A stretch of DNA of 62,191 nt, taken from the NCBI GenBank assembly GCA_020859845.1, contig JAJBVL010000043.1, positions 1 to 62,191 of the forward strand, written 5' to 3'. Shown here in pieces: positions 1 through 62,191 of the stretch. The first letter of the stretch is position 1. Each line of letters begins with the position of its first letter. Made by a program: the position numbers and the translations under genes. Source of the DNA: Bacteroidales bacterium. GTDB taxonomy: Bacteria > Bacteroidota > Bacteroidia > Bacteroidales > Muribaculaceae. The notes under the pieces were generated by a model. That model had not been told where the DNA came from, did not search any database, and worked only from the letters and a program-made list of their open reading frames with translations.

Positions 1-78
1 GTAGAGTCTCCTCAACTTCTATTGTGGGAAAATTTCTCCGGACAGTAGTGTTAAAAAAGAGAAAAAATCGCCCACCCT

Positions 79-110
79 ATTGCACATAACAAAAAAACGC
101 CTTAACTTTG
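79..110 (+). promoter_or_regulatory. Promoter of tRNA-Leu
   Basis: ATTG at 79-82 is separated by 20 bases from TAACTTTG at 103-110. This fits the Bacteroidetes sigma factor consensus TTTG-N19/21-TAnnTTTG with one change in the upstream box. The tRNA begins 33 bases further on, a sensible distance for a short 5' leader. Confidence 0.7.
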
Positions 111-143
111 CACCGCTGAAACGCAGAAAATAGACAAAGACAA

Positions 144-224
144 GCCCAGGTGGCGGAATGGTAGACGCGCTCGTTTCAGGTGCGAGTGCTGCGAGGCGTG
201 CAGGTTCGAGTCCTGTTCTGGGCA
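144..224 (+). tRNA. tRNA-Leu, anticodon CAG
   Basis: A class II tRNA. The seven-base acceptor stem GCCCAGG pairs with TCTGGGC ending at 223, followed by discriminator A224. The anticodon arm is CTCGT-TTCAGGT-GCGAG, with CAG at loop positions 34-36, so it reads CUG. The T arm carries the usual GTTCGAGTC. A long variable arm (TGCTGCGAGGCG region) is present as expected for leucine. The bases after the discriminator are CCT, so the 3' CCA is not fully encoded and must be added by the CCA-adding enzyme. Confidence 0.95.
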
Positions 225-229
225 CCTAG

Positions 230-265
230 AATCCCCTTTAAGTCGTTGATTTAGAGGGGATTTTT
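230..265 (+). terminator. Intrinsic terminator after tRNA-Leu
   Basis: The arm AATCCCCTTTA (230-240) pairs with TTAGAGGGGATT (251-262), with one G-T pair, and is followed by a run of T. It lies six bases after the tRNA. Confidence 0.8.
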
Positions 266-296
266 GATTTCAACACGTATTTATGGATACTCGTTT

Positions 297-527
297 ATGG
301 ATGCTCGTGAAATAGAGAATCGCATGATATTCGCCTCGTCGTGTATAGAGTGTGCTGCAAAGGCTCTTGACACGACGCCTGCCCTTATGTACCAGCGAAT
401 GAAGCGCGTTGACCTCATCAATGGCTATATTTTGAGATGCTACGAGGTGCTTCATGCTGAGAGCCGCGAGGCTATTACTGCCGATATAGTAGAATGTCTT
501 CAATCTTGGGAGGAGCGAAAGAGATGA
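297..527 (+). CDS. DUF3791 family protein, first copy
   Basis: A 76-residue mainly helical protein that resembles the DUF3791 family of small Bacteroidetes proteins. Its function is unknown. The first ATG in frame (297) gives a start MDAREIENRM; an upstream TTG at 264 would lie inside the tRNA terminator and is unlikely. Its stop TGA overlaps the ATG of the DUF3990 gene (ATGA at 524-527), so the two are very likely translationally coupled. A second DUF3791 relative follows the DUF3990 gene, so the DUF3990 protein is bracketed by two small partners. An antitoxin-like or chaperone role for DUF3791 is an inference from this arrangement only. Confidence 0.75.
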   Translation: MDAREIENRMIFASSCIECAAKALDTTPALMYQRMKRVDLINGYILRCYEVLHAESREAITADIVECLQSWEERKR

Positions 528-1009
528 AGGTCTATCATGGAAGTATCACCATTGTAACTTCACCACTAGTAAAAAGCGGTCGGCCAAACCTTGACTTTGG
601 TCAAGGTTTCTATGTAACCGACATGCAAGAGCAGGCCGAACAATGGGCCTTTCGTCTTGCTTTGCGCAAGGGAGTGCCTCCAATAGTCTGTTGCTATGAT
701 TTAGATTTAGAGAGTGCAAAAGAAGACTTGCGGTATAAGCATTTTGGGGCTTATGACCTCGAGTGGCTCGAGTTTGTCGTTTCTAATCGTAGAGGTGGAG
801 ATGCGTGGAAAGCCTACGATATCATAGAGGGTGCTGTGGCTAACGATAGGGTGGTAGATACGGTAGAACTTTATATGTCCAATTTCTTATCAGCAGAAGA
901 GGCTATACAACGCTTGAGATATTTTAGTCCCAACAATCAGCTCTGTATCACCTCCCAAGAGATAGTGAACCAACGGCTTAAGTATATTGATTCATATATA
1001 CCTGAATAA
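524..1009 (+). CDS. DUF3990 protein, possible ADP-ribosyltransferase fold
   Basis: 161 residues, starting at the ATG that overlaps the preceding stop. The N-terminus YHGS (His5) and GQGFYVTD (Tyr30) match the DUF3990 signature. From memory, that family is placed with ADP-ribosyltransferases, where the His and Tyr of such motifs hold NAD. A later block YDIIEGAVAND (about residues 98-108) is the other conserved patch and offers Glu102 or Asp108 as a third active-site residue. No signal peptide, so it should act in the cytoplasm. The target is unknown. The overlap with one DUF3791 gene and the 8-base gap to another suggest the three products are made together. The enzyme activity is an inference; the family assignment is firmer. 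Confidence 0.75.
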   Translation: MKVYHGSITIVTSPLVKSGRPNLDFGQGFYVTDMQEQAEQWAFRLALRKGVPPIVCCYDLDLESAKEDLRYKHFGAYDLEWLEFVVSNRRGGDAWKAYDIIEGAVANDRVVDTVELYMSNFLSAEEAIQRLRYFSPNNQLCITSQEIVNQRLKYIDSYIPE

Positions 1010-1017
1010 ATACCACT

Positions 1018-1230
1018 ATGCTTAATGAAATATTATTGTGGAACAAGATAGGGCGAATCATCATGCGCGTGCATGAGCGCCTTGATATCAGCCCTGAGCA
1101 AGCGCTTGACGTATTTTATAGCTCGCAGACGTGTGAGCGCCTCCACGACGCCAACGATTATCTCTACTTGATGGGCGACCTCTACATCGTCGACGAACTC
1201 ATCCTTGAGCTCCAAGGCCGCGGCATTTAA
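1018..1230 (+). CDS. DUF3791 family protein, second copy
   Basis: 70 residues, all helix by composition (for example SPEQALDVFYSS and YLMGDLYIVDELILEL). It looks like a typical DUF3791 member and is diverged from the copy before the DUF3990 gene. It begins eight bases after the DUF3990 stop, in the same operon. Function unknown. Two unlike members flanking one putative ADP-ribosyltransferase could act as a heteromeric partner or a tandem antitoxin, but nothing in the sequence proves it. Confidence 0.7.
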   Translation: MLNEILLWNKIGRIIMRVHERLDISPEQALDVFYSSQTCERLHDANDYLYLMGDLYIVDELILELQGRGI

Positions 1231-1301
1231 GCTCCAGCCCTTTGCCGAATGCTTACCCTCAATTCCCGCCCTGACATTCCTAATCATAGGCATAATCCTG
1301 C

Positions 1302-1748
1302 CTATTTTCCGCTATTTTTTACACCGACATTTACACCGACATTTACTGGGGCATTTACAAGGACTTCTGCATCATTTTTGCTGTCAGCCTTGTCGGTGAA
1401 AAGCGGGAGAGTGAGCCAGACCTCCAGATGGCCGTCGCCCTCGTGGGTGCGCTTGAAAGTGCCCCCTTGCAGATCGTTGTTGATGAAGATGGGCTTCTTG
1501 TGATAGTCCGCCTCCGGCACATTTATATATACGATTTCCTTGTCCTCAACGTCAATGATGCGCACATCGCTGTCTATCAAGATAGAGCGACTAACCTTCT
1601 GCTTGTTGTTGAGTATATTGAAGAAGTCCGTCACTATCTTGTATGAATCCTCCACCCCCGTAATCTCAAAGCGTTGCTCGATTGGCAATCCCTTATGCTC
1701 CTTAATTCCTAAGTAAATGTTCAAATTAACATTAAACGAACTATTCAC
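1302..1748 (-). pseudogene. Remnant of an AlbA_2/schlafen-like ATP-binding protein
   Basis: The open frame holds 148 codons with no ATG at its head (it would need a GTG). Residues about 12-105 match the AlbA_2 (schlafen-like DNA-binding) domain common in Bacteroidetes: YLGIKEHKG, NNKQKVS, then VYINVPEADYHKKPIFINND and GGTFKRTHEGDGH. That domain normally starts earlier, so the N-terminus is missing. After EGDGH the frame jumps to EVWLTLPLF and a VNVGVNVGV tail, which belong to the C-terminal end of these roughly 500-residue proteins. The middle is therefore deleted. The broken 5' end lies beside the palindromic element at 1759-1942, which may mark where the gene was cut. Confidence 0.65.
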
Positions 1749-1758
1749 ATCCTCTCAC

Positions 1759-1942
1759 TCCTCTCTGCGGTAGCTTTCGCAGTGCAGCGGCCCTCCGCTG
1801 CTCTTTTTGAGCCAGCCCTCTGGCTCTCACAAGGCGATGGGCATAAAGTCGCGTCGGAGGGCCGGCTCGCAATGAGCAGCGGAGGGACGCTGCACTGCGA
1901 AAGCTACCGCAGAGAGGAAAGATGTCCCCTTGAAAGAGTATG
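1759..1942. repeat. Long palindromic repeat element, complete copy
   Basis: Two 45-base arms, 1759-1803 and 1874-1918, are inverted copies of each other with a single mismatch, around a 70-base centre. Partial copies lie at about 55300-55396 (right arm with part of the centre and right flank) and 62138-62191 (left arm and the start of the centre, running off the window). Similarity to the 55 kb copy continues weakly past the right arm to about 1942. No open frame is inside, so it is a non-coding, MITE-like or REP-like element. It fills most of the gap between the schlafen-like remnant and the MFS gene; the remaining 70 bases before the MFS stop hold nothing I recognise. Confidence 0.75.
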
Positions 1943-2013
1943 GAAGAATCTCTCTTCTTCTCTTCATTTTGGCTTGGAAAGACGGCGGTCGGCGATGGGG
2001 CATCGTGGATGGG

Positions 2014-3240
2014 TTAAGGCTTGTTGTTGGGCGACTGCATCAGGTCGGGAGCGAGGCGACGGGCTGCTAAAGCGCAGATGAGGATAAGAATGGCCAGGAC
2101 ACAGTAGGTGATGGCTGTGGAATGTAGCACATTGCCAACACCCACCAGCGGCGACACTATGGCTCCGATAATATACCCCACGATGCCGAGCACCGACGAG
2201 GCTTCCCCGGCATGGTCGCGTCCCTCGTTCATCGACAAGGTATTGCTGACAGTAAAGATAAGCCCGAGACCAAAAAGTATTGTGACCATACACACTTCAA
2301 AGAGGATAAAGCTCTTGACGTGCCAAAGGGCATAGGCCTGGGCGGCTACGCCAATCGTCACAAACAGACATCCAAGCCAAGCTCCTTTCTTCAAAGGCTT
2401 GAAATGCATGGCCCACATCGACGCTCCCATCACGAAGAGCGAATTGAAGCCTATCACCAGTCCATATTGCGACTGTGAAAGGCCATAGTGGTCCTGCAAA
2501 ATGAATGGTGTGGCCGAGATATAAGCAAAGAGAAGCCCCAAGGCCAACCCTTTATATATCACATGGACCATAAACGGCTTGCGACTCAGAAGCAACTTAT
2601 AGCCTTTAAACGAGCGTAGAACGCCCACCGTAGTGCGTCGGTCGGGAGGTAGCGTTTCCCGCATGAGCGGAGTGATAGCCAGTACGATGACAGCAAAAGC
2701 AGCCAAGCCCCAAAATACCCCTTTCCATCCAAAAGATTGAGCCAGGACTCCGCCGAGTACTGGAGCTGCTGCCGGCGACACCCCATTGACGGCGCCGATG
2801 ATGGCCATAACCTTAGCCAACTCGCGTCCCTGAAAGCGGTCGGTGGGCATCGAACGACCTAAAAGATATCCAGCCGAGGCACCCATCCCCTGAAAGAGCC
2901 TACACCAGATGAAAAACTCGATCGTGGGAGAGAAGACACTCACCACGGCAGCCACAATAAATAGTATAAGCCCTCCCACCAATATAGGTTTGCGCCCATA
3001 ATGGTCGCTTGCGGGGCCTAGAAACAGTTGTCCTATGGCAAGACCAATCATGCCAGTGGTCATACCCATCTGTGCAGTGGGCACTGTGCAGTGGAAGAAC
3101 CGACACATGGCGGGGAGCGCTGGGGTGAACATGTCGTTGACAAACGACCCCAGAGCGCTGATAAGCACCACGAAGGTGACAAACATCCATATCGGGCGAT
3201 ATTTGACAGGTGGCGGAGATGTGGGAGGTGGAGAAGCCAT
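2014..3240 (-). CDS. MFS multidrug exporter, Bcr/CflA type
   Basis: A 408-residue inner-membrane protein with about twelve hydrophobic segments. The loop after the second helix, GPASDHYGRKP (about residues 72-82), is the MFS motif A. RLFQGMGASAGYLLGR follows in helix 4, and the antiporter motif C region reads GVSPAAAPVLGG. These match the Bcr/CflA drug:proton antiporters, which pump chloramphenicol-like drugs and other small molecules outward. The ATG at 3240 (MASPPPTSPPPVKY) is preferred over upstream in-frame codons because the hydrophobic core starts shortly after it. It is transcribed away from dnaG. Substrate unknown. Confidence 0.88.
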   Translation of the reverse strand: MASPPPTSPPPVKYRPIWMFVTFVVLISALGSFVNDMFTPALPAMCRFFHCTVPTAQMGMTTGMIGLAIGQLFLGPASDHYGRKPILVGGLILFIVAAVVSVFSPTIEFFIWCRLFQGMGASAGYLLGRSMPTDRFQGRELAKVMAIIGAVNGVSPAAAPVLGGVLAQSFGWKGVFWGLAAFAVIVLAITPLMRETLPPDRRTTVGVLRSFKGYKLLLSRKPFMVHVIYKGLALGLLFAYISATPFILQDHYGLSQSQYGLVIGFNSLFVMGASMWAMHFKPLKKGAWLGCLFVTIGVAAQAYALWHVKSFILFEVCMVTILFGLGLIFTVSNTLSMNEGRDHAGEASSVLGIVGYIIGAIVSPLVGVGNVLHSTAITYCVLAILILICALAARRLAPDLMQSPNNKP

Positions 3241-3288
3241 AGAAGAGTAAAATATATGTAAAAACGAAGAGGGGGCCAAAAAGGTTGG

Positions 3289-3320
3289 TTTGTGCGAGTG
3301 GGGAGAATTTTGTAATTTTG
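3289..3320 (+). promoter_or_regulatory. Promoter of dnaG
   Basis: TTTG at 3289-3292, exactly 20 bases, then TAATTTTG at 3313-3320. This is a full match to the Bacteroidetes consensus. The start codon at 3327 is only six bases beyond the -7 box, so the transcript would be nearly leaderless; this also rules out the upstream in-frame start. Confidence 0.8.
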
Positions 3321-3326
3321 TCTATT

Positions 3327-5540
3327 ATGGCAAGAATAGATCAGGCAACAGTCAACAAGATAATAGAGACCGCCGACATAGTGGAGGTGGTGAGCGACTA
3401 CGTCAATCTCAAGCGTCGTGGCTCGGGATTTATTGGGCTATGCCCTTTCCACAGCGAGAGGACCCCTTCGTTTTCGGTATCGAAGACGCGCAACTACTGT
3501 AAGTGTTTCAGCTGCGGCGAGGGTGGCAGCCCCGTGTCGTTTATCATGAAGATAGAGCAAGCCACTTATCCCGAGGCCCTGAAAATCTTGGCTAAGAAGT
3601 ATGGCATCGAGATTCAAGAGCATGAACTGACGGAGGAGGAAAAAGAGGCTGTCACAGAGCGCGAGAGTCTCTTCGCTCTTAACGACTATGCCCTCTCTTA
3701 CTTTCAGAAGACCCTTACCCAAAGCCAAGACGGACGAGATATAGGCCTCGCTTACTTTCGCGAGCGCGGTATCAACGATGCCATGATAGAGCGCTTCAGG
3801 CTGGGCTATGCCCACGAGCAGCGTGATGCCTTTGCTCGCGCGGCCCTGGCCAAGGGCTACACCAAGAAGCGCCTTATCGACACCGGCCTCTGCTATCAGA
3901 AAGAGAATGGCGACTTGCAAGATCGCTATGCAGGAAGAGTCATCTATCCCATCTTCACGGTGTCGGGCAAGGTGGTGGGTTTTGGAGGACGTGTGCTCCG
4001 AAGCGACAAGAAGTTGGCCAAGTATGTCAACTCGCCCGAGTCGGCCATCTACCGCAAGAGCTACGAACTCTATGGCCTTTATCAAGCCAAGCAGACCATA
4101 GTGAAGAAAGACAAATGCCTGCTGGTGGAGGGATATATGGATGTCATCTCAATGGCTCAACGTGGAGTGACCAACGTGGTGGCATCGTCGGGCACGTCCC
4201 TTACCGAAGGCCAAATACGCCTCATCCATCGCTTCACCGAGAATGTAACCCTCATCTACGACTCCGACCCTGCCGGTATCAAGGCTTCGCTGCGAGGCAT
4301 CGACCTTTTGCTGGCCGAGGGCCTCAATATGAAGGTGGTGCTGCTTCCCGACGGAGAGGACCCCGACTCTTTTGCCCAGCAGCATACCACTACCGAGGTA
4401 GAAGAATATATTCAGGCTCATGAAGTGGACTTTATCACCTTCAAGACACGCATACTTCTTGAAGGAGTGGGCTCCGACCCTATACAGCGCTCCAAAGTGG
4501 CTATGGAGATTGTCAACTCCATAGCCGTGATTCCCAACGAGATAACGCGTACCATCTACATAGGGGAATGTAGCCGATTGCTTCAGATAAGCGAAGAGAT
4601 ATTGACTCGACAGGTGGCGGTGGCCTATACTAAGCGACGCGAGAAGGAGGCCGACCGCCAGCAGCATAGCCGCGCTGAGCAGTCGCTCCAACAGCAACCC
4701 GATCCATCCACTGAGTTCGCTACGTCTCCAGCACCCACCCCCGACACTCCTCCAGAGGTCAAGAGGCCCGTCAGCGAGAAAGCAGCGTTTTTGTATCCCT
4801 ATGAAGAGGAGCTCTTGAGGCTCGCATTAAGATATGGCTGCATGAAGATATGCGATGCCGTGATGGACAACAATGGGGGTGTGAGGCCCATGTCGGTGGT
4901 GGAATATATCAAGCTTGAGCTCGACAACGACGAGATAAGGCTTGAAAACCCCGTCTTGGCACAGACGCTCGATGAAATACAGAGAATAGAAACCACCACA
5001 TGGAGCGCTGACCAACGCCAACGGCGGGGCGAGGCTCTAAAGCATCGTGATGAAGCTCGAGCCGCAGGCATTGAAGAGATACGCCGCACGGCAGTCGACG
5101 TAAAGAGCATCGACGCCATGGAGAAGACTCTCGAGGAGAAGATAGAGGCGGATTATCAAGCCGAGATGGCCGACTATGCAATGCAGTATGTCAGCCGCCT
5201 AATGACGTCGGCCCCCAACGACGCTATACGCGAACTGTCCATAAAGCTTGTCAACGATAAGCATCAACTCAGCAAGATCCACACCAAGTATGCCAAGGTG
5301 GAGACCGAAGCCGAGCGTCTGGCCGAGCTCGTGCCGCTGGCCATATTCAATCTCAAGGAGGCTCACGTGGAATGTCAGATAAAAGCGCTCAACCAAAGTA
5401 TTCGCGCTACGTATGCTGCCTCTCAACTCAGCGATATGGAAAGCATAAAACGAATGATGAAACGCCTCGATGAACTCAACGAACTAAAAAAAGAGCTCGC
5501 CAAGTATCTTGGCGAGCGCATTCTCTCTCCACGCAAATAA
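3327..5540 (+). CDS. dnaG: DNA primase
   Basis: 737 residues. It makes the RNA primers for lagging-strand synthesis. The N-terminal CHC2-type zinc domain shows C39-P-F-H42 and C60-F-S-C63. The TOPRIM catalytic core follows, with LLVEGYMDV (about residue 265; the Glu is catalytic) and LIYDSDPAGIKAS (about residue 310; the metal-binding Asp pair). The C-terminal third, after a Pro/Gln-rich linker, is the poorly conserved helicase-binding domain. The start MARIDQATV is fixed by the promoter just upstream. It stands alone, between a divergent MFS gene and convergent argC. Length is somewhat above the roughly 600 residues of the E. coli enzyme because of the linker and C-terminus. Confidence 0.97.
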   Translation: MARIDQATVNKIIETADIVEVVSDYVNLKRRGSGFIGLCPFHSERTPSFSVSKTRNYCKCFSCGEGGSPVSFIMKIEQATYPEALKILAKKYGIEIQEHELTEEEKEAVTERESLFALNDYALSYFQKTLTQSQDGRDIGLAYFRERGINDAMIERFRLGYAHEQRDAFARAALAKGYTKKRLIDTGLCYQKENGDLQDRYAGRVIYPIFTVSGKVVGFGGRVLRSDKKLAKYVNSPESAIYRKSYELYGLYQAKQTIVKKDKCLLVEGYMDVISMAQRGVTNVVASSGTSLTEGQIRLIHRFTENVTLIYDSDPAGIKASLRGIDLLLAEGLNMKVVLLPDGEDPDSFAQQHTTTEVEEYIQAHEVDFITFKTRILLEGVGSDPIQRSKVAMEIVNSIAVIPNEITRTIYIGECSRLLQISEEILTRQVAVAYTKRREKEADRQQHSRAEQSLQQQPDPSTEFATSPAPTPDTPPEVKRPVSEKAAFLYPYEEELLRLALRYGCMKICDAVMDNNGGVRPMSVVEYIKLELDNDEIRLENPVLAQTLDEIQRIETTTWSADQRQRRGEALKHRDEARAAGIEEIRRTAVDVKSIDAMEKTLEEKIEADYQAEMADYAMQYVSRLMTSAPNDAIRELSIKLVNDKHQLSKIHTKYAKVETEAERLAELVPLAIFNLKEAHVECQIKALNQSIRATYAASQLSDMESIKRMMKRLDELNELKKELAKYLGERILSPRK

Positions 5541-5595
5541 GAGTGGCAGGAAAGATGTGAGAATGGAGTGGACGGGCACCGACTCTCAGAGCCTT

Positions 5596-6531
5596 TCAGT
5601 CGGCGAGAGCCTTCAGCATTAGACCTACACGCTCCTGAAGGCCGAATAGAAGGTTCATAGCATGAACGGCTGCTGAGGCCTTGCCCTTGAGACGATCGTC
5701 GATGACGGTGGTAATGGCCAGAGTATTGTCTACTTTCTGGAGGCTGATGCCACACTTGTTGGTGCCTATCACCTCGCGCAAATCGGGACAAGCCTCCGTC
5801 ACAAACGTAAAACTGTGATCCTCATAAAATTGGTCGTATAAATCCTTTATCTCATCCTCGCCCACATTGATGTTGAGATAGATGGTGGTGGCGATGCCTT
5901 GATGCCAACCTCCAGCCGTGGCCACAAAATGTATGGGGCTATTGAAACTGCTTTGAAGCTGCTTAAGGCCATAAGAAATCTCGTCGACCTCGTCGTAGTC
6001 AAGCAGGGCTATTGGTTCGCCGGGCGCCACAAGACTTGAGGCAGGCCCTACAGCCGCTACATGGATATCCGAGGTGAGAAGCAGATTTTTGGCCAATGGC
6101 AGTAGGCCCAGCAATACGGCAGTGGCGTAAGGGCCAGGGATCGACGCCTTCTTGGCTCCGCGCACCAAGGGCTTGCGATTGAGCTCCGCCAAGCCAAAGA
6201 CCCAAGGAGAATCTGGCCCGTCGAGGCGAAAATCAGGTGAAAGATCGACAATCTTCACGCTATCGGGCACAGCATGGCGTGAGAGATAGCGCTCGGAGTC
6301 GCCCTCGGCGGTGTAGCAAAGAAACAGGGCATCTATCTGTGAGGGATCGCCAGCCGAACAGAAGCGCATGTAGGTCTCGCCAGTGAGTCCAGGATGGACG
6401 TGTGAGAGCAATATGCCTTCGTTTTCAGGGGCTTCCACCCAGGCCAATTCAACGTCGGGGTGGTTGATCAATATTCTTATAATGTCGCCGGCTTCTTTTG
6501 AATCGCCGCCGACTATACCTGTGCGAATCAT
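5596..6531 (-). CDS. ArgC-like protein lacking catalytic residues
   Basis: 311 residues, similar along its length to N-acetyl-gamma-glutamyl-phosphate reductase (ArgC). Shared blocks include IRILINHPDVELA, VDLSPDFRLD, GLAELNRK, LKQLQSSFNSPI, TNKCGISL and VHAMNLLFGL. The key sites differ. The catalytic cysteine block NPGC[YF]AT reads IPGPYAT here, with Pro134 (CCT) in place of Cys. The conserved GSTGAG block reads GPASSL. The segment that should carry HxHxPEI is shortened to a stretch around DYDEVDEI with no His. The cofactor loop GxxGxxG reads GIVGGDSKEAG. The frame has no stop or frameshift, so it is probably expressed but unlikely to reduce acyl phosphate. It follows argR by 131 bases on the same strand. 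A pseudoenzyme or changed substrate are both possible. Confidence 0.8.
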   Translation of the reverse strand: MIRTGIVGGDSKEAGDIIRILINHPDVELAWVEAPENEGILLSHVHPGLTGETYMRFCSAGDPSQIDALFLCYTAEGDSERYLSRHAVPDSVKIVDLSPDFRLDGPDSPWVFGLAELNRKPLVRGAKKASIPGPYATAVLLGLLPLAKNLLLTSDIHVAAVGPASSLVAPGEPIALLDYDEVDEISYGLKQLQSSFNSPIHFVATAGGWHQGIATTIYLNINVGEDEIKDLYDQFYEDHSFTFVTEACPDLREVIGTNKCGISLQKVDNTLAITTVIDDRLKGKASAAVHAMNLLFGLQERVGLMLKALAD

Positions 6532-6662
6532 GAGAAAGAGGATTTAAATGAGATTTTTGAGATTAGGGGATGTGAAATGAGTGGATTTTAAGAGATTGGA
6601 AGTACTGAAAAGTTTTTAAGGGTGAAAATTGATTATGAGGGCTATCCTCGAAGATTGGAATC

Positions 6663-7166
6663 TCATTCCTTAAAGCTTGGTAGGGCTTTCTGCATGATGC
6701 GTGAAGGAATGATGCGGCATAGGATTTCGTAGATCTCCATGCGCGAAGCTTCTTCGGCCGTGGCAACAAACACAGTGTTGATGCCAGCAATGGTGCCGAG
6801 AATGAGTGGATGATGCATTTCGTCGAGAGCAAACGAAACGCCGCCGGCATAGCCGTTGCGTGTCTGGATTACCACAGTGTGGCCTGTGCGAGCTACCGAG
6901 AGGACAGCGCTGTGGTGATCGCTGTCCTCCGCCGCAGGGCCCAGGTCGGAGGGTGGTATTCCGCTGTTGCCCAGCACGTAGCGATAGCCGCCGTTCTCGG
7001 TAGCTATCTTGGAGGTGTGGAGCGTCTTGAGGTCGCGCGAGAGGGTGGCTTGCGTGATGTTGCACTGCTTAAGCGCCAACAGCTGCAAGAGCTCCTCCTG
7101 ACTGCCCACCTCGTGATGCAGCAGAATATCTACAATCTGGGCCAAACGATCTTGACGTTTGTCCAT
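6663..7166 (-). CDS. argR: ArgR-family regulator with altered ligand site
   Basis: 167 residues from the ATG at 7166 (MDKRQDRLAQIV); the open frame upstream of it runs through the promoter. The N-terminal winged helix shows SQEELLQLL and NITQATLSRDLKTL, the recognition helix of ArgR/AhrC. The C-terminal oligomerisation and arginine-binding domain ends with GTIAGINTVFV. In known ArgR proteins this block reads GTIAGDDT, and the two Asp (E. coli Asp128 and Asp129) hold arginine. Here they are Ile129 and Asn130. The fold and DNA-binding half look normal, so the protein may repress without arginine or respond to something else. It heads a likely two-gene unit with the ArgC-like protein, which is also altered at its active site. 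Confidence 0.88.
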   Translation of the reverse strand: MDKRQDRLAQIVDILLHHEVGSQEELLQLLALKQCNITQATLSRDLKTLHTSKIATENGGYRYVLGNSGIPPSDLGPAAEDSDHHSAVLSVARTGHTVVIQTRNGYAGGVSFALDEMHHPLILGTIAGINTVFVATAEEASRMEIYEILCRIIPSRIMQKALPSFKE

Positions 7167-7204
7167 TTTTACAGCTTTTTTCTTAATTTTGTATCTATTC
7201 GTTG

Positions 7205-7236
7205 CAAAAATAGCACCTTTTGTCCATTGGTGCAAT
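7205..7236 (-). promoter_or_regulatory. Probable promoter of argR
   Basis: On the minus strand ATTG (7236-7233), 20 bases, then TATTTTTG (7212-7205). The -7 box fits TAnnTTTG exactly and the upstream box has one change, as in the tRNA-Leu promoter. The argR start codon lies 39 bases downstream. Confidence 0.6.
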
Positions 7237-7385
7237 ATCCAACGCCAATTTTCTACCAAAAACACACAACTTCCTACCTTTTTCCCAATCGGTAGACAGT
7301 GGTTTTTTGCAATCTTTTTAGGTGAAAAAGCGTTATACTTTCGTCATTAACCAAACATAAGTAAAAAAATAGGATAGAAACCAAT

Positions 7386-7988
7386 ATGTCAACACCCCTT
7401 CCCAATCCTTCCCCTCTCTCAGAGTATACAATCCGCCAAGCCACTGCCGAGGAAGCCCCAGAGATAGGTCGAGCAGTGTTTATGGCCATCGGCGACGAGC
7501 CCGTGGCATGGCTTGCCAGCAACGGCCACACACCGGGCGATGTGGAGCGCCTCTTTGCCTCCCTGGCCTCTCGCCCCGACACACAATATAGCTATCTCAA
7601 CACCTTGGTTGCCATCGACAGGCAGGGGAAAGTGGCTGGAGTGTGTATCAGTTATGATGGCGCAGGTCTTTACGCAATGAGAGAACACTTCTTTGAAGCT
7701 GCCCGCCATGCGCTCGACCAAGATCTCCAAGCCATGACCGACGAGACCGACGCCGAAGAATGGTATCTTGACACTCTTGCTGTGTGGCCAGAATATCGCG
7801 GACAAGGCATCGCTCGAAGGCTTATCGAGGCCACTCGTGGCAGAGCAGCTGAGAGTGGTAAACCTCTTGGCCTTTTGGTAGATAAGGACAATGATCGCGC
7901 CCGCCATCTATATGAAAGTTGTGGCTTCAAGATGGTGGGTGAACGTCCTTTTGGCATCACCCTGATGGACCACCTTCAGGTGCGTTAA
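7386..7988 (+). CDS. GNAT family N-acetyltransferase
   Basis: 200 residues of the GCN5-related acetyltransferase fold. The acetyl-CoA pyrophosphate loop is visible as YRGQGIARRLIE (about residues 139-150), preceded by the strand WYLDTLAVWPE, and followed by GLLVDKDNDRARHLYESCGFKMV, the usual C-terminal motif B. Acceptor unknown. It is divergent from argR, but nothing in its sequence ties it to arginine synthesis. The start ATG follows an A-rich stretch typical for this phylum. Confidence 0.85.
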   Translation: MSTPLPNPSPLSEYTIRQATAEEAPEIGRAVFMAIGDEPVAWLASNGHTPGDVERLFASLASRPDTQYSYLNTLVAIDRQGKVAGVCISYDGAGLYAMREHFFEAARHALDQDLQAMTDETDAEEWYLDTLAVWPEYRGQGIARRLIEATRGRAAESGKPLGLLVDKDNDRARHLYESCGFKMVGERPFGITLMDHLQVR

Positions 7989-8083
7989 CTATTTTTAGAT
8001 AAAGGAAAGTATAAGCGATACCAGAGAAATTACTACCTTTATAAAAAATTTGTAATAAACTCTAAATTTCGTATCAACTACAG

Positions 8084-10618
8084 GTGTCGAGAGATGTAAG
8101 GTCTTTCCCATGGATGGGAGTTGTGCTGCTATGGATAGTGGCAGAGGCGTGTGTGGCGTGTTATGATGAGAATGCCACTCAGGTCAGCGCCTCAGGTTGT
8201 CTTCACCCGCAGGTGGTGGTCAATAGTGAGGTGACAGTGGCGGCCAACGAGATAGAGACCACCATGATCCATCCTCTGCCCACGGCCAGCGAGTTGACTT
8301 TCAACATCAAGGACCTAAGCGGTCGCTATGAGGCCACGTGGCCCTCGGTCGATGACTACCCTCAGGATCAAGAGCTTCTGGCGGGAGATTATCTCGTGGA
8401 GGCCTACTATGGCTCTATGGATGACGAAGGCATGGATAAACCCTACTTCTATGGAGCAACGGAGTGTAGTGTGACGGCTGGAGCAGTGCAAGGCGTAGTG
8501 GTGGAAAGCGTATTGATCAACAGTGTAATAGAGGTCGAATGGACCTCGCCTTTTAGTCAGTCGTTTAGTGCAAGCAGATTGATATTTCACGCCGAAGGAG
8601 GGGGGTATCTCCCTTACACCATTGCCGACGAAGGGAGCCTTTTATACTTGCGTCCTGGCTCAATGGCAGTGTATATGGTGATTGATGATGGCGCAGGACG
8701 AGAAGCGTGTGTGAAGCTCGACATAGAGTCGGAAATCAAAAGCCACCACTATTACCACTTCACTGTGAGCCTGGACGAGGATGAAGTGGTGGTGTCGCTC
8801 GACGAAAAGATATCCACTGATGATATAAGGCTCAAAGTTGACGATAGCTTATGGACAAGTGCATCTCCCCAAGTGTTTACTTATGGTTTTACTACTGGAG
8901 AGCCGGTTGTGATGCCAGAAGGAGATAAGGCTCCCTGTCAGCTTCTCATGGTGGTAAAGCCTCGCCTACTGAAGAGCTTGGTGCTCACTGTGCAGGGTGA
9001 AAGCTTACCTGCCGAGGGGCTTACGGGCGATTGGGATCTCATGACCTTGACCTCCGAGCAGAAAGCCGCTTGGACCAACTATGGCCTGACGATACAGGAC
9101 AGCGCCGATAGCCTGATTATTGACTACACGGAGCTGGCTCAACGTCTATCCTATGTGGCCTCAGCGCCTCTTACCACCTTCACGCTGGTGGCTTTGGGAG
9201 TTGACGATCATCTGAGCCTCCCAAGCACTCTGGAGATTGAGAGCACGGAGGTGGCGCTGGAAGTGCTGAGCGTGGATGACGTAGTGATAGGCATCAATCA
9301 AGTGGAGATGGAAGTGGCTAGTACAAGCAATAATCTTGCAGCTTCTATAGGGTTAAGATATAGCGAGGATGGATCTTCTTGGAGCAATGCTCAGCTCTTA
9401 AACTGCACCAAAGGAGATGATGACCGATATAGACTGGCGTTTGAAGTGGGGCTTGGAGTGAAGCCTTTGGAGGCGCAGCTTACCCTCTGCGGACGTCAGC
9501 GGGCCACTCTCAATATAGAGCGTGTGGCGCCGCCTTACTCAGTGTCCGTTGATGCCTATGCCTACTATGCTCTTCTAAAAATAGAAGCAGCCGACGAGGC
9601 CACTACCGAGGCCGTCGCCCAACTGGCCCACGTCTATAAAGGAGATGAACTCTTGACCTTTGTCAGCAATAATCCCTCCATGGGCCTCATCATCGTAGGT
9701 GGGCTGGAGGAGAATAAGAGCTACACCCTCCGGCTAACGTTGTGGGACGACCCAACGGAGACGCAGCAATTCAGCGACAAGATAAGCTTCACCACCGAGC
9801 GCGCTCGTCAGCTCTCGAACGCCTCTTTTGAGGATGTGGAGGAGTCTATTTCATATAAGAATTTGGAGTGTGGAGGTAGATACTCCCAGACGTTGGCCGC
9901 TATCTTCAATGGTCAAAACTATAAGACCTTCTCGCTTGACGCCCCCACAAAGTGGGCAACAGTAAACGCTAAAACTTTTTATCGCCAAGCCACCAATAAA
10001 AATACGTGGTATATGGCTCCATCCACCTACACCACCGATGATAGTCAAGACGGGTATTATGGAGTGAAGATCGACAATGTGGGGTGGGATCCCGCTGGGG
10101 AAGAAATTCCCGATTACCTCCAGCAGGACGTGCCTTACTTGAAGTATAACCCCAATATCCCTAACATACGCTATAAAGCAGCAGGAAAGCTGTTTTTAGG
10201 TAGTTATTCAATCGACATGAATACCCTGCAAGAGACCTATGACGAGGGTGTCAGCTTTGACTCGCGACCTTCGGCACTGAATGGGTATTATAAATATCTC
10301 CCCACTCCCTCCGACCTTACCGAGACTGGCATAGCGCTTGTGGAGGTGATAGGCATCGATGATGGGGCAGAGGTGGTAATAGCTCGTGGCTCTACCCCTT
10401 TGACTGCTGTGACGGGCTATACAGCTTTCAAGGTGCCGCTCGATTATACCGACCACTTTGGCATAAAAGCCACGCGCCTCAAGGTGATGCTCTCGTCGTC
10501 GGCCGAGATAGGGTCTATCGCTCATGAGAGCGAGGCCATTATTCTCCAATACGATGCTGCCGAGGGAGAAGCGCGAGGAGCCTCTCTTTGGATAGATCAG
10601 CTTACTCTCTCCTATTAA
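8084..10618 (+). CDS. DUF4493 domain lipoprotein with C-terminal PCMD-like region
   Basis: 844 residues. The GTG at 8084 is the start that keeps a signal sequence (GVVLLWIVAEAC); the next ATG (8114) is also possible. A cysteine after VAEA would be lipidated, though the lipobox is weak. Residues about 40-220 fit DUF4493: a strand pattern with LLAGDYLVEAYYGSMDDEGMDKPYFYG, then a beta-rich repeat. The middle is a string of Ig-like beta segments. The last 270 residues (from LSNASFEDVEE) resemble the C-terminal PCMD (putative carbohydrate metabolism) region, as in the last gene of this operon. It should sit on the outer membrane or cell surface. First of four same-strand genes. Exact role unknown. 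Confidence 0.7.
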   Translation: MSRDVRSFPWMGVVLLWIVAEACVACYDENATQVSASGCLHPQVVVNSEVTVAANEIETTMIHPLPTASELTFNIKDLSGRYEATWPSVDDYPQDQELLAGDYLVEAYYGSMDDEGMDKPYFYGATECSVTAGAVQGVVVESVLINSVIEVEWTSPFSQSFSASRLIFHAEGGGYLPYTIADEGSLLYLRPGSMAVYMVIDDGAGREACVKLDIESEIKSHHYYHFTVSLDEDEVVVSLDEKISTDDIRLKVDDSLWTSASPQVFTYGFTTGEPVVMPEGDKAPCQLLMVVKPRLLKSLVLTVQGESLPAEGLTGDWDLMTLTSEQKAAWTNYGLTIQDSADSLIIDYTELAQRLSYVASAPLTTFTLVALGVDDHLSLPSTLEIESTEVALEVLSVDDVVIGINQVEMEVASTSNNLAASIGLRYSEDGSSWSNAQLLNCTKGDDDRYRLAFEVGLGVKPLEAQLTLCGRQRATLNIERVAPPYSVSVDAYAYYALLKIEAADEATTEAVAQLAHVYKGDELLTFVSNNPSMGLIIVGGLEENKSYTLRLTLWDDPTETQQFSDKISFTTERARQLSNASFEDVEESISYKNLECGGRYSQTLAAIFNGQNYKTFSLDAPTKWATVNAKTFYRQATNKNTWYMAPSTYTTDDSQDGYYGVKIDNVGWDPAGEEIPDYLQQDVPYLKYNPNIPNIRYKAAGKLFLGSYSIDMNTLQETYDEGVSFDSRPSALNGYYKYLPTPSDLTETGIALVEVIGIDDGAEVVIARGSTPLTAVTGYTAFKVPLDYTDHFGIKATRLKVMLSSSAEIGSIAHESEAIILQYDAAEGEARGASLWIDQLTLSY

Positions 10619-10683
10619 TTTAATTCATAACCAGCCAACAACCATTAACCAACCTTCACAAGACAACCACCAAGATTCAACAC

Positions 10684-11433
10684 ATGAGATACTTAACAAT
10701 CGTGCTACTGTCAGTAATGACACTACTGCTCCCAATGACAGCCGTGGGGCAGGAAGAGGAGATTCTGCCTTTCAGCCGCGACCTTGAGCGCATCAGCTTC
10801 ATACCCCGTGGCCAATGGATTACTGGCGTAAGCGTCAGCTACGCACAAAGCAATCAAGACAATTACCAGTTTTTTATCGTAGAGGATATCTCGGGCGACG
10901 TCTACACTTTCAAGGTAAGTCCGATGGCAATGTATGCCTTTAGGGATAACATGGCAGTGGGCTTTAAATTGGGATATCAACGCACCAAAGGAAGCATGGA
11001 TAGCGGCTCGGTGAAACTCGACTCCGAGACAAGCTACGACGCCGATCATCTCTACTCTATCACTTCCAATTTCTACGGCACGGCGGTGTTTCGCAACTAC
11101 ATCTCGTTGGGCAATAGCATGCGCTTCGGCCTTTTCAACGAAGTGCAGCTTGAACTGGGAGGAGGCCAGTCGAAGATACAAAATGGGACGGGCGTTGACC
11201 TGACAGGCACCTATCAGCGCAATTTTACGCTCAACATAGGCTTGGCTCCTGGTGCTATGATGTTTCTCAACGACTATTCGGCTATCGAGGTAAATGTGGG
11301 AGTGTTGGGCTTTGGCTACTCACATACTCGCGCCACTACCGACCAAGTCTACGTGTCGCATCGCAACTACTCACACGCCAACTTTAAGATCAACCTTTTC
11401 TCCATCTCCTTCGGAGTGGTGTTCTATCTTTAG
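10684..11433 (+). CDS. Outer-membrane beta-barrel protein
   Basis: 249 residues with a signal peptide (IVLLSVMTLLLPMTAVGQ, cleaved after about residue 22). The mature part alternates hydrophobic and polar residues and turns on Gly/Asn, as in small 8-10-stranded barrels, and ends with KINLFSISFGVVFYL, an outer-membrane insertion signal with an aromatic next-to-last residue. It shares the phrases ISFIPRGQWITGVSVSY and NFKINLFSISFG with the next gene, so the two are paralogues. It lies 65 bases after the DUF4493 lipoprotein gene. Function unknown. Confidence 0.8.
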   Translation: MRYLTIVLLSVMTLLLPMTAVGQEEEILPFSRDLERISFIPRGQWITGVSVSYAQSNQDNYQFFIVEDISGDVYTFKVSPMAMYAFRDNMAVGFKLGYQRTKGSMDSGSVKLDSETSYDADHLYSITSNFYGTAVFRNYISLGNSMRFGLFNEVQLELGGGQSKIQNGTGVDLTGTYQRNFTLNIGLAPGAMMFLNDYSAIEVNVGVLGFGYSHTRATTDQVYVSHRNYSHANFKINLFSISFGVVFYL

Positions 11434-11439
11434 CAGAAT

Positions 11440-12318
11440 ATGAAACGGATACATACACATACGGCGCCACTCGGTCTGGCAATGCTTATAGTGATGATAT
11501 TGGGAGGCGTGTCCACGTGTTTTGGCGCTTCGCCTAAGCGTGAGGCGCGAGATAGCGCCGCCATTAGCCTCTCCCAATCAATCCTTAAGAAGAGAGTGAT
11601 AGTGAAAGGCGACACAGTCCCAATCATAATACCTCAGCGCAACTGGGGACGCTACGAGCGCGGCCTTTACAACTTTCTTTTCATCCCTAAAGGCACTTGG
11701 ATGGCAGGAATGACTGCCTCTTATGGCGAACTCAATATCGACGATATGCAACTGCTATCGGCCATAAGCGACTTTGACTTCTCGGGTAAGAGATATTCTA
11801 TCCGCCCCTGGGTGGGCTATTTCGTGAGGAGCAATCAAGCAATCGGCATAAAGTTTAACTACGTCCACGGCGATGCCACCATAGGAAGTCTGGGCGTGGA
11901 CATAGGCGACGACCTCAATTTTGACCTTTCCAATGTGGGTTATCGCTCCAACACCTATACCGCAGGGTTCTTTTATCGCAACTATGTGGGTCTTAACGAA
12001 GAGAAACGTTTTGCTGTGTTCAACGAGGTCGACCTCTCATTTGGAGGAGGCACTTCGCGTTTTCGTCGCTACTACGATGGAGAGCTGAGCGACACACACA
12101 CGCGAGTGTTTGAGACGAGCCTCAACTTCTCGCCGGGCCTGTGTATGTTTATCACAGATCAAGTGGGCTTCAACGTGTCGTTTGGCGTGTTTGGCCTTCA
12201 TTTCCGACATGAAAAACAGACCACTAACGGCACTATCGATGGCTCGCGATTTAGCAGCGGAGCCAACTTCAGATTTAACATCTTCAATATCAACTTTGGC
12301 ATAGCAATACACATATGA
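11440..12318 (+). CDS. Outer-membrane beta-barrel protein, paralogue of the preceding gene
   Basis: 292 residues. A signal peptide (LGLAMLIVMILGGVSTCFGAS) is followed by a 40-residue linker and then a barrel that repeats the pattern of the upstream gene: FLFIPKGTWMAGMTASY, YFVRSNQAIGIKF, FRFNIFNINFGIAIHI at the C-terminus. It starts six bases after the upstream stop, and its own TGA overlaps the next ATG (ATGA at 12315-12318), so translation of the three genes is coupled. The pair may form related pores or surface anchors for the two lipoproteins of the operon; this is inference. Confidence 0.8.
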   Translation: MKRIHTHTAPLGLAMLIVMILGGVSTCFGASPKREARDSAAISLSQSILKKRVIVKGDTVPIIIPQRNWGRYERGLYNFLFIPKGTWMAGMTASYGELNIDDMQLLSAISDFDFSGKRYSIRPWVGYFVRSNQAIGIKFNYVHGDATIGSLGVDIGDDLNFDLSNVGYRSNTYTAGFFYRNYVGLNEEKRFAVFNEVDLSFGGGTSRFRRYYDGELSDTHTRVFETSLNFSPGLCMFITDQVGFNVSFGVFGLHFRHEKQTTNGTIDGSRFSSGANFRFNIFNINFGIAIHI

Positions 12319-13916
12319 ACACTTCACCACTACGCAACGGATGGTATATACCCACCCTCGGGATATTGCTCGCCACTTCAGCTTGCATAAAAAACGACCT
12401 CCCTTATCCTCATATCCAAGCCAACTTCACCGAGCTAAACGTAGAAGAACAGACGCGCACGGCCGTGCTTGATACGGTAAATTTGGTAGCTACCGTGTAT
12501 CTCAACGAAGCGGCGGATATACAAGACGTAAGAGTGACGAGCCTTAAGCTCACCCCAGGTGCTCGTCTCCAAGATAGTATAGCCTTTGTGAGCGGCGTTA
12601 ATCTTTCCGACCCCATCACCGTGACCTTGTCGCTTTATCAAGATTATGAATGGACGGTAAAAGCACGCCAGGATATAGAGCGCTACTTCACTGTAAAGGG
12701 GCAGATAGGTACCTCGGTCATAGATGTAGATAATCATACAGTCAGCACCACGATAGGCAGTGGTGCCACTCTTGACGCTGTCACCGTAGAAAGCATTAAG
12801 CTGGGAGGCGAAGGAGCCACGATGATTCCATCATTGGAGGGACGTATCGTCGACTTCTCCGCGCCCGTGGAGGTGGAGGTGGTGGAGCATGGACGCACCA
12901 CTGTGTGGACCATTACCATCGAGCGTACCCAGCAGGCCGTGGCCATTACTCATATCGACGCTTGGACGCAAGTGGCATGGATATATGCCGAAGCCGAAGC
13001 CACGCGCAATAATCAGCTACAATATCGCCTGATGGGACAGACTGCTTGGCAATCGGTGCCCGAGAGCTGGATATCGCGCAATGGAGGCTCCTTTACTGGC
13101 CGATTGATACATCTTGAGCCCTTGTCGACCTATGAAGTGAGAGCGCTGAGCGACGACGTGTATAGCGATATCATTGAGTTTACCACAGGAGCGGCCCTAA
13201 CGCTCCCCAACTCTACATTTACCGACTGGTGGTTGGATGGCAAGGTGTGGTGTCCTTGGGCTGAGGATGGCGAGCCCTACTGGGGCACGGGCAACAAGGG
13301 CGCCACCACTCTTGGCAATAGCAACACTGTCCCCATCTACGATCCCGAGTCGCTTACAGGCTATGAGGGCGCCGAGCTCGAATCGCGTTTTGTGGGCATT
13401 TCAATCTTGGGCAAGCTGGCCGCTGGCAATCTCTTCGCCGGCAGATATGTAGCCACCGATGGCACCAACGGTATTCTTGACTTTGGACGTGAGTTTAGCG
13501 AGCGCCCCACACGCCTTAAGGCTCGTATTAAATATTCGCCAGTGGCTATCACCCATACGTCGACCGACTTTACCGACCTTAAGGGAAGGATGGACACGTG
13601 TGTCGTATGGTGTGCACTTGGCGATTGGGATGTCCCCTATGAGATACGTACCAACCCCAACAATCGGCGCCTCTTTGACGAGAACGACGAGGGAGTGATA
13701 GCTTATGGGCGTGCGCAGTTTGGCTACGAGATAGCCGACTATGTTGACCTTGATATACCGCTCGACTACAAGAGCACGAGTCGTGTGCCTCGCTATATTC
13801 TTGTGGTAGCTTCGGCCAGCAAGTATGGAGATTATTTCACTGGAGGCAATGGCTCAGTGCTCTGTGTCAAGGAGTTTGGCTTAGGTTATGACTACGACGA
13901 CGATGCTCAGGAATAA
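12315..13916 (+). CDS. PCMD domain lipoprotein
   Basis: 533 residues. The signal GILLATSAC gives a clear lipobox with Cys24. Two bacterial Ig-like segments follow (about 30-215, each with a WTVKA or WTITIER closing strand), then a fibronectin-like stretch ending STYEVRALSDD, then the PCMD region from about residue 300 (LPNSTFTDWWLDGKVWCPW, TLGNSNTVPIY, GKLAAGNLFAGRY, RLKARIKYSP, FGLGYDY). That order is typical of Bacteroidetes PCMD proteins near polysaccharide-use or adhesion loci. Last gene of the operon. Its final ten bases overlap the convergent surE gene. A glycan-binding role is suggested only by the family name. Confidence 0.8.
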   Translation: MNTSPLRNGWYIPTLGILLATSACIKNDLPYPHIQANFTELNVEEQTRTAVLDTVNLVATVYLNEAADIQDVRVTSLKLTPGARLQDSIAFVSGVNLSDPITVTLSLYQDYEWTVKARQDIERYFTVKGQIGTSVIDVDNHTVSTTIGSGATLDAVTVESIKLGGEGATMIPSLEGRIVDFSAPVEVEVVEHGRTTVWTITIERTQQAVAITHIDAWTQVAWIYAEAEATRNNQLQYRLMGQTAWQSVPESWISRNGGSFTGRLIHLEPLSTYEVRALSDDVYSDIIEFTTGAALTLPNSTFTDWWLDGKVWCPWAEDGEPYWGTGNKGATTLGNSNTVPIYDPESLTGYEGAELESRFVGISILGKLAAGNLFAGRYVATDGTNGILDFGREFSERPTRLKARIKYSPVAITHTSTDFTDLKGRMDTCVVWCALGDWDVPYEIRTNPNNRRLFDENDEGVIAYGRAQFGYEIADYVDLDIPLDYKSTSRVPRYILVVASASKYGDYFTGGNGSVLCVKEFGLGYDYDDDAQE

Positions 13917-14677
13917 AGAATGTGCTTGACATCATCGATAGCTCCTGTGGCGTTCATATCGGGCGTCACAGGTACTATCGTCACATATTCTCGCTCAAGC
14001 CAATATTCGTCGGTCGACGGGTCATCAAGGTCGGTGTTGACAAAGCGCCCTGTGAGCATGTAGAAGGGGTTGCCTTGTGGATCAGTATAGTCCTTATACT
14101 CATCTGTCCAATATCCGCGTGCAGCCTTTACCACCTTGCTCCCCTTGGGGAGGCAAAGAGCAGGTATGTTGACGTTGAGACACACTTGTGGCGGTAGACC
14201 CTGCTCAAGCACCCGTTGGCTGATATCCACTACCCAAGGGGTGGAGGGACTGAAGTCGGCAGCGAGCGAATGATGGAGCAAAGAGAATCCTACCGAGGGT
14301 ATCGAAAGGCAGCATCCCTCAACGACGGCTCCCATCGTGCCTGAATAGATCACCGAGGTGCCTGCGTTTGAGCCGTGGTTGATGCCCGAGAGCAGCATGT
14401 CGGGGCGGTGGGGGAGGATGGCATGCATGGCCAGCTTCACACAGTCGACGGGTGTGCCATTGACGGAGTAGACCTCCGCTCCGTGATAGTCGCTATGGCG
14501 CTTGATCTTTAAAGGTCGGTCGACAGTGATAGCCGACGATTGGCCTGAATTGGGAGCCGCTGGAGCCACAACGATGACCTTGCCAAGATGCTTCACACAC
14601 TCCACAAGATGGTGTAGCCCCTTAGCTTCCACACCATCGTCGTTGGTGATTAGTATGAGTTTCTGATTGAGTGACAT
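13907..14677 (-). CDS. surE: 5'/3'-nucleotidase SurE
   Basis: 256 residues. A metal-dependent nucleoside monophosphatase. ITNDDGVEAKGLHHL at the N-terminus holds the two metal-binding Asp; NSGQSSAIT follows; GTPVDCVKLAM and LLSGINHGSNAGTSVIYSGTMGAVVEG complete the active site. All diagnostic motifs are intact and the length is normal. It converges on the PCMD gene with a ten-base overlap at the 3' ends. Confidence 0.96.
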   Translation of the reverse strand: MSLNQKLILITNDDGVEAKGLHHLVECVKHLGKVIVVAPAAPNSGQSSAITVDRPLKIKRHSDYHGAEVYSVNGTPVDCVKLAMHAILPHRPDMLLSGINHGSNAGTSVIYSGTMGAVVEGCCLSIPSVGFSLLHHSLAADFSPSTPWVVDISQRVLEQGLPPQVCLNVNIPALCLPKGSKVVKAARGYWTDEYKDYTDPQGNPFYMLTGRFVNTDLDDPSTDEYWLEREYVTIVPVTPDMNATGAIDDVKHILYS

Positions 14678-14702
14678 AATCGCGAAAGATAAAAAGTTAA
14701 TG

Positions 14703-14710
14703 CAAAGGTA
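14703..14710 (-). promoter_or_regulatory. -7 box of surE
   Basis: TACCTTTG on the minus strand, 25 bases upstream of the surE ATG. No TTTG is found 19-21 bases further upstream, so only half of the promoter is recognisable. Confidence 0.45.
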
Positions 14711-14823
14711 CTCAAAAAAGTCTTTTTTGGCCTTTTGTTTGTTCTAACATAGCATAACAACCTTCAGCCGCTGAAGGATTAATCCCCAAGGGCAATACAA
14801 TAACAACTTCAAAACATAAAGAA

Positions 14824-15285
14824 ATGGTAATACAACGCATTCAGACTCTTTATCTCATCATAGCCATAGGCTTGATGGTGGGTTTCTTCTTTCTGCCTTT
14901 TGGCTATATGTATCTCGACGATCCAGTGACTGGCCAGTCGCTGTCGGACAACCCCGATTCCCTTCGAGGAATAGAATTTCTTGGCCTCATCATTCCTAAT
15001 GGGCTATCGCTACTGTTTATGACGCTTGCCATCTTCCTCTTCAAGCAGCCCAATGTGCAGAAACTGTTTGTCATACTCGCCGCCATCTGTGTGGGTGTAT
15101 GCGTGGGCATAGTGATCTATGTCCTGGCAGGAGGATTCTACGACACCAATCCCGAGGTGACGATACGTACGGTGTGGGGCGGTGGTGGCCTATTGCTTGT
15201 GGCAGCATGGCTGGCACAGCTCGGCGCTTATCGAGGAATAGCCTCCGACCAGCGCCTGCTGCGCAGCTACGATCGCATACGTTGA
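14824..15285 (+). CDS. DUF4293 family membrane protein
   Basis: 153 residues with four hydrophobic segments (about 8-27, 55-75, 80-105, 118-137). The N-terminus MVIQRIQTLYLIIA is the hallmark of DUF4293, a Bacteroidetes-specific inner-membrane family of unknown function. It converges on the murF/alr gene, 20 bases away. A near-perfect palindrome, CCTTCAGC-C-GCTGAAGG, lies in its upstream region at 14761-14777 and could be an operator or part of the leader. Confidence 0.88.
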   Translation: MVIQRIQTLYLIIAIGLMVGFFFLPFGYMYLDDPVTGQSLSDNPDSLRGIEFLGLIIPNGLSLLFMTLAIFLFKQPNVQKLFVILAAICVGVCVGIVIYVLAGGFYDTNPEVTIRTVWGGGGLLLVAAWLAQLGAYRGIASDQRLLRSYDRIR

Positions 15286-15305
15286 CGTGCTAGCCAGTGT
15301 GACGG

Positions 15306-17807
15306 CTAATCGCGGTAGTAGACGCGCTTGACGCGTTCGGATACCGATGTCAGTATTTCATAAGGGATAGTGTGGAGAGTGTCGGAGAGTTCCGTTACTG
15401 CCACGCTATCCCCAAATATTTCTACGCGGTCGCCTTCCTTGCATGAGGGGACATCGGTGACATCGATCATGCAGGCATCCATGCAGATGTTGCCCACCGT
15501 CGGGCAACGATGACCGTTGACCAGCACCTTCATAGCTCCACATCCCAAATGACGGTCAATACCGTCGGCGTAGCCCACGGGAATAGTGGCTATGAGCGAT
15601 GGACGCGTGAGAAGGCCGCGGCGATTATAGCCAATGGTGGTGCCGGCAGGCCAGTGGCGTATCGAGATGATAACTGTGCTCAGGCGCGACACGGGGCGCA
15701 GGCCGTCTTGCGAGCCATCGTCCATGGTCTTTACCCCATAGAGGCAGATGCCGAGCCTCACCATGTCGTATTGATACTGGGGGAAGCGAGTGATGCCCGT
15801 AGAGTTGAGTATATGGCGCTTGAAGGGGTAGGGAATACCTTGATGGAGGATGTCGTAGCAGCGTGAGAAGCATCTAAATTGCTCCTCGGTGTAGTCGTCC
15901 ATAGCTGGGTCGTCGGCAGCAGCAAGATGGCTGAATATCGACTCAAGGCGGATAATGTCCTGATTCTTGAGTATCTCAATTACCTCGGGGAGTTCGCTCT
16001 CTATAAACCCCAGACGATGCATGCCAGTGTCGAGTTTAAGGTGGACAGGATAGTTGTTAACACCCCACTTCTTGCCTTCGCGTATTATCTCGTGTAGGAT
16101 ATTGATGTTGAAGATTTCTGGCTCAAGATGGTGGGAGAAGAGAGCGCGATAGTTGACCACTTTGGGGTTTAAGACCATGATGGGCATAGTGATGCCAGCT
16201 TGGCGCAGCTCCACGCCCTCATCCACAACGGCCACTGCCATATATGCGGCCCCTTGCGACTGGAGGGTCTTTGCCAACTCATACGACCCAGCGCCATAGC
16301 CTGAAGCTTTCACCATACACACTATGCCAGTGGATGGAAGGAGCTTGGAGCGGAAAAGATTGAAGTTGCTCACCAACGCATCGAGGCTCACCTCCAGCAC
16401 CGTCTCGTGCTGGCGCGCCTCCAGCATGTCGATAAGGGCTTCGAAACCAAAGTGTGGGGCACCCTTGACGAGGATTAGCTCGTGGTCAAAGTCGCTGGGC
16501 GACATTAGAGCCATCATCTCTTCGAGCGATGAGAATACTTGAGCGTTGGCTCCAAAGTGGTGAGCATAACGCTTCATCTCTTCTCCTACAGCTATAATGC
16601 GGTCAATCTCTTTCCGGCGCAGCAAGGTGGCCGCAGATTGATAGAGAGGCTCTGGATCGGCCATCTCGTGCATGAGGTCGCTGAGGATAATAGTAGTGGT
16701 GCGGAGGGCGGTGCGTCGGCGACACATGAAGTCAAGTGCAGGCTCAAGCGAGTTGAGGTCGCTGGTATAGGTGTCGTGTATGAGAAGACAGTTATTGACG
16801 CCTTCCACTACGTCCATCCTTGTCCCGACAGGAGTCAGTGTCTTCATGCGTTGGGCTATCACCTCAGTATCTCTACTCAGCAGAAGCATGAGCGCCAGGC
16901 AGTGGATAGCATCTTCAAGAGCGGTCTTTGTGGTGAAAGGGATGGTGATGGAGCCTTTTATTCTCCCTTCGTATACATAGTCAAAGCTGGTAGAGGTGTC
17001 GTCGTCGGTGGTGATATTTGACACAAAGAGCTTTGCATATGGATCCGTGGTCGACCAGCCAATACGTTGCCCACGGTAGGGGCTACGCTCTATGGCCTCG
17101 CGTATGATAGGGCTGTCGGCATTGTATATAAGATGCTCCACATCGGTGAAAAGTTTCAGCTTCTCGTCACACTTCTGTTGGGGAGAAACAAACCCCTCGG
17201 CATGGGGATTGCCCAGGTTGGTGATGATACCAATGGTGGGGGCGATAATAGGGCGTAGAAGCTCCATCTCACCACAGCGCGATATGCCAGCCTCGAAGAT
17301 GCCAAGCTGGGTGGAGTGATTAAGTCCCCATATCGATAGTGGCACCCCTATCTGGGAATTGTAGCTGCGAGGACTGCGCTCTATGCTGAAGTCGGGAGCC
17401 AACAGTTGATAGAGCCACTCCTTGACCGTGGTCTTGCCCCGACTACCGGTGATGGCTATGACCGGAAGATTAAACTGATGGCGGTGGTGAGTGGCCAGTC
17501 GCTGCAAGGCCTTGGTCACATCGTCAACGATGAAGAAGCAAGCATCACTGCAAGGGCTATCCTTCATGTCGTCGGGAATATGGGTGGCCACGAATGCTCT
17601 CACGCCGCGGTCGTAGAGTGAGCGTATATACTTATGGCCGTCGTTGGTTGGTGTTGCTATAGCAAAAAAGAGCGATTGCTCCGCGTAGGTCAACGACCGG
17701 CTGTCAGTGAGCAAAACTTTTATTTCTCCCTCGGCTTTAGGAGCATCTACGCCAAGGATTTGTGCTATTTGAGAGAGGGAATAAGGGGCTATTGTATCAG
17801 TAGTCAT
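15306..17807 (-). CDS. MurF-alanine racemase fusion
   Basis: 833 residues, a bifunctional enzyme known in Bacteroidetes. Residues 1 to about 450 are MurF, which adds D-Ala-D-Ala to UDP-MurNAc-tripeptide: the ATP loop ITGSRGKTTVKEW is at about 120-132 and NSQIGVPLS follows. Residues about 465-833 are alanine racemase: the PLP lysine lies in MVKASGYGAGSYELA (about residue 498), with LDTGMHRLGF and the C-terminal region TVGNICMDACMIDVTD. Fusing the two places D-alanine production next to its use in the cell wall. It is the last gene of a minus-strand run with GSCFA (44-base gap) and porE. Both active sites look complete. Confidence 0.96.
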   Translation of the reverse strand: MTTDTIAPYSLSQIAQILGVDAPKAEGEIKVLLTDSRSLTYAEQSLFFAIATPTNDGHKYIRSLYDRGVRAFVATHIPDDMKDSPCSDACFFIVDDVTKALQRLATHHRHQFNLPVIAITGSRGKTTVKEWLYQLLAPDFSIERSPRSYNSQIGVPLSIWGLNHSTQLGIFEAGISRCGEMELLRPIIAPTIGIITNLGNPHAEGFVSPQQKCDEKLKLFTDVEHLIYNADSPIIREAIERSPYRGQRIGWSTTDPYAKLFVSNITTDDDTSTSFDYVYEGRIKGSITIPFTTKTALEDAIHCLALMLLLSRDTEVIAQRMKTLTPVGTRMDVVEGVNNCLLIHDTYTSDLNSLEPALDFMCRRRTALRTTTIILSDLMHEMADPEPLYQSAATLLRRKEIDRIIAVGEEMKRYAHHFGANAQVFSSLEEMMALMSPSDFDHELILVKGAPHFGFEALIDMLEARQHETVLEVSLDALVSNFNLFRSKLLPSTGIVCMVKASGYGAGSYELAKTLQSQGAAYMAVAVVDEGVELRQAGITMPIMVLNPKVVNYRALFSHHLEPEIFNINILHEIIREGKKWGVNNYPVHLKLDTGMHRLGFIESELPEVIEILKNQDIIRLESIFSHLAAADDPAMDDYTEEQFRCFSRCYDILHQGIPYPFKRHILNSTGITRFPQYQYDMVRLGICLYGVKTMDDGSQDGLRPVSRLSTVIISIRHWPAGTTIGYNRRGLLTRPSLIATIPVGYADGIDRHLGCGAMKVLVNGHRCPTVGNICMDACMIDVTDVPSCKEGDRVEIFGDSVAVTELSDTLHTIPYEILTSVSERVKRVYYRD

Positions 17808-17851
17808 AGCGCTATGTTGGGGTATTGACGTTGTATGGAGATCCTCTGGGG

Positions 17852-18751
17852 TTAAAGCGCCGTCAAGGGTCGATGATTATCTCGTAGAAATTGTCGGTAT
17901 TGGAGAGCGCAGTGGTCGATGGTGTTGCGGTCCATAAACGACTGCTTGAAGAGTTGGTAAATATATTCGATGGCTACCTCGCTGGGATGCTTCATATCTG
18001 AAGCGTAGAATCGATAGTCGCGAAGGTCGTCGATAAGAGCCTCATAGGCTGGGAAATATATGAGCGATGAGGGCGGCTTGGATGAAATGTCGTTCTCGGT
18101 CGGGGTAATATATTCCTGTATGGCCAGGAGGAGTGTAGACTTGCTGATGTTGTTGCCATGAAGTCCGTCGGCCAGATGACGTATAGGGCTCACGGTAAAG
18201 ATAATGTGAAGATTGGGACAGACGCTAAGAGCGTGGGTCACGGCTGTGTGGAGATGTCCTCTCGCTTGCGCTATGCTCATAAGCTCGTGGGAAAAGGTGG
18301 AGGGATGAAGCTTATGGCAGTTGGCCACTATTTGTCCTGTCGAAGCCAGCCGATATACCCAGGCAGTGCCCAGCGTGATGATGAGATGGGTGGCTGATGA
18401 AAGAAACTCAATTGAGGCCTCCAACACAGAGTTAAGGCCTTTGACCATGGCTCCCTGGTCAGCCTTAGATAGCGACGTATGGGCGTCAAGGCAATGATAG
18501 AGACCGCTCTCTTCGCTATAAATTAGCTCCTCGGGGGTATAAAGCGAGCAGGTGGCCACTCTTTGGAGAAATGCAGCTATCGAAGCCGGATTGTAGAGCT
18601 GGCCAAAGGGGTTGATAGCCACCTGGAAACCCTCTTGACGCAAGCGTTGGCCTACGTTCTGAGAGAAGCAGGAGCCCAGCAGGAGAATGCGCGATTGGGG
18701 ATTTATTTCGCCCTGATGGCGTAGAGGCTCTATTTCGGTGCGAAATTTCAT
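17852..18751 (-). CDS. GSCFA domain protein
   Basis: 299 residues of the GSCFA family. The motif that gives the name reads LLLGSCFSQNVGQRL (about residues 23-37), followed by NPFGQLYNP and LIITLGTAWVYRL, then FTVSPIRHLADG. The arrangement resembles SGNH-type hydrolases, with Ser in GSCF and a C-terminal DxxHPS-like DMKHPSEVA. No signal peptide. It starts 18 bases downstream of porE and precedes murF/alr, so a wall- or envelope-linked role is plausible; the substrate is not known. Confidence 0.85.
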   Translation of the reverse strand: MKFRTEIEPLRHQGEINPQSRILLLGSCFSQNVGQRLRQEGFQVAINPFGQLYNPASIAAFLQRVATCSLYTPEELIYSEESGLYHCLDAHTSLSKADQGAMVKGLNSVLEASIEFLSSATHLIITLGTAWVYRLASTGQIVANCHKLHPSTFSHELMSIAQARGHLHTAVTHALSVCPNLHIIFTVSPIRHLADGLHGNNISKSTLLLAIQEYITPTENDISSKPPSSLIYFPAYEALIDDLRDYRFYASDMKHPSEVAIEYIYQLFKQSFMDRNTIDHCALQYRQFLRDNHRPLTAL

Positions 18752-18769
18752 TTGGGTGAAGGTGCTGTT

Positions 18770-20728
18770 TTAGAAGAGGTTGTAGTCGGTGGAGAGGATC
18801 TTGAACTCGGTGCGCCGATTAATTTGGTCGGCAGCTTCGCGGTCTTCGTCGCTCAAAGTTAACACAAATTCTTCATTTAGCAATGTTCCTTCTTCAAATT
18901 GTGGATATTCACGAGCTATGCGCTTTGTGACTGTCATTGGACGCGATTCGCCATATCCTTGGTAGGAGAGGCGTCCTGGGTCGATACCCGCAGCAATAAG
19001 ATAATCTACTACCGACTTGGCTCGGCGTTCCGAGAGGCCTATATTGTATTCTTCCGTCCCCACACGGTCGGTGTGGCTCGACATTTCAATAGTGATGTTG
19101 GGGGCATCCTCGAGCATTTTCACCAGTCCATCCAGCGCTTCTTTCGACTCTGGGCGCAGGGTGGCGCGGTCAAAGTCGTAGAAGATATTTTCCACTATGT
19201 TGGGCTTCTGAAGAGAGGCGAGGATAAAGTCAACGCCATACTCGGCATCTTCTTCGGCCGTGTCGCTTTCAAACTCTTGACGCGCGTTGAGATAACCTGG
19301 TGCGCCAGCGAGCATCACGTAGCTTACGCCACGCTCCAAGGGGAAGGAGAATGTGCCGTCGTCGCGCGCCACAGCTTTCTGATTTGACCCATCGTTGCCT
19401 ACTATGCGGATTATAGCCCCTGGTATAGGCTCCTCATCGAGGTCGGTGACGCTACCCGCGATGAGCACTTTAAGGTCGGGGAGCTCGAAGCTAAAGAGGT
19501 GGTCGTAGCCGCGGGCATCGTCGCGATTGGAGCTGAAAAAACCAGCTTCTTTGCCAGGATAAAAGGTTATGCCAAAGTCGTCGGCCGCCGAGTTGATAGG
19601 CGCGCCGAGATTCTCCACATTCCATCCTCCCGAGGGTGTCATAGTGGCTTTAAAGATGTCGAGACCTCCCATTCCAGCATGACCATTGGAGGCAAAGTAA
19701 AGGATACTGTCGGTGCGGAGATAAGGAAACATCTCGTCGCCCTTAGTATTGATAGCTTCTCCGAGATTTTCGGGTATGCCTGAGCCTCGTTGATTGAGAT
19801 TGATACGCCACAGGTCTTTACCTCCATGGCCTGGACGGTCGCTGGTGAAGTAGAGATATTCGCCCGAGGGGCTCACTGCTGGATGTCCATAGCTGTAGAT
19901 GGTGTCGTTGCCAATCTCAAATTTCACAGGCGCGCTCCACTGTGCATCGGAGCGTTGCGAGGTATAGATTTCTACTCCCGTGTCGGCGTTGGGCTCTCGT
20001 CGGGCGCGGGTGAGATACATTGTGGAACCGTCGGGGGAAAATGAGATGATGCCTTCATCCATATCGCTATTGAGCTCTCCCTCAATTGGCTCTGGCTTGA
20101 GCCATTGGTCTTGCTCGTCTTTCTTCACCATCCATATATCGCTCTTCTTCATGCCTGTGATCTCGCTGCGATTAGAGCCTGTCACCTTCTCATTGGTGGT
20201 GGTGATATACAAGATGTCGCCTTGGAGCATTGGTGAGAAGTCGGCTCTACGCGAGTTGAAGCTTTTCATCGACTTCACCACGTAGCGCGTGGGCTCTTCC
20301 TTAAGTCGCTCTCCCAGTCGTGCACCGCGAAGTCCTATTTGAGCGCTGATGTCGCCAGGCGCCAAGGCCAGATATTCTTCGTAGCTCTGGGCTGCTTGCT
20401 TGTATTTGCCTTGGGCGTGGAGCATCTGAGCCAAGCGTAGAATTGCCATAGAATCGGTGACGCCAAAGCGTATGGCGTTCTGGTAGGCCACTCCAGCGCG
20501 TGCTGCTTGACCAAGCATACGGTGAGCTTCGGCCATCTTGTAACTCACCTCTCCACGCAAGGGTCTGTCCTCCTTGCGCTTCAAGCTTTTGTATACTTTG
20601 CGATAGGTCTGAGCTGCGTCATAGTATTCGCCGCGAGCCATCTGCTCGTCGGCCGTGGCGAGTTTGGGCGTGCTACATGAGGTGCACACCAAGATAAAAG
20701 CTAATAAATAGATCCACTGGATTCTCAT
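18770..20728 (-). CDS. porE: PorE-like T9SS lipoprotein with OmpA domain
   Basis: 652 residues. A lipobox (LVCTSC, Cys18) is followed by TPR helices (about 25-140, for example YKQAAQSYEEYLALAPGD), WD40/PD40 propeller blades (about 165-400, with ISFSPDGSTMYLTR and HPAVSPSGEYLYFTSDRPGHGG), a carboxypeptidase-regulatory-like beta domain (about 410-490), and an OmpA peptidoglycan-binding domain (about 510-652, IEMSSHTDRVGTEEYNIGLSERRAKSV). This order and length match PorE of Porphyromonas gingivalis, which anchors the T9SS to peptidoglycan. It is unlinked to the porT-N operon, as in P. gingivalis. Other PD40/OmpA lipoproteins share the architecture, so the PorE name is likely rather than certain. 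Confidence 0.82.
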   Translation of the reverse strand: MRIQWIYLLAFILVCTSCSTPKLATADEQMARGEYYDAAQTYRKVYKSLKRKEDRPLRGEVSYKMAEAHRMLGQAARAGVAYQNAIRFGVTDSMAILRLAQMLHAQGKYKQAAQSYEEYLALAPGDISAQIGLRGARLGERLKEEPTRYVVKSMKSFNSRRADFSPMLQGDILYITTTNEKVTGSNRSEITGMKKSDIWMVKKDEQDQWLKPEPIEGELNSDMDEGIISFSPDGSTMYLTRARREPNADTGVEIYTSQRSDAQWSAPVKFEIGNDTIYSYGHPAVSPSGEYLYFTSDRPGHGGKDLWRINLNQRGSGIPENLGEAINTKGDEMFPYLRTDSILYFASNGHAGMGGLDIFKATMTPSGGWNVENLGAPINSAADDFGITFYPGKEAGFFSSNRDDARGYDHLFSFELPDLKVLIAGSVTDLDEEPIPGAIIRIVGNDGSNQKAVARDDGTFSFPLERGVSYVMLAGAPGYLNARQEFESDTAEEDAEYGVDFILASLQKPNIVENIFYDFDRATLRPESKEALDGLVKMLEDAPNITIEMSSHTDRVGTEEYNIGLSERRAKSVVDYLIAAGIDPGRLSYQGYGESRPMTVTKRIAREYPQFEEGTLLNEEFVLTLSDEDREAADQINRRTEFKILSTDYNLF

Positions 20729-20741
20729 TGTAATGATAAAA

Positions 20742-20777
20742 CGGCGCTCCAGCGTCGGTTAGTATGCTGGAGCGCCG
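20742..20777 (-). terminator. Terminator after the DUF4143 ATPase gene
   Basis: CGGCGCTCCAGC (20742-20753) pairs perfectly with GCTGGAGCGCCG (20766-20777). On the minus strand the stem is followed by TTTTATC. It separates the ATPase gene from porE. Confidence 0.75.
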
Positions 20778-20795
20778 GAAAGTTATGGAGGGTGT

Positions 20796-21917
20796 CTATT
20801 CCACAAAGGGTTGGTAGGTGTCGGGGTTTATCACTTGAAAGGTGCTGTCGGGATAGGTGGCCATAAATGATTTGGGCGTACGGACCTTTGCTTTAGGATT
20901 CCATTTCATTTCAAAGGCCGCCAACTGTCCGTCTTTTTCCTCTATGAGGTCTATCTCACAGTTGTCGAGGGTGCGCCAAAAGTAGCTCTGTGAATAGTCT
21001 TGGCAATATGCATTGCGCTTCAGCCGCTCCACTACCATCATGTTCTCCCACAGCGCTCCCACGTCGTTGCGCGAGTCGAGAGGAGCAAAGTTGCCTATCA
21101 CCGCATTGCGTATCCCCAGGTCGTAGAAATACACTTTCTTGCCTTTCTTGATTTCGTTGCGCATATTCCGACTATAGGATTCTTGGCGAAACAATATGAA
21201 GCATTTCTCAAGCAGACCGATATATGTCTCCACGGTGGCACGGTCAACGCCGATAAGGTTGCTGAGCTCATTATACGACACCTCGCTCCCTATTTGCAGA
21301 GCTAAGGCCTTTACGAGCTTGTGGACCATCTCGGGCTTCTTGATGCCTTTATAGGATAGCAGATCCTTGTAAAGGTAGCTATTAGTGAGGGTGGCCAATA
21401 TCCTTCGTGCATCTCCGGGGTCGTTGATCACTTCAGGATACATCCCATAGACCAACCTCGTAGGCAGCAGTCGGTGAGTCTCTCGCCATCCTATTGAGCT
21501 GGCCATTTCGGCCAGCGATAGAGGGTAGAGGTTATACTCGATGAGACGCCCTGTGGCCGATTCGTTGACCCCGCTTGCCATGTCGAGCGACGAGCTCCCT
21601 GTGACGATGACCTGTGTGTCAAGCTTTAGGTCGCCTATTTTTTTCAATGTCAGTCCTATGCTGTCCACGCGTTGAGCTTCGTCGATAAAGACTATATCGT
21701 AAGGCGAAAGATGTTCACGCAGTTGGGTCGACGTCAAGCCTTCTATCTGCTGGGCATCATCATAGTCGTCACAATTGAGCGAAAGAATACGCTTGCCCGG
21801 CTCTTTGAGCTGGGAAAGGAGAGTAGTCTTCCCTACTTGCCTTGCGCCAAGCAATACTATCACTTTCTTTCGGTGATAGTCGGCCATTATCTGGTCTTTT
21901 ATCTTTCGGTCAATCAT
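20796..21917 (-). CDS. DUF4143 ATPase, first locus
   Basis: 373 residues from the ATG at 21917; the frame further upstream crosses the promoter. Walker A is GARQVGKT (24-31) and Walker B is DIVFIDEAQ (Asp79, Glu80), with a sensor-like VIVTGSSSLD. A winged-helix stretch (SYNELSNLIGVDRATVETYIGLL) joins the ATPase to a C-terminal DUF4143 domain whose CEIDLIEEKDGQLAAFEMKWN resembles a PD-(D/E)xK nuclease core. These AAA_14/DUF4143 proteins are abundant in Bacteroidetes and lack an agreed function. It has a consensus promoter that overlaps the first of four palindromes, so self-regulation is likely. All core motifs are intact. Confidence 0.88.
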   Translation of the reverse strand: MIDRKIKDQIMADYHRKKVIVLLGARQVGKTTLLSQLKEPGKRILSLNCDDYDDAQQIEGLTSTQLREHLSPYDIVFIDEAQRVDSIGLTLKKIGDLKLDTQVIVTGSSSLDMASGVNESATGRLIEYNLYPLSLAEMASSIGWRETHRLLPTRLVYGMYPEVINDPGDARRILATLTNSYLYKDLLSYKGIKKPEMVHKLVKALALQIGSEVSYNELSNLIGVDRATVETYIGLLEKCFILFRQESYSRNMRNEIKKGKKVYFYDLGIRNAVIGNFAPLDSRNDVGALWENMMVVERLKRNAYCQDYSQSYFWRTLDNCEIDLIEEKDGQLAAFEMKWNPKAKVRTPKSFMATYPDSTFQVINPDTYQPFVE

Positions 21918-21934
21918 TGCGGTATATATTTTTA

Positions 21935-21966
21935 CAAAGGTACAAACAATAATCTTGAAATCCAAA
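21935..21966 (-). promoter_or_regulatory. Promoter of the first DUF4143 ATPase gene
   Basis: Minus strand: TTTG (21966-21963), 20 bases, TACCTTTG (21942-21935). A full consensus match. The TTTG box falls inside the gene-proximal palindrome (21962-21985), so anything bound there would cover the promoter. Confidence 0.8.
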
Positions 21967-22085
21967 AAATAGGCCTAAAATTGTGATTCAATTCGCAAAA
22001 TTCGGCCTAAAATTGCGATTCAATTCGCAAAATTCGGCCTAAAATTGCGATTCAATTCGCAAAATTCGGCCTAAAATTGCGATTT
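21962..22085. repeat. Array of four 24-bp palindromes at 32-bp spacing
   Basis: Three units (21994-22017, 22026-22049, 22058-22081) are identical imperfect palindromes of the form CGCAA-N2-TT-N-GGCC-N-AA-N2-TTGCG. The gene-proximal unit (21962-21985) is diverged. Every GGCC centre is exactly 32 bases from the next, about three helical turns, so all would face the same side of the DNA. They are directly repeated and there is no variable spacer. The array lies immediately upstream of the DUF4143 ATPase promoter and overlaps it. A matching design stands before the ATPase at 60763. Confidence 0.9.
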
Positions 22086-22104
22086 GGGATTAGGGATATA
22101 AAAA

Positions 22105-22135
22105 GGACTGGGCCTTAAGAGAAGTGGCCCAGTCC
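22105..22135 (-). terminator. Terminator after the M16 protease gene
   Basis: GGACTGGGCC (22105-22114) pairs perfectly with GGCCCAGTCC (22126-22135). On the minus strand it is followed by TTTTTATA. It lies 31 bases past the M16 stop codon. Confidence 0.85.
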
Positions 22136-22165
22136 GGTTCAATATTGGGAATGATGAAGGATTGT

Positions 22166-24991
22166 TTATTCAGCGGGGTCGAGAATCACTACTCGGTAGT
22201 TGTCTTGCCCGTTGAGTTGCTTCATGAAGTTCTCCACCTGTGGTACGGTGAGGGCGTTGATGAGCTCAAGACCGCCATTCATGGTGTCGACGCCATTGAG
22301 CGACCATCCACCAATCCAGCCCAGCCAGCTGCCATTTTGCTCCAGGCCTTCGGTGTAGTCCTTTACCATGTATTCTTTCACCTTGGCCAGCTCTTCCTCG
22401 GTGATATCAGAGGTGAGGTTGCCAAACTGCTCCTCGATGATGCCGAGCACCTTCTCCTTCATTTCAGGTTTCATGGGGAAAGGCACTTGGATCATTATAG
22501 GATTGGAGCTATTGCGACGCATTGCGCCATAAGCACCGATAGAATATACGGCGCCTTCCTTCTCACGCACGATGTCGTTGAGACGCTTGGAGAGGATTTG
22601 AGCGCTGACTGTGGAGAGCAGACGATTCTCGGGAGTGTAAGGCATGTCGCCCCACTCAAGGACACAGCACCACGTCTGAGGCGTTTCCATAGCCGCAGTG
22701 AAGGTGTCGAGAGTCTTTCCGCCCTTCATGGTGAGGTCGGGGTTGAAGGCCACGAGTTGCTTGCGAGCTGTGGCTTGATCGCCGGGGAGGGTAGCGATGT
22801 ATTGTTCTACGAGTGGACGCAGGGCGTCAATGTCAACATTGCCTACGAAGATGAAAACAAACTCAGCGGCGTTGGTAGTCATGGAGTGGGCAATGGAGAG
22901 GATTTCGTCAAGCTTAGCATTGTCCACTACCTCGGTCGAGAGGTTTTTAACGAGAGGCGAGTTGCCATAGAGAGCTTCCGAGAGCTTGGTCTGGAATATA
23001 TATTGTGGATTTGACTCCTGATTCTTCAGAATGCTGCGGTAGGTGTTTTGGGTAGCTTCAAATTCGTCGGGGGTCACCTCGAGGTCGGTGAAGGCCATGT
23101 AGATGAGCTCCATCAGAGTGGGGAGATCCTTTGGGGTGGTGGAGCCGGTAAATTCGCGTGAGTAAGAAGAGAAGTCGGGGGAGAGGCGCACCTGCTTGCC
23201 CGACAGATACTTCTTGAGATCGCTGTTGGTGTAAGAGCCTAAGCCATAATCTCCGATAGCGTAGTCGAGGAACGTAAGGCTATTTACCTTATCAGCTGGT
23301 ACCTCAGAGGTGCCGTTGAAGGCAATGGCATTGAAGAGGATTTCATCGTCCTTAAACTTGGTGGGCTTCACGATGACACGAGCGCCATTGGAGAGAGTCC
23401 ACTCGGTGGCGCCCCACTGTGTGAGTTCTTGTGTAGAGGTGATAGTGCCGGGCGTTGGGAGCTGAGGGATGAGAGGCTCGCTCTTAACCTCTTCTTTGTA
23501 TGGCTCGATATCTTCGGCCTCGATAGCAGCGAGAGCATTAGCAAAGTCGGCCTCGGTGGGGATGTTGACGCCCTCTTTGTCGGGGAGAAGAGCCAGCAAT
23601 ACGCGGTTGTCGGCGGTAATCATCTGAGGGAGAATGGAGTTGATGGCCTCTACAGGGATATTGGGGACAAGCATCTGAGCTATCTGATACTCAATCTCTA
23701 TGCCGGGAATGGGTTCTTTCTCAGTGAAGGCTTTGACATATTCGCGAGAATAGGCTTCGGTCTCATGCTGGTTGCGGTTGTTGTAGGCTTTCTCCATGCG
23801 TGAGAGGTATTCTGCGCTGGCGCGTTCATATTCGCTGACAGTGAAGCCACCACGCTGTGCGCGTAGGAGCTCGCGATAAGCAGCAGCCAAAGCGTCGGGG
23901 AGGTCGTTGTTTTTGTCGAGGGCGCTGATAGTAAAGGCATCCTTGGTGGTGGCCAGGAAGAACTGGCCATAACCAGCATCGGCCGATGCAAAAGGAGCGT
24001 CAGGACGAGCTGTGATGTCGCTCAGACGAGTGTTGAGCATCGAGGTGATCATACTCATGATATAATCTTGAGCATAGTAGGCCATGGTGTTTTTGAGTTC
24101 GTCGGGGATAGCGTCGGTCTTAAACATCAGCTCGGCAATGGCAAAATTTTGCTCTTTGTCCTTGCCTATGGCATAGATGGTGCCTTCGGTATCTTCTACG
24201 GGGTAATAGATACGCTCTGCGGCGTTTTCGGGCATCTCGATATCGGCAAACATCTCTTTGATCTTGCCTTCTATGCGGTCAACGTCGATGTCGCCCACCA
24301 CGATGATGGCTTGCTGGTCGGGACGATACCATTTCTCATAGTAGTCGCGCAGTGCCTGCGGCTCAAAGTTGTCGACCACCTCCATGGTGCCAATAGGTAA
24401 GCGATAGCCATAGCGCGAGTTGGGATAGATGGTGGGGAGTAGCGACTCCAAGATACGCATCTGCCCAACGTTGCTACGGCGCCATTCTTCGTGGATCACG
24501 GCGCGCTCAGCGTCAATCTCCTCGGGAGCAAGGGTGAGGTCGTTGGCCCAGTCGTGGAGGATGAGGAGGCAAGAGTCTTGTACGCTCTCGCGTGCGATAG
24601 GCACAGCGCTTATATTGTAGACGGTCTCGTCAACGCCAGTGTAAGCGTTGAGGTTGGCTCCAAACTTTACGCCTACGCTTTCCAGCCAGTTGATAATGTC
24701 CTTGTCGGGGAAGTGGGTGGTACCGTTAAAGCACATGTGTTCGAGGAAGTGGGCCAGGCCGCGCTGATTGTCCTCTTCGAGGATAGAGCCCACCTTCTGA
24801 GCGATGTAGAAGTCGGCTTGACCTTTGGGGTACTCATTGTGACGAATGTAGTAGGTGAGGCCATTGGGGAGCTGGCCTATTCTCACTGCTGGATCTACTG
24901 GTAGCTGTTGATCCATCTGGGCAAAAGTCACTACTGGCATCAGTAGCGCTCCCAGAATGAGCATCGAGAGTGCACGAAACGTTTTTTTCAT
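22166..24991 (-). CDS. M16 family zinc protease, full-length two-half type
   Basis: 941 residues with a signal peptide (LSMLILGALLMPVVTFAQ). The inverted zinc motif HxxEH reads HFLEH (His81, Glu84, His85), within GLAHFLEHMCFNGTTHFP, and the downstream Glu ligand lies in the region around ERAVIHEEWRR. The second half (from about residue 520) repeats the fold without the zinc motif, as in PqqL and insulinase-type proteases that clamp around peptides. It should degrade peptides in the periplasm or at the outer membrane. Single gene, with its own terminator. Confidence 0.93.
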   Translation of the reverse strand: MKKTFRALSMLILGALLMPVVTFAQMDQQLPVDPAVRIGQLPNGLTYYIRHNEYPKGQADFYIAQKVGSILEEDNQRGLAHFLEHMCFNGTTHFPDKDIINWLESVGVKFGANLNAYTGVDETVYNISAVPIARESVQDSCLLILHDWANDLTLAPEEIDAERAVIHEEWRRSNVGQMRILESLLPTIYPNSRYGYRLPIGTMEVVDNFEPQALRDYYEKWYRPDQQAIIVVGDIDVDRIEGKIKEMFADIEMPENAAERIYYPVEDTEGTIYAIGKDKEQNFAIAELMFKTDAIPDELKNTMAYYAQDYIMSMITSMLNTRLSDITARPDAPFASADAGYGQFFLATTKDAFTISALDKNNDLPDALAAAYRELLRAQRGGFTVSEYERASAEYLSRMEKAYNNRNQHETEAYSREYVKAFTEKEPIPGIEIEYQIAQMLVPNIPVEAINSILPQMITADNRVLLALLPDKEGVNIPTEADFANALAAIEAEDIEPYKEEVKSEPLIPQLPTPGTITSTQELTQWGATEWTLSNGARVIVKPTKFKDDEILFNAIAFNGTSEVPADKVNSLTFLDYAIGDYGLGSYTNSDLKKYLSGKQVRLSPDFSSYSREFTGSTTPKDLPTLMELIYMAFTDLEVTPDEFEATQNTYRSILKNQESNPQYIFQTKLSEALYGNSPLVKNLSTEVVDNAKLDEILSIAHSMTTNAAEFVFIFVGNVDIDALRPLVEQYIATLPGDQATARKQLVAFNPDLTMKGGKTLDTFTAAMETPQTWCCVLEWGDMPYTPENRLLSTVSAQILSKRLNDIVREKEGAVYSIGAYGAMRRNSSNPIMIQVPFPMKPEMKEKVLGIIEEQFGNLTSDITEEELAKVKEYMVKDYTEGLEQNGSWLGWIGGWSLNGVDTMNGGLELINALTVPQVENFMKQLNGQDNYRVVILDPAE

Positions 24992-25089
24992 AAAAATATT
25001 ATTAGGGTTTCAAATATGTGATGTTTGCTATAAGATATGAGATGAATTGAGAGTTATATATATCATTAGACGTGGATTGTCGATAAAAG

Positions 25090-26421
25090 TTACATCGCCG
25101 CCCCCATATTTCTTGCTTTTTTATTTTTGCCAATGATAATGGCTATTGCCACTACGCCAGCCAAGGCCCAAGGATAATACAGATAAGGCCAGGGGGCTTG
25201 GGGAGGGATAGAGGCCAAAGCGGTGGCCAGAAGGGTTTGTGCCCCATAGGGGATGAGGCACTGGACGATGCAAGAGCAGGTGTCAAGAAGGCTTGCGCTG
25301 CGTCTTGGCTCTACGCCATAGCGTTCGGCGATGTCGCGAGAGATAGAGCCCACGGTGATGATGGCCACGGTGTTGTTGGCAGTGCAGAGATTGACGATGG
25401 CCACAAGCGAGGCAATACACCATTTGGCCCCGCGAGAAGAGTGCACCTTAGCCGTGAGGCGCTCGAGCAGCCATTGAATACCTCCTTGAGCTTTTACCAC
25501 TCCGAGCATCCCAGCAGCCATTAGGGTGATTATGATGAGGTTGCCCATGCTGTCGATGCCTTGTCCCATAAAGGAAGCCATCGATAGCAAGTCGCTCCCA
25601 AATATTAATCCCAGACAAAGCGCTGTCAGAATGCCACAGGTCAATACTATTGTCACATTGATTCCCATTACAGCCAAGAGGATAATGACCAGGTAGGGTA
25701 TCACCAGCCATACGTTGGTGTCCACCTCCTCAGAGTGGAGGCCAACGTCGTAGGGTGTAAGCAGGTAGAAGGTCAACGCCACAATAGCGGCGGGGACTGC
25801 TATCCACAGGTTGGCCTTAAACTTGTCAGCCATGTTGCACCCTTGGGTGCGTGTGGCAGCGATAGTGGTGTCGGAGATAAACGAAAGGTTGTCGCCAAAG
25901 AAAGCTCCTCCCAGCACCACCGCTACAAAGAAAGCCACGTTCTCTCCACCCACTTGAGCCATTTCTACAGCGATAGGAGTCAGAGCCACCACAGTGCCAA
26001 CCGACGTGCCAATGGCCAGCGAGATGAAGCAAGAAGCTAAAAATAAAGCGCCTACAATGAAGCGTGGCGGGAAAAAGTCGAGAGTAAGCCTCACGGTGGC
26101 CTCTACACAGCCCAACTCCTTGGCCAGCGAAGCAAATGCCCCGGCCAGCACAAAAATCCAGATCATGTAGAGAATATTGCTATGCCCAGCCTCGCGCGAG
26201 AATATCTCGATGCGCTGCGTCAGAGGGCGCTTGTCACTGATGAGGATGGCCCAAATGGAGGCTATAAGCAGGGCCACTGCCAATGGCATCTTGTAGAAAT
26301 CGCCTATCACCAACGACACCACCAGATATACTATCAGAAACACCACCACAGGCGACAAGGCCAAAAGCCCTTTACGAGTGGTGGGGGAGGGGGAGTGGAG
26401 GGGCGCGGTGTATGACGACAT
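25090..26421 (-). CDS. NhaC-type Na+/H+ antiporter
   Basis: 443 residues with about eleven membrane segments. GTSVGTVVALTPIAVEMA and GAFFGDNLSFISDTTIAATRTQGC match the conserved core of the NhaC family, and NLCTANNTVAIITVG is the second-half equivalent. The ATG at 26421 (MSSYTAP) is chosen because the preceding in-frame codon is only a TTG and the promoter lies 37 bases upstream. It exports sodium, or swaps related substrates, in exchange for protons. Stands alone. Confidence 0.9.
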   Translation of the reverse strand: MSSYTAPLHSPSPTTRKGLLALSPVVVFLIVYLVVSLVIGDFYKMPLAVALLIASIWAILISDKRPLTQRIEIFSREAGHSNILYMIWIFVLAGAFASLAKELGCVEATVRLTLDFFPPRFIVGALFLASCFISLAIGTSVGTVVALTPIAVEMAQVGGENVAFFVAVVLGGAFFGDNLSFISDTTIAATRTQGCNMADKFKANLWIAVPAAIVALTFYLLTPYDVGLHSEEVDTNVWLVIPYLVIILLAVMGINVTIVLTCGILTALCLGLIFGSDLLSMASFMGQGIDSMGNLIIITLMAAGMLGVVKAQGGIQWLLERLTAKVHSSRGAKWCIASLVAIVNLCTANNTVAIITVGSISRDIAERYGVEPRRSASLLDTCSCIVQCLIPYGAQTLLATALASIPPQAPWPYLYYPWALAGVVAIAIIIGKNKKARNMGAAM

Positions 26422-26458
26422 CAAGCTTTGGTGTTAAAAAAATAGTCTTATTAGCCTG

Positions 26459-26489
26459 CAAAATTAGCCATTTTTAGCGCCTCATCAAA
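26459..26489 (-). promoter_or_regulatory. Promoter of the NhaC-type antiporter
   Basis: Minus strand: TTTG (26489-26486), 19 bases, TAATTTTG (26466-26459). Full consensus. It is back to back with the Crp/Fnr gene promoter region. Confidence 0.75.
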
Positions 26490-26530
26490 AAATCTACCTT
26501 TATTTAGTTCTTATTTAGCGAAAAGATGTT

Positions 26531-26560
26531 TACCTTTGTGCTATAAAACATTGTTTTATA
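26531..26560 (+). promoter_or_regulatory. -7 box and palindrome before the Crp/Fnr gene
   Basis: TACCTTTG at 26531-26538 is a perfect -7 box, but no TTTG lies at the right distance upstream. Four bases downstream is the perfect palindrome TATAAAAC-ATT-GTTTTATA (26542-26560), right at or just after the expected transcription start. A regulator bound there would block transcription, so self-repression by the Crp/Fnr protein is possible. The palindrome is not the classic TGTGA-N6-TCACA site. Confidence 0.5.
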
Positions 26561-26588
26561 ATCTGCTTAGTAGTTACTTTTACTTAAA

Positions 26589-27287
26589 ATGATAAAAAGC
26601 GCCCTCGAAAAGGTCATGAGCCATGACTTGTCGGAGATTTGGACTATCCTCTCGCCGGAGGAGAAGCGACAGATTACCGACAACTTTGTCATAATGCATT
26701 TCAAGAAAAATCAGATTATCTATGCCGAGCATGAAGAGCCCGAGAATCTCTGGTGTCTGCTAAAAGGCAAGGTGAAGCTCTATAAGGATGGAGTGGGAGG
26801 GCGTCAGCAGATTCTTAGATTGATACGCCCTGTACAGTATTTCGGCTACAGAGCATACTTTGCGCGCGAGCCTTATGTATCGACGGCTGCCGCTATAGAG
26901 ATTTCCACGTTGGGCACTTTGCCCATGCAGCTCGTCCATGACCTTATAGATGGCAACAGAGCCTTGGCTTGGTTTTTTATACATGAACTAAGCCGCAATC
27001 TGGGAAGTAGCGACACGCGTATTGTCAACCTCACACAGAAACATATCCGCGGACGCTTGGCCGAGGCTCTCATAGTGCTTCGCGACAGCTACGGCTATGA
27101 GGAGGATGGCACCACGCTGCGTATATATATGGGGCGCGAGGACCTGGCCAACCTCTCCAATATGACTACATCCAACGCCATCCGCACCCTTACGGCCTTT
27201 GTCAACGAGAAGATAATCACCGTAGATGGACGCACTATCAAGATTGTCAACGAGACGGCGCTGCGCAAGATATCGCGATTTGGATGA
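26589..27287 (+). CDS. Crp/Fnr family transcription regulator
   Basis: 232 residues. The cyclic-nucleotide-binding-like beta roll occupies about 25-125 (KNQIIYAEHEEPENLWCLLKGKVKLYKDG, then QYFGYRAYFA). A dimer helix follows, and a C-terminal winged helix from about 165, where MGREDLANLSNMTTSNAIRTL is the recognition region. The roll does not keep the Arg and Ser residues that bind cAMP in Crp, and there is no N-terminal cysteine cluster as in Fnr, so its signal is unknown. Divergent from the NhaC antiporter. Confidence 0.9.
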   Translation: MIKSALEKVMSHDLSEIWTILSPEEKRQITDNFVIMHFKKNQIIYAEHEEPENLWCLLKGKVKLYKDGVGGRQQILRLIRPVQYFGYRAYFAREPYVSTAAAIEISTLGTLPMQLVHDLIDGNRALAWFFIHELSRNLGSSDTRIVNLTQKHIRGRLAEALIVLRDSYGYEEDGTTLRIYMGREDLANLSNMTTSNAIRTLTAFVNEKIITVDGRTIKIVNETALRKISRFG

Positions 27288-27340
27288 GGGTCTATGGCCC
27301 TTAGAGGGAATAAAAAGAATAAAGGAAGAAAGAAAAAGAG

Positions 27341-27376
27341 AAGGGGAGCGGCTATCGTCGAGATGCCACTCCCCTT
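27341..27376 (-). terminator. Terminator after the alanine-rich lipoprotein gene
   Basis: AAGGGGAG (27341-27348) pairs with CTCCCCTT (27369-27376). On the minus strand it is followed by CTCTTTTTCTTTC. It may also stop readthrough from the convergent Crp/Fnr gene. Confidence 0.6.
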
Positions 27377-27401
27377 AATAATGTGCATGTCGGGCTAATG
27401 T

Positions 27402-27980
27402 CTACTTCTTGTCGTTGTTGAGCTTATCAAGAGCGCCTTTTGCAGCGTCGGTAGCCTTAGCGGCGGCATCGTTGGCAGCATTGCTGACAGCTGTCGAAGC
27501 CTTGTCGGCAGCGTCCGACACCTTCTCGGCGGCAGCGTTCTTAGCATCGGTCACAGCCTGCGAAGCTGCGTCCTTGGCATTGTCGACAGCGGTGGAGGCT
27601 GCATCCTTTGCTGCATCAGCCTTAGCCTTAATGCTATCGGTGACGGCGTCCTTGAGGCTATCGGCCTTTTCCTTGGCTTCTTCGATGCCGAGAGATGTCT
27701 TTACGGTGTCAAACGTTGTGAGCAGCTCGGGAGCCTTGTCCTTGATGACGGGGGCAATACTGTCGATATAGGCTTGAGCCTCAGCGGTCTTGCCTTGGCT
27801 GATAAGGCCTTCTACATAGGTCTTAGCGTCGTTGACATAGACCTTAAGACTATCGGGGTTGGTGGTAGCCTCAATTTTCTTAGCGATGTCGCGCTCATTG
27901 CGTTCAGCTTTCTCAGCGCTTGAACAACCTACAAACATTAGCGAGCCAATGACTGCCATTGAAAGTAAAATGCGTTTCAT
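27402..27980 (-). CDS. Alanine-rich helical lipoprotein
   Basis: 192 residues. Lipobox LMFVGC gives Cys19. After a helical middle, residues about 105-185 form an 11-residue-type amphipathic repeat built from AAKDAAS, NAKDAAS, DAKNAAA, DAADKAS and NAANDAAAK, as in LEA-like or apolipoprotein-like proteins. Such stretches make long helices or coiled coils and may lie along peptidoglycan or membrane. Not assigned to a named family; it may be a structural spacer or stress protein. Stands alone, with its own terminator. Confidence 0.75.
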   Translation of the reverse strand: MKRILLSMAVIGSLMFVGCSSAEKAERNERDIAKKIEATTNPDSLKVYVNDAKTYVEGLISQGKTAEAQAYIDSIAPVIKDKAPELLTTFDTVKTSLGIEEAKEKADSLKDAVTDSIKAKADAAKDAASTAVDNAKDAASQAVTDAKNAAAEKVSDAADKASTAVSNAANDAAAKATDAAKGALDKLNNDKK

Positions 27981-28099
27981 AAAAGTCCGTGTTAAGTTAG
28001 AATCGATAAACCATTTTTTATTATACTCTGAGTTTATAACATCATAGTGTTTATTTGGTTCATCTCTCTAAAACCTAAAAATGCTAATATCGCTACGCT

Positions 28100-30142
28100 T
28101 TATCTTACCGTGGTCACCATCTGTGAGATAGTGAATGTCTTCTTAAGGCTTCCGGGGGTATAAGCTCCTCCAAGCGAGATACATTCCCATTCGTCGGCGC
28201 CGCTCAGAGTGCCCCCGCTGTAGATCGAATAGGACGCCGAGGCTTGGAAGGATGGCGAGGTGATGAGCATAGCCGCCGAGCCATTAAAGCTCTGGGGCGA
28301 CGTGAAGCTGAGGATAGGCTGCTGATTGCTATCGGTGATGGTCAGCGGGGTGCCTTTGGTGACTGAGGTGGAGTAGGCCACCACGCGCTGCGTAGTGACA
28401 CTGCTGGTCACCGATGAGTTGGCGCCTCCTATGGCCACCATTGTGCCGCCAGTGATCTTGAAGGTGTTGTTGTCGCAGTCGATGCCTCCTTCGGGCGAAG
28501 TGGTGCCCACGGCAATGATGAGGCCTCCGTTGATGGTCATCGTGCCATTGGAGTCGATCGCATCGTTGCCAGTGGCATAAGCGTAGATTTTCCCTCCGTT
28601 GATGACAATAGCCGAGGCTGCGTTGATGGCGTCGTCGTAGGTCTTTATCCTTATCTCTCCGCCGTTGATGGTGAGGGTCGACTTGCTTTCCAGTCCTTCA
28701 CCTCCGTCTTGCGAAGCGCTGAGTGTAAAATCTCCATTATTGACCGTCAGATTGCCTACACCCTTTATCACCTTGGGGTTGGCATAATCTGTGTCGGAGC
28801 CTCCACCGCCAGGACCCCATCCAGGCCAGTTGCCTCCGCCACCGCCCCAAGAGGAATTGCTGACTTGAAGCTGGCCGCCCGTAGTGGAAGCTGTGATGGT
28901 GGGCCCTGTGGTGTTGTCGCCAAATGTAGCGTCAGTGTCCACTTTTATACACTTCCCAGCGCTGCCCGTAGATTTAAGGGTAAAGGTGCCTGCCGTCATC
29001 GTCAGATTGCCGTCGACGGTGATGCATGTAGCGGAGTAGGAATCATAATCCCCGTTGGCGTCTTGGTACACGTCGCCGCTTCCTGTGGTGGTGATGTCTA
29101 CAGTGCCTCCAGTCCAGGTGGCATCGCCATCCACTGAGATGCCTTTGCCGGCCTTTCCGCTATGAGTGGCTTGGATGTATCCTCCGCTCATCTCAAAATC
29201 TTGTGCCTTAATGAGGGTGCAATACGATGGGTCGTTGTCAACCACCACGGCGTTGCCGCTGAGTGTGCCATAGATCTCGCCTCCAGTCATTGTCATGGTA
29301 GCCTTGGTCTTGATGCCCTTCGACTGGTCAGTGTCAATCAAGAGGCGGAGCACACCTCCGCTCATGGTCATGCCATCATTGGTCTGCACCCCGTTGGCAT
29401 CGGCCACCACTCCATTGATGGTGATTTCGCCCGAGGTGATTTCCACCGTCTTGTCGCTTGCCAAGGCATGCTTCTTGTTGCCTTTTATGGTCAAGGATCC
29501 ATCGCCAGTAAACACCAATTTGCCCTCGGAGAAGAATGTCCCTTTCTCGTCCTCGTCTTCGGGAGTGTCGTAGACCGAGCTGTCGGTAAGAGATGATGAG
29601 CCAATCAGACTGACTGTAGCTTTCTTCTTGCTTTGGATATTGATAGCCGCGCTCTCGGTGGAGGTAAGGGTGAGATTGTCGAGCACGAGGGTAAAGGGGG
29701 AGTCGGAGTAAATCTTGACGGCGCCATCGGTGGAGGTGCCCCTCAGACAATATGTAATCTCTTCTTCGCTGGTGGATGTAATAATCACTTTTGACCCGTC
29801 GCGCTCCACCTCTACTCCCTCAAAAGCATAGGGATTGGAGATGATGTGGAGGTCGTCGTCGCGAAAAGTGATGGCCACTTGACTCTCCAGATAGCCTGGC
29901 TGGCAGTTGATAAGCTTGCTACGCTCAAAGTCGAGACGCTCTCCGTTGGTGGCCACCACCTTTATGGTCTGTTGAGGTATGATGCTGTCAAAGAGCGTCA
30001 AGGGCAGAGCCAGAGAGGTGACCGTGTCGGGTGAGCCATCGTTGAAGTTAAACCAGAAGCAATCATAGTCTTGGCTGCTGACGTGGGACGCCATTGTCAA
30101 CCCCACCGCTATAGATATTGAGAACGAAAGGAGATATCGCAT
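28100..30142 (-). CDS. Secreted DUF4353 (carbohydrate-binding-domain) protein
   Basis: 680 residues with a signal peptide (LLSFSISIAVGLTMASHVSSQ). Most of the chain is a right-handed beta-helix built from short repeats such as LTINGGEI, IVINGGKI, MTINGGLI, MTMSGGVL and MTMTGGEI, the pattern of DUF4353 proteins that are annotated as carbohydrate-binding. A Gly/Trp-rich loop lies near residue 430. The N-terminal 100 residues are a separate beta domain. It starts eight bases after the stop of the small protein with a probable T9SS sorting domain, so the two form an operon. It carries no sorting domain itself. Confidence 0.8.
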   Translation of the reverse strand: MRYLLSFSISIAVGLTMASHVSSQDYDCFWFNFNDGSPDTVTSLALPLTLFDSIIPQQTIKVVATNGERLDFERSKLINCQPGYLESQVAITFRDDDLHIISNPYAFEGVEVERDGSKVIITSTSEEEITYCLRGTSTDGAVKIYSDSPFTLVLDNLTLTSTESAAINIQSKKKATVSLIGSSSLTDSSVYDTPEDEDEKGTFFSEGKLVFTGDGSLTIKGNKKHALASDKTVEITSGEITINGVVADANGVQTNDGMTMSGGVLRLLIDTDQSKGIKTKATMTMTGGEIYGTLSGNAVVVDNDPSYCTLIKAQDFEMSGGYIQATHSGKAGKGISVDGDATWTGGTVDITTTGSGDVYQDANGDYDSYSATCITVDGNLTMTAGTFTLKSTGSAGKCIKVDTDATFGDNTTGPTITASTTGGQLQVSNSSWGGGGGNWPGWGPGGGGSDTDYANPKVIKGVGNLTVNNGDFTLSASQDGGEGLESKSTLTINGGEIRIKTYDDAINAASAIVINGGKIYAYATGNDAIDSNGTMTINGGLIIAVGTTSPEGGIDCDNNTFKITGGTMVAIGGANSSVTSSVTTQRVVAYSTSVTKGTPLTITDSNQQPILSFTSPQSFNGSAAMLITSPSFQASASYSIYSGGTLSGADEWECISLGGAYTPGSLKKTFTISQMVTTVR

Positions 30143-30150
30143 ATCAGTGA

Positions 30151-30588
30151 TTATTTCTTAGTGACTTTTACTGTTATAGGCCCACTCTTGATGAGGTAGG
30201 TGCCCTTTGTGAGTTTTGCCATTGAGAGGGTGTTGGTGGTAGTGGATAGGCGTTTTGCCCCCTTGAGATCATATATAGTGATGCCGGTGTAGGGGCTGGT
30301 GATGTCGTTGCCACGTATGTAGAGCGTGGTAGGGTTGGCCGTGACGTTGGGTATGGCGTCAGCGTCACTTTCGGTGAAGGATTTCATTTCGTTTTCCGAA
30401 AAAGTATATGTGGCATCAGCGGTGATCACCAACACTGTACCATCGTTGGGAAAGATCATATCCTTGATTTGGCGGATATCTACGTAATAGACGTTGTCGG
30501 TTGTGGTAATCTTGAGCTTAAAGGCCTCGGCATTCTGACAGAGGCTCGCCATCATCACCAGGACAAAAAGTCGGATCAGGGGTTTCAT
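30151..30588 (-). CDS. Small secreted protein with T9SS-type C-terminal sorting domain
   Basis: 145 residues from the ATG at 30588, which opens a clean signal peptide (LIRLFVLVMMASLCQNAEA). The C-terminal 50 residues have the shape of a type A T9SS sorting domain: ITIYDLKGAKRL, then LSMAKLTKGTYLIK, ending ITVKVTKK. Such domains are recognised by the T9SS and usually removed on secretion. The body in front (LKITTTDNVYYVDIRQIKDMIF) is a short beta region of unknown role. Upstream partner of the DUF4353 gene. The window also encodes PorT-N and a PorE-like protein, which would export it. Confidence 0.72.
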   Translation of the reverse strand: MKPLIRLFVLVMMASLCQNAEAFKLKITTTDNVYYVDIRQIKDMIFPNDGTVLVITADATYTFSENEMKSFTESDADAIPNVTANPTTLYIRGNDITSPYTGITIYDLKGAKRLSTTTNTLSMAKLTKGTYLIKSGPITVKVTKK

Positions 30589-30708
30589 AATGGATGCTTT
30601 TGGGGATGATATAGTTAGGGGAATGTCATAATTATGACGCAAAAATACTCAAAAAGAACGTTTTTTCGTAATTTTGTCTTCTGAAATCTAATAAGAAAGA
30701 ATAGAAAT

Positions 30709-31825
30709 ATGATTACACAAGAACAATTAAAAGAGACTTTAGAACGCAAGCTGGCGTTGAGGAGGTATCTTTGACGTCGACAACAAGAAGATACAAGTAG
30801 AAGAAGAAGAGCTCCGCACCCACGTGCCCGACTTTTGGGAACACCCCAAGGAAGCGCAGGCTCAGATGAAGAAGATAAAGGACCTCCAAGCGTGGATCGA
30901 TGGCTACAAAGAGGTAGAGGATGCTGTCGATGAACTCTCCTTGGCTTGGGACTACGTCAAGGAAGGGGAGCTCGACGAGGCAGAGCTCGACGCCATCTAT
31001 GCCGACGCCATCGACAAGATAGAGCGTCTGGAGCTTCGCAATATGCTTCGCCGCGAAGAAGACAAGATGGGCGTGGTGCTCAAAATCAACTCAGGAGCTG
31101 GTGGCACCGAGAGCCAGGACTGGGCCTCGATGTTGATGCGTATGTATCTACGCTGGTGTGAGAAGCACGGGTATAAGACGTCGATTGCCAACCTTCTCGA
31201 TGGCGACGAGGCTGGCATCAAGTCGTGTACCATCAACGTCGAAGGCGACTTTGCCTATGGATACCTAAAGAGCGAAAACGGTGTGCATCGCTTGGTGCGT
31301 GTATCCCCTTATAATGCTCAGGGCAAGCGTATGACGTCCTTTGCCTCTGTGTTTGTCACGCCCTTGGTTGATGACACTATCGAGGTGAAGGTCGATCCTG
31401 CCCTCCTATCGTGGGATACTTTCCGTAGCGGAGGTGCAGGCGGACAGAACGTCAACAAGGTTGAGTCGGGTGTGCGTCTGCGCTATCAGTTTACCGATCC
31501 ATATACCGGGGAGAAGGAGGAGATCCTCATCGAAAACACTGAGACTCGCGACCAGCCCAAGAATAAAGAGAACGCCATGCGTCAGCTGCGCTCCATTCTC
31601 TACGACAAGGAGCTTCAGCATCGTATGGCTGAGCAAGCCAAGATTGAAGCAGGTAAGATGAAGATAGAATGGGGCTCGCAGATACGCAGCTACGTCTTTG
31701 ACGATCGTCGCGTAAAAGACCATCGCACAGGCTTCCAGACCTCCGATGTTGGCGGTGTGATGGATGGCGACATCGACGGCTTTATCAAGGCTTTCCTTAT
31801 GGAGTTTGCCGCCACTACCGAATAG
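30709..31825 (+). CDS. prfB: Peptide chain release factor 2, with programmed +1 frameshift
   Basis: The first 21 codons end at an in-frame TGA (30772-30774). Skipping T30772 continues the long frame to give 371 residues, so the coding sequence joins 30709-30771 to 30773-31825. RF2 recognises UGA and UAA stop codons. The peptide-release motif GGQ is in SGGAGGQNVNKVESG (about residue 242). The codon-recognition tripeptide, SPF in E. coli, reads SPY here (VRVSPYNAQGKR). A -7 box TAATTTTG lies at 30669-30676. It is followed 17 bases later by a small TPR gene. No other odd feature. Confidence 0.97.
30759..30775 (+). promoter_or_regulatory. RF2 autoregulatory frameshift site
   Basis: AGGAGG (a Shine-Dalgarno-like sequence) is followed by TAT CTT TGA C. 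This is the standard RF2 frameshift signal: when RF2 is scarce, the ribosome pauses at TGA and slips +1 on CTT. The internal SD stands out because genes of this phylum rarely use SD sequences for initiation. Confidence 0.95.
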
Positions 31826-31842
31826 CCTACCCCCTCTTCATT

Positions 31843-32112
31843 ATGACACTCAACGAGATACAAGGCCTGATAGACAACGGTCGGCTGCAGGAAGCAGTCG
31901 ACCGTCTGGTGGCCTTCACCCGCGAGAATGCTCGCTCGGATGAAGCTTGGTTTATGTTAGGAAAGGTCTATTGGAGGCTTGGTCAGCGTAGCAAGGCCAC
32001 TACCTGCTATGCCACGGCTGCGGAAATCTGTCCTGACAGCCCAGCAGCCTTGGCGCTCCAGCAAGCGCGTGATATAGAGGATTTTTTCAATCCCGATATC
32101 TTCAACCCTTGA
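31843..32112 (+). CDS. Small TPR protein
   Basis: 89 residues containing two tetratricopeptide units: residues about 2-35 (IQGLIDNGRLQEAVDRLVAFTRENA) and 36-70 (DEAWFMLGKVYWRLGQRSKATTCYATAAEICPDSP). No signal peptide, so it should be a cytoplasmic protein-binding adaptor. It follows prfB by 17 bases and probably shares its transcript. Partner unknown. Confidence 0.8.
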   Translation: MTLNEIQGLIDNGRLQEAVDRLVAFTRENARSDEAWFMLGKVYWRLGQRSKATTCYATAAEICPDSPAALALQQARDIEDFFNPDIFNP

Positions 32113-32120
32113 CCTCGGGC

Positions 32121-32372
32121 TTAGAAGAGGCTAAGCTGCACTCCGCGAGGCTGAGGCTTCGCAGCCAAGAGCAATGCTTGCTCTGATAGCCAGCCTTGTG
32201 TGTGGTTGCGAAGACTCAAAACCACCAGCCCTGCCATATCTTGAAGCTTGTAGCGTAGAAATTTTACCACGTCGGCCATCGACGACATTCCGCTCAATGT
32301 CAGTTGAGCCACTGCCTTACCACGAAGCTTCACCGTGGCAAAGAGAATGTCAGTAGTCTTTATAGCTGTCAT
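32121..32372 (-). CDS. Small protein ending in a sliding-clamp-binding motif
   Basis: 83 residues, no family I can name. The last five residues are QLSLF, which equals the consensus beta-clamp-binding pentapeptide QL[SD]LF found in polymerases, MutS, MutL and Hda-type proteins. The body has one strand-turn-strand unit (FATVKLRGKAVAQLTLSG), a helix (MADVVKFLRYKLQD) and a second strand (GLVVLSLRN). A -7 box TAACTTTG lies on the minus strand at 32422-32415, 42 bases before the ATG. A clamp-linked role is inference from the tail alone; the rest supports only a small folded cytoplasmic protein. Confidence 0.65.
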   Translation of the reverse strand: MTAIKTTDILFATVKLRGKAVAQLTLSGMSSMADVVKFLRYKLQDMAGLVVLSLRNHTQGWLSEQALLLAAKPQPRGVQLSLF

Positions 32373-32493
32373 AGTTAGAGAGATATTTTTTGTTGTTAGT
32401 GAATAATCACGCTACAAAGTTACTATCCTCTATGGGCAAGAATCCTGCACACGTAGCCTAAACGTTGTTAATTTTTGGCTCATCAAAAAAAAT

Positions 32494-32531
32494 GCCAGCG
32501 GCTCATCCTTTCATAAGGGTGAGCCGCTGGC
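32494..32531 (-). terminator. Strong terminator after trxB
   Basis: A 17-base-pair stem with one G-T pair (32494-32510 with 32515-32531) and a four-base loop. On the minus strand it is followed by nine T. It lies about 30 bases past the trxB stop. Confidence 0.9.
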
Positions 32532-32562
32532 ATATTTTAGTTAAGACTGATGGGGAGAATTC

Positions 32563-33507
32563 TTATTCCAGCTCTGTCAGGTATTTCTCGGCATCGAGAG
32601 CGGCTTTGCATCCGCTACCCGCGGCGGTGATGGCTTGGCGATAGCGATGATCGGCCACGTCGCCAGCGGCAAACACTCCGGCTACGTTGGTCAGAGTGGT
32701 GTCGGGTTGGGTCTTGATGTAGCCAGCCTCGTCAAGGTCAATATATGGGCGAAATACCTCGGTGTTTGGCTGATGGCCAATAGCCAAGAAGAAGCCATCG
32801 ATAGGCAGGTCGTAGTGGCGTTCTTGTGGCAGTCCACGATATTCCACTAGCCGAGCTCCTTCAAGGAAGTCTTCGCCGTAGAGGCCCTCGGTATTGGTGT
32901 TGAAGAGCACGTGGATATTGTCTTTCTCTGCCACTCGGCGTTGCATCACCTTCGAGGCTCTCAGATAGTCCTTGCGCACTATCAAGTAGACCTCCGAGGC
33001 CAGATTGGAGAGGTAGAGGGCTTCTTCGCAGGCGGTGTCGCCTCCACCCACCACAGCCACCTTCTTCTTGCGATAGAAGAAGCCATCACATGTGGCGCAG
33101 GCCGACACTCCCATCCCTTTGTACTTTTCTTCGTCGGGCAATCCAAGATACTTAGCCGTAGCGCCGGTGGCTATAATCACGGTGTCGGCAAGCAGCTTGG
33201 AGCCATCCGATATGGTCACTTCCAGAGGATGGCGCGAGAAGTCGACAGCGGTGATGATGCCCGTACGCAGGTCGGCGCCAAAGCGCTTGGCCTGTTGGCG
33301 TAGGTCCTCCATCAGGGCAGTGCCAGTAATCCCTTGTGGATAGCCAGGGAAATTTTCTACTTCGGTAGTAGTGGTCAGCTGTCCGCCAGGCTGAAGGCCC
33401 TCGTAAAGTATAGGGTTAAGGTTGGCGCGCGATGCGTAGATGGCTGCTGTATATCCAGCAGGCCCGGAGCCTATGATAAGGCAACGAGTGGTGTTAGTAT
33501 CTGACAT
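32563..33507 (-). CDS. trxB: Thioredoxin reductase
   Basis: 314 residues. It reduces thioredoxin with NADPH. The FAD-binding loop GSGPAGYTAAIYASRA is at 13-28. The redox-active pair is in SACATCDGFFYR (Cys137 and Cys140). The NADPH loop VGGGDTACEEALYLS follows, and the C-terminal FAD block is GVFAAGDVADHRYRQ. Normal length and complete active site. Probably transcribed alone. Confidence 0.97.
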   Translation of the reverse strand: MSDTNTTRCLIIGSGPAGYTAAIYASRANLNPILYEGLQPGGQLTTTTEVENFPGYPQGITGTALMEDLRQQAKRFGADLRTGIITAVDFSRHPLEVTISDGSKLLADTVIIATGATAKYLGLPDEEKYKGMGVSACATCDGFFYRKKKVAVVGGGDTACEEALYLSNLASEVYLIVRKDYLRASKVMQRRVAEKDNIHVLFNTNTEGLYGEDFLEGARLVEYRGLPQERHYDLPIDGFFLAIGHQPNTEVFRPYIDLDEAGYIKTQPDTTLTNVAGVFAAGDVADHRYRQAITAAGSGCKAALDAEKYLTELE

Positions 33508-33550
33508 ATACTTGTTTGGGTTTTTTTCTGGTTATACAAAGTGAATACGT

Positions 33551-34192
33551 CTAATCTCTAAGGTCGACAATCTCCACCCCAGGGTATTTCGCCTTGTCAA
33601 ACTTAAAAGTGCTATCCGGCAGGGCGCCTCCGTAGGTGAAGGAGGTGATGGAGACATTGATCTGGCGCCCATCCACGAGCTTCAACACTATCGACTTGGG
33701 CTGGAGCGTCGATGCGTCGAGAGTGAGGGTGGCATTGCCAATGGGGTCGTCAGATTGGCGCGATTTTAGGGCTATCTTGTAAGTGCCAGCAGCCGAGGCC
33801 TCCTTAGAGGCAATAAACCGCTTTTGAAAACGGTTAAGGAGGGACAATGGGTTGACCTCCTCCAGTTCATTGTCGGTGGGGGTGGAGATGTCTACCTCGC
33901 TCGATGCGGGCAGATAGGCCCATTGTGTCTTGCCGTCATACCACACTGTCAACTGGGGCTGATAGATATGAAACTTATCTCCAGCCAATGTCAACGAGCC
34001 GCTCGTAGTGGCCCCATCTTGATTGACCAGAAAAGAAGCCGTGATTGACTTTGCTGTGCTTATCTTATTGGCTGCTTTAGCCAGAATATCGCTGGCCGAG
34101 TCGGCACACCAGGCTTTTGGAGTCATGAAGAGAAGCGACAGCAGCAGGGGTAGCAGTCGGCAAAGGCGCGAGTTGGGGTGGAGTGATGTCAT
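33551..34192 (-). CDS. lolA: LolA-like outer-membrane lipoprotein carrier
   Basis: 213 residues with a signal peptide (RLLPLLLSLLFMTPKAWCA). The mature part follows the LolA fold: AANKISTAKSITASFLVNQDG, GTFSLTLAGDKF-like LTLAGDKFHIYQP, LTVWYDGKTQWAYLP, then a PLSLL hinge and the C-terminal ISSFTY/PDSTFKFDKAKYPGVEIVDLRD. LolA carries lipoproteins across the periplasm, matching the many lipoproteins encoded here. It begins 98 bases after ftsK, with five tandem 14-base repeats between them. Confidence 0.85.
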   Translation of the reverse strand: MTSLHPNSRLCRLLPLLLSLLFMTPKAWCADSASDILAKAANKISTAKSITASFLVNQDGATTSGSLTLAGDKFHIYQPQLTVWYDGKTQWAYLPASSEVDISTPTDNELEEVNPLSLLNRFQKRFIASKEASAAGTYKIALKSRQSDDPIGNATLTLDASTLQPKSIVLKLVDGRQINVSITSFTYGGALPDSTFKFDKAKYPGVEIVDLRD

Positions 34193-34208
34193 ATCTGGGA
34201 GATTTATC

Positions 34209-34278
34209 TTAAAGATATCAACTTAAAGATATCAACTTAAAGATATCAACTTAAAGATATCAACTTAAAGATATCAAC
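34209..34278. repeat. Five tandem 14-bp repeats upstream of lolA
   Basis: The unit TTAAAGATATCAAC is repeated five times without change. It starts 16 bases upstream of the lolA start codon and ends 11 bases before the ftsK stop. Read toward lolA each unit contains TATCTTTA, close to the -7 consensus TAnnTTTG. A change in copy number by slippage would alter the lolA leader or promoter spacing. Confidence 0.9.
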
Positions 34279-34289
34279 AAGGAGCAGCC

Positions 34290-37226
34290 TCAAAAGTTTT
34301 GCATGGGCTGCATGCTCTCTATCAAGCGCTCAAATGCCAGCGAATCCATCAACACTTGGCGGGGCTTGCTACCCTGTGTTGGACCCACCACGCCGGCTCT
34401 TTCCAGCTGGTCCATGATCTTGCCAGCGCGAGGATAGCCGATATTATATTTGCGCTGTATGTGCGAGGTAGACCCCTGCTGGGCATCGATGACGAGCCTC
34501 CCCGCATCCTCAAACAGAGGGTCGGTGTCGGCCACGGCGCCTCCGTTGCCTGAGGCTCCTCCAGCGCCATCACCTGGGGGTGTGTATTCAGGCAGGAGAT
34601 ATGCTTCGCTATATCCCACCTCCGAAGATATCTCGTTGCAGATGGCTTCTACCTCTTCAGTGGAGATAAATGCACACTGCATACGCTCCATCACTCCATC
34701 TTTCAGGAAGAGCATGTCGCCCTTGCCTATAAGCTGATTTGCTCCCGGACGGTCGATAATGGTGCGTGAGTCGGTCATCTGGGCCACGCGGAATGCTATA
34801 CGTCCAGGGAAATTGGCCTTGATGACGCCGGTGATGATGTTGGTCGAGGGCCGTTGAGTGGCCAAGATGATATGGATGCCCACGGCGCGAGCCTTTTGAG
34901 CTATGAGGGCTATGGGTTTCTCCACGTCGCGTCCGATGTTCATAATCAAGTCGGCAAACTCATCGATTATCACCACGATGTATGGGAGGTAGCGGTGATG
35001 AGCAGGGTTAAGGCGACGTTGGGTAAACTTCTCGTTATACTCCTTTATCTCTCTGACGTTGGCATCCTTAAGCAGCAAGTAGCGAGCCTCCATCTCGGCC
35101 ACGAGAGAGTTGAGCGTAGGCACTGCCTTGTTGATGTCGGTCACGATAGGCTCTTCTTCATCGGGGAGCTTGGCCAGATAGTGATGCTCAAGGCTCTTGT
35201 AGAGGCTAAACTCCACCATCTTGGGGTCGATAAGTACAAACTTCAGCTCCGCAGGATGCTTGCTGTAAAGCAGCGAAGCTATGATGGTGTTGAGGCCCAC
35301 CGACTTACCCATACCTGTGGCGCCCGCCACCAGGAGGTGGGGGAGCTTGGCCAAGTCGGCCATATATACATCGTTGGAGATGGTGAATCCCATGGCCATA
35401 GGCAGAGCTGCTTTCGACTCTATAAATTTGCGCGACGAAAGCACATTGCGTATCGGCACCATCTGCGGGTCGCGATTGGGCACCTCGATGCCTATCGTGC
35501 CCTTGCCGGGCATAGGAGCAATGATACGTATACCCAAGGCTGAAAGGCTCAGGGCTATATCATCCTCAAGATTCTTAATCTTGTTGATTCTCACGCCCTC
35601 GGCAGGGATTATCTCGTAGAGAGTAATCGTGGGTCCCACAGTGGCTTCAATATGCGAGATTTCTATCCCGTAGCTGTTGAGGGTGCGGGTGATGCGGTCT
35701 TTGTTTTCTTCCTGCTCCTCGATATCCACATTGTTGGTCTTCAGCTGATATTCCTTCAGGAGGTCGATAGACGGTCCATGGAAATGGGAGAGCTCTGCTG
35801 TGGGGTCGTAGAAGTCGGGCTTTTGAGCGTCGGCGGGTGCCTCTTCTATTTCTGCCACGTTGAGCACCAATTCTACCTCCTTCTGCTCTATGGGTTGTGG
35901 AGCCTCTTCTTCTACCTTTTGTTCTGCCGAGGGTGTAGGCGTTGGCTCTACGACTGGTTTTATCTCGGGGGCTTTCACCTCGGTGGCGTCGATGAGAGGA
36001 GCCTCCTCTTGCGAGGATGCATTATCGAGTTCAGAGGCAGACTGGTCGTTGACAACGGTAGAAGGCCCTGGAGCCACTGTCGTTGATTGCATCGCGGGAG
36101 TTGGCTCTGGAGCTATTGGCCCGGGCGCAGGTGTAGAGGCTACAGTTTCTACAGGGTGTATATGCGTCTCTATATTGTCGAGCTGAGTGGGTATTGGGTC
36201 CGGGGTAAGGCGTTGCTGGGCCTCCCTACGACGTGCTTCAGCCAAGGCGCGCTTGCGCTCCAGTTTCTCGCGACGACGCTGCATGCGGCGACGATATGCG
36301 CTGATAGCCATCTTGATTTCCACCAAGAAAATCAGCACTACTGCTGCTACGAGCAGTATGTTGAGTCCTATCACTCCCCAAATGCCTGCATGGGTCATGA
36401 CGAGGTGGTTGACGTAATAGCCATGTTCGCCTCCCCAATAGGAGTAGGATGTCATGCCTATCGTCAGAAATCCGGTGAGTACCGAGAGGGTAATGGCGCT
36501 CATCAAGCATTTAAAAGTCAGCGGCCAGAAGCGCGACTTCTTTAATTTGACCAACGACACTCCCAAAGCACCTACGTAGAAGATAAGGATGAAAGAGCCA
36601 AGTCCCATCCACCGCGATAATAAGAGGTGAGAGACAAAGGCTCCAAGTGGTCCTCCGGCGTTGCCTATCTCCTCTCCCTTCTCTACTATTGTGGCATAAT
36701 CGTTTTGGCTCACTATGCTTTGGTCTTCAGCTCCTTGAGCAAAATAAGAGATGGAGACTATCAGCATGTATACGGCCACAAGAATCAGCAGGATGCCCAT
36801 CAGCATACCAAAACGTCCGTCGGCGAAAAACCTTACAAGCATCGATGGTCGCTTCTCCTCAGCTGAGGCCTCTGTGGCCGTCTGACGGTTGACGGTTTGT
36901 CGAGCGTGGGTGTTGGCTTGTAGCTGGCGTGGAGAGGCTGTCGTAGCGTTTCCACCACTGGTTGCCGTCGCTGTGGCTTGCGCATAGGTCTGTCGAGCGT
37001 TGGATGTGGGTTGTTGGGGAGCTCGTTGTGGCTGTTGGCGTTGCCGCTGCCGAGTGTTAGGAGTGGGCGCTGGTATATCGGCGTCGATAAGAGGACTGCC
37101 CCCGGCTGAGGGTTCTTCCTCAATCGGGTCTTGACCATCTTCGGGCATAAGGACGCTGCCCGAGCGTCGGCGTTGAGTTAAGTAGCTGGGGTCATAGCCG
37201 TCAGCTGAGAGTTCAAAAGTATCCAC
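34290..37226 (-). CDS. ftsK: FtsK/SpoIIIE DNA translocase
   Basis: 978 residues, GTG start. It pumps DNA at the septum during chromosome segregation. Four membrane segments lie between about 135 and 310. A long Pro/Glu-rich linker follows (about 340-480). The motor domain has Walker A GATGMGKSVGLN at about 632 and Walker B VVIIDEFADLIM. The C-terminal gamma winged helix, which reads KOPS-type DNA signals, is at about 905-978 (STSHIQRKYNIGYPRAGKIMDQLERAGVVGP, given here only as part of the visible motif region). Complete. Reads into lolA. Confidence 0.95.
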   Translation of the reverse strand: MDTFELSADGYDPSYLTQRRRSGSVLMPEDGQDPIEEEPSAGGSPLIDADIPAPTPNTRQRQRQQPQRAPQQPTSNARQTYAQATATATSGGNATTASPRQLQANTHARQTVNRQTATEASAEEKRPSMLVRFFADGRFGMLMGILLILVAVYMLIVSISYFAQGAEDQSIVSQNDYATIVEKGEEIGNAGGPLGAFVSHLLLSRWMGLGSFILIFYVGALGVSLVKLKKSRFWPLTFKCLMSAITLSVLTGFLTIGMTSYSYWGGEHGYYVNHLVMTHAGIWGVIGLNILLVAAVVLIFLVEIKMAISAYRRRMQRRREKLERKRALAEARRREAQQRLTPDPIPTQLDNIETHIHPVETVASTPAPGPIAPEPTPAMQSTTVAPGPSTVVNDQSASELDNASSQEEAPLIDATEVKAPEIKPVVEPTPTPSAEQKVEEEAPQPIEQKEVELVLNVAEIEEAPADAQKPDFYDPTAELSHFHGPSIDLLKEYQLKTNNVDIEEQEENKDRITRTLNSYGIEISHIEATVGPTITLYEIIPAEGVRINKIKNLEDDIALSLSALGIRIIAPMPGKGTIGIEVPNRDPQMVPIRNVLSSRKFIESKAALPMAMGFTISNDVYMADLAKLPHLLVAGATGMGKSVGLNTIIASLLYSKHPAELKFVLIDPKMVEFSLYKSLEHHYLAKLPDEEEPIVTDINKAVPTLNSLVAEMEARYLLLKDANVREIKEYNEKFTQRRLNPAHHRYLPYIVVIIDEFADLIMNIGRDVEKPIALIAQKARAVGIHIILATQRPSTNIITGVIKANFPGRIAFRVAQMTDSRTIIDRPGANQLIGKGDMLFLKDGVMERMQCAFISTEEVEAICNEISSEVGYSEAYLLPEYTPPGDGAGGASGNGGAVADTDPLFEDAGRLVIDAQQGSTSHIQRKYNIGYPRAGKIMDQLERAGVVGPTQGSKPRQVLMDSLAFERLIESMQPMQNF

Positions 37227-37256
37227 TGTGAGTAATGAGAGGCGATAGACAGATTA

Positions 37257-37300
37257 AATAGAGGGATAGAGAGATAGAGGGATAGAGAGATAGAGAGAGG
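37257..37300. repeat. Purine-rich microsatellite between rpe and ftsK
   Basis: Imperfect tandem GATAGAGG/GATAGAGA units fill most of the 76 bases between the rpe stop and the ftsK start. No promoter is recognisable in it. Slippage here would only change the ftsK leader length. Confidence 0.75.
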
Positions 37301-37302
37301 GG

Positions 37303-37950
37303 TCAGAGAGCGGCGAGGCTGGCGATGGCTTCGCGTGGGTCGGGGGCGCTGAATACGTAGTTGCCAGCCACGAGCACCTCTGCCCCGGCCTTGACGAGCT
37401 CTTGGCCCGTGAGAAGATTCACTCCTCCATCGATTTCTATCATGGGGTGATATCCCGTGGAGGCACAGAGTTCTCTAAGCCGGGTGAGCTTTGGCAGCAC
37501 CGAGGGTATGAATTGCTGACCGCCATATCCTGGATTGACGCTCATGAGTAGCACCAAGTCGATATCTCCTATGATATCTTCGAGCATCACGATAGGGGTG
37601 GCCGGATTGAGAGTCACTCCAGCTTTCATCCCTGCAGCCTTTATGGCCTGCACGGTGCGATGCAGGTGGGTACAGGCCTCTATATGCACATTCATGATAG
37701 CACCCCCAGCGTCTCTCACCTGGTTGATGTAGTTGTGAGGGTTGACAATCATCATGTGGACATCGAGCGGGAGTTTCGCGCGCTTTGACACAGCCTTCAT
37801 CACTGGAAACCCTAAGGAAATGTTGGGCACAAACACACCATCCATGATGTCGATATGAATCATGGATGCTGCCGATGAGTTGAGCATGTCGATGGCCTTA
37901 TAAAGGTTGCCAAAGTCGGCCGAGAGTAGCGATGGGGATATCTTGGTCAT
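37303..37950 (-). CDS. rpe: Ribulose-phosphate 3-epimerase
   Basis: 215 residues from the ATG at 37950, whose first bases overlap the dedA stop (ATGA). It interconverts ribulose 5-phosphate and xylulose 5-phosphate. A TIM barrel with SPSLLSADFGNL at the start, HIDIMDGVFVPNISLG (metal ligands His and Asp), LDVHMMIVNP, SVNPGYGGQQF, and EIDGGVN near the end. All catalytic residues present. Confidence 0.96.
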   Translation of the reverse strand: MTKISPSLLSADFGNLYKAIDMLNSSAASMIHIDIMDGVFVPNISLGFPVMKAVSKRAKLPLDVHMMIVNPHNYINQVRDAGGAIMNVHIEACTHLHRTVQAIKAAGMKAGVTLNPATPIVMLEDIIGDIDLVLLMSVNPGYGGQQFIPSVLPKLTRLRELCASTGYHPMIEIDGGVNLLTGQELVKAGAEVLVAGNYVFSAPDPREAIASLAAL

Positions 37951-38618
37951 ATAGTCTGTTTGCGGGGACGAAAAGCGTTGTAAGCTATGATGCATACACA
38001 TACCGCGCCTATTGCTAAGCCGGCATAGGTAAGGTAGTCGTTATACTGCTCTACCGCTGTGAAGAGGTCGGCCAAAGGCACCGTTTTGCCCAGCCAGTAG
38101 CCCAGGGCGGCAAGCACCGAGTTCCATACCAGCGCACCAAGGCCAGTAAAGAGTATAAACATCCAGATGTTCATTCGTGCCAGCCCAGCGGGAATGGATA
38201 TGAGTTGGCGCACGGCAGGGATCAATCGTCCTATGAAGGTGGAGATGGCTCCGTGGCGGTCAAAGTAGCGCTCGGCGTTTTCCACCTTCTCCTCGTTGAT
38301 GAGTAGAGCGTGGCCCAGGCGCGAATTGGCAAATTTGTAGACTATCGGGCGCCCTATCCATAGCGAGAGGTAATAATTGATGAGTGCCCCCACAATGGCT
38401 CCAGCGGTGGCCACAAGGGTTACACCAACCACGTTGAGGTCGTCGTTGGTACATGCCAAGTAGGCAGCTGGTGGCACCACTACCTCGCTGGGGAAGGGTA
38501 TAAATGAACTCTCCACTACCATGAGGATAAACACCAGCCAATAGCTGGCATTGTCTACCACCCATTGAAATAGTGTAGAAGCATCGATAATTGACAAGGT
38601 GATAAAGTCGAAAACCAT
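37947..38618 (-). CDS. DedA family membrane protein
   Basis: 223 residues with several membrane segments. ESSFIPFPSEVVVPPAAYLA and FIGRLIPAVRQLISIPAG are the DedA (VTT/SNARE-associated) signatures; the Arg pair in the latter is required in E. coli members. The family is linked to recycling of lipid carriers such as undecaprenyl phosphate. The stop overlaps the rpe start by four bases, so translation is coupled. A -7 box TAATTTTG lies at 38630-38623 on the minus strand, with a weak TTGG 20 bases upstream. Confidence 0.92.
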   Translation of the reverse strand: MVFDFITLSIIDASTLFQWVVDNASYWLVFILMVVESSFIPFPSEVVVPPAAYLACTNDDLNVVGVTLVATAGAIVGALINYYLSLWIGRPIVYKFANSRLGHALLINEEKVENAERYFDRHGAISTFIGRLIPAVRQLISIPAGLARMNIWMFILFTGLGALVWNSVLAALGYWLGKTVPLADLFTAVEQYNDYLTYAGLAIGAVCVCIIAYNAFRPRKQTI

Positions 38619-38711
38619 GCTGCAAAATTACAACCAATTAATGAATTTTCCCAACACTTTGCGTGTCCTCACTATTATTTAACGTCATCGCTCTGCTCTT
38701 CATCGTTGAAA

Positions 38712-39293
38712 TCAAAGCAGATGGAGAGTCTTCATCATGTCGGCATAGATGGCTGCTTTCTTATCAAGAGCCAATGGATAGGCACGCGACGAGGAGGGCA
38801 TACGGAATATCTTGAGCTCGCGTCCTCCCAGTGGGGCATACTGCGTAGATATCATCTCGCCCATACGCGGGAGTGGAGTCGAGGTGAGTTCGGCCAGGAT
38901 GCTGGCTGCCTTCTCGCCGGTAGTGGCTAGAGCGTGGCAGTCGGGCATCATCTTCAGGAGGCTTTCAAGATCTACAGGCTCTACTATCTCCAGCCACTTG
39001 TCGGAGGCATTGTCCTTCAGACGACGCACCTTGGCGCCCGTGTCGCTCATGGCTATCCCGCGTTCGATCAAGAAATCCTTGATATCCTTAAGCCTAAACT
39101 GCTTAGTAGCTTCATCATAGAAGCGGTCGCGATTGTCGTAAAACACTATCCCCATGATTCTCCAGAAGTCGTTGATCTGATTTGGGTAGTAAAACTCCAT
39201 GCTCCAGCGTGATGGCTGGGGAGGGAAGGTGCCCATGATCAATAGCCGTGCATGATCAGGCACGAAAGGCGGGAAGGGATGAGATTCTATCAT
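38712..39293 (-). CDS. Uracil-DNA glycosylase superfamily protein
   Basis: 193 residues. The N-terminus LLIMGTFPPQPSR corresponds to the active-site strand of the UDG superfamily, and MPSSSRAYP near the C-terminus to the HPS/MPSPS-type motif II of the Mug-like branch. It is expected to remove damaged or mismatched uracil or thymine bases. No signal peptide. It lies downstream of the T9SS operon, beyond a terminator and a heptamer repeat. The exact base preference cannot be told from sequence. Confidence 0.78.
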   Translation of the reverse strand: MIESHPFPPFVPDHARLLIMGTFPPQPSRWSMEFYYPNQINDFWRIMGIVFYDNRDRFYDEATKQFRLKDIKDFLIERGIAMSDTGAKVRRLKDNASDKWLEIVEPVDLESLLKMMPDCHALATTGEKAASILAELTSTPLPRMGEMISTQYAPLGGRELKIFRMPSSSRAYPLALDKKAAIYADMMKTLHLL

Positions 39294-39296
39294 TTA

Positions 39297-39360
39297 AGTC
39301 AAAAGTCAAAAGTCAAGAGTCAAAAGTCAAGAGTCAAAAGTCAAAAGTCAAAAGTCAAAA
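39297..39360. repeat. Tandem heptamer repeat (AAAAGTC/AAGAGTC)
   Basis: About nine copies of a seven-base unit run from just upstream of the DNA glycosylase start to the T9SS operon terminator. The only variation is A/G at one position. No promoter is visible in it. Confidence 0.9.
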
Positions 39361-39406
39361 AAACCGATATCGGCCACGACTTGTTAACGTGAATCGATAT
39401 CGGTTT
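39361..39406 (-). terminator. Terminator of the T9SS operon
   Basis: AAACCGATATCG (39361-39372) pairs perfectly with CGATATCGGTTT (39395-39406). On the minus strand it is followed by TTTTTGACTTTT. It lies nine bases after the porN stop. Confidence 0.85.
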
Positions 39407-39414
39407 GTTTAGTA

Positions 39415-40545
39415 TCATCGTTTGCGATTTCGCACCGACCTTACGGCTGTCCCCGAGTTGCCACTGCTCGACGACTTGGGCTTTTTCACCTTCTTCTCTT
39501 TCTTCGAAGAGTCGTCAGAGGATGAAGAGCCACGCTTGCTGACGGAGCGTTTGCTCTTGGTGTCGGCTGTGGCCACTGCTGTTGAGTCGTTTCCTGCCGA
39601 GAGGGCTTCGGCTGCCTCGCGTCGCTGGGCAAGTTCTTCGAGCGAGGGCACCCATAGGTTTTGGTCAAACGACGTCAGGCGTTGATGGATGCTATCGCTG
39701 GCCTGTCGCCGCTCGTCGGGGTCGGGGAAGTCTTGTGCCAGGGTGCGATTGCGCAGGTTGCGGGTCTTATATATCTCGCCGTCGTAGAGCGAGAGGTTGA
39801 AGTAGTCGTCGTAGGTCGATGTGGCCAGGTTGTTGTTGTCGTCCACAAAGATGGATTGGTTCATCAAGTAGGGTCGCAGGTCGCTATATTTCACCCAGAA
39901 CATGGGATACCTGACAGCCTCGTAGCCAAACTCTTCGCTGCGATGTAGCACAGGGCAGAGGGCCTCTATGCGGCTACGGGTGCGCCCATTCCTCCGGTCA
40001 AATTCCCAGCGCTCGATGATGTAATACGACAGCACTTCGCTAGCAGGCACGTCGGCCTCTTCGATTACAAAGCGTGGATTTTTCTCCGTGGAGCCTTTGG
40101 CCTCGGTGTAGTACACGTGGAAGCGGTCGAGCATGTCGCGCACGTTGACGAGGTAGGCTTCGGTAAAGGCTTCGCGCCCGTCAAGATATTCATATACTGG
40201 GAGCTGTCCGTCGGCCACCAGGCGCATGATGATGCGTATTAGGCTTTCTTGCCCGTCGATAGGCTCCTCGGGGAAATAAAGGGCAGCATTGCTGGGCTTG
40301 GTGAGATCGAGCTGACGATACACCACTCTCATCCACGCCAGTTCTGAGTCGTCGGTAGTGGAGACCTCGGTGCGCTGTTGCAGGCGTGAGGTCACCTCCT
40401 GTCCGCCCTGCGTGGTGTCGGCTTTCTTGTCGGTGCGGCGTGCAACGGCCGAGCTGCTCGACGCCTCTTGTTGGGTTTGTGCCAAGAGTGGAGTAGCGGT
40501 GAGGGCCGCTAATCCTAATATCATTATAGCTAATGGCTGTTTCAT
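39415..40545 (-). CDS. porN: T9SS protein PorN/GldN
   Basis: 376 residues with a signal peptide (IMILGLAALTATPLLAQ). PorN forms the periplasmic ring with PorK. The conserved core lies at about 65-300: LAWMRVVYRQLDLTKPSNAALYFP, then YYIIERWEFDRRNGRTRSRIEALCP, AVRYPMFWVKYSDLRPYL and DDYFNLSLYDGEIYK. The last 60 residues are a low-complexity Ser/Lys-rich basic tail (SSSSDDSSKKEKKVKKPKSS), longer than I would expect and perhaps contacting wall polymers. Last gene of the operon, before a terminator. Confidence 0.94.
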   Translation of the reverse strand: MKQPLAIMILGLAALTATPLLAQTQQEASSSSAVARRTDKKADTTQGGQEVTSRLQQRTEVSTTDDSELAWMRVVYRQLDLTKPSNAALYFPEEPIDGQESLIRIIMRLVADGQLPVYEYLDGREAFTEAYLVNVRDMLDRFHVYYTEAKGSTEKNPRFVIEEADVPASEVLSYYIIERWEFDRRNGRTRSRIEALCPVLHRSEEFGYEAVRYPMFWVKYSDLRPYLMNQSIFVDDNNNLATSTYDDYFNLSLYDGEIYKTRNLRNRTLAQDFPDPDERRQASDSIHQRLTSFDQNLWVPSLEELAQRREAAEALSAGNDSTAVATADTKSKRSVSKRGSSSSDDSSKKEKKVKKPKSSSSGNSGTAVRSVRNRKR

Positions 40546-40564
40546 ATCGAGTGGGGTTGACGTG

Positions 40565-42121
40565 TTAGTTGACGATTACTTCCATTGGGCTCAGTGTGCG
40601 TTCCACATTGTCGGGACCCATGGCTCGGATGCGCGAGATGTAGAATCGCTTGCCTCTTGACAGTCGCTTAAACGATGCCTGCTGACGCGACGAGAAGTTG
40701 GCTCCGTCCGACACCTCGGGGATAGCGTTGCCCATGGCGTCAAAGATGACAGTCTCAAAGCCCAGCACCTTGAAGTCGATGTCGAGCATGTCGTCGTCGA
40801 TAGCTGCGCTAAGGCTCTTGGTGTCGAGGAGCTGGGCTTTAGTGATGGGTTTCCCTCCCTTGTAGCGGTCGCCTTGGCCTGACCCTAAGGCCAGATATGG
40901 AGTGGGGTCGGGCAGACGGCGCACACGGAAGGTGTAGCTGCTCACCTGCTGAGGACGTCCATCTATTGTGGCGCTGACGGCTATTACGGCTTCGTCGCCC
41001 GGCTTGCCCGGACGTGCCACCCATCCATCGCCTTGGCGTGTCAGCGAGCCATTGGTCATCGTGGCCGATACCGACTGCTGAGGCACTCCAGGCACCGATA
41101 TGCTGATAGGATTGTCGATGCCAGCGTAGAGCACATTCATCATCGTGGCCGAGACGGTGGCTGCGGGGTCCATCACCACGTAGCTCGACGAGAAGGGATG
41201 GCGCGTCACTGTGCCATCGCCGTGAGTCACTTCCAGATGACCCGAATAGTCGTAAGTGCCACTGCTGGTGGTCGTAATCTGATAGATGCCGTTGTTGTCG
41301 GGCAGCTGCTTGTCGCCGATAAAGATCGAGGGGCGCGCCGTGGTATCTACGGCTGCAAGCACGATGTTGGCTGTATATTGTCCGCCACGCATCACGTAGC
41401 GCGATTGGGGGATAACAAATGCGTTGATTTCGTTGACGCGCACGTCGCCAGCGTCGACATTGCTCAGCAGCGAGTTGAGGGCCTCACCCTCGGCGTAGCG
41501 TATGTCATTTTGCAGCTTGGTGAGCAGGGTGATGGCAGCCACCACAGGCTGATTCTCAAACTTCGATTCCTCCCACGACTGCCCCGTCATGCCTTTGCGC
41601 TGAAAGGGCTCGGTGGTCAAGGCGGCATAAATGCTGCTACGCTTGGTGCTGTCGGTCACCATCGGGGCCACGAAGGCGCGATAGCGGTCGAGCTCTTGGC
41701 GTAGCTGTTGGCCGTGGTTGGTCACGGGATTGAGCATCACCACTGAGGCGGCCTCGGTGTCTTCGCGGTTGTCAATCACCCCGGGACGTGCATTCTTGCC
41801 ATCGGCTTGCACCACGATTTCCCATTTAAGGGAGTCGATCATATTGATGAGCTGCTGCGAGTCGTCGCGCACCACCTGTGCCTTCTGATGCCAGTGCCCT
41901 GCCTTCTCGGGGTTTTGCTCAGCGGCTGCAGCGAGGGTGGCAAAGACAGCGTCGTTGCTACGGCTCACGTTGACATTTGATTTCTGCAAGCCGTCCTCCA
42001 CCTGCGTGAAGCCGTCGAGCACATCGCTCGAGACGTTGAGCGCAAGCATAGCCGTCAAGACGATATACATGAGGTTGATCATCTTTTGGCGAGGCGACAT
42101 GCGTGTTCCTGTCTGTGCCAT
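40565..42121 (-). CDS. porM: T9SS protein PorM/GldM
   Basis: 518 residues. One N-terminal membrane helix (about 10-35, QKMINLMYIVLTAMLALNVSS) anchors a long periplasmic rod of four domains, as in PorM of P. gingivalis. The Asp/Glu-poor N-terminus with NLMYIVLTAMLALNVS is the GldM signature; GAVTVVP-like beta segments follow (SYVVMDPAATVSATMMNVLYAGIDNP, here described by region). With PorL it makes the proton-driven motor that powers the T9SS. Its ATG shares one base with the porL stop (TGATG). Confidence 0.95.
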   Translation of the reverse strand: MAQTGTRMSPRQKMINLMYIVLTAMLALNVSSDVLDGFTQVEDGLQKSNVNVSRSNDAVFATLAAAAEQNPEKAGHWHQKAQVVRDDSQQLINMIDSLKWEIVVQADGKNARPGVIDNREDTEAASVVMLNPVTNHGQQLRQELDRYRAFVAPMVTDSTKRSSIYAALTTEPFQRKGMTGQSWEESKFENQPVVAAITLLTKLQNDIRYAEGEALNSLLSNVDAGDVRVNEINAFVIPQSRYVMRGGQYTANIVLAAVDTTARPSIFIGDKQLPDNNGIYQITTTSSGTYDYSGHLEVTHGDGTVTRHPFSSSYVVMDPAATVSATMMNVLYAGIDNPISISVPGVPQQSVSATMTNGSLTRQGDGWVARPGKPGDEAVIAVSATIDGRPQQVSSYTFRVRRLPDPTPYLALGSGQGDRYKGGKPITKAQLLDTKSLSAAIDDDMLDIDFKVLGFETVIFDAMGNAIPEVSDGANFSSRQQASFKRLSRGKRFYISRIRAMGPDNVERTLSPMEVIVN

Positions 42122-43035
42122 CAGTTATTCTGGGGTTGAGGTTGAGCAGGAGTGGTGGCAGGAGCTACGGGTGTCGAAGGCTGATGACCCATCATCGTGG
42201 CGTTGAGGGTCATGGCGCGTAGCATATTGTCATACACTTGGTTGATCTGCTGCATGTAGTAAGCCATCTTTTCGGTCTCTTCACAGTAGCGTGCGCTGCG
42301 CTCCGAGCTCTTCTCCCACATGTCGCGCATATCCTTGATGCCGCGGTTGACGCTCTCTATGGCGTCGAGTTGCGACGATATGCTGCGCAGGTGTATCTCG
42401 TAGATGGTGTTGAGGCCCGAGATATTGCGGTTGAGCGTACGCATCTGTTCCACGTAGCCGGCCGAGTCGCGATTGATCTCGTCGCTGTTCTGGCTCACGG
42501 CGTTGTAGCTGTCGAGCAGCGTCTGGCTCACACGGTTGAGAGCCGCGGTGGTCTCGCTCAGCTGACGCATCTGGTCGGCGATGCTTTCCATCGAGGCTAT
42601 GTAGTCGGAGGTGGTGCCTTCTATCGTCACTCCCGCGCCTTCGGCTTTGGGCGGAGCCACGGGGGGAGTGCCAGCAGCCACTGGCTGGCCGCCGATAATC
42701 ACCACTCCGCCATGAGCTTCAGTCTTAGAGGCCTCGGTCTCAGGAGTTTCCTCGGTCTTCTCGCCGTTGTTGCGCAGCTGTGGGAACACTTCCTCCCAGT
42801 GATAGTCGCGATTGGGACGGTCAAAGGCCGTGAGGATAAACATCAACACCTCCGTGCCCATACCTATCGAAAGGAGGGTGTTGCCGCCGGGGAGGTGTAG
42901 GATTTTGAAGAGTGCGCCCCAGATCACGATAGCGGCGCCAATACTGTAGGCAAAGTTGAAGAAACGTTGACCGCTCTCGCCTGAGAGAAACTCCTCAACT
43001 ATGTTTTTATATTTCTTAATCTTAGTCTTAGTCAT
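42121..43035 (-). CDS. porL: T9SS motor protein PorL/GldL
   Basis: 304 residues from the ATG at 43035 (MTKTKIKKYKN); an upstream TTG is less likely. Two membrane helices occupy about 23-40 and 47-65 (FFNFAYSIGAAIVIWGALFK and LLSIGMGTEVLMFILTAF). Helix 2 contains the Glu (in GTEVLMF) needed for proton flow in GldL. The cytoplasmic remainder is helical with a Pro-rich linker (about 115-150). Partner of PorM; the stop overlaps the porM start. Confidence 0.95.
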   Translation of the reverse strand: MTKTKIKKYKNIVEEFLSGESGQRFFNFAYSIGAAIVIWGALFKILHLPGGNTLLSIGMGTEVLMFILTAFDRPNRDYHWEEVFPQLRNNGEKTEETPETEASKTEAHGGVVIIGGQPVAAGTPPVAPPKAEGAGVTIEGTTSDYIASMESIADQMRQLSETTAALNRVSQTLLDSYNAVSQNSDEINRDSAGYVEQMRTLNRNISGLNTIYEIHLRSISSQLDAIESVNRGIKDMRDMWEKSSERSARYCEETEKMAYYMQQINQVYDNMLRAMTLNATMMGHQPSTPVAPATTPAQPQPQNN

Positions 43036-43092
43036 CTTGGTTGTCAAGGCTTAATATGGGAGAATGAGGTTGGTTGTCGAGTGAGAGCGAGC

Positions 43093-44538
43093 TTACTTTT
43101 TAGCCTTTTGGCCGCGAGCAAAGCCTATCTGTGAGCGCACACAGCGAAATCCTATGTAGGAGCGCTGTTCGTTTTGATATTCCCACATGCGGAGGTCGGA
43201 GCGTATGTTGTGAGCCACGTCCTTCCAGGAGCCGCCGCGCACTATCTTGCGCTTCATCTTATAGGGATCCTCCATTGCGGCATCGTAGCGATATTCAGGA
43301 TTGAGGTCGCTGGTCAGGGTGGAGACACTTTCGGTAAAGGCCGTGGAGGTCCATTCGCTGACGTTGCCTGCCATGTCGTAAAGACCAAAGTCGTTGGGGG
43401 AGTAGGTCCCCACTTTTGCCGTAATCACATGGCCGTCTTGCACATAGTTGCCTTCCTGAGGCTTGAAGTTGGCGTAGAAGCAACCTTTTTCCTCGGTCAG
43501 TGGCAGGTCGCCTTCCCAAGGATACTTGTTGTCGCTCACACCGGCGCGGGCTGCAAATTCCCACTCGGCCTCTGTGGGCAAGCGATAAGGCTCAATGTAG
43601 ACGCCCTCGCGCCCTATGGAGCGGCGCAGGAAGTCGGTGCGCCAGTTGCAGTAGGCGTTGGCCTGCTCCCAGCTTACGCCCACCACTGGATAGTCGTTGT
43701 AGCCGCCGTGTGAGAAATACATGCGCATGTAAGGCTCGTTGTAGGCGTTGTCAAAGTCGTTGATCCATGCCGTCGTGTCGGGATACACGTTTACTATATA
43801 TGTGTTGACAAAGTCGTAGTCGCCCGTCAGTCGGCGGGTGATTGTGCGGCGCTGGATCACACCGTTGTCGTCGATGTATGCAGTGTCTTTCGAGATCATG
43901 GGGTCGTCGGTGGGGGTAGGGCGGTCGGTGTTGTAGTCGCGACGCTCGCGGTTCACGCGGTTTTTGCGCTTGGCGGCCTCGGTGTGATTGTAGATCTCGT
44001 AGCGATAGTTGAGCTGCTCGTGGTCGAGTTCGCGGGCGCCGGTGATGGGGTTGGTGCGATACACGCTCTCGATGGCCCTCTGCTCATCCTCGTCGGGGTT
44101 GCGCCAAGGTATGGCTTTGCTCCAGTTGAGGCGTGGCGTGATGGGGTTGCCCTCGCGGTCTTCCTCTATCTTATATTCTTCGTTGCCGCCATAGGCTGGG
44201 TCGGCCAGACGTTCGCGGATGATGCTGTCGCGCACCCAGAACACAAACTGTTTGTATTTCGCGTTGGTGACCTCCGTCTCGTCCATCCAGAAGGCATCCA
44301 CCGACACTCCACGAGCGTCGGCTCTGAGGCCCCAGAGACTGTCGGCCTCTTGTGGACCAGCCTTGATGCTCCCTCTTGACACGAGCACCATGCCATAAGG
44401 CGTAGGTTCTGACCAAGTAGGGGCGGGGACACCTGTCACTTCGCCGCCGTTGGCGCTGCTGTAGCTACCCGAGGCACACGAAGAGAGCAGCGCGAGAGCC
44501 ATCAGTGAGCTCCCCGCCAGGTTGAGATATTTCTTCAT
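43093..44538 (-). CDS. porK: T9SS lipoprotein PorK/GldK
   Basis: 481 residues from the ATG at 44538, which opens a lipoprotein signal (LMALALLSSC). The rest is an FGE-sulfatase-like domain: SFWMDETEVTNAKYKQFVFWVRD-like region at about 90, VVGVSWEQANAYCNWR, YRLPTEAEWEFAARAG, YDMAGNVSEWTSTAF and RGGSWKD near the end. PorK forms the outer-membrane-bound ring with PorN. Other in-frame starts (ATG 44556, GTG 44595) would add 6-19 residues before the signal. It follows porP directly. Confidence 0.95.
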   Translation of the reverse strand: MKKYLNLAGSSLMALALLSSCASGSYSSANGGEVTGVPAPTWSEPTPYGMVLVSRGSIKAGPQEADSLWGLRADARGVSVDAFWMDETEVTNAKYKQFVFWVRDSIIRERLADPAYGGNEEYKIEEDREGNPITPRLNWSKAIPWRNPDEDEQRAIESVYRTNPITGARELDHEQLNYRYEIYNHTEAAKRKNRVNRERRDYNTDRPTPTDDPMISKDTAYIDDNGVIQRRTITRRLTGDYDFVNTYIVNVYPDTTAWINDFDNAYNEPYMRMYFSHGGYNDYPVVGVSWEQANAYCNWRTDFLRRSIGREGVYIEPYRLPTEAEWEFAARAGVSDNKYPWEGDLPLTEEKGCFYANFKPQEGNYVQDGHVITAKVGTYSPNDFGLYDMAGNVSEWTSTAFTESVSTLTSDLNPEYRYDAAMEDPYKMKRKIVRGGSWKDVAHNIRSDLRMWEYQNEQRSYIGFRCVRSQIGFARGQKAKK

Positions 44539-44591
44539 TGTCTTGCTGCACTGCATTGTATCTTGTCTGTGTGTAGTGGTGGTTGATTGGT

Positions 44592-45623
44592 TCACATTAT
44601 GCGTATGCTCTTATGCTTATGGTTGTTTTTCTCGCCAAAGTTGATCTTCATGCTGTAGCCAGCGTATATTTCGTGGCTACCGCTGCTGGCCTTGGCGATA
44701 TCGGTGGTGGGATAGTCGTAGCTATAGCCAAGAAAGAAGCCACGATATTCGGCCCCGAGGGTCACTATCACGGCGTCGTCAAAGCGATAACCCACGCCCG
44801 CGGTCAAAAATTTGTTGTACCTGAGTCGGCAGTTGAGCTCTACGCGTGTAAACGTAAATGTAGTCTTTGCCATCAAGGATGGCATCACTTCAAATAACGT
44901 ATTTTTCCAAGGAATATTGCCTCCCGCCATGAAATAGAGCGTGGGGTCGGCCTTGAAGGTATAGTATTTAGCCTCGCCATTCTCGTCGGTGCCCCCGCTC
45001 ACAGTGCCTCCGCTTTCGCTCTGAAACTTTATAGAGGGCCCGTTGAGATGCGTGCACGATATGCCAGCCCACCATCCTTTCTTATGGGTGAAAAACACTC
45101 CCAGCCCCAAGTCCAATGCCGTGCCGCTCACGTCGGTGGTGGGGATGGCTTCGTCGGTGGATGAGGAGGTCTCGTCGTCGCTGTCGCCGGGGAGATACAC
45201 CTTGCTTCCCTTAAAGCCTTCGTTGAGGATGCCTATGCGGAGAGCAGGGGTCAGTTCGCCCCCCAGGAGTTTCAGTTTCCATCCCAGCTGGAGGCCTGCC
45301 GTCAGATTGTCATAGAGGCCCATGCTCTCTTGCTCTACCACCACGCCCACTCCTATCTTGAAGCGGCTGATGGCTATGGGCATGTCGGCCACGCCCAGAA
45401 AGGTCTTTGGAGCGTTGTCGATACCCACCCATTGCAGGCGCGAGCCTGCGCGTATGCGCAGCAGGTCGGTGAGACCCACGGCCCCAGGGTTGTAGTAGGC
45501 TGGCACCTCATAGTATTGCGACAACTGAGCGTCTACCTGGCCCATCATCGATGGCGCGGCAATGGCCAGCATCACGAGGCTAAGCCCGTAGCGGTGGAGT
45601 AGGGAGGCAAGGCGGCGTGTCAT
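44592..45623 (-). CDS. porP: T9SS outer-membrane protein PorP/SprF
   Basis: 343 residues with a signal peptide ending near APSMMGQ. The PorP/SprF signature QVDAQLSQYYEVPAYYNPGAVG follows cleavage, then a barrel with about fourteen strands ending in GSHEIYAGYSMKINFG. PorP-type proteins link the T9SS to surface or adhesin proteins. An Asp/Ser-rich loop (GDSDDETSSSTDEA, about residue 150) is a likely surface loop. Its ATG overlaps the porT stop (ATGA), so the two are coupled. Confidence 0.93.
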   Translation of the reverse strand: MTRRLASLLHRYGLSLVMLAIAAPSMMGQVDAQLSQYYEVPAYYNPGAVGLTDLLRIRAGSRLQWVGIDNAPKTFLGVADMPIAISRFKIGVGVVVEQESMGLYDNLTAGLQLGWKLKLLGGELTPALRIGILNEGFKGSKVYLPGDSDDETSSSTDEAIPTTDVSGTALDLGLGVFFTHKKGWWAGISCTHLNGPSIKFQSESGGTVSGGTDENGEAKYYTFKADPTLYFMAGGNIPWKNTLFEVMPSLMAKTTFTFTRVELNCRLRYNKFLTAGVGYRFDDAVIVTLGAEYRGFFLGYSYDYPTTDIAKASSGSHEIYAGYSMKINFGEKNNHKHKSIRIM

Positions 45624-46372
45624 TCGAAGTAGAAGGTTAAGACTACCATCTGCGAGACGGCCTTGGTGAGCGATTGGGTGATCTTGAGAGTCTGGGCGTC
45701 GTCTTCAAGGTCGGGACGGTCGTGGCATATCACGTCGCGCAGCCCGAAGCAAAACTTCAGCTCCGGGCATAGTTTGAAGAAGGGGAGGTAGAAGTCGCAG
45801 CCAAACCCCACGGTCAGGTATACGTCGCTCTTCTGCAGCTTCAGGAAGTCGCGTCCACCCTTGGCCACGTCAAAGGCTGGCATCACGCCACCCACCAGAT
45901 AGGGCCGCAGATTGCGAAATCGCAGCGCTGAATACTTCAGGTCGAGCGGCAACACCACAAAGGTCGACTTCACGTTTTGGCTCGTCTCTCCCCCCAGGGT
46001 GGTATCCACCATCTTCACCTTGCGGCTGCCAAAGTACATGCCGGGAGAGAAACGCAGGTTTAGGTAGTTGTTGAGGCGAAAGTCGATGAGGCCGTTGACA
46101 CAAAAGCCTGGCGAGAAGTCGGGCTGGTCCATAAACCATGTTTCACCGTCGGCTGTGACAAATCCGTTGTGCACGAAGCGTAGGTCCATAGTGTTCAAGC
46201 CCACCGAGAAGCCGAGGTGCCAAGGGCGCCCATCGGCGTATGGGCGGTTGAGGACGCGGTCGTTGAGTCGCCGCTGCGCCTCCGTCGCCGTCGGGAAGAT
46301 GGCCGCAAAGACTATGGTGAGCCCCAGGGCTATGGTGCGTACTATGTGGGTGTGATATTGACGTGGTCTCAT
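45620..46372 (-). CDS. porT: T9SS protein PorT
   Basis: 250 residues with a signal peptide (TIALGLTIVFAAIFPTATEAQ). Conserved PorT blocks are HLGFSVGLNTMDLRF, FSPGFCVNGLIDFRLNNYLNLRFSPGMYFG, VLPLDLKYSALRFRNLRPYLVGG, and a last strand MVVLTFYFE. An eight-stranded outer-membrane barrel required for T9SS export. It heads this operon, whereas in P. gingivalis porT lies apart from porP-N. No clear promoter is seen in the 170 bases upstream. Confidence 0.88.
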   Translation of the reverse strand: MRPRQYHTHIVRTIALGLTIVFAAIFPTATEAQRRLNDRVLNRPYADGRPWHLGFSVGLNTMDLRFVHNGFVTADGETWFMDQPDFSPGFCVNGLIDFRLNNYLNLRFSPGMYFGSRKVKMVDTTLGGETSQNVKSTFVVLPLDLKYSALRFRNLRPYLVGGVMPAFDVAKGGRDFLKLQKSDVYLTVGFGCDFYLPFFKLCPELKFCFGLRDVICHDRPDLEDDAQTLKITQSLTKAVSQMVVLTFYFE

Positions 46373-46544
46373 ACAATAAGGATAACGTAGCCCGGCGGGC
46401 GATTATTGCCCTCCGGAAGCTTTGGGAGAGGTGGGATGTGTGAAAATGTGTGTAATTTTTGGGCCGTCAAAGGAGTAAAGGTTAAAAGAGGTTAAACTGA
46501 CGAAATTTTTTATGTTTTATAGCATGGTTTTAAAATATTGTCCT

Positions 46545-46622
46545 TACCTTTGCATCAGTTTTTCATGGTATTAGATTTAAGGTAAGAAGATTATTCGTCG
46601 TGATGACGAGTAATTTTTTTTT
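46545..46622 (+). ncRNA. Short terminated transcript with a six-codon leader frame
   Basis: TACCTTTG at 46545-46552 is a perfect -7 box, though no TTTG is at the right distance upstream. An ATG at 46565 opens the frame MVLDLR, ending in TAA at 46583-46585. Five bases later an intrinsic terminator forms: ATTATTCGTC (46590-46599) pairs with GACGAGTAAT (46605-46614, one G-T pair), then eight T. The product would be about 65 bases. It is either a small RNA or a transcription attenuator for the porin gene, since a ribosome at the TAA would cover the left arm of the terminator. It lies in the 324-base gap between porT and the porin gene; I see nothing else there except the porin promoter. Confidence 0.55.
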
Positions 46623-46656
46623 GTGCCTACCTGAGAGGCTCTTCCCGAGGCCTAAA

Positions 46657-46688
46657 TTTGTGGGAAAAGAAAGTAATAGCTAACTTTG
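46657..46688 (+). promoter_or_regulatory. Promoter of the putative porin gene
   Basis: TTTG (46657-46660), 20 bases, TAACTTTG (46681-46688), a full consensus match. The start codon is eight bases beyond. The TTTG lies inside GGCCTAAATTTGTG (46649-46662), which differs by one base from the half-palindrome GGCCTAACTTTGTG at the DUF4143 ATPase promoter at 60.7 kb. Confidence 0.82.
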
Positions 46689-46696
46689 CACGCGTA

Positions 46697-48793
46697 ATGA
46701 CACCACGTTCTTCACATATCTTCATCTTCCGTCTCCTTTGCTCCTCCCTCTTGTTGGTGGCCACTCTGATGGTGGCCACGGCTCAGACACGTCCATCGGG
46801 GCGCAGTATGGGAGAGCGGCCAAGTGGCGCTCCTTCGTCGGCTACCGACGATGAATCCACACGTTCGTCCAAGAAGAAGGACTACGTGGTTCCCTCCACT
46901 GCCTGGGAGTTGCTGGAGCCTCTGGGCCTTCACGAAGCGGCCACTATCGACACTCTGCTATATAATTATTATCGTCAGTCGATACCGTCGCAGGTGTCAA
47001 ATGCCTATGCTTCCACAGGCAATCTGGGGGCCGAGGGCCTTAACATGCTCTTCTTTGAGCGCAAACCTATGAGCGACTTTTTCTTCCGCGATGCTCTCCG
47101 GGCATGGTTGCCTCAGTTGGGTCAGCATAAGTTCTACAACACTGGCATCCCGATGACCCTCATGAGCTACAACACCTCCGGGGGCCGCGACAACGAGCAG
47201 AGCCGACTGCAGGCCGACTTTTCGGGCAACTTCAACGCCCGCGCCCAGATAGGGGCGATGCTCGACTATCTCTACTCCAAGGGCAGCTATGAGTATCAGG
47301 CGGTGAAAAATCTCACGTGGGGCCTCTCGGGCTCGTATATGGGCGACCGCTACGAGATGCAGACGTTTTTCAACCACTACAACAGCCTCAACAAGGAGAA
47401 TGGTGGTATTACCGACGACCTTTATATCACCAATCCTGCAGTGCTGCAAGGGGGTACCCCCACCATTAATCCCAAGTCGATACCCACGCGCCTCACGGCG
47501 GCTCACAATCGTCTGCGCGGCGAGGAGTTTTATCTCAACCAGCGCTACAAGGTGGGTTATTGGCATGAGGAGCCGCCGAGCGACTCCATCCCTGGCGACA
47601 CTTTGCCCCATTACACGTATATCCCAGTGTCGAGCTTCATCTGGACGCTCAACTATATCGACTCCAAGCATAAGTTTCTCAATACCTCGGCGTCCGAGGG
47701 CGCGGAGTTTTGGGAGAATCATTATCTGAGCGCTACTGGCACCGACGACTCCTCGGAATACTCCACCCTGACCAACACCTTCGGCATCTCGCTGCTCGAG
47801 GGCTTCCATAAGTATGCCAAGGCAGGCCTCGCTGCTTATATCACCCATCAACTACGGCGCTACACCCAGCCCGTCGACTCCATCCCCATCTCGGGCGCTG
47901 ACCGCCCCGAGGACCTTACGCCCTATCCTCTGGAGCAAAAGCTCGCCCACAAGACGTCGCAAAACCTTGTGTGGGTAGGCGCGCAGCTCACCAAGCAGCG
48001 CGGCACCCTCTTGCGCTACGACATCACGGGCCAGATAGGTATCGCAGGCCCTGTAGCAGCCGATGTGAGGGTTGATGGCAAGGTGATGACGCGCCTCCCG
48101 TTGCTGGGCGACTCCATCGACTTCACTTGGTATGGCACGTTCTCCAACGAAGAAGCTCCCTTCCTCACCAAGGAATATGTCTCCAACCACTTCATCTGGC
48201 AAAACGACTTTGGCAAGGTGCGTCGTCTGCGTCTTGGCGGCGAGTTGACGCTTCCCTGGACCAAGACATATCTCAACGTGGGCGTGGAGAACCTCCAAAA
48301 CTATATCTACTTTGGCCCTGACTGCACCCCAGTGCAGAAGGGGGGCAATGTGCAGGTGTTTAGCGCCACGCTGCGTCAAAACCTGCGCGCTGGCGTCCTC
48401 CACTGGAACAACACGTTGACCTACCAGACCTCGAGCGACGATGCCGTCATCCCACTGCCCAAACTCGCCGTCTACTCCAATCTCTTCTTGCTCTTCAAGG
48501 TGGCCGGGGTGCTCGACGTGCAGTTTGGCGTCGACTGCGACTACTATACCCGCTATTACGCTCCCGGCTATCAGCCAGCCACGATGAGCTTCTACAACCA
48601 GCGCACCACCGAGGTGGGCAATTATCCCTTCATGAACGTCTACGCCAACATGAAGCTGAGCAAGACCCGTTTCTACGTGCTCTTCTCCCACGTCAACCAG
48701 GGCATGGGCGACAAAAACTACTTCGCCCTCCCTCACTATCCCATGAACCCCCGCCGCTTCCAAATCGGCCTCTCCATCGACTTCTCCGACTAA
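46697..48793 (+). CDS. Putative porin (Bacteroidetes type)
   Basis: 698 residues from the ATG at 46697, fixed by the promoter and by a signal peptide (FRLLCSSLLLVATLMVATAQ). A Pro/Ser-rich linker is followed by a long region of amphipathic strands matching the Bacteroidetes putative-porin family (PF14121, from memory): FFERKPMSDFFFRDALRAWLP, NTSGGRDNEQSRLQADFSGNFN, LTWGLSGSYMGDRYEMQTFFNHYNSLN-type turns, and a C-terminal strand RRFQIGLSIDFSD. It should form an outer-membrane pore. Divergent from the T9SS operon. Confidence 0.85.
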   Translation: MTPRSSHIFIFRLLCSSLLLVATLMVATAQTRPSGRSMGERPSGAPSSATDDESTRSSKKKDYVVPSTAWELLEPLGLHEAATIDTLLYNYYRQSIPSQVSNAYASTGNLGAEGLNMLFFERKPMSDFFFRDALRAWLPQLGQHKFYNTGIPMTLMSYNTSGGRDNEQSRLQADFSGNFNARAQIGAMLDYLYSKGSYEYQAVKNLTWGLSGSYMGDRYEMQTFFNHYNSLNKENGGITDDLYITNPAVLQGGTPTINPKSIPTRLTAAHNRLRGEEFYLNQRYKVGYWHEEPPSDSIPGDTLPHYTYIPVSSFIWTLNYIDSKHKFLNTSASEGAEFWENHYLSATGTDDSSEYSTLTNTFGISLLEGFHKYAKAGLAAYITHQLRRYTQPVDSIPISGADRPEDLTPYPLEQKLAHKTSQNLVWVGAQLTKQRGTLLRYDITGQIGIAGPVAADVRVDGKVMTRLPLLGDSIDFTWYGTFSNEEAPFLTKEYVSNHFIWQNDFGKVRRLRLGGELTLPWTKTYLNVGVENLQNYIYFGPDCTPVQKGGNVQVFSATLRQNLRAGVLHWNNTLTYQTSSDDAVIPLPKLAVYSNLFLLFKVAGVLDVQFGVDCDYYTRYYAPGYQPATMSFYNQRTTEVGNYPFMNVYANMKLSKTRFYVLFSHVNQGMGDKNYFALPHYPMNPRRFQIGLSIDFSD

Positions 48794-48810
48794 GTCCCCC
48801 CGCCTCCTCA

Positions 48811-48945
48811 GAATCCCTTCGGGATTCTTCCAAATAGCCACGGATGCCGCCCCACACCCAATGAATCCCAGCGGGATTCTTTCAAATAGCCATGATTGCC
48901 GCACCCCCACTCCTGGATCCCGTAGGGATTCTTTCAAATAGCCAC
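48811..48945. repeat. Three hairpin repeats with a 52-bp period
   Basis: Hairpins GAATCCC-TTC-GGGATTC (48811), GAATCCC-AGC-GGGATTC (48863) and GGATCCC-GTA-GGGATTC (48915) start exactly 52 bases apart. Each is followed by TTCAAATAGCCA, and less conserved Pro-codon-like C-rich filler separates them. The loop bases vary while the stems are kept, so the structure is conserved rather than the sequence. The first may also terminate the porin transcript. Confidence 0.85.
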
Positions 48946-48962
48946 ATTCCAGAACAACCCCT

Positions 48963-48994
48963 ATTGGATTTTTGGAATAAATAATTTATTTTTG
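48963..48994 (+). promoter_or_regulatory. Probable promoter of the AAA-ATPase-like gene
   Basis: ATTG (48963-48966), 20 bases, TATTTTTG (48987-48994). One change in the upstream box. The start codon at 49020 is 25 bases downstream. Confidence 0.6.
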
Positions 48995-49019
48995 CCGTAT
49001 AATCAAGAAAACGACCACT

Positions 49020-50171
49020 ATGGGAAGATTTATTGATATAGGCAACAAGGACTTCAGCGACGCTGTTGCCGATACGTATGTAGACAAGACGAAACTCATC
49101 CCTGCCATCAACTCCACTTTGAGGACTCAAGCTAGAATGAGTTGCGTCACTCGCTGCCGCCGCTTTGGCAAGTCGATGGCAGCCTCGATGCTCTGTGCCT
49201 ACTACGACAAGTCGTGCTCTTCGCGTGAGCTCTTCCGTGGTCTTGCCGTGGAGAGCGACCCCTCTTTTCAACACCACCTCAATCGGTATCGAGTGATCTT
49301 CCTCTCAATGTCTGACCTTATCTCCAAATATGGCCACGACCCTGAAATAATAGAGAAGATACAGGCCGACATCATGGAGGATGTAAGGAGGGTATTTCCC
49401 GAGGTGGAGCTGGAGCCCAGAGATGACTTAATGGACCTCCTCTTGAGTATCGCTACTGAAAAGGGCGAAGAGTTTGTTATGGTTATTGACGAATGGGACG
49501 CCATCTGCCGTGAATTTGCCGATGAGTCAGTTATGGACCGCTACGTCAACTGGCTACGGCGTCTATTTAAGGGAGTAAATACAAGCCGTGTCTTCGCAGG
49601 AGCTTATATTACCGGCATCCTTCCTATCAAGAAATACAACACCGAGTCGGCTCTCAACAACTTCTGCGAGTACACAATGACAGCTCCAGGTAGATTGGCC
49701 CCTCACTTCGGTTTCACGGCTAAGGAAGTGAAGGCTCTCTGCGATCAGAGGGGATTCTCCTTTGAAGAGATGGAGCGTTGGTACGACGGCTATAGCATAG
49801 GCACGGAGCCGTCGATGTTCAACCCCAACTCGGTGATGCTTGCCCTTAGGAATGGGGTGTGTAGCAATTATTGGAGTGCCACGGGGGCCTTTGACCGAGT
49901 GGCCACTTACATTCAGATGAATTTCCAGGGACTAAAGGACGACATCATCGCCATGCTCGCAGGGGAAAGCCGTCCTGTGAGATACGTGCGTTTTGGCAAC
50001 GATATCAACATTATCAAGTCGAAGGACGATGTCTTGACAGTTCTTATCCACCTTGGATATTTATCCTATAATCCCGTGACACGCACCTGCCGTATTCCTA
50101 ACCTTGAGGTTATCAAAGCCCTTGAGGACTCAGCTACGACCGCCCCTTCAAGACCCACCAGTGCCACTTAG
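49020..50171 (+). pseudogene. AAA-ATPase-like/PD-(D/E)xK protein, 3' truncated
   Basis: 383 codons. The N-terminal 330 residues match the PF09820-type AAA-ATPase-like proteins of Bacteroidetes: YVDKTKLI, RCRRFGKSMAASML (Walker A), FVMVIDEWDAI (Walker B), VFAGAYITGILPIKK. A full protein has about 500-550 residues and ends in a PD-(D/E)xK domain with a conserved ELKW. Here the chain breaks off after CRIPNLEVIKALE and continues with a foreign Thr/Pro-rich tail of 14 residues. The nuclease half is gone. The break lies 40 bases before the restriction-modification gene, suggesting that gene's insertion removed it. Confidence 0.75.
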
Positions 50172-50190
50172 AGCGATAATAACCAAAGAT

Positions 50191-53100
50191 ATGACATTCA
50201 AAGACATTCTCAGCATATTCCGCTCAACATCTTTCACCGAGAAAGACAAGGGCACACGTTTTGAAAGAATCATAAAGAATTGGTTCAAGACCCACCCACG
50301 CTATTCCAACCTAACGGATGTATGGTTGTGGGAAGAGTTCCCAGCCAAGAAAGACTTTGGCGGCAAAGACATAGGTATCGACCTTGTGGCCAAGACCGAC
50401 ATGGGAGATTATTGGGCTATCCAATGCAAATGCTATGCCGAAGATGCGACCATCGATAAGCCCGCCGTTGATTCTTTCCTTTCAACATCCTCTAAGACAT
50501 TCACCGACCCATTCACCTATCAGACAACCAAGTTTTCTGATAGGTTTTGGGTTAGCACCACCAACAATTGGGGCGCTAATGCCGAGGAGGCTATTAAGAA
50601 TCAAGACCCTCCATTGCACCGTATCAACCTCTTTGACTTGGAGAGTTCATCGGTGGATTGGGAAAAACTTTACAACAACCATGAGGGTGTTGCCGCCCGT
50701 CAAGAGGGAAAACAACTCTTCAAGCACCAATTGGATGCAATCTCATCAGCATACAAGCACTATGAGCAAGAGGGCAACGATCGAGGCAAACTAATCATGG
50801 CTTGCGGCACGGGCAAGACATTCACATCCCTCCGACTTGTAGAGAATCTTCTTGGCAACAAGGGATTGGTTCTCTTCCTTGTGCCGTCAATCGCACTGTT
50901 GGGGCAAGCCCTCAACAGTTGGGCAGCTGATGCAAAGACCGACATCAAGGCTGTATGCGTATGCTCTGATTCAAAGGTGACAAGGAAGAAAAAATCCAAT
51001 GATTTTGACGATACCGAGGATGATATTGTTGATTTGGCGCTCCCAGCCTCAACCAATCCCACCACGGTAAAGAAACAAATCCTTCAATACAGAAACCATG
51101 ATGGTTTGACGGTGGTGTTCTCAACCTACCAATCCATTGAGGCAGTAAAGGAAGCCCAACAAGCCGTTCTAAAGGCAACCAATGGCGAGTATGGGGAATT
51201 CGACATGATAGTGTGCGACGAGGCTCACCGCACCACTGGAGTTAAGCTATCCGATAAGGATGAAAGCGAGTTCACCAAGGTACACGATAACGATTACATC
51301 AAGGGTGCCCGCAGACTTTATATGACCGCTACCCCACGCCTATATGGCGAATCGGCAAAGATTAAGGCAAGCCAAAAAAACTGCATTCTCTGTTCCATGG
51401 ATGATGAATCAATCTATGGCGATGAGTTCTATAGGATAGGATTCTCAGCTGCCGTCCAACAAGGCCTGCTCACTGACTACAAGGTGTTGGTGCTCACAGT
51501 GAATGAAGAGGATTTGCCCCAAACCATCCTTGACAAAGTTAAGGACACTGAACACAAGGAATTGAACTTTGACGATACCACCAAGCTGATTGGAGTTATC
51601 AATGGCTTGTCCAAGGTCATTCAAGGCGATGATGGCGTCACTTGGCAAACCGACCCATCAATCATGCACCGAGCAGTGGCATTCTGCAATTGCATAGGCG
51701 CGAGCGATGTTCCTGGCTCTTCAAAGAACGTTGCTGCCGTGTTCCCCAAGATTTCTGAAATGTATAAGGAATCATTGGATGCAGAACAGCAGAAGCGAGT
51801 GGTGACAGTTACCACGCGCCATATTGATGGCACTATGGATGCTCCCCAAAGGGAACAGATAATGTCATGGCTCAAGGAGGAATCCGAGAATCCCAATGAG
51901 TGCAAGGTGGTTTCCAATGTTCGTTGTCTTTCCGAGGGTATTGACGTGCCATCGCTCGATGCGGTGTTGTTCTTGTCGGCTCGCAACTCGCAAGTAGATG
52001 TGGTTCAATCCGTTGGTCGCGTAATGCGCTCATTCGGCAAAGGCACTGTAAATGAGAAGAAATACGGCTACATCATTATCCCCATCGTAGTTCCGTCTGA
52101 TGTAAAGCCAGAGGATGCGTTGAACAACAACAAGCTCTTTGATGTGGTTTGGCAGATTCTCAATGCCCTCCGCTCCCATGATGATAATTTCAATGCCAAG
52201 GTCAATCAGATTGCCCTCAACAAGAAGAAAAGCACCAAGGTGACTGTTGGCAAGGCTGGCTTCAAAATCGGCGCCAGCGCCCTCAATGGCAGCCAAGAGG
52301 AGATTGAGGCAAAGAAGATTGAGAATGAAGAGGTGGAGCGCCAACTCAACCTCCGATTTGGTGAGATGCAGAATGCGATTTATGCCAAGTTGGTGGAGAA
52401 ATGCGGCGACCGCCTATATTGGGAGAATTGGGCTACCCAAGTAGGCATAGTGGCTCAACGCCTTATAGAACGTATGACTCGCTTGGTAAAAACTGGCACT
52501 ACTCACAGACAAGAATTTGAAGCGTTTTTAAAGAGCCTCCAACACGACTTGAATCCTTCGGTTGACGAGGCGCAAGCTATTGAGATGCTTGCCCAGCATA
52601 TGATTACCCGGCCAGTGTTTGAAGCTCTGTTTGCAGATTATAGATTTGTAGAAAACAATTCGGTGAGCCGTTCGATGCAAAAGATGCTTGATCTAATGGA
52701 GGCTGAGGGCATGACTAAGGACACTGATATTCTTCGGAAGTTTTATGAGTCGGTGAAGATGAATGTCAGCGAGATAGACAATCTTGAAGGTAGACAGACC
52801 GTAATAAAGAATCTCTATGAGAAATTCTTCAAGGGCGCCTTCCCCCTGACAGTGGAAAAACTTGGCATTGTCTATACCCCCATTGAGTGTGTTGACTTTA
52901 TCCTACATTCGGTTGACCATTTGTTGAAGAAAGAGTTCAACACCTCTCTGACCGAAGAGAATGTGCATATCCTTGATCCATTCGTAGGCACTGGCACATT
53001 CATCACTCGATTGCTTCAGTCGGGCTTGATTCGCAAGGAGGATATGGAGCGCAAGTACCTCAACGAAATCCATTGCAATGAGATTGTGCTCTTGGCTTAC

Positions 53101-55137
53101 TATATCGCCGATGTCAACATTGAATCAGTGTTCCATGACATCACCAAGCGTGAGCAGTATCTCAATTATGACGGAATCTGCCTTGCCGACACATTCCAAA
53201 TGACTGAGGACAATGACAGCCCAGCCTTCTTCACAGAGTTCTTCCAAAACAACAACGAAACCCTTGAACTACAGAAGGAAGCTCCCATCCGAGTAATTAT
53301 TGGCAATCCTCCGTATTCAATTGGACAGAAAGCGGCTAATGACAATGCTCAGAATATGAGATACAAAGGATTAGACCAAAGGATTTCTGACACCTATGCG
53401 GCAAATACCAGTGCGGCGAATCGTAATTCCTTATATGATAGTTACATAAAGGCATTCCGATGGGCAAGTGACCGTATTGCATCATTCAAGGATGGAGGTA
53501 TTGTTGCCTTTATCTCTAATGCTACATGGCTTGATGGTAGTGCTCAAGATGGCATGAGAAAATGCTTGGAGGAAGAGTTCTCAAGCATCTATGTGTTCAA
53601 TCTCCGAGGTAATGCTCGCACAAGTGGAGAATTACGTAGGAAAGAGGCTGGATGTATCTTTGACCAAGGCTCGCGCACCCCAATTGCAATCACTTTCCTT
53701 GTAAAGAATCCCAACCATAAGGGTAAGGCACAGATATATTACCATGACATAGGTGATTATCTCTCACGTGAACAGAAATTAAAGATAATCAAGGATTTCC
53801 GTAGCATTGCATCCAAGAAGATGGAATGGGAAATCATACACCCAAATCAGAAGAACGATTGGATTAACCAACGTGGAGATACATTTGAAACCTTAGTAAT
53901 TATTGGTGACAAAGACGATAAGAAGAATGAACAAACATGGTTCTATCCTTACTATTCTTGTGGTCTTAAAACACAACGTGACACATGGTGTTACAATTTC
54001 TCAAAGCCTCAATTGAAAAACAATATAGAAGATTCTATAGAGTTTTATAATGCCCAAAGAGAGGATTTGGTTAAAGGAAAAATAGAGGATGTAACACGCG
54101 ACAGTACGAAATTTAGTTGGACACGTGCAACATTACATGATGTTCAATTAAGAAAAGAATATAACAAGGATGAGGTACGGTATGTAGAGGCAACCTATCG
54201 ACCTTTTGTAACTGAATATCTTGCTCTGTATCGACCTTTGAACGAGATGATGTATCAGATACCGAAACTCTTTCCTATGGAGGGTATGGAGAATTTGGTA
54301 ATTTGTGTTCCTGGACTTGGTGCTCATAAACCATTCTCATGCTTTATTTCAAATATGATAATTGACCTAAATGTTCTTGAAGCAGGCTGTCAGTGTTTCC
54401 CCATGTACTACTATGAAGAAAACCCACATCAACAATACAATCTCTTTGATGATGGGTCAACCAATGGCAAGTACATCCGTCGTGATGGTGTCACGGATTG
54501 GATTCTAAAGGAGGTTCGCAAAAGATTTGGTGGCAGCAAGGCTATCACCAAGGAGCATATCTTCTACTATGTATACGGAATCTTGCACAGTGAGGATTAT
54601 CGCAATCGCTTTGCCGATGATTTGAAGAAATCACTGCCGAGAATCCCTATAGTTGATAAGGTTGAGGATTTCATGGCATTCTATAACGCTGGCAAGCAGC
54701 TTGCCGACCTCCATCTTAACTACGAAACAGTACCTCCTTATGCTGATGTGCTAATATCAAGCACACCCATTCAGACCAAGGAGGGTGATAAGTATGAAGA
54801 GTTCCGAGTGGAGAAGATGCAATTCCGCAAGGTACGTGATACCCACGGCAAACTTGTTGCCGACAAATCAGCCATCGTTTACAATGGGCTCTTCACCATT
54901 GAGAAGATACCTCAAAAGGCTTATGAGTATGTGGTCAACGGCAAAAGTGCAATCGAATGGATAATGGAGCGTTATGCAGTTACCATAGATAAGGCAAGCC
55001 ACATCAAGAACGACCCTAACGATTGGAGCAAGGAGCACAATGACCCCATGTATATCTTCAAGCTCTTATTGTCGGTTATCAACGTGTCCATCCAATCGGT
55101 TGACATAATCAAATCCCTACCTCGCTTGGAGTTCTAA
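50191..55137 (+). CDS. Type ISP restriction-modification enzyme (single chain)
   Basis: 1648 residues from the ATG at 50191, combining restriction and modification like LlaGI or LlaBIII. An Mrr-like nuclease is at about 15-120 (GIDLVAKTDMGDYWAIQCKCY region, with the D and QxK of a PD-(D/E)xK site). The DEAH helicase spans about 180-640: Walker A CGTGKTFTS near 208, DEAH near 344, then SVGRVMRSFG. The adenine N6-methyltransferase has ILDPFVGTGTF near 930 and NPPYS near 1039. The C-terminal 450 residues form the target-recognition domain. Methylation and cutting of one strand's site is coupled to DNA translocation. No partner genes are needed. It is intact and flanked by broken genes, as expected of an acquired defence gene. 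Confidence 0.93.
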   Translation: MTFKDILSIFRSTSFTEKDKGTRFERIIKNWFKTHPRYSNLTDVWLWEEFPAKKDFGGKDIGIDLVAKTDMGDYWAIQCKCYAEDATIDKPAVDSFLSTSSKTFTDPFTYQTTKFSDRFWVSTTNNWGANAEEAIKNQDPPLHRINLFDLESSSVDWEKLYNNHEGVAARQEGKQLFKHQLDAISSAYKHYEQEGNDRGKLIMACGTGKTFTSLRLVENLLGNKGLVLFLVPSIALLGQALNSWAADAKTDIKAVCVCSDSKVTRKKKSNDFDDTEDDIVDLALPASTNPTTVKKQILQYRNHDGLTVVFSTYQSIEAVKEAQQAVLKATNGEYGEFDMIVCDEAHRTTGVKLSDKDESEFTKVHDNDYIKGARRLYMTATPRLYGESAKIKASQKNCILCSMDDESIYGDEFYRIGFSAAVQQGLLTDYKVLVLTVNEEDLPQTILDKVKDTEHKELNFDDTTKLIGVINGLSKVIQGDDGVTWQTDPSIMHRAVAFCNCIGASDVPGSSKNVAAVFPKISEMYKESLDAEQQKRVVTVTTRHIDGTMDAPQREQIMSWLKEESENPNECKVVSNVRCLSEGIDVPSLDAVLFLSARNSQVDVVQSVGRVMRSFGKGTVNEKKYGYIIIPIVVPSDVKPEDALNNNKLFDVVWQILNALRSHDDNFNAKVNQIALNKKKSTKVTVGKAGFKIGASALNGSQEEIEAKKIENEEVERQLNLRFGEMQNAIYAKLVEKCGDRLYWENWATQVGIVAQRLIERMTRLVKTGTTHRQEFEAFLKSLQHDLNPSVDEAQAIEMLAQHMITRPVFEALFADYRFVENNSVSRSMQKMLDLMEAEGMTKDTDILRKFYESVKMNVSEIDNLEGRQTVIKNLYEKFFKGAFPLTVEKLGIVYTPIECVDFILHSVDHLLKKEFNTSLTEENVHILDPFVGTGTFITRLLQSGLIRKEDMERKYLNEIHCNEIVLLAYYIADVNIESVFHDITKREQYLNYDGICLADTFQMTEDNDSPAFFTEFFQNNNETLELQKEAPIRVIIGNPPYSIGQKAANDNAQNMRYKGLDQRISDTYAANTSAANRNSLYDSYIKAFRWASDRIASFKDGGIVAFISNATWLDGSAQDGMRKCLEEEFSSIYVFNLRGNARTSGELRRKEAGCIFDQGSRTPIAITFLVKNPNHKGKAQIYYHDIGDYLSREQKLKIIKDFRSIASKKMEWEIIHPNQKNDWINQRGDTFETLVIIGDKDDKKNEQTWFYPYYSCGLKTQRDTWCYNFSKPQLKNNIEDSIEFYNAQREDLVKGKIEDVTRDSTKFSWTRATLHDVQLRKEYNKDEVRYVEATYRPFVTEYLALYRPLNEMMYQIPKLFPMEGMENLVICVPGLGAHKPFSCFISNMIIDLNVLEAGCQCFPMYYYEENPHQQYNLFDDGSTNGKYIRRDGVTDWILKEVRKRFGGSKAITKEHIFYYVYGILHSEDYRNRFADDLKKSLPRIPIVDKVEDFMAFYNAGKQLADLHLNYETVPPYADVLISSTPIQTKEGDKYEEFRVEKMQFRKVRDTHGKLVADKSAIVYNGLFTIEKIPQKAYEYVVNGKSAIEWIMERYAVTIDKASHIKNDPNDWSKEHNDPMYIFKLLLSVINVSIQSVDIIKSLPRLEF

Positions 55138-55299
55138 TAACGAAGCTTTGCCATTCGTTTGTGACACAGCTCCTTGATAGAAAGGAGATGACAGATACTC
55201 AGTTAATGATCGTAGGCGAAAGCCTCCCTTTGAAGAAAGAAATTACCATCGCCTCGGCAATACGCCACAGCTTTAACGTTTTTTGTGTAACGGAGCCTA

Positions 55300-55396
55300 A
55301 GTCGCGTCGGTGGGCCGACGCTTAAAGAGCAGCGGAGGGCCGCTGCACTGCGAAAGCTACCGCAGAGAGGAAAAATGTTCCCATAAAGCTGTATGG
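55300..55396. repeat. Partial copy of the palindromic repeat element
   Basis: The right arm and part of the centre of the element at 1759-1942 recur here: AAGTCGCGTCGG at 55300, then GAGCAGCGGAGGG into the arm ending CCGCAGAGAGGA, with weak flank similarity up to GTATGG. The left arm is absent. Between the restriction-modification stop (55137) and this copy there are about 160 bases in which I see nothing. Confidence 0.8.
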
Positions 55397-55684
55397 CACA
55401 AGCCAGCCCGAGTTCACATAGTCTTGTATGGAATCTCGGGAGATACCCTCCTTTTGCAGTGTTGAGGCGAGCAAAATGGAAGTTGGAGGGTACTGCCGCT
55501 TGAAAAGATTTATGATGTTTTGGATATTGCGACCCTGGCTGAGTGCCATCCCTTGAAGCCTTGGGAATGTCTTCTGGTGGCATGAGGGCGACATTGCTTA
55601 GACGCCTGTTAGCTATGGGCAATTCTGATTTCAAAGCCTGACAGTCACAAGACAGTCGAATGACTGTCTTTTCTTTTTCTGTTG
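55395..55684 (-). pseudogene. Duplicated chimeric fragment: nucleotidyltransferase start joined to AbiEi start
   Basis: Bases 55395-55494 are identical to 57253-57352 (N-terminal part of abiEi). Bases 55495-55684 match 57532-57721 with a few changes (start of the decayed nucleotidyltransferase gene and end of the DUF4373 gene). The 179 bases between these two blocks in the right copy are missing here. On the minus strand this makes an in-frame chimera, NIINLFKRQ joined to YPPTSILLASTLQKEG, that then runs into the repeat element. It is a non-functional relic. The 600-base gap 55138-55735 holds this fragment and the partial repeat element. Confidence 0.85.
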
Positions 55685-55735
55685 AGAGCCTTAACGTAAT
55701 TGTGACAGTTCACGTATCTATTTTTTCCATTATTT

Positions 55736-56635
55736 TTAAATTTTCAAGATGTCTCTTAACTTGTCGGCCTCACTCCGAAGTTTAGTAGGGTTCTTCTCTT
55801 TCAGCCGGCTGATGTTTAGGAGTTTCCATTTTACGGAAGGGTATTGGGCCAGGGCCTCATATCCCAACGTCCAGTCGGGATTCCCTTCCTCAAAGGATAC
55901 AAGGAAACTCTTGTCCTCGGGAGTCATCACAGCCTGAACATCGGCTAACAGTTGACGCCGAGTTTCTTCAAAGTCAGCATAGGAGAATGGAAGGTCCGAC
56001 ATGCCGGCAAACTGGTTTCCCATCGCCGCTGTCTGGTTCACCAAATTGGGTGCGAAAGACTCATAGATTGGACGGTCGCTGCTTAAAAGATTGAATATGA
56101 GGCCCAATTTTGCTCCCTCCATTTTTATTGGCATGTGCTTCACGTCGAACAGGTCACGAGGATGCTGGCGTGATAATGCTGCCGCAATCTTGCCTCCGAA
56201 TAGCTGTGTGTCAGGCACCACAGGCACCTCCAGTTCTATCCCAAACACTTCTCGGCCTTTTGGGCAGAGTTGGCGCCACTGGGGCTCCCCTCCAACAAGC
56301 CCTCGTTTGGTCTGGTTGGCCTCGATTTTCACCTGACAGCCTCGCCACTCACAAGTGAGTTTCGATATTTCGAGGCGAGGCTGGACGTGTAGACCTTTCA
56401 CTGCACGTTGAGCATCGGCTTGTATCCGAAGCAGAGCTTGTGAAATCTCTGCTAGACTCTCATCGCGGCCTTTTAGCCGTATATAGGTCAAATCAATGTC
56501 GACCGAGAGTCTAGGCATATTCAAGTGGAACAGGTTGATCGCCGTTCCCCCGTGAACAGCGAACACTTCCTGACGAGCAACCACTGGCAGGATACGCAGC
56601 AGCAGTTCTACCTTTCTTCTGTAAACCTCATTCAT
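55736..56635 (-). CDS. abiEii: AbiEii-type nucleotidyltransferase toxin
   Basis: 299 residues of the AbiEii (PF08843) family. The nucleotidyltransferase site reads VHGGTAINLFHLNMPRLSVDIDLTY-like (here GGTAINLF at about 30, then SVDIDLTY at about 45, with the two Asp). Known AbiEii toxins add nucleotides to tRNA or protein targets during phage infection. It starts eight bases inside the end of abiEi, so they are coupled, in the usual antitoxin-toxin order. Both halves look intact. Confidence 0.92.
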   Translation of the reverse strand: MNEVYRRKVELLLRILPVVARQEVFAVHGGTAINLFHLNMPRLSVDIDLTYIRLKGRDESLAEISQALLRIQADAQRAVKGLHVQPRLEISKLTCEWRGCQVKIEANQTKRGLVGGEPQWRQLCPKGREVFGIELEVPVVPDTQLFGGKIAAALSRQHPRDLFDVKHMPIKMEGAKLGLIFNLLSSDRPIYESFAPNLVNQTAAMGNQFAGMSDLPFSYADFEETRRQLLADVQAVMTPEDKSFLVSFEEGNPDWTLGYEALAQYPSVKWKLLNISRLKEKNPTKLRSEADKLRDILKI

Positions 56636-57383
56636 AATCAGCCAGTTCTTTGGGTATTATAAGCTTATACTTGGCAATAGGCACTCCTCCCTTTTCAAGG
56701 CTACGGGGGCCTGTGCCCATGTATATGCCTTCAAGGTTGAGCCTACGAAACCATGCGTGGCGGGCCTTATCGGCCATATAGATGAAAAGTCGTTTGACCT
56801 TGACGGAGGTGCAGCCACGCAGTAGTCCCTCAACCAACGAAGGACGAAGTGCAGTCAGCATCTCCATCAGATAATAAATATCCATCAGCCCATATTGTTT
56901 TGGGCTGAGCAAAAGGCACTCCATTATAGCCCTTTCGGGTGTGGACACCTGAAGGCGAGTCTCACCAGTTATGATCTCTATCAAGCCGATATCTGGCAAC
57001 ACCGATGTAGTACACTGCACAAGATTCATATCCCACTCCGTTTCAGGGAGCCACTTCGACAATTTACAGTCTCGAGCTAAGAAAAGAATTGCTGACGGTT
57101 TGCCCATCGTAACGAAATGGGTGAAGCCATGCAGTTCCAGCGCTGTGGCTGCCCCCACGTGGCAGTTCATGCCTTTTTGATACTGGCAAGCTGACAGTGC
57201 TGAAAACAAGGTAGGATGACCGTCACTGAAACGATAAATGCCTTTAGCCAAAGGCACAAGCCAGCCCGAGTTCACATAGTCTTGTATGGAATCTCGGGAG
57301 ATACCCTCCTTTTGCAGTGTTGAGGCGAGCAAAATGGAAGTTGGAGGGTACTTCTGTTTCAGCGTGTTTATTTTCGTAGCCAT
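56628..57383 (-). CDS. abiEi: AbiEi-type antitoxin
   Basis: 251 residues. The N-terminal winged helix (ILLASTLQKEGISRDSIQDYVNSGWLVPLAKGIYRF) and the C-terminal domain (CHVGAATALELHGFTHF, TPERAIMECLL) are the AbiEi pattern. It should bind its own promoter and restrain the toxin. It overlaps abiEii by eight bases. Its first 34 codons after the start recur in the fragment at 55395-55494. Confidence 0.9.
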   Translation of the reverse strand: MATKINTLKQKYPPTSILLASTLQKEGISRDSIQDYVNSGWLVPLAKGIYRFSDGHPTLFSALSACQYQKGMNCHVGAATALELHGFTHFVTMGKPSAILFLARDCKLSKWLPETEWDMNLVQCTTSVLPDIGLIEIITGETRLQVSTPERAIMECLLLSPKQYGLMDIYYLMEMLTALRPSLVEGLLRGCTSVKVKRLFIYMADKARHAWFRRLNLEGIYMGTGPRSLEKGGVPIAKYKLIIPKELADYE

Positions 57384-57407
57384 TCTGTGGGGATTTTCAC
57401 GACAAAA

Positions 57408-57586
57408 TTACCACAAAAATAAACGTCGTGCAAGTTTTGATGGCTCGAAATCCATAAGAAGGTCAATATCGTGGGCGTCTTTAGACTTATCTGGGATGAT
57501 AGAGCCAAAACAGCCATGCTCTTGACCTTTTGCCGCTTGAAAAGATTTATGATGTTTTGGATATTGAGGGTTTGGTGGAGTGCCAT
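57408..57586 (-). pseudogene. Frameshifted, truncated MNT-type nucleotidyltransferase
   Basis: From the ATG at 57586 the frame reads MALHQTLNIQNIINLFKRQ and VKSMAV, the start of a minimal nucleotidyltransferase. It then loses frame at a run of four T (plus-strand AAAA at 57507-57510); restoring one base gives FGSIIPDKSK followed by DAHDIDLLMDFEP, the GS...DxD motif. The DNA then stops at 57408 after about 60 codons of the usual 95-100. So the gene has a one-base deletion and a lost 3' end. The frame with the DxD motif is now read as the C-terminus of the DUF4373 frame. Confidence 0.8.
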
Positions 57587-58208
57587 CCCTTGAAGCCTTG
57601 GGAATGTCTTCTGGTGGCATGAGGGCGACATTGCTTAGACGCCTGTTAGCTATGGGCAATTCTGATTTCAAAGCCTGACAGTCACATGACAGTCGAATGA
57701 CTGTCTTTTCTTTTTCTGTTGGGTGTTCAGTTGTTAAGTTGTTAGGTTTTTCAGTTGTTAAGTTGTTAGGTTGTATATGGTTATCTTCACTTATAGGTGA
57801 GTTATCAGAAGGGTTATTATCAGAGGCTTTTGGCCGACGTGAGGTCATCCCTTTCTTGCCTCCAAGGTTTCTCTTCTGGCGAAGCTCCTGGATTTTTGAG
57901 AAGTGCTCGCGGAGCTGGGGGCTATAGATTTTCTCTCCCTCCTTGACGAGGAGTTTTTGAGTGAGGCAGAAGTCAATCAGTTGGTCGAGGTGAGCGCGGT
58001 CGGTGTCGAGATCGAAACAGATGATTTCGGCATCCTCTTCAAGGTTGAAGCCAAAATCCTCATGGCTTGCGCAGATTTCGAGAAGCATGAGCCAAAGGGC
58101 ATAGGCTTCATTGCCAAGACGCTTGCGCAGCATCCTCATGTGGAGGGCGTTGCGCATGTTCACATCGTGGGAGAAGAATATGATTTTCGAGTTGGAGGAA
58201 AGCAACAT
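57408..58208 (-). CDS. DUF4373/Lin1244-type DNA-binding protein with chimeric tail
   Basis: 266 residues. Residues 1 to about 120 match the Lin1244/Lin1753-like N-terminal domain (DUF4373) of replication-initiator-like proteins: FFSHDVNMRNALHMRMLRK, GNEAYALWLMLLEI, LIDFCLTQKLLVKEGEKIYSPQL. A Ser/Asn-rich linker contains two copies of an eight-residue unit, PNNLTTE[KH], from a 24-base tandem repeat. The last about 65 residues run through the start region and DxD block of the decayed nucleotidyltransferase gene, so they are probably not native. The original stop may have been lost by the same rearrangement. It suggests plasmid or conjugative-element ancestry. Confidence 0.6.
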   Translation of the reverse strand: MLLSSNSKIIFFSHDVNMRNALHMRMLRKRLGNEAYALWLMLLEICASHEDFGFNLEEDAEIICFDLDTDRAHLDQLIDFCLTQKLLVKEGEKIYSPQLREHFSKIQELRQKRNLGGKKGMTSRRPKASDNNPSDNSPISEDNHIQPNNLTTEKPNNLTTEHPTEKEKTVIRLSCDCQALKSELPIANRRLSNVALMPPEDIPKASRDGTPPNPQYPKHHKSFQAAKGQEHGCFGSIIPDKSKDAHDIDLLMDFEPSKLARRLFLW

Positions 58209-58383
58209 AAGTGATAATGTTTTACGATAACAGAGTTAAATTCTATGCCGCGAAGATAGGCAAATCTTCATGTCGAAAACTTTATCTTGCTCCTATTCCC
58301 CCCTACGATAAATTTTTTTCTCCCCACCGCAATTTCCTTATGTTGGCAAGGATTGGATTAGTGGTAAAGTTACTAAAATGTTT

Positions 58384-58435
58384 GAGATAATCAGCGGAAT
58401 CTACCCTAATTTGAGCAGATTCCGCTGATTATCTC
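58384..58435. terminator. Perfect 19-bp hairpin
   Basis: 58384-58402 and 58417-58435 are perfect inverted repeats of 19 bases around a 14-base loop. On the plus strand GCATTTTTC follows; on the minus strand the tail is less T-rich. It lies 100 bases past the end of the deleted ATPase gene and may terminate it. The rest of the 327-base gap 58209-58535 shows nothing I recognise. Confidence 0.55.
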
Positions 58436-58535
58436 GCATTTTTCTTGCGGGGAGATATCCTTATCCTATCTTCCTTAGAATATCCATTGCTGAGAGCCAT
58501 CTTCTAATTGTACGAAATGAAACTTCTTTTGTGTC

Positions 58536-59575
58536 TCAGAGCTGGAGCTTGAGGAATTCGCGAAGATGGAGGTGGTGAATACCAGGATATTCAGATATAG
58601 AGCCACTTATTGGGTCCATTGAGATTACATATTTCGGATAGTTGTCTTTTATCTCGGCAAGATTCCCAAATTCACGTTTTATAGCGTCGGGCGAACTCAG
58701 CAGGTAAGTGACCTGAATGTAAATCCTTTGCTCACCACGCTTAGCCACGAAATCAATCTCTCCGGCTCGTAGCTGACCTACTGTCACTTTAAAATCTTGT
58801 ACAAGCAAATGATGCCTCACCACATTCTCCATAATTTTCTCTATGCTTCCTCTTATATCAAAGTCATTCAGAAAATTGCGTAAGCCATGGTCGGCAAAGT
58901 AATATTTATAATTTTGCTCCAAAAGCTGCTTACCATGAACATCAAAGCGGTAGACAGGTGAGATTATTAGAGCCGCCGCTAGATGAGATAGATAAGTAGA
59001 AATAGTTATATCCGAGGCTGCATCCTTACCATCGCGCGCTTTAAGAAACTTTGCGATGCTCTTCGCTGAGAAGTTTTTCCCTATGTTATCGGCGATGTAG
59101 GCAGTAAGATTGTTGATGAAGGGCACGTTTCTTACCCTATGGCGCTCTATTACATCCTTCATCATCACAGTATTGTACACGCTTTGCAGATAATCGCGGA
59201 TATGACGTTCATCTTCTATCCCAAATACGCTTAGACCTGGCAGTCCTCCCACTCTTAAGTAGATACTTAGACTAGTGTCGCTGTCGTCAAGATTATAAAA
59301 ATTTAGAAACTCCAAATAGGAAAGGCTTCTATATCGGTAGCCCTTTCGTAGAGTTGGTCGGCATCGGTCAACTCTTTAGCACCTAATCTTTCCTTATCGA
59401 TATAAAGCACATGTGCTGAAGGCCGATTTTCCTCCAGCCAGCGTTTAAAGAGCAATAGTAGGTAACTTTTACCCACTCGGCGTTGCCCTACCAAAAAAAT
59501 CATCATCCCACGGTTGATTGAGGTGATGATATGATTGAGGTAGATAGGTCGGTCTATGAGTTTCAAGTTTGCCAT
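58536..59575 (-). pseudogene. DUF4143 ATPase with internal deletion, second locus
   Basis: The first part (ATG at 59575, MANLKLIDRPIYL) has Walker A VGQRRVGKSYLL and runs to YERATDIEAFPI, then a shifted stop at 59303. The second part continues from YLEFLNFYNLDDSD in another frame through YLRVGGLPGL, a winged-helix region (SAKSIAKFLKARDG) and a C-terminal GEIDFVAKRGEQRIYIQVTY nuclease-like core. Between them, near 59318, the stretch that should hold Walker B (LFIDEIQD-like) and the sensor, some 90-100 residues in relatives, is absent. The gene is therefore dead as an ATPase, yet its promoter is perfect. The second frame could still make a 259-residue fragment. Confidence 0.85.
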
Positions 59576-59591
59576 ATTTTGAAGTTTACCG

Positions 59592-59656
59592 CAAAAGTAG
59601 CAAAATATATTTTGCAAACCAAACAAAATAGTCAATTTCGCAAAGTATATTTTGCG
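59592..59656 (-). promoter_or_regulatory. Promoter and two palindromes of the second DUF4143 locus
   Basis: Minus strand: TTTG (59623-59620), 20 bases, TACTTTTG (59599-59592), full consensus. The 16-base perfect palindrome GCAAAATATATTTTGC (59600-59615) fills most of the spacer between the boxes. A second, CGCAAAGTATATTTTGCG (59639-59656, one mismatched pair), lies 40 bases upstream centre to centre. Bound protein would block the promoter. Confidence 0.8.
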
Positions 59657-59715
59657 GACTGCCTCTAGTCCCTTTGGTTGAGTGCACAGCCTATTTAAAT
59701 AAATTTCTTTATGGT

Positions 59716-59747
59716 TTTGAGAATGAGCCAAAAATCCATTAATTTTG
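59716..59747 (+). promoter_or_regulatory. Promoter of the substrate-binding protein gene
   Basis: TTTG (59716-59719), 20 bases, TAATTTTG (59740-59747). Full consensus; start codon 23 bases beyond. Confidence 0.8.
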
Positions 59748-59770
59748 TGGTCAAAGTCTACCTTTAAGTT

Positions 59771-60604
59771 ATGAAACTACCGACATTGAAGGGGCCGTCG
59801 AAGCAGCGGCTATGGATGTATATCACGGCGCTGGTGGGCGTCATCATGCTGATGGTGATGCTGCGCACGTGTAGCCAGCCCAATCCTATGGCGCCGCGGA
59901 GCTACGAGCACTCTGGCGGCGACACCATCGACGTGGCCATCGACTATGCGCCGCTCTCGCTCTATCGCTACGCCGACACCCTCGGTGGCTTCAACTACGA
60001 CCTCATCAATCAGATGCGTGCCCTTGGCGGCCGCCCCATGAAGCTCCATCCCGTAGTGACCATCTCGGAGGCTATGGCGGGGCTCGACGAGGGTTACTAC
60101 GACGTGGTGGTGGCCGACATACCCTCCACGCTCGAATATCAGGAGCGCTACGCCTTCAGCGAGCCGGTATTCTTGGACCGTCAGGTATTGGTTCAGACGC
60201 TCCAGCCCGACAGCACGCTCCCTATCCAGACCCAACTCGACTTGGCCGGCAAGCAAGTGTGGGTGATGGCCAACTCGCCAGTAGTCACCCGTCTGCGCAA
60301 CCTCTCAGCTGAAATCGGCGACACCATCTATATCCAAGAAGACACCGTTTATGGTCCTGAGCAGCTGTTTATTATGACGGCTGTGGGCGAGATACCCCTC
60401 GCTGTGGTCAATGAGCGTACAGCAAAGTCGCTCATCGGTGATTACCCACAAGCCGACATCTCTACCAACGTGTCGTTCACCCAGTTTCAGACGTGGCTCA
60501 TGCGCAAGGACGACACCGCTACGCAGGACACCATCAACGCTCTGCTACGCCGCATAAAAGCCTCACCAGCCTATGAAGAGCTGGAGAGCCGCTACCTGAA
60601 ATAA
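59771..60604 (+). CDS. Membrane-anchored substrate-binding (SBP_bac_3) protein
   Basis: 277 residues. One N-terminal membrane helix (about 14-32, LWMYITALVGVIMLMVMLRTC) is followed by a type-3 periplasmic-binding fold: IDVAIDYAPLSLYRYADTLGGFNYDLINQM, then EAMAGLDEGYYDVVVADIPSTLEYQERYAFSEPV, and TQLDLAGKQVWVMANSPVVTRLRNL. That is the fold of amino-acid-binding proteins and of the N-terminal half of MltF. There is no lytic-transglycosylase domain and no transporter gene nearby, so it may be a sensor or scavenger. Ligand unknown. Confidence 0.82.
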   Translation: MKLPTLKGPSKQRLWMYITALVGVIMLMVMLRTCSQPNPMAPRSYEHSGGDTIDVAIDYAPLSLYRYADTLGGFNYDLINQMRALGGRPMKLHPVVTISEAMAGLDEGYYDVVVADIPSTLEYQERYAFSEPVFLDRQVLVQTLQPDSTLPIQTQLDLAGKQVWVMANSPVVTRLRNLSAEIGDTIYIQEDTVYGPEQLFIMTAVGEIPLAVVNERTAKSLIGDYPQADISTNVSFTQFQTWLMRKDDTATQDTINALLRRIKASPAYEELESRYLK

Positions 60605-60614
60605 CCCCTCGAAT

Positions 60615-60702
60615 CACATTTTTAGGCCTAACTTTGTGATGAATCCCACATTTTTAGGCCTAACTTTGTGATGAATCCCACATTTTTAGGCCTAACTTTG
60701 TG
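60615..60702. repeat. Array of three 24-bp palindromes at 32-bp spacing
   Basis: Three identical units start at 60615, 60647 and 60679, each CACA-N4-TTAGGCCTAA-N2-TTGTG-like: outer CACA/TGTG and inner TTAGGCCTAA are inverted, with three mismatched pairs between. The spacing of exactly 32 bases and the central GGCC equal those of the array at 21962-22081, although the flanking bases differ. The last unit contains the TTTG promoter box of the DUF4143 ATPase gene. Confidence 0.9.
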
Positions 60703-60728
60703 ATTATCTCCTCTTTTTACTAATTTTG
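60697..60728 (+). promoter_or_regulatory. Promoter of the third DUF4143 ATPase gene
   Basis: TTTG (60697-60700), 20 bases, TAATTTTG (60721-60728), full consensus. The TTTG is part of the right arm of the last palindrome (60679-60702). The start codon is 34 bases downstream. Confidence 0.82.
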
Positions 60729-60762
60729 CAGTGGATATTCACCTCCTAATCTTATAAGAAAG

Positions 60763-62061
60763 ATGAAACGCAAGGCTTCGGAAGATATTCTAAAATGGTA
60801 TCATATGCCAAATCGTCAACCTCTAATAATCAAAGGGGCGCGACAGGTAGGTAAGACATGGATAATGAAAGACTTTGTGGCTCAACAAAGCCTTCCTTTT
60901 GTATACATAAACTTTGAGGACGAAAAGACTCTTCAGGATTTGTTTATTCAGGACTTTGATTTGCAAAGAATACTTGAGAGAATATCCCTACAGAAGAATG
61001 TAGAGATTACTCCTGACACAGTGTTGCTTTTTGATGAAATACAAGAGGCCCCTCATGGCATCACAGTGCTTAAATATTTCGCAGAAAAACTGCCCCAACA
61101 ACCAGTAGTAGCTGCTGGCTCCTTGTTGGGGATTGCTATGCATTCCAACGACTCTTTCCCTGTCGGTAAGGTTGACTTTATGGAGGTGCTCCCCATGGAT
61201 TTTGAGGAGTATCTATGGGCAGCCGGAGAAAGTGGTCTTTCAATGGCTATTAAAGAAAAGAAATGGCCTCTCATCACGTCGCTTAAAGAAAAGTTGACAC
61301 GATTGTTACGGACTTACTATTACATTGGAGGAATGCCAAAAGTAGTTGCCAACTTCATGAAGGATGGAGATTTTTCGGCTGCCCGTAGGATACAAGAAGC
61401 CCTATTGGCATCTTATGAAAATGATTTTTCAAAACACGCTCCAGCCTCCCTTGTGCCTCGGTTAAGGCTTGTGTGGCATTCTCTTGTGTCCCAATTGGCT
61501 CGTGAAAACAAAAAGTTTCTTTATGGATTGGTCAAAACAGGTGCAAGAGCGCGTGAATATGAGATGGCCTTAGAATGGCTTGAAGACGCTGGTGTCATCT
61601 ATAGGGTGTATCGCACAAAAAGTGGAGAGTTCCCGTTGAAAGCCTATTTGGACCCAGGAGCCTTTAAAGTGTTTTTAATGGATATAGGACTTTTGGGTGC
61701 AATGTGTGGGATAACGCCTCAAACTGTCGTGGATAGAAGCGACCTTTTAGGCTCTTTCAAAGGCGCTTTGGCGGAGCAATATGTTTTGCAGCAACTACGT
61801 CCTATGAAGGACACTTTAATCTATTATTGGTCGGCAGAAGCCTCCGATGGGGAGATTGATTTTCTCCTTCAGCAGGCTGGGAAAGTGGTGCCAATTGAGG
61901 TAAAAGCCGAAGAAAACTTGCGCGCCAAAAGTCTGCGTGTCTTTTCTCAAAAATACGCCATTGCTATGGCCCTTCGATTTTCTATGGCCGACTATCGCGA
62001 GCAAGACTGGATGACGAATATTCCTCTCTATGGCGTACAGGGAGCATTTTCCCGAGAATAA
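60763..62061 (+). CDS. DUF4143 ATPase, third locus
   Basis: 432 residues. Walker A GARQVGKT (25-32), Walker B TVLLFDEIQE (Asp91, Glu92), sensor-like VVAAGSLLGIAM, then a helical region and a C-terminal domain where SDGEIDFLLQQAGKVVPIEVKA (about 363-384) has the E...D...ExK arrangement of a PD-(D/E)xK nuclease. Complete, unlike the copy at 58536-59575, and of a different subtype from that at 20796-21917 (it shares only the core motifs). It is preceded by a palindrome array of the same design. Followed by a tandem repeat and a third copy of the palindromic element. Confidence 0.88.
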   Translation: MKRKASEDILKWYHMPNRQPLIIKGARQVGKTWIMKDFVAQQSLPFVYINFEDEKTLQDLFIQDFDLQRILERISLQKNVEITPDTVLLFDEIQEAPHGITVLKYFAEKLPQQPVVAAGSLLGIAMHSNDSFPVGKVDFMEVLPMDFEEYLWAAGESGLSMAIKEKKWPLITSLKEKLTRLLRTYYYIGGMPKVVANFMKDGDFSAARRIQEALLASYENDFSKHAPASLVPRLRLVWHSLVSQLARENKKFLYGLVKTGARAREYEMALEWLEDAGVIYRVYRTKSGEFPLKAYLDPGAFKVFLMDIGLLGAMCGITPQTVVDRSDLLGSFKGALAEQYVLQQLRPMKDTLIYYWSAEASDGEIDFLLQQAGKVVPIEVKAEENLRAKSLRVFSQKYAIAMALRFSMADYREQDWMTNIPLYGVQGAFSRE

Positions 62062-62068
62062 CTAACTT

Positions 62069-62126
62069 CACTTCCTCATTTGAGGCATTTTCACTTCCTC
62101 GTTTGAGGCATTTTCACTTCCTCATT
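62069..62126. repeat. Tandem 23-bp repeat after the third DUF4143 ATPase gene
   Basis: Two full units and one partial (62069-62091, 62092-62114, 62115-62126) with period 23. Each contains the inverted pair CCTCA-TT-TGAGG (one unit with G for A). They begin eight bases after the ATPase stop and could act as weak terminators. Confidence 0.8.
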
Positions 62127-62137
62127 CACTTCGCTGG

Positions 62138-62191
62138 CTGCGGCAGCTTTCGCAGTGCAGCGGCCCTCCGCTGCTCTTTTTGAGCCAGCCC
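62138..62191. repeat. Partial copy of the palindromic element at the window end
   Basis: These 54 bases equal 1765-1818 with one change (GGCAGC for GGTAGC). The left arm and the start of the centre are seen; the remainder lies past the window. Confidence 0.85.

Follow-up and report, generated by a model that had tools for sequence, protein, structure and literature searches.

In plasmids, the direct repeats read by a Rep protein, its iterons, lie beside its own gene and measure two to three helical turns, and archaeal Orc1/Cdc6 proteins are paired with ORB repeats. In phage defence, the available part of one study describes RptR, a small regulator with a 6-bp palindrome, as the repressor of a phage-defence island (PMC12255303). 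BrickBuilt, in Porphyromonas gingivalis, consists of intergenic 23-nt tandem repeats within a MITE and, in the sections available, occurs 19 times per genome (PMC4596501). PDC-S01, an ATPase fused to a PD-(D/E)XK domain, is ranked as the fourth most common defence across prokaryotes, with 29,494 copies in bacteria and 9,986 in archaea; it is a phage-defence candidate by genetic embedding, validation being pending for most PDCs, and the available part of this account is silent on promoter arrays, on any DNA site and on a recognition code (PMC12988326).

Here, we describe a tandem array in front of a PDC-S01 gene from a Muribaculaceae bacterium, in a stretch of 62,191 nucleotides (contig JAJBVL010000043.1) that we refer to as the window. 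The arrangement recalls RptR, as far as that study is available, in that a DNA-binding protein would occupy direct repeats in a defence-gene promoter (PMC12255303). Here, however, the ATPase-nuclease itself is the apparent reader, and its paralogues have units of their own. The array shares with plasmid iterons the position of direct repeats beside the gene of the protein that would read them, but 32 members of the family occur in one genome. Unlike Orc1/Cdc6, one of its fold neighbours, the ATPase has an extra PD-(D/E)XK-like domain and its sites are locked to a promoter. BrickBuilt is similar in its intergenic 23-nt tandem repeats but is one element present 19 times within a MITE, and the word ATPase is absent from the main text as available (PMC4596501). 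A search of the open-access literature, with subscription papers and preprints mostly outside its scope, retrieved no report of DUF4143 promoter arrays, and nothing was found in that literature on AAA_14 in Bacteroides or on AAA winged-helix proteins that repress themselves. Cognate operators at which a protein regulates itself are known as such; judged from sequence, the private, clade-fixed form of this arrangement in the DUF4143 family would be new and unexpected.

The ATPase gene and its upstream array

The gene (20796..21917, minus strand) encodes a 373-aa AAA_14-DUF4143 ATPase that matches the PADLOC profile of PDC-S01 (E 2.2e-154, 512 bits) as well as Pfam DUF4143 (E 2.2e-39, 135 bits, cut-off 28.1) and AAA_14 (E 1e-27, 97 bits, cut-off 27); we take COG1373 to comprise the AAA_14-DUF4143 ATPases. 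An NCBIfam search gave nothing over cut-off, and a PDB sequence search returned weak RecA matches alone. The AlphaFold2 model (mean pLDDT 89.8) contains a winged helix at residues about 195-264 (21126..21335, minus strand), made of helices 195-207, 215-222, and 226-238 and strands 242-247 and 260-264, in which D225-R226-A227 (codons at 21237..21245, minus strand) cap the N-terminus of the recognition helix 226-238. The C-terminal part (20802..21062, minus strand) is PD-(D/E)XK-like, with E321, D323, and E336 invariant and K338 conserved at 90% or more among 35 sequences, the protein L271 having been excluded from the alignment for an internal stop. These four residues match the D...E-x-K catalytic pattern of PD-(D/E)XK nucleases. 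The earlier note had read a winged-helix stretch and a nuclease-like domain in the chain. Among the matches shown, fold-search alignments cover mainly residues 1-284, both for the archaeal AAA+ ATPases SSO1545 (2fna) and PABY2304 (2qen) and for STAND NTPases such as CED-4, NLRs, and Avs5; the neighbours also include Orc1/Cdc6, a DNA loader, and this whole-protein query gave no separate match for the C-terminal domain among the matches shown. To our knowledge, DNA arrays have not been associated with SSO1545, PABY2304, or the STAND NTPases named.

The array (21962..22084, minus strand) consists of 32-bp units arranged head to tail, of which three are exact and one is degenerate, and lies 45-48 bp upstream of the ATG (21917); TRF delimits it at 21965-22084, with a period of 32, 3.8 copies, a 96% match, and 48 bp to the ATG. 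Four GGCC centres 32 bp apart, starting at 21972, 22004, 22036, and 22068, are present as the earlier note described, and so are the 24-bp palindromes that it drew around them, but these are imperfect (7, 9, 9, and 9 of 12 pairs). Because the half-sites alternate in orientation, palindromes are also possible at centres shifted by 16 bp, where TTGCGATTC meets AATTCGCAA at 21989/90, 22021/22, and 22053/54 (9, 10, and 10 of 15 pairs). The resulting CA-centred sites, to which no strand is assigned, lie at 21981..21998 (site 1, nearest the gene, TTGTGATTC and AATTCGCAA), 22013..22030 (site 2, TTGCGATTC and AATTCGCAA), and 22045..22062 (site 3, again TTGCGATTC and AATTCGCAA). Since relatives with one or two sites, their upstreams judged by eye, mostly show the CA-centred register, which the site score used on relatives favours by design, a unit centred on CA is more likely to be the one bound than a unit centred on GGCC. 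The GGCC-centred register is probably mistaken, nor is GGCC a general feature, the units differing between genes.

The array is private to the ATPase gene. A core 19-mer searched with up to two mismatches occurs at four places in the 2.9-Mb genome, all of them in the array, while its reversed control occurs at none; the array was found at no unrelated locus, an outcome on which the earlier note had made its idea depend. The uniqueness of the unit in the genome rules out a dispersed repeat family; a regulon is ruled out by the confinement of all matches to the CA-centred site (at most two mismatches, whole genome) to the array, and a CRISPR array by the head-to-tail 32-bp units devoid of unique spacers. 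Among 295 genomes of the order, AATTSGGCCTAAAATTGCGA with up to two mismatches matches 6, the five others once each with two mismatches, and its reversed control matches 9. An exact 24-mer was found in no viral stretch, and a pattern of 16 fixed bases matched 30 viral contigs once each, about what chance would give by our own estimate, so that an occurrence of the sites in viruses was discarded.

Bacteroidota promoters have a -33 TTG and a -7 TAnnTTTG element. Ahead of the ATPase gene, TACCTTTG (21935..21942, starting at 21942, minus strand) is the likely -7 box and TTTTTTGG (21962..21969, minus strand) the likely -33 element. The degenerate unit overlaps TTTTTTGG; "perfect promoter" is the earlier note's own wording.

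Arrays and sites across DUF4143 genes

The 2.9-Mb genome contains 32 DUF4143 matches, 31 of them over the cut-off, compared with 0 to 11 in each of the 24 same-genus genomes searched alongside. At least many of the DUF4143 upstreams, among those listed from 59 loci, carry arrays, each with its own unit. We assembled 122 DUF4143 genes, excluding those without a Walker motif, a suitable ATG, or 150 bp of upstream sequence and dropping identical N-termini; 36 of them reached a tandem score of at least 22, versus 24 of 441 other genes of the genome. The periods of the 36 strong arrays are 23 (13 genes), 24 (1), 32 (5), 33 (16), and 46 (1), whereas those of the 24 strong controls are scattered, with 1 of the 441 genes at 33. 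The remaining 86 of the 122 genes have no strong array, and among 46 DUF4143 genes with a weaker signal the best period is 32 or 33 in 25. A TRF scan of 750 kb, made up of the window, 20 stretches chosen for DUF4143, and 20 chosen regardless, gave 19 intergenic arrays with a period of 23, 24, 32, or 33, of which 15 precede a DUF4143 ORF by at most 300 bp; such ORFs are 36 of the 600 scanned, and two of these 15 arrays resemble general GC-rich repeats. The other four precede one of two further ORFs, lack a gene, or are orphans at the end of the window.

The array period follows the protein clade. When the 122 proteins are placed on a tree, a period of 23, 24, or 46 is found in each of the 16 genes whose Walker A motif is GPKWCGKT-like, and strong arrays in other clades have 32 or 33, L068 showing 40 at the laxer score of 18. 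When the GPKWCGKT clade was enlarged to 61 genes (the 16 included; loci lacking a suitable ATG or 100 bp of upstream sequence and repeats of one protein excluded), the best period was 23, 24, or 46 in 60, and 50 had a tandem score of at least 18. The array of the window is one case of a trait that DUF4143 genes often display, with a unit proper to each gene and a period in one of two classes, 23/24 or 32/33 bp. The enrichment at DUF4143 genes that the earlier note proposed to look for is found for arrays of these two classes, whose units differ from one gene to another.

Some further features were noted. The window holds a second DUF4143 ATPase gene of another clade (60763..62061, plus strand), preceded by a private array of a different unit (60615..60704, plus strand, period 32, 2.8 copies). 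Right behind that gene, at 62067-62126, lies an orphan 23-bp array whose minus-strand unit, GCCTCAAATGAGGAAGTGAAAAT, shares the grammar of the GPKWCGKT clade, no gene of which adjoins it in the window; this array is perhaps the relic of a lost gene. A further DUF4143 match (58536-59575) is split into two ORFs (58536-59165 and 59303-59575) and looks like a broken gene. Two repeats lie at most 20 bp upstream of the start of non-DUF4143 ORFs, a 14-bp tandem repeat at 34208-34278 (5.1 copies) and a 7-bp AAGTCAA repeat at 39296-39360 (9.3 copies). By eye, L016, L019, L021, L057, and L068, which belong to the GPRQSGKT and GxRRxGKS clades, have long inverted repeats near the promoter and no strong array.

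For the window's own clade, a second set of 80 named loci yielded 75 genes after the exclusion of four partial matches and one short upstream. The best period is 32 or 33 in 54 of the 75, versus 20 of 206 neighbouring genes; tandem scores of at least 18 are found in 29 (all at 32/33), versus 6 neighbours (three at 32/33), scores of at least 20 in 23 (all at 32/33), versus 3 neighbours (none at 32/33), and inverted repeat scores of at least 12 in 37, versus 8 neighbours. The half-site of this clade, read by eye, is TTTT-NNN-ATT. Used as a filter at a score of at least 11, it detects a site in 79 of 162 window-clade genes; the corresponding counts are 4 of 448 for controls from the same genome, 10 of 206 for neighbours, and 50 of 810 for Markov-shuffled upstreams. 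At a score of at least 16, the counts are 55 of 162 versus 2 of 448, 3 of 206, and 2 of 810, respectively. The lower threshold leaves 83 of the 162 genes without a site, and therefore about half of the clade without a recognisable one. Among 14 loci that lie outside Bacteroidota by title, five have a site (Verrucomicrobia, Termititenax, Victivallis, Treponema, and Endomicrobium).

These sites and the promoter stand in a fixed phase to each other. Of the 79 site-bearing genes, 59 have a TAnnTTTG box no more than 75 bp from the ATG, and in 53 of the 59 it starts in one 8-bp arc of the 32-bp site lattice, 12 to 19 bp past a site centre modulo 32; permuted boxes gave a mean of 26.7 and a maximum of 36 in 2000 permutations. 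The TACCTTTG box of the window lies 47-48 bp from the nearest site centre, which places it in the +48 class of its relatives. Because the sites are fixed relative to the polymerase site, they argue for transcription control, of which repression would be the simplest form, activation being also possible. The guess that the ATPase controls itself thus draws support, at the level of sequence, from the fixed phase of box and sites.

Covariation of recognition-helix residues with half-site bases

Binding of the array by the ATPase would lead one to expect covariation between the site bases and residues of the protein's own DNA-reading helix. In a first set of 41 of 95 genes (score of at least 14, agreeing half-sites, G at offset 5 in both), the column that best follows offset 6, the middle base of NNN, is residue 227, with a z of 16.3, the next being its neighbour 226 at 5.4. 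With 67 further genes, an enlarged set was built from the 79 of 162 genes that have a site, 77 after de-duplication at 85%; for each offset, only genes with two agreeing half-sites were counted (n=62 at offset 6), gappy columns were skipped in both runs, and invariant columns were skipped in the enlarged one. Residue 227 again leads at offset 6 (z 17.6, next column 6.6), with K paired with G in 27/27, N with T in 8/8, H with G in 6/6, Q with C in 5/5, and I with T in 2/2, while A (two A, two C, one G) and L are mixed and R splits 1 and 1. Held-out loci, 67 usable of 69, provided 11 genes evaluable by the first-set rule, and the base was predicted correctly from residue 227 in 9 of them, including 4 of the 5 whose nearest first-set protein is less than 60% identical; both misses have A227. 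A relaxed count gives 12/14 and includes the H to G rule, which was added after the held-out result had been seen.

Other offsets behave differently. At offset 5, residue 225 (z 16.7, D with G in 51/53) is closely followed by columns 50, 27, and 205 (15.6, 13.1, and 13.0), a sign of shared descent. Residue 226 at offset 7 has a z of 4.7 versus 4.6 for residue 227, with K paired with G in 12/14, R with G in 5/7, and S with T in 9/10, and at offsets 3, 11, and 12 the top columns are 154, 201, and 317 (z 8.4, 7.5, and 9.7), outside the winged-helix tip. With such rival columns elsewhere, only the signal of residue 227 stands clear. We also counted tree-independent pairs on a tree built without columns 222-231. 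Two of five tests have a p below 0.05: 227 K/H with G (5.7 of 6 pairs agreeing, none opposite, median p 0.03) and 226 K/R with G (7.0 of 9 agreeing, none opposite, p 0.016). The others are 225 D with G (5.0 of 6, none opposite, p 0.06), 227 N with T (4.3 of 6, none opposite, p 0.125), and 227 Q/E/D/A with C, which is weak (1.9 of 4, 0.3 opposite). In the window itself, D225 and R226 fit the triplet GCG, and A227 is not decoded.

For the 23-bp clade, 53 of its 61 genes were used (50 once de-duplicated). The columns are scattered for most unit positions, some of them exceeding the recognition-helix column in z, and a clean multi-position code was not found in this clade, the positions other than those of the residue before the invariant Thr being scattered. 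That residue, the counterpart of residue 227, pairs K with G in 11/12, in the same sense as residue 227, and D with C in 9/9 at unit position 10 and 7/9 at position 11, N being mixed. The covariation at residue 227 and the structure model together indicate that the ATPase itself is probably the reader of the array, as the earlier note had guessed in proposing that it may bind these sites.

A predicted self-operator and its alternatives

We consider it highly probable that the array serves the ATPase gene as a private operator, with predicted binding through the winged helix and most likely self-repression. Putative dimers of the ATPase would bind the palindromic half-sites, TTTT-NNN-ATT in the window's clade, contacting DNA through the winged helix that lies between the ATPase core and the PD-(D/E)XK domain. 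The middle NNN base would be chosen by residue 227, which sits in the first turn of the recognition helix, and residues 225 and 226 may choose the bases beside it. The 32-bp spacing, three helical turns, would line up the protein on one face of the DNA, perhaps cooperatively, at a constant phase to the promoter; the bound protein would most likely repress transcription of its own gene until it leaves the DNA. As paralogues have their own units, cross-regulation among the many copies of a genome would not be expected.

Alternatively, the array might be the site of action of the ATPase-nuclease, which would load there and then remodel, cut, or copy the locus that encodes it in an iteron-like or homing fashion. 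Such an activity would suit private sites that adjoin the gene, conserved PD-(D/E)XK residues, and DNA-loading fold neighbours such as Orc1/Cdc6, as well as the patchiness of the ATPase, a homologue of which (E <= 1e-60) was found in 3 of 34 genus genomes, its own included, while the flanking M16 and OmpA genes were found in 34/34 and 30/34, respectively (side by side in no genus relative among the matches listed). The locking of the sites to the promoter speaks against it, and we regard this explanation as improbable.

Binding of the arrays by a distinct host regulator, with the ATPase being only the gene under its control, would accord with the way dedicated regulators normally bind promoter repeats, as RptR does with three direct repeats in a defence island in the available part of its study (PMC12255303). 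Such a regulator, however, would make neither the half-site base follow residue 227 of the ATPase nor the period follow the ATPase clade, and the unit of the window is private to its gene, which makes this explanation very unlikely. Slippage minisatellites without function would account for copy numbers from about two to ten and for near-identical tandem units, which suggest recent duplication, but they deserve next to no credence given two clade-fixed period classes at one gene family, relatives whose diverged copies keep the period and the palindromes, and the promoter register of the sites.

The private operator lends itself to a bolder extension, which we hold possible but doubtful: PDC-S01 proteins may be self-addressed STAND-like switches, for which the array would be both an operator and a leash that keeps the ATPase-nuclease inactive and local via a readable winged-helix code. 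If so, the leash would be released by invasion, DNA damage, or loss of the array, a genome with dozens of orthogonal copies would have as many sensors working in parallel without interference, and a few residues would suffice to predict which DNA each PDC-S01 copy binds.

PDC-S01 exists in tens of thousands of copies, and we found no tested function for it in the open-access literature. With the arrays, its members would have a defined DNA ligand, which opens their binding, their regulation, and their ATPase or nuclease activity to direct assay. A simple recognition code is suggested by the covariation, along with, by prediction, a natural series of orthogonal DNA-binding proteins. Finally, self-operators in a family of defence candidates would bear on how such genes stay quiet.
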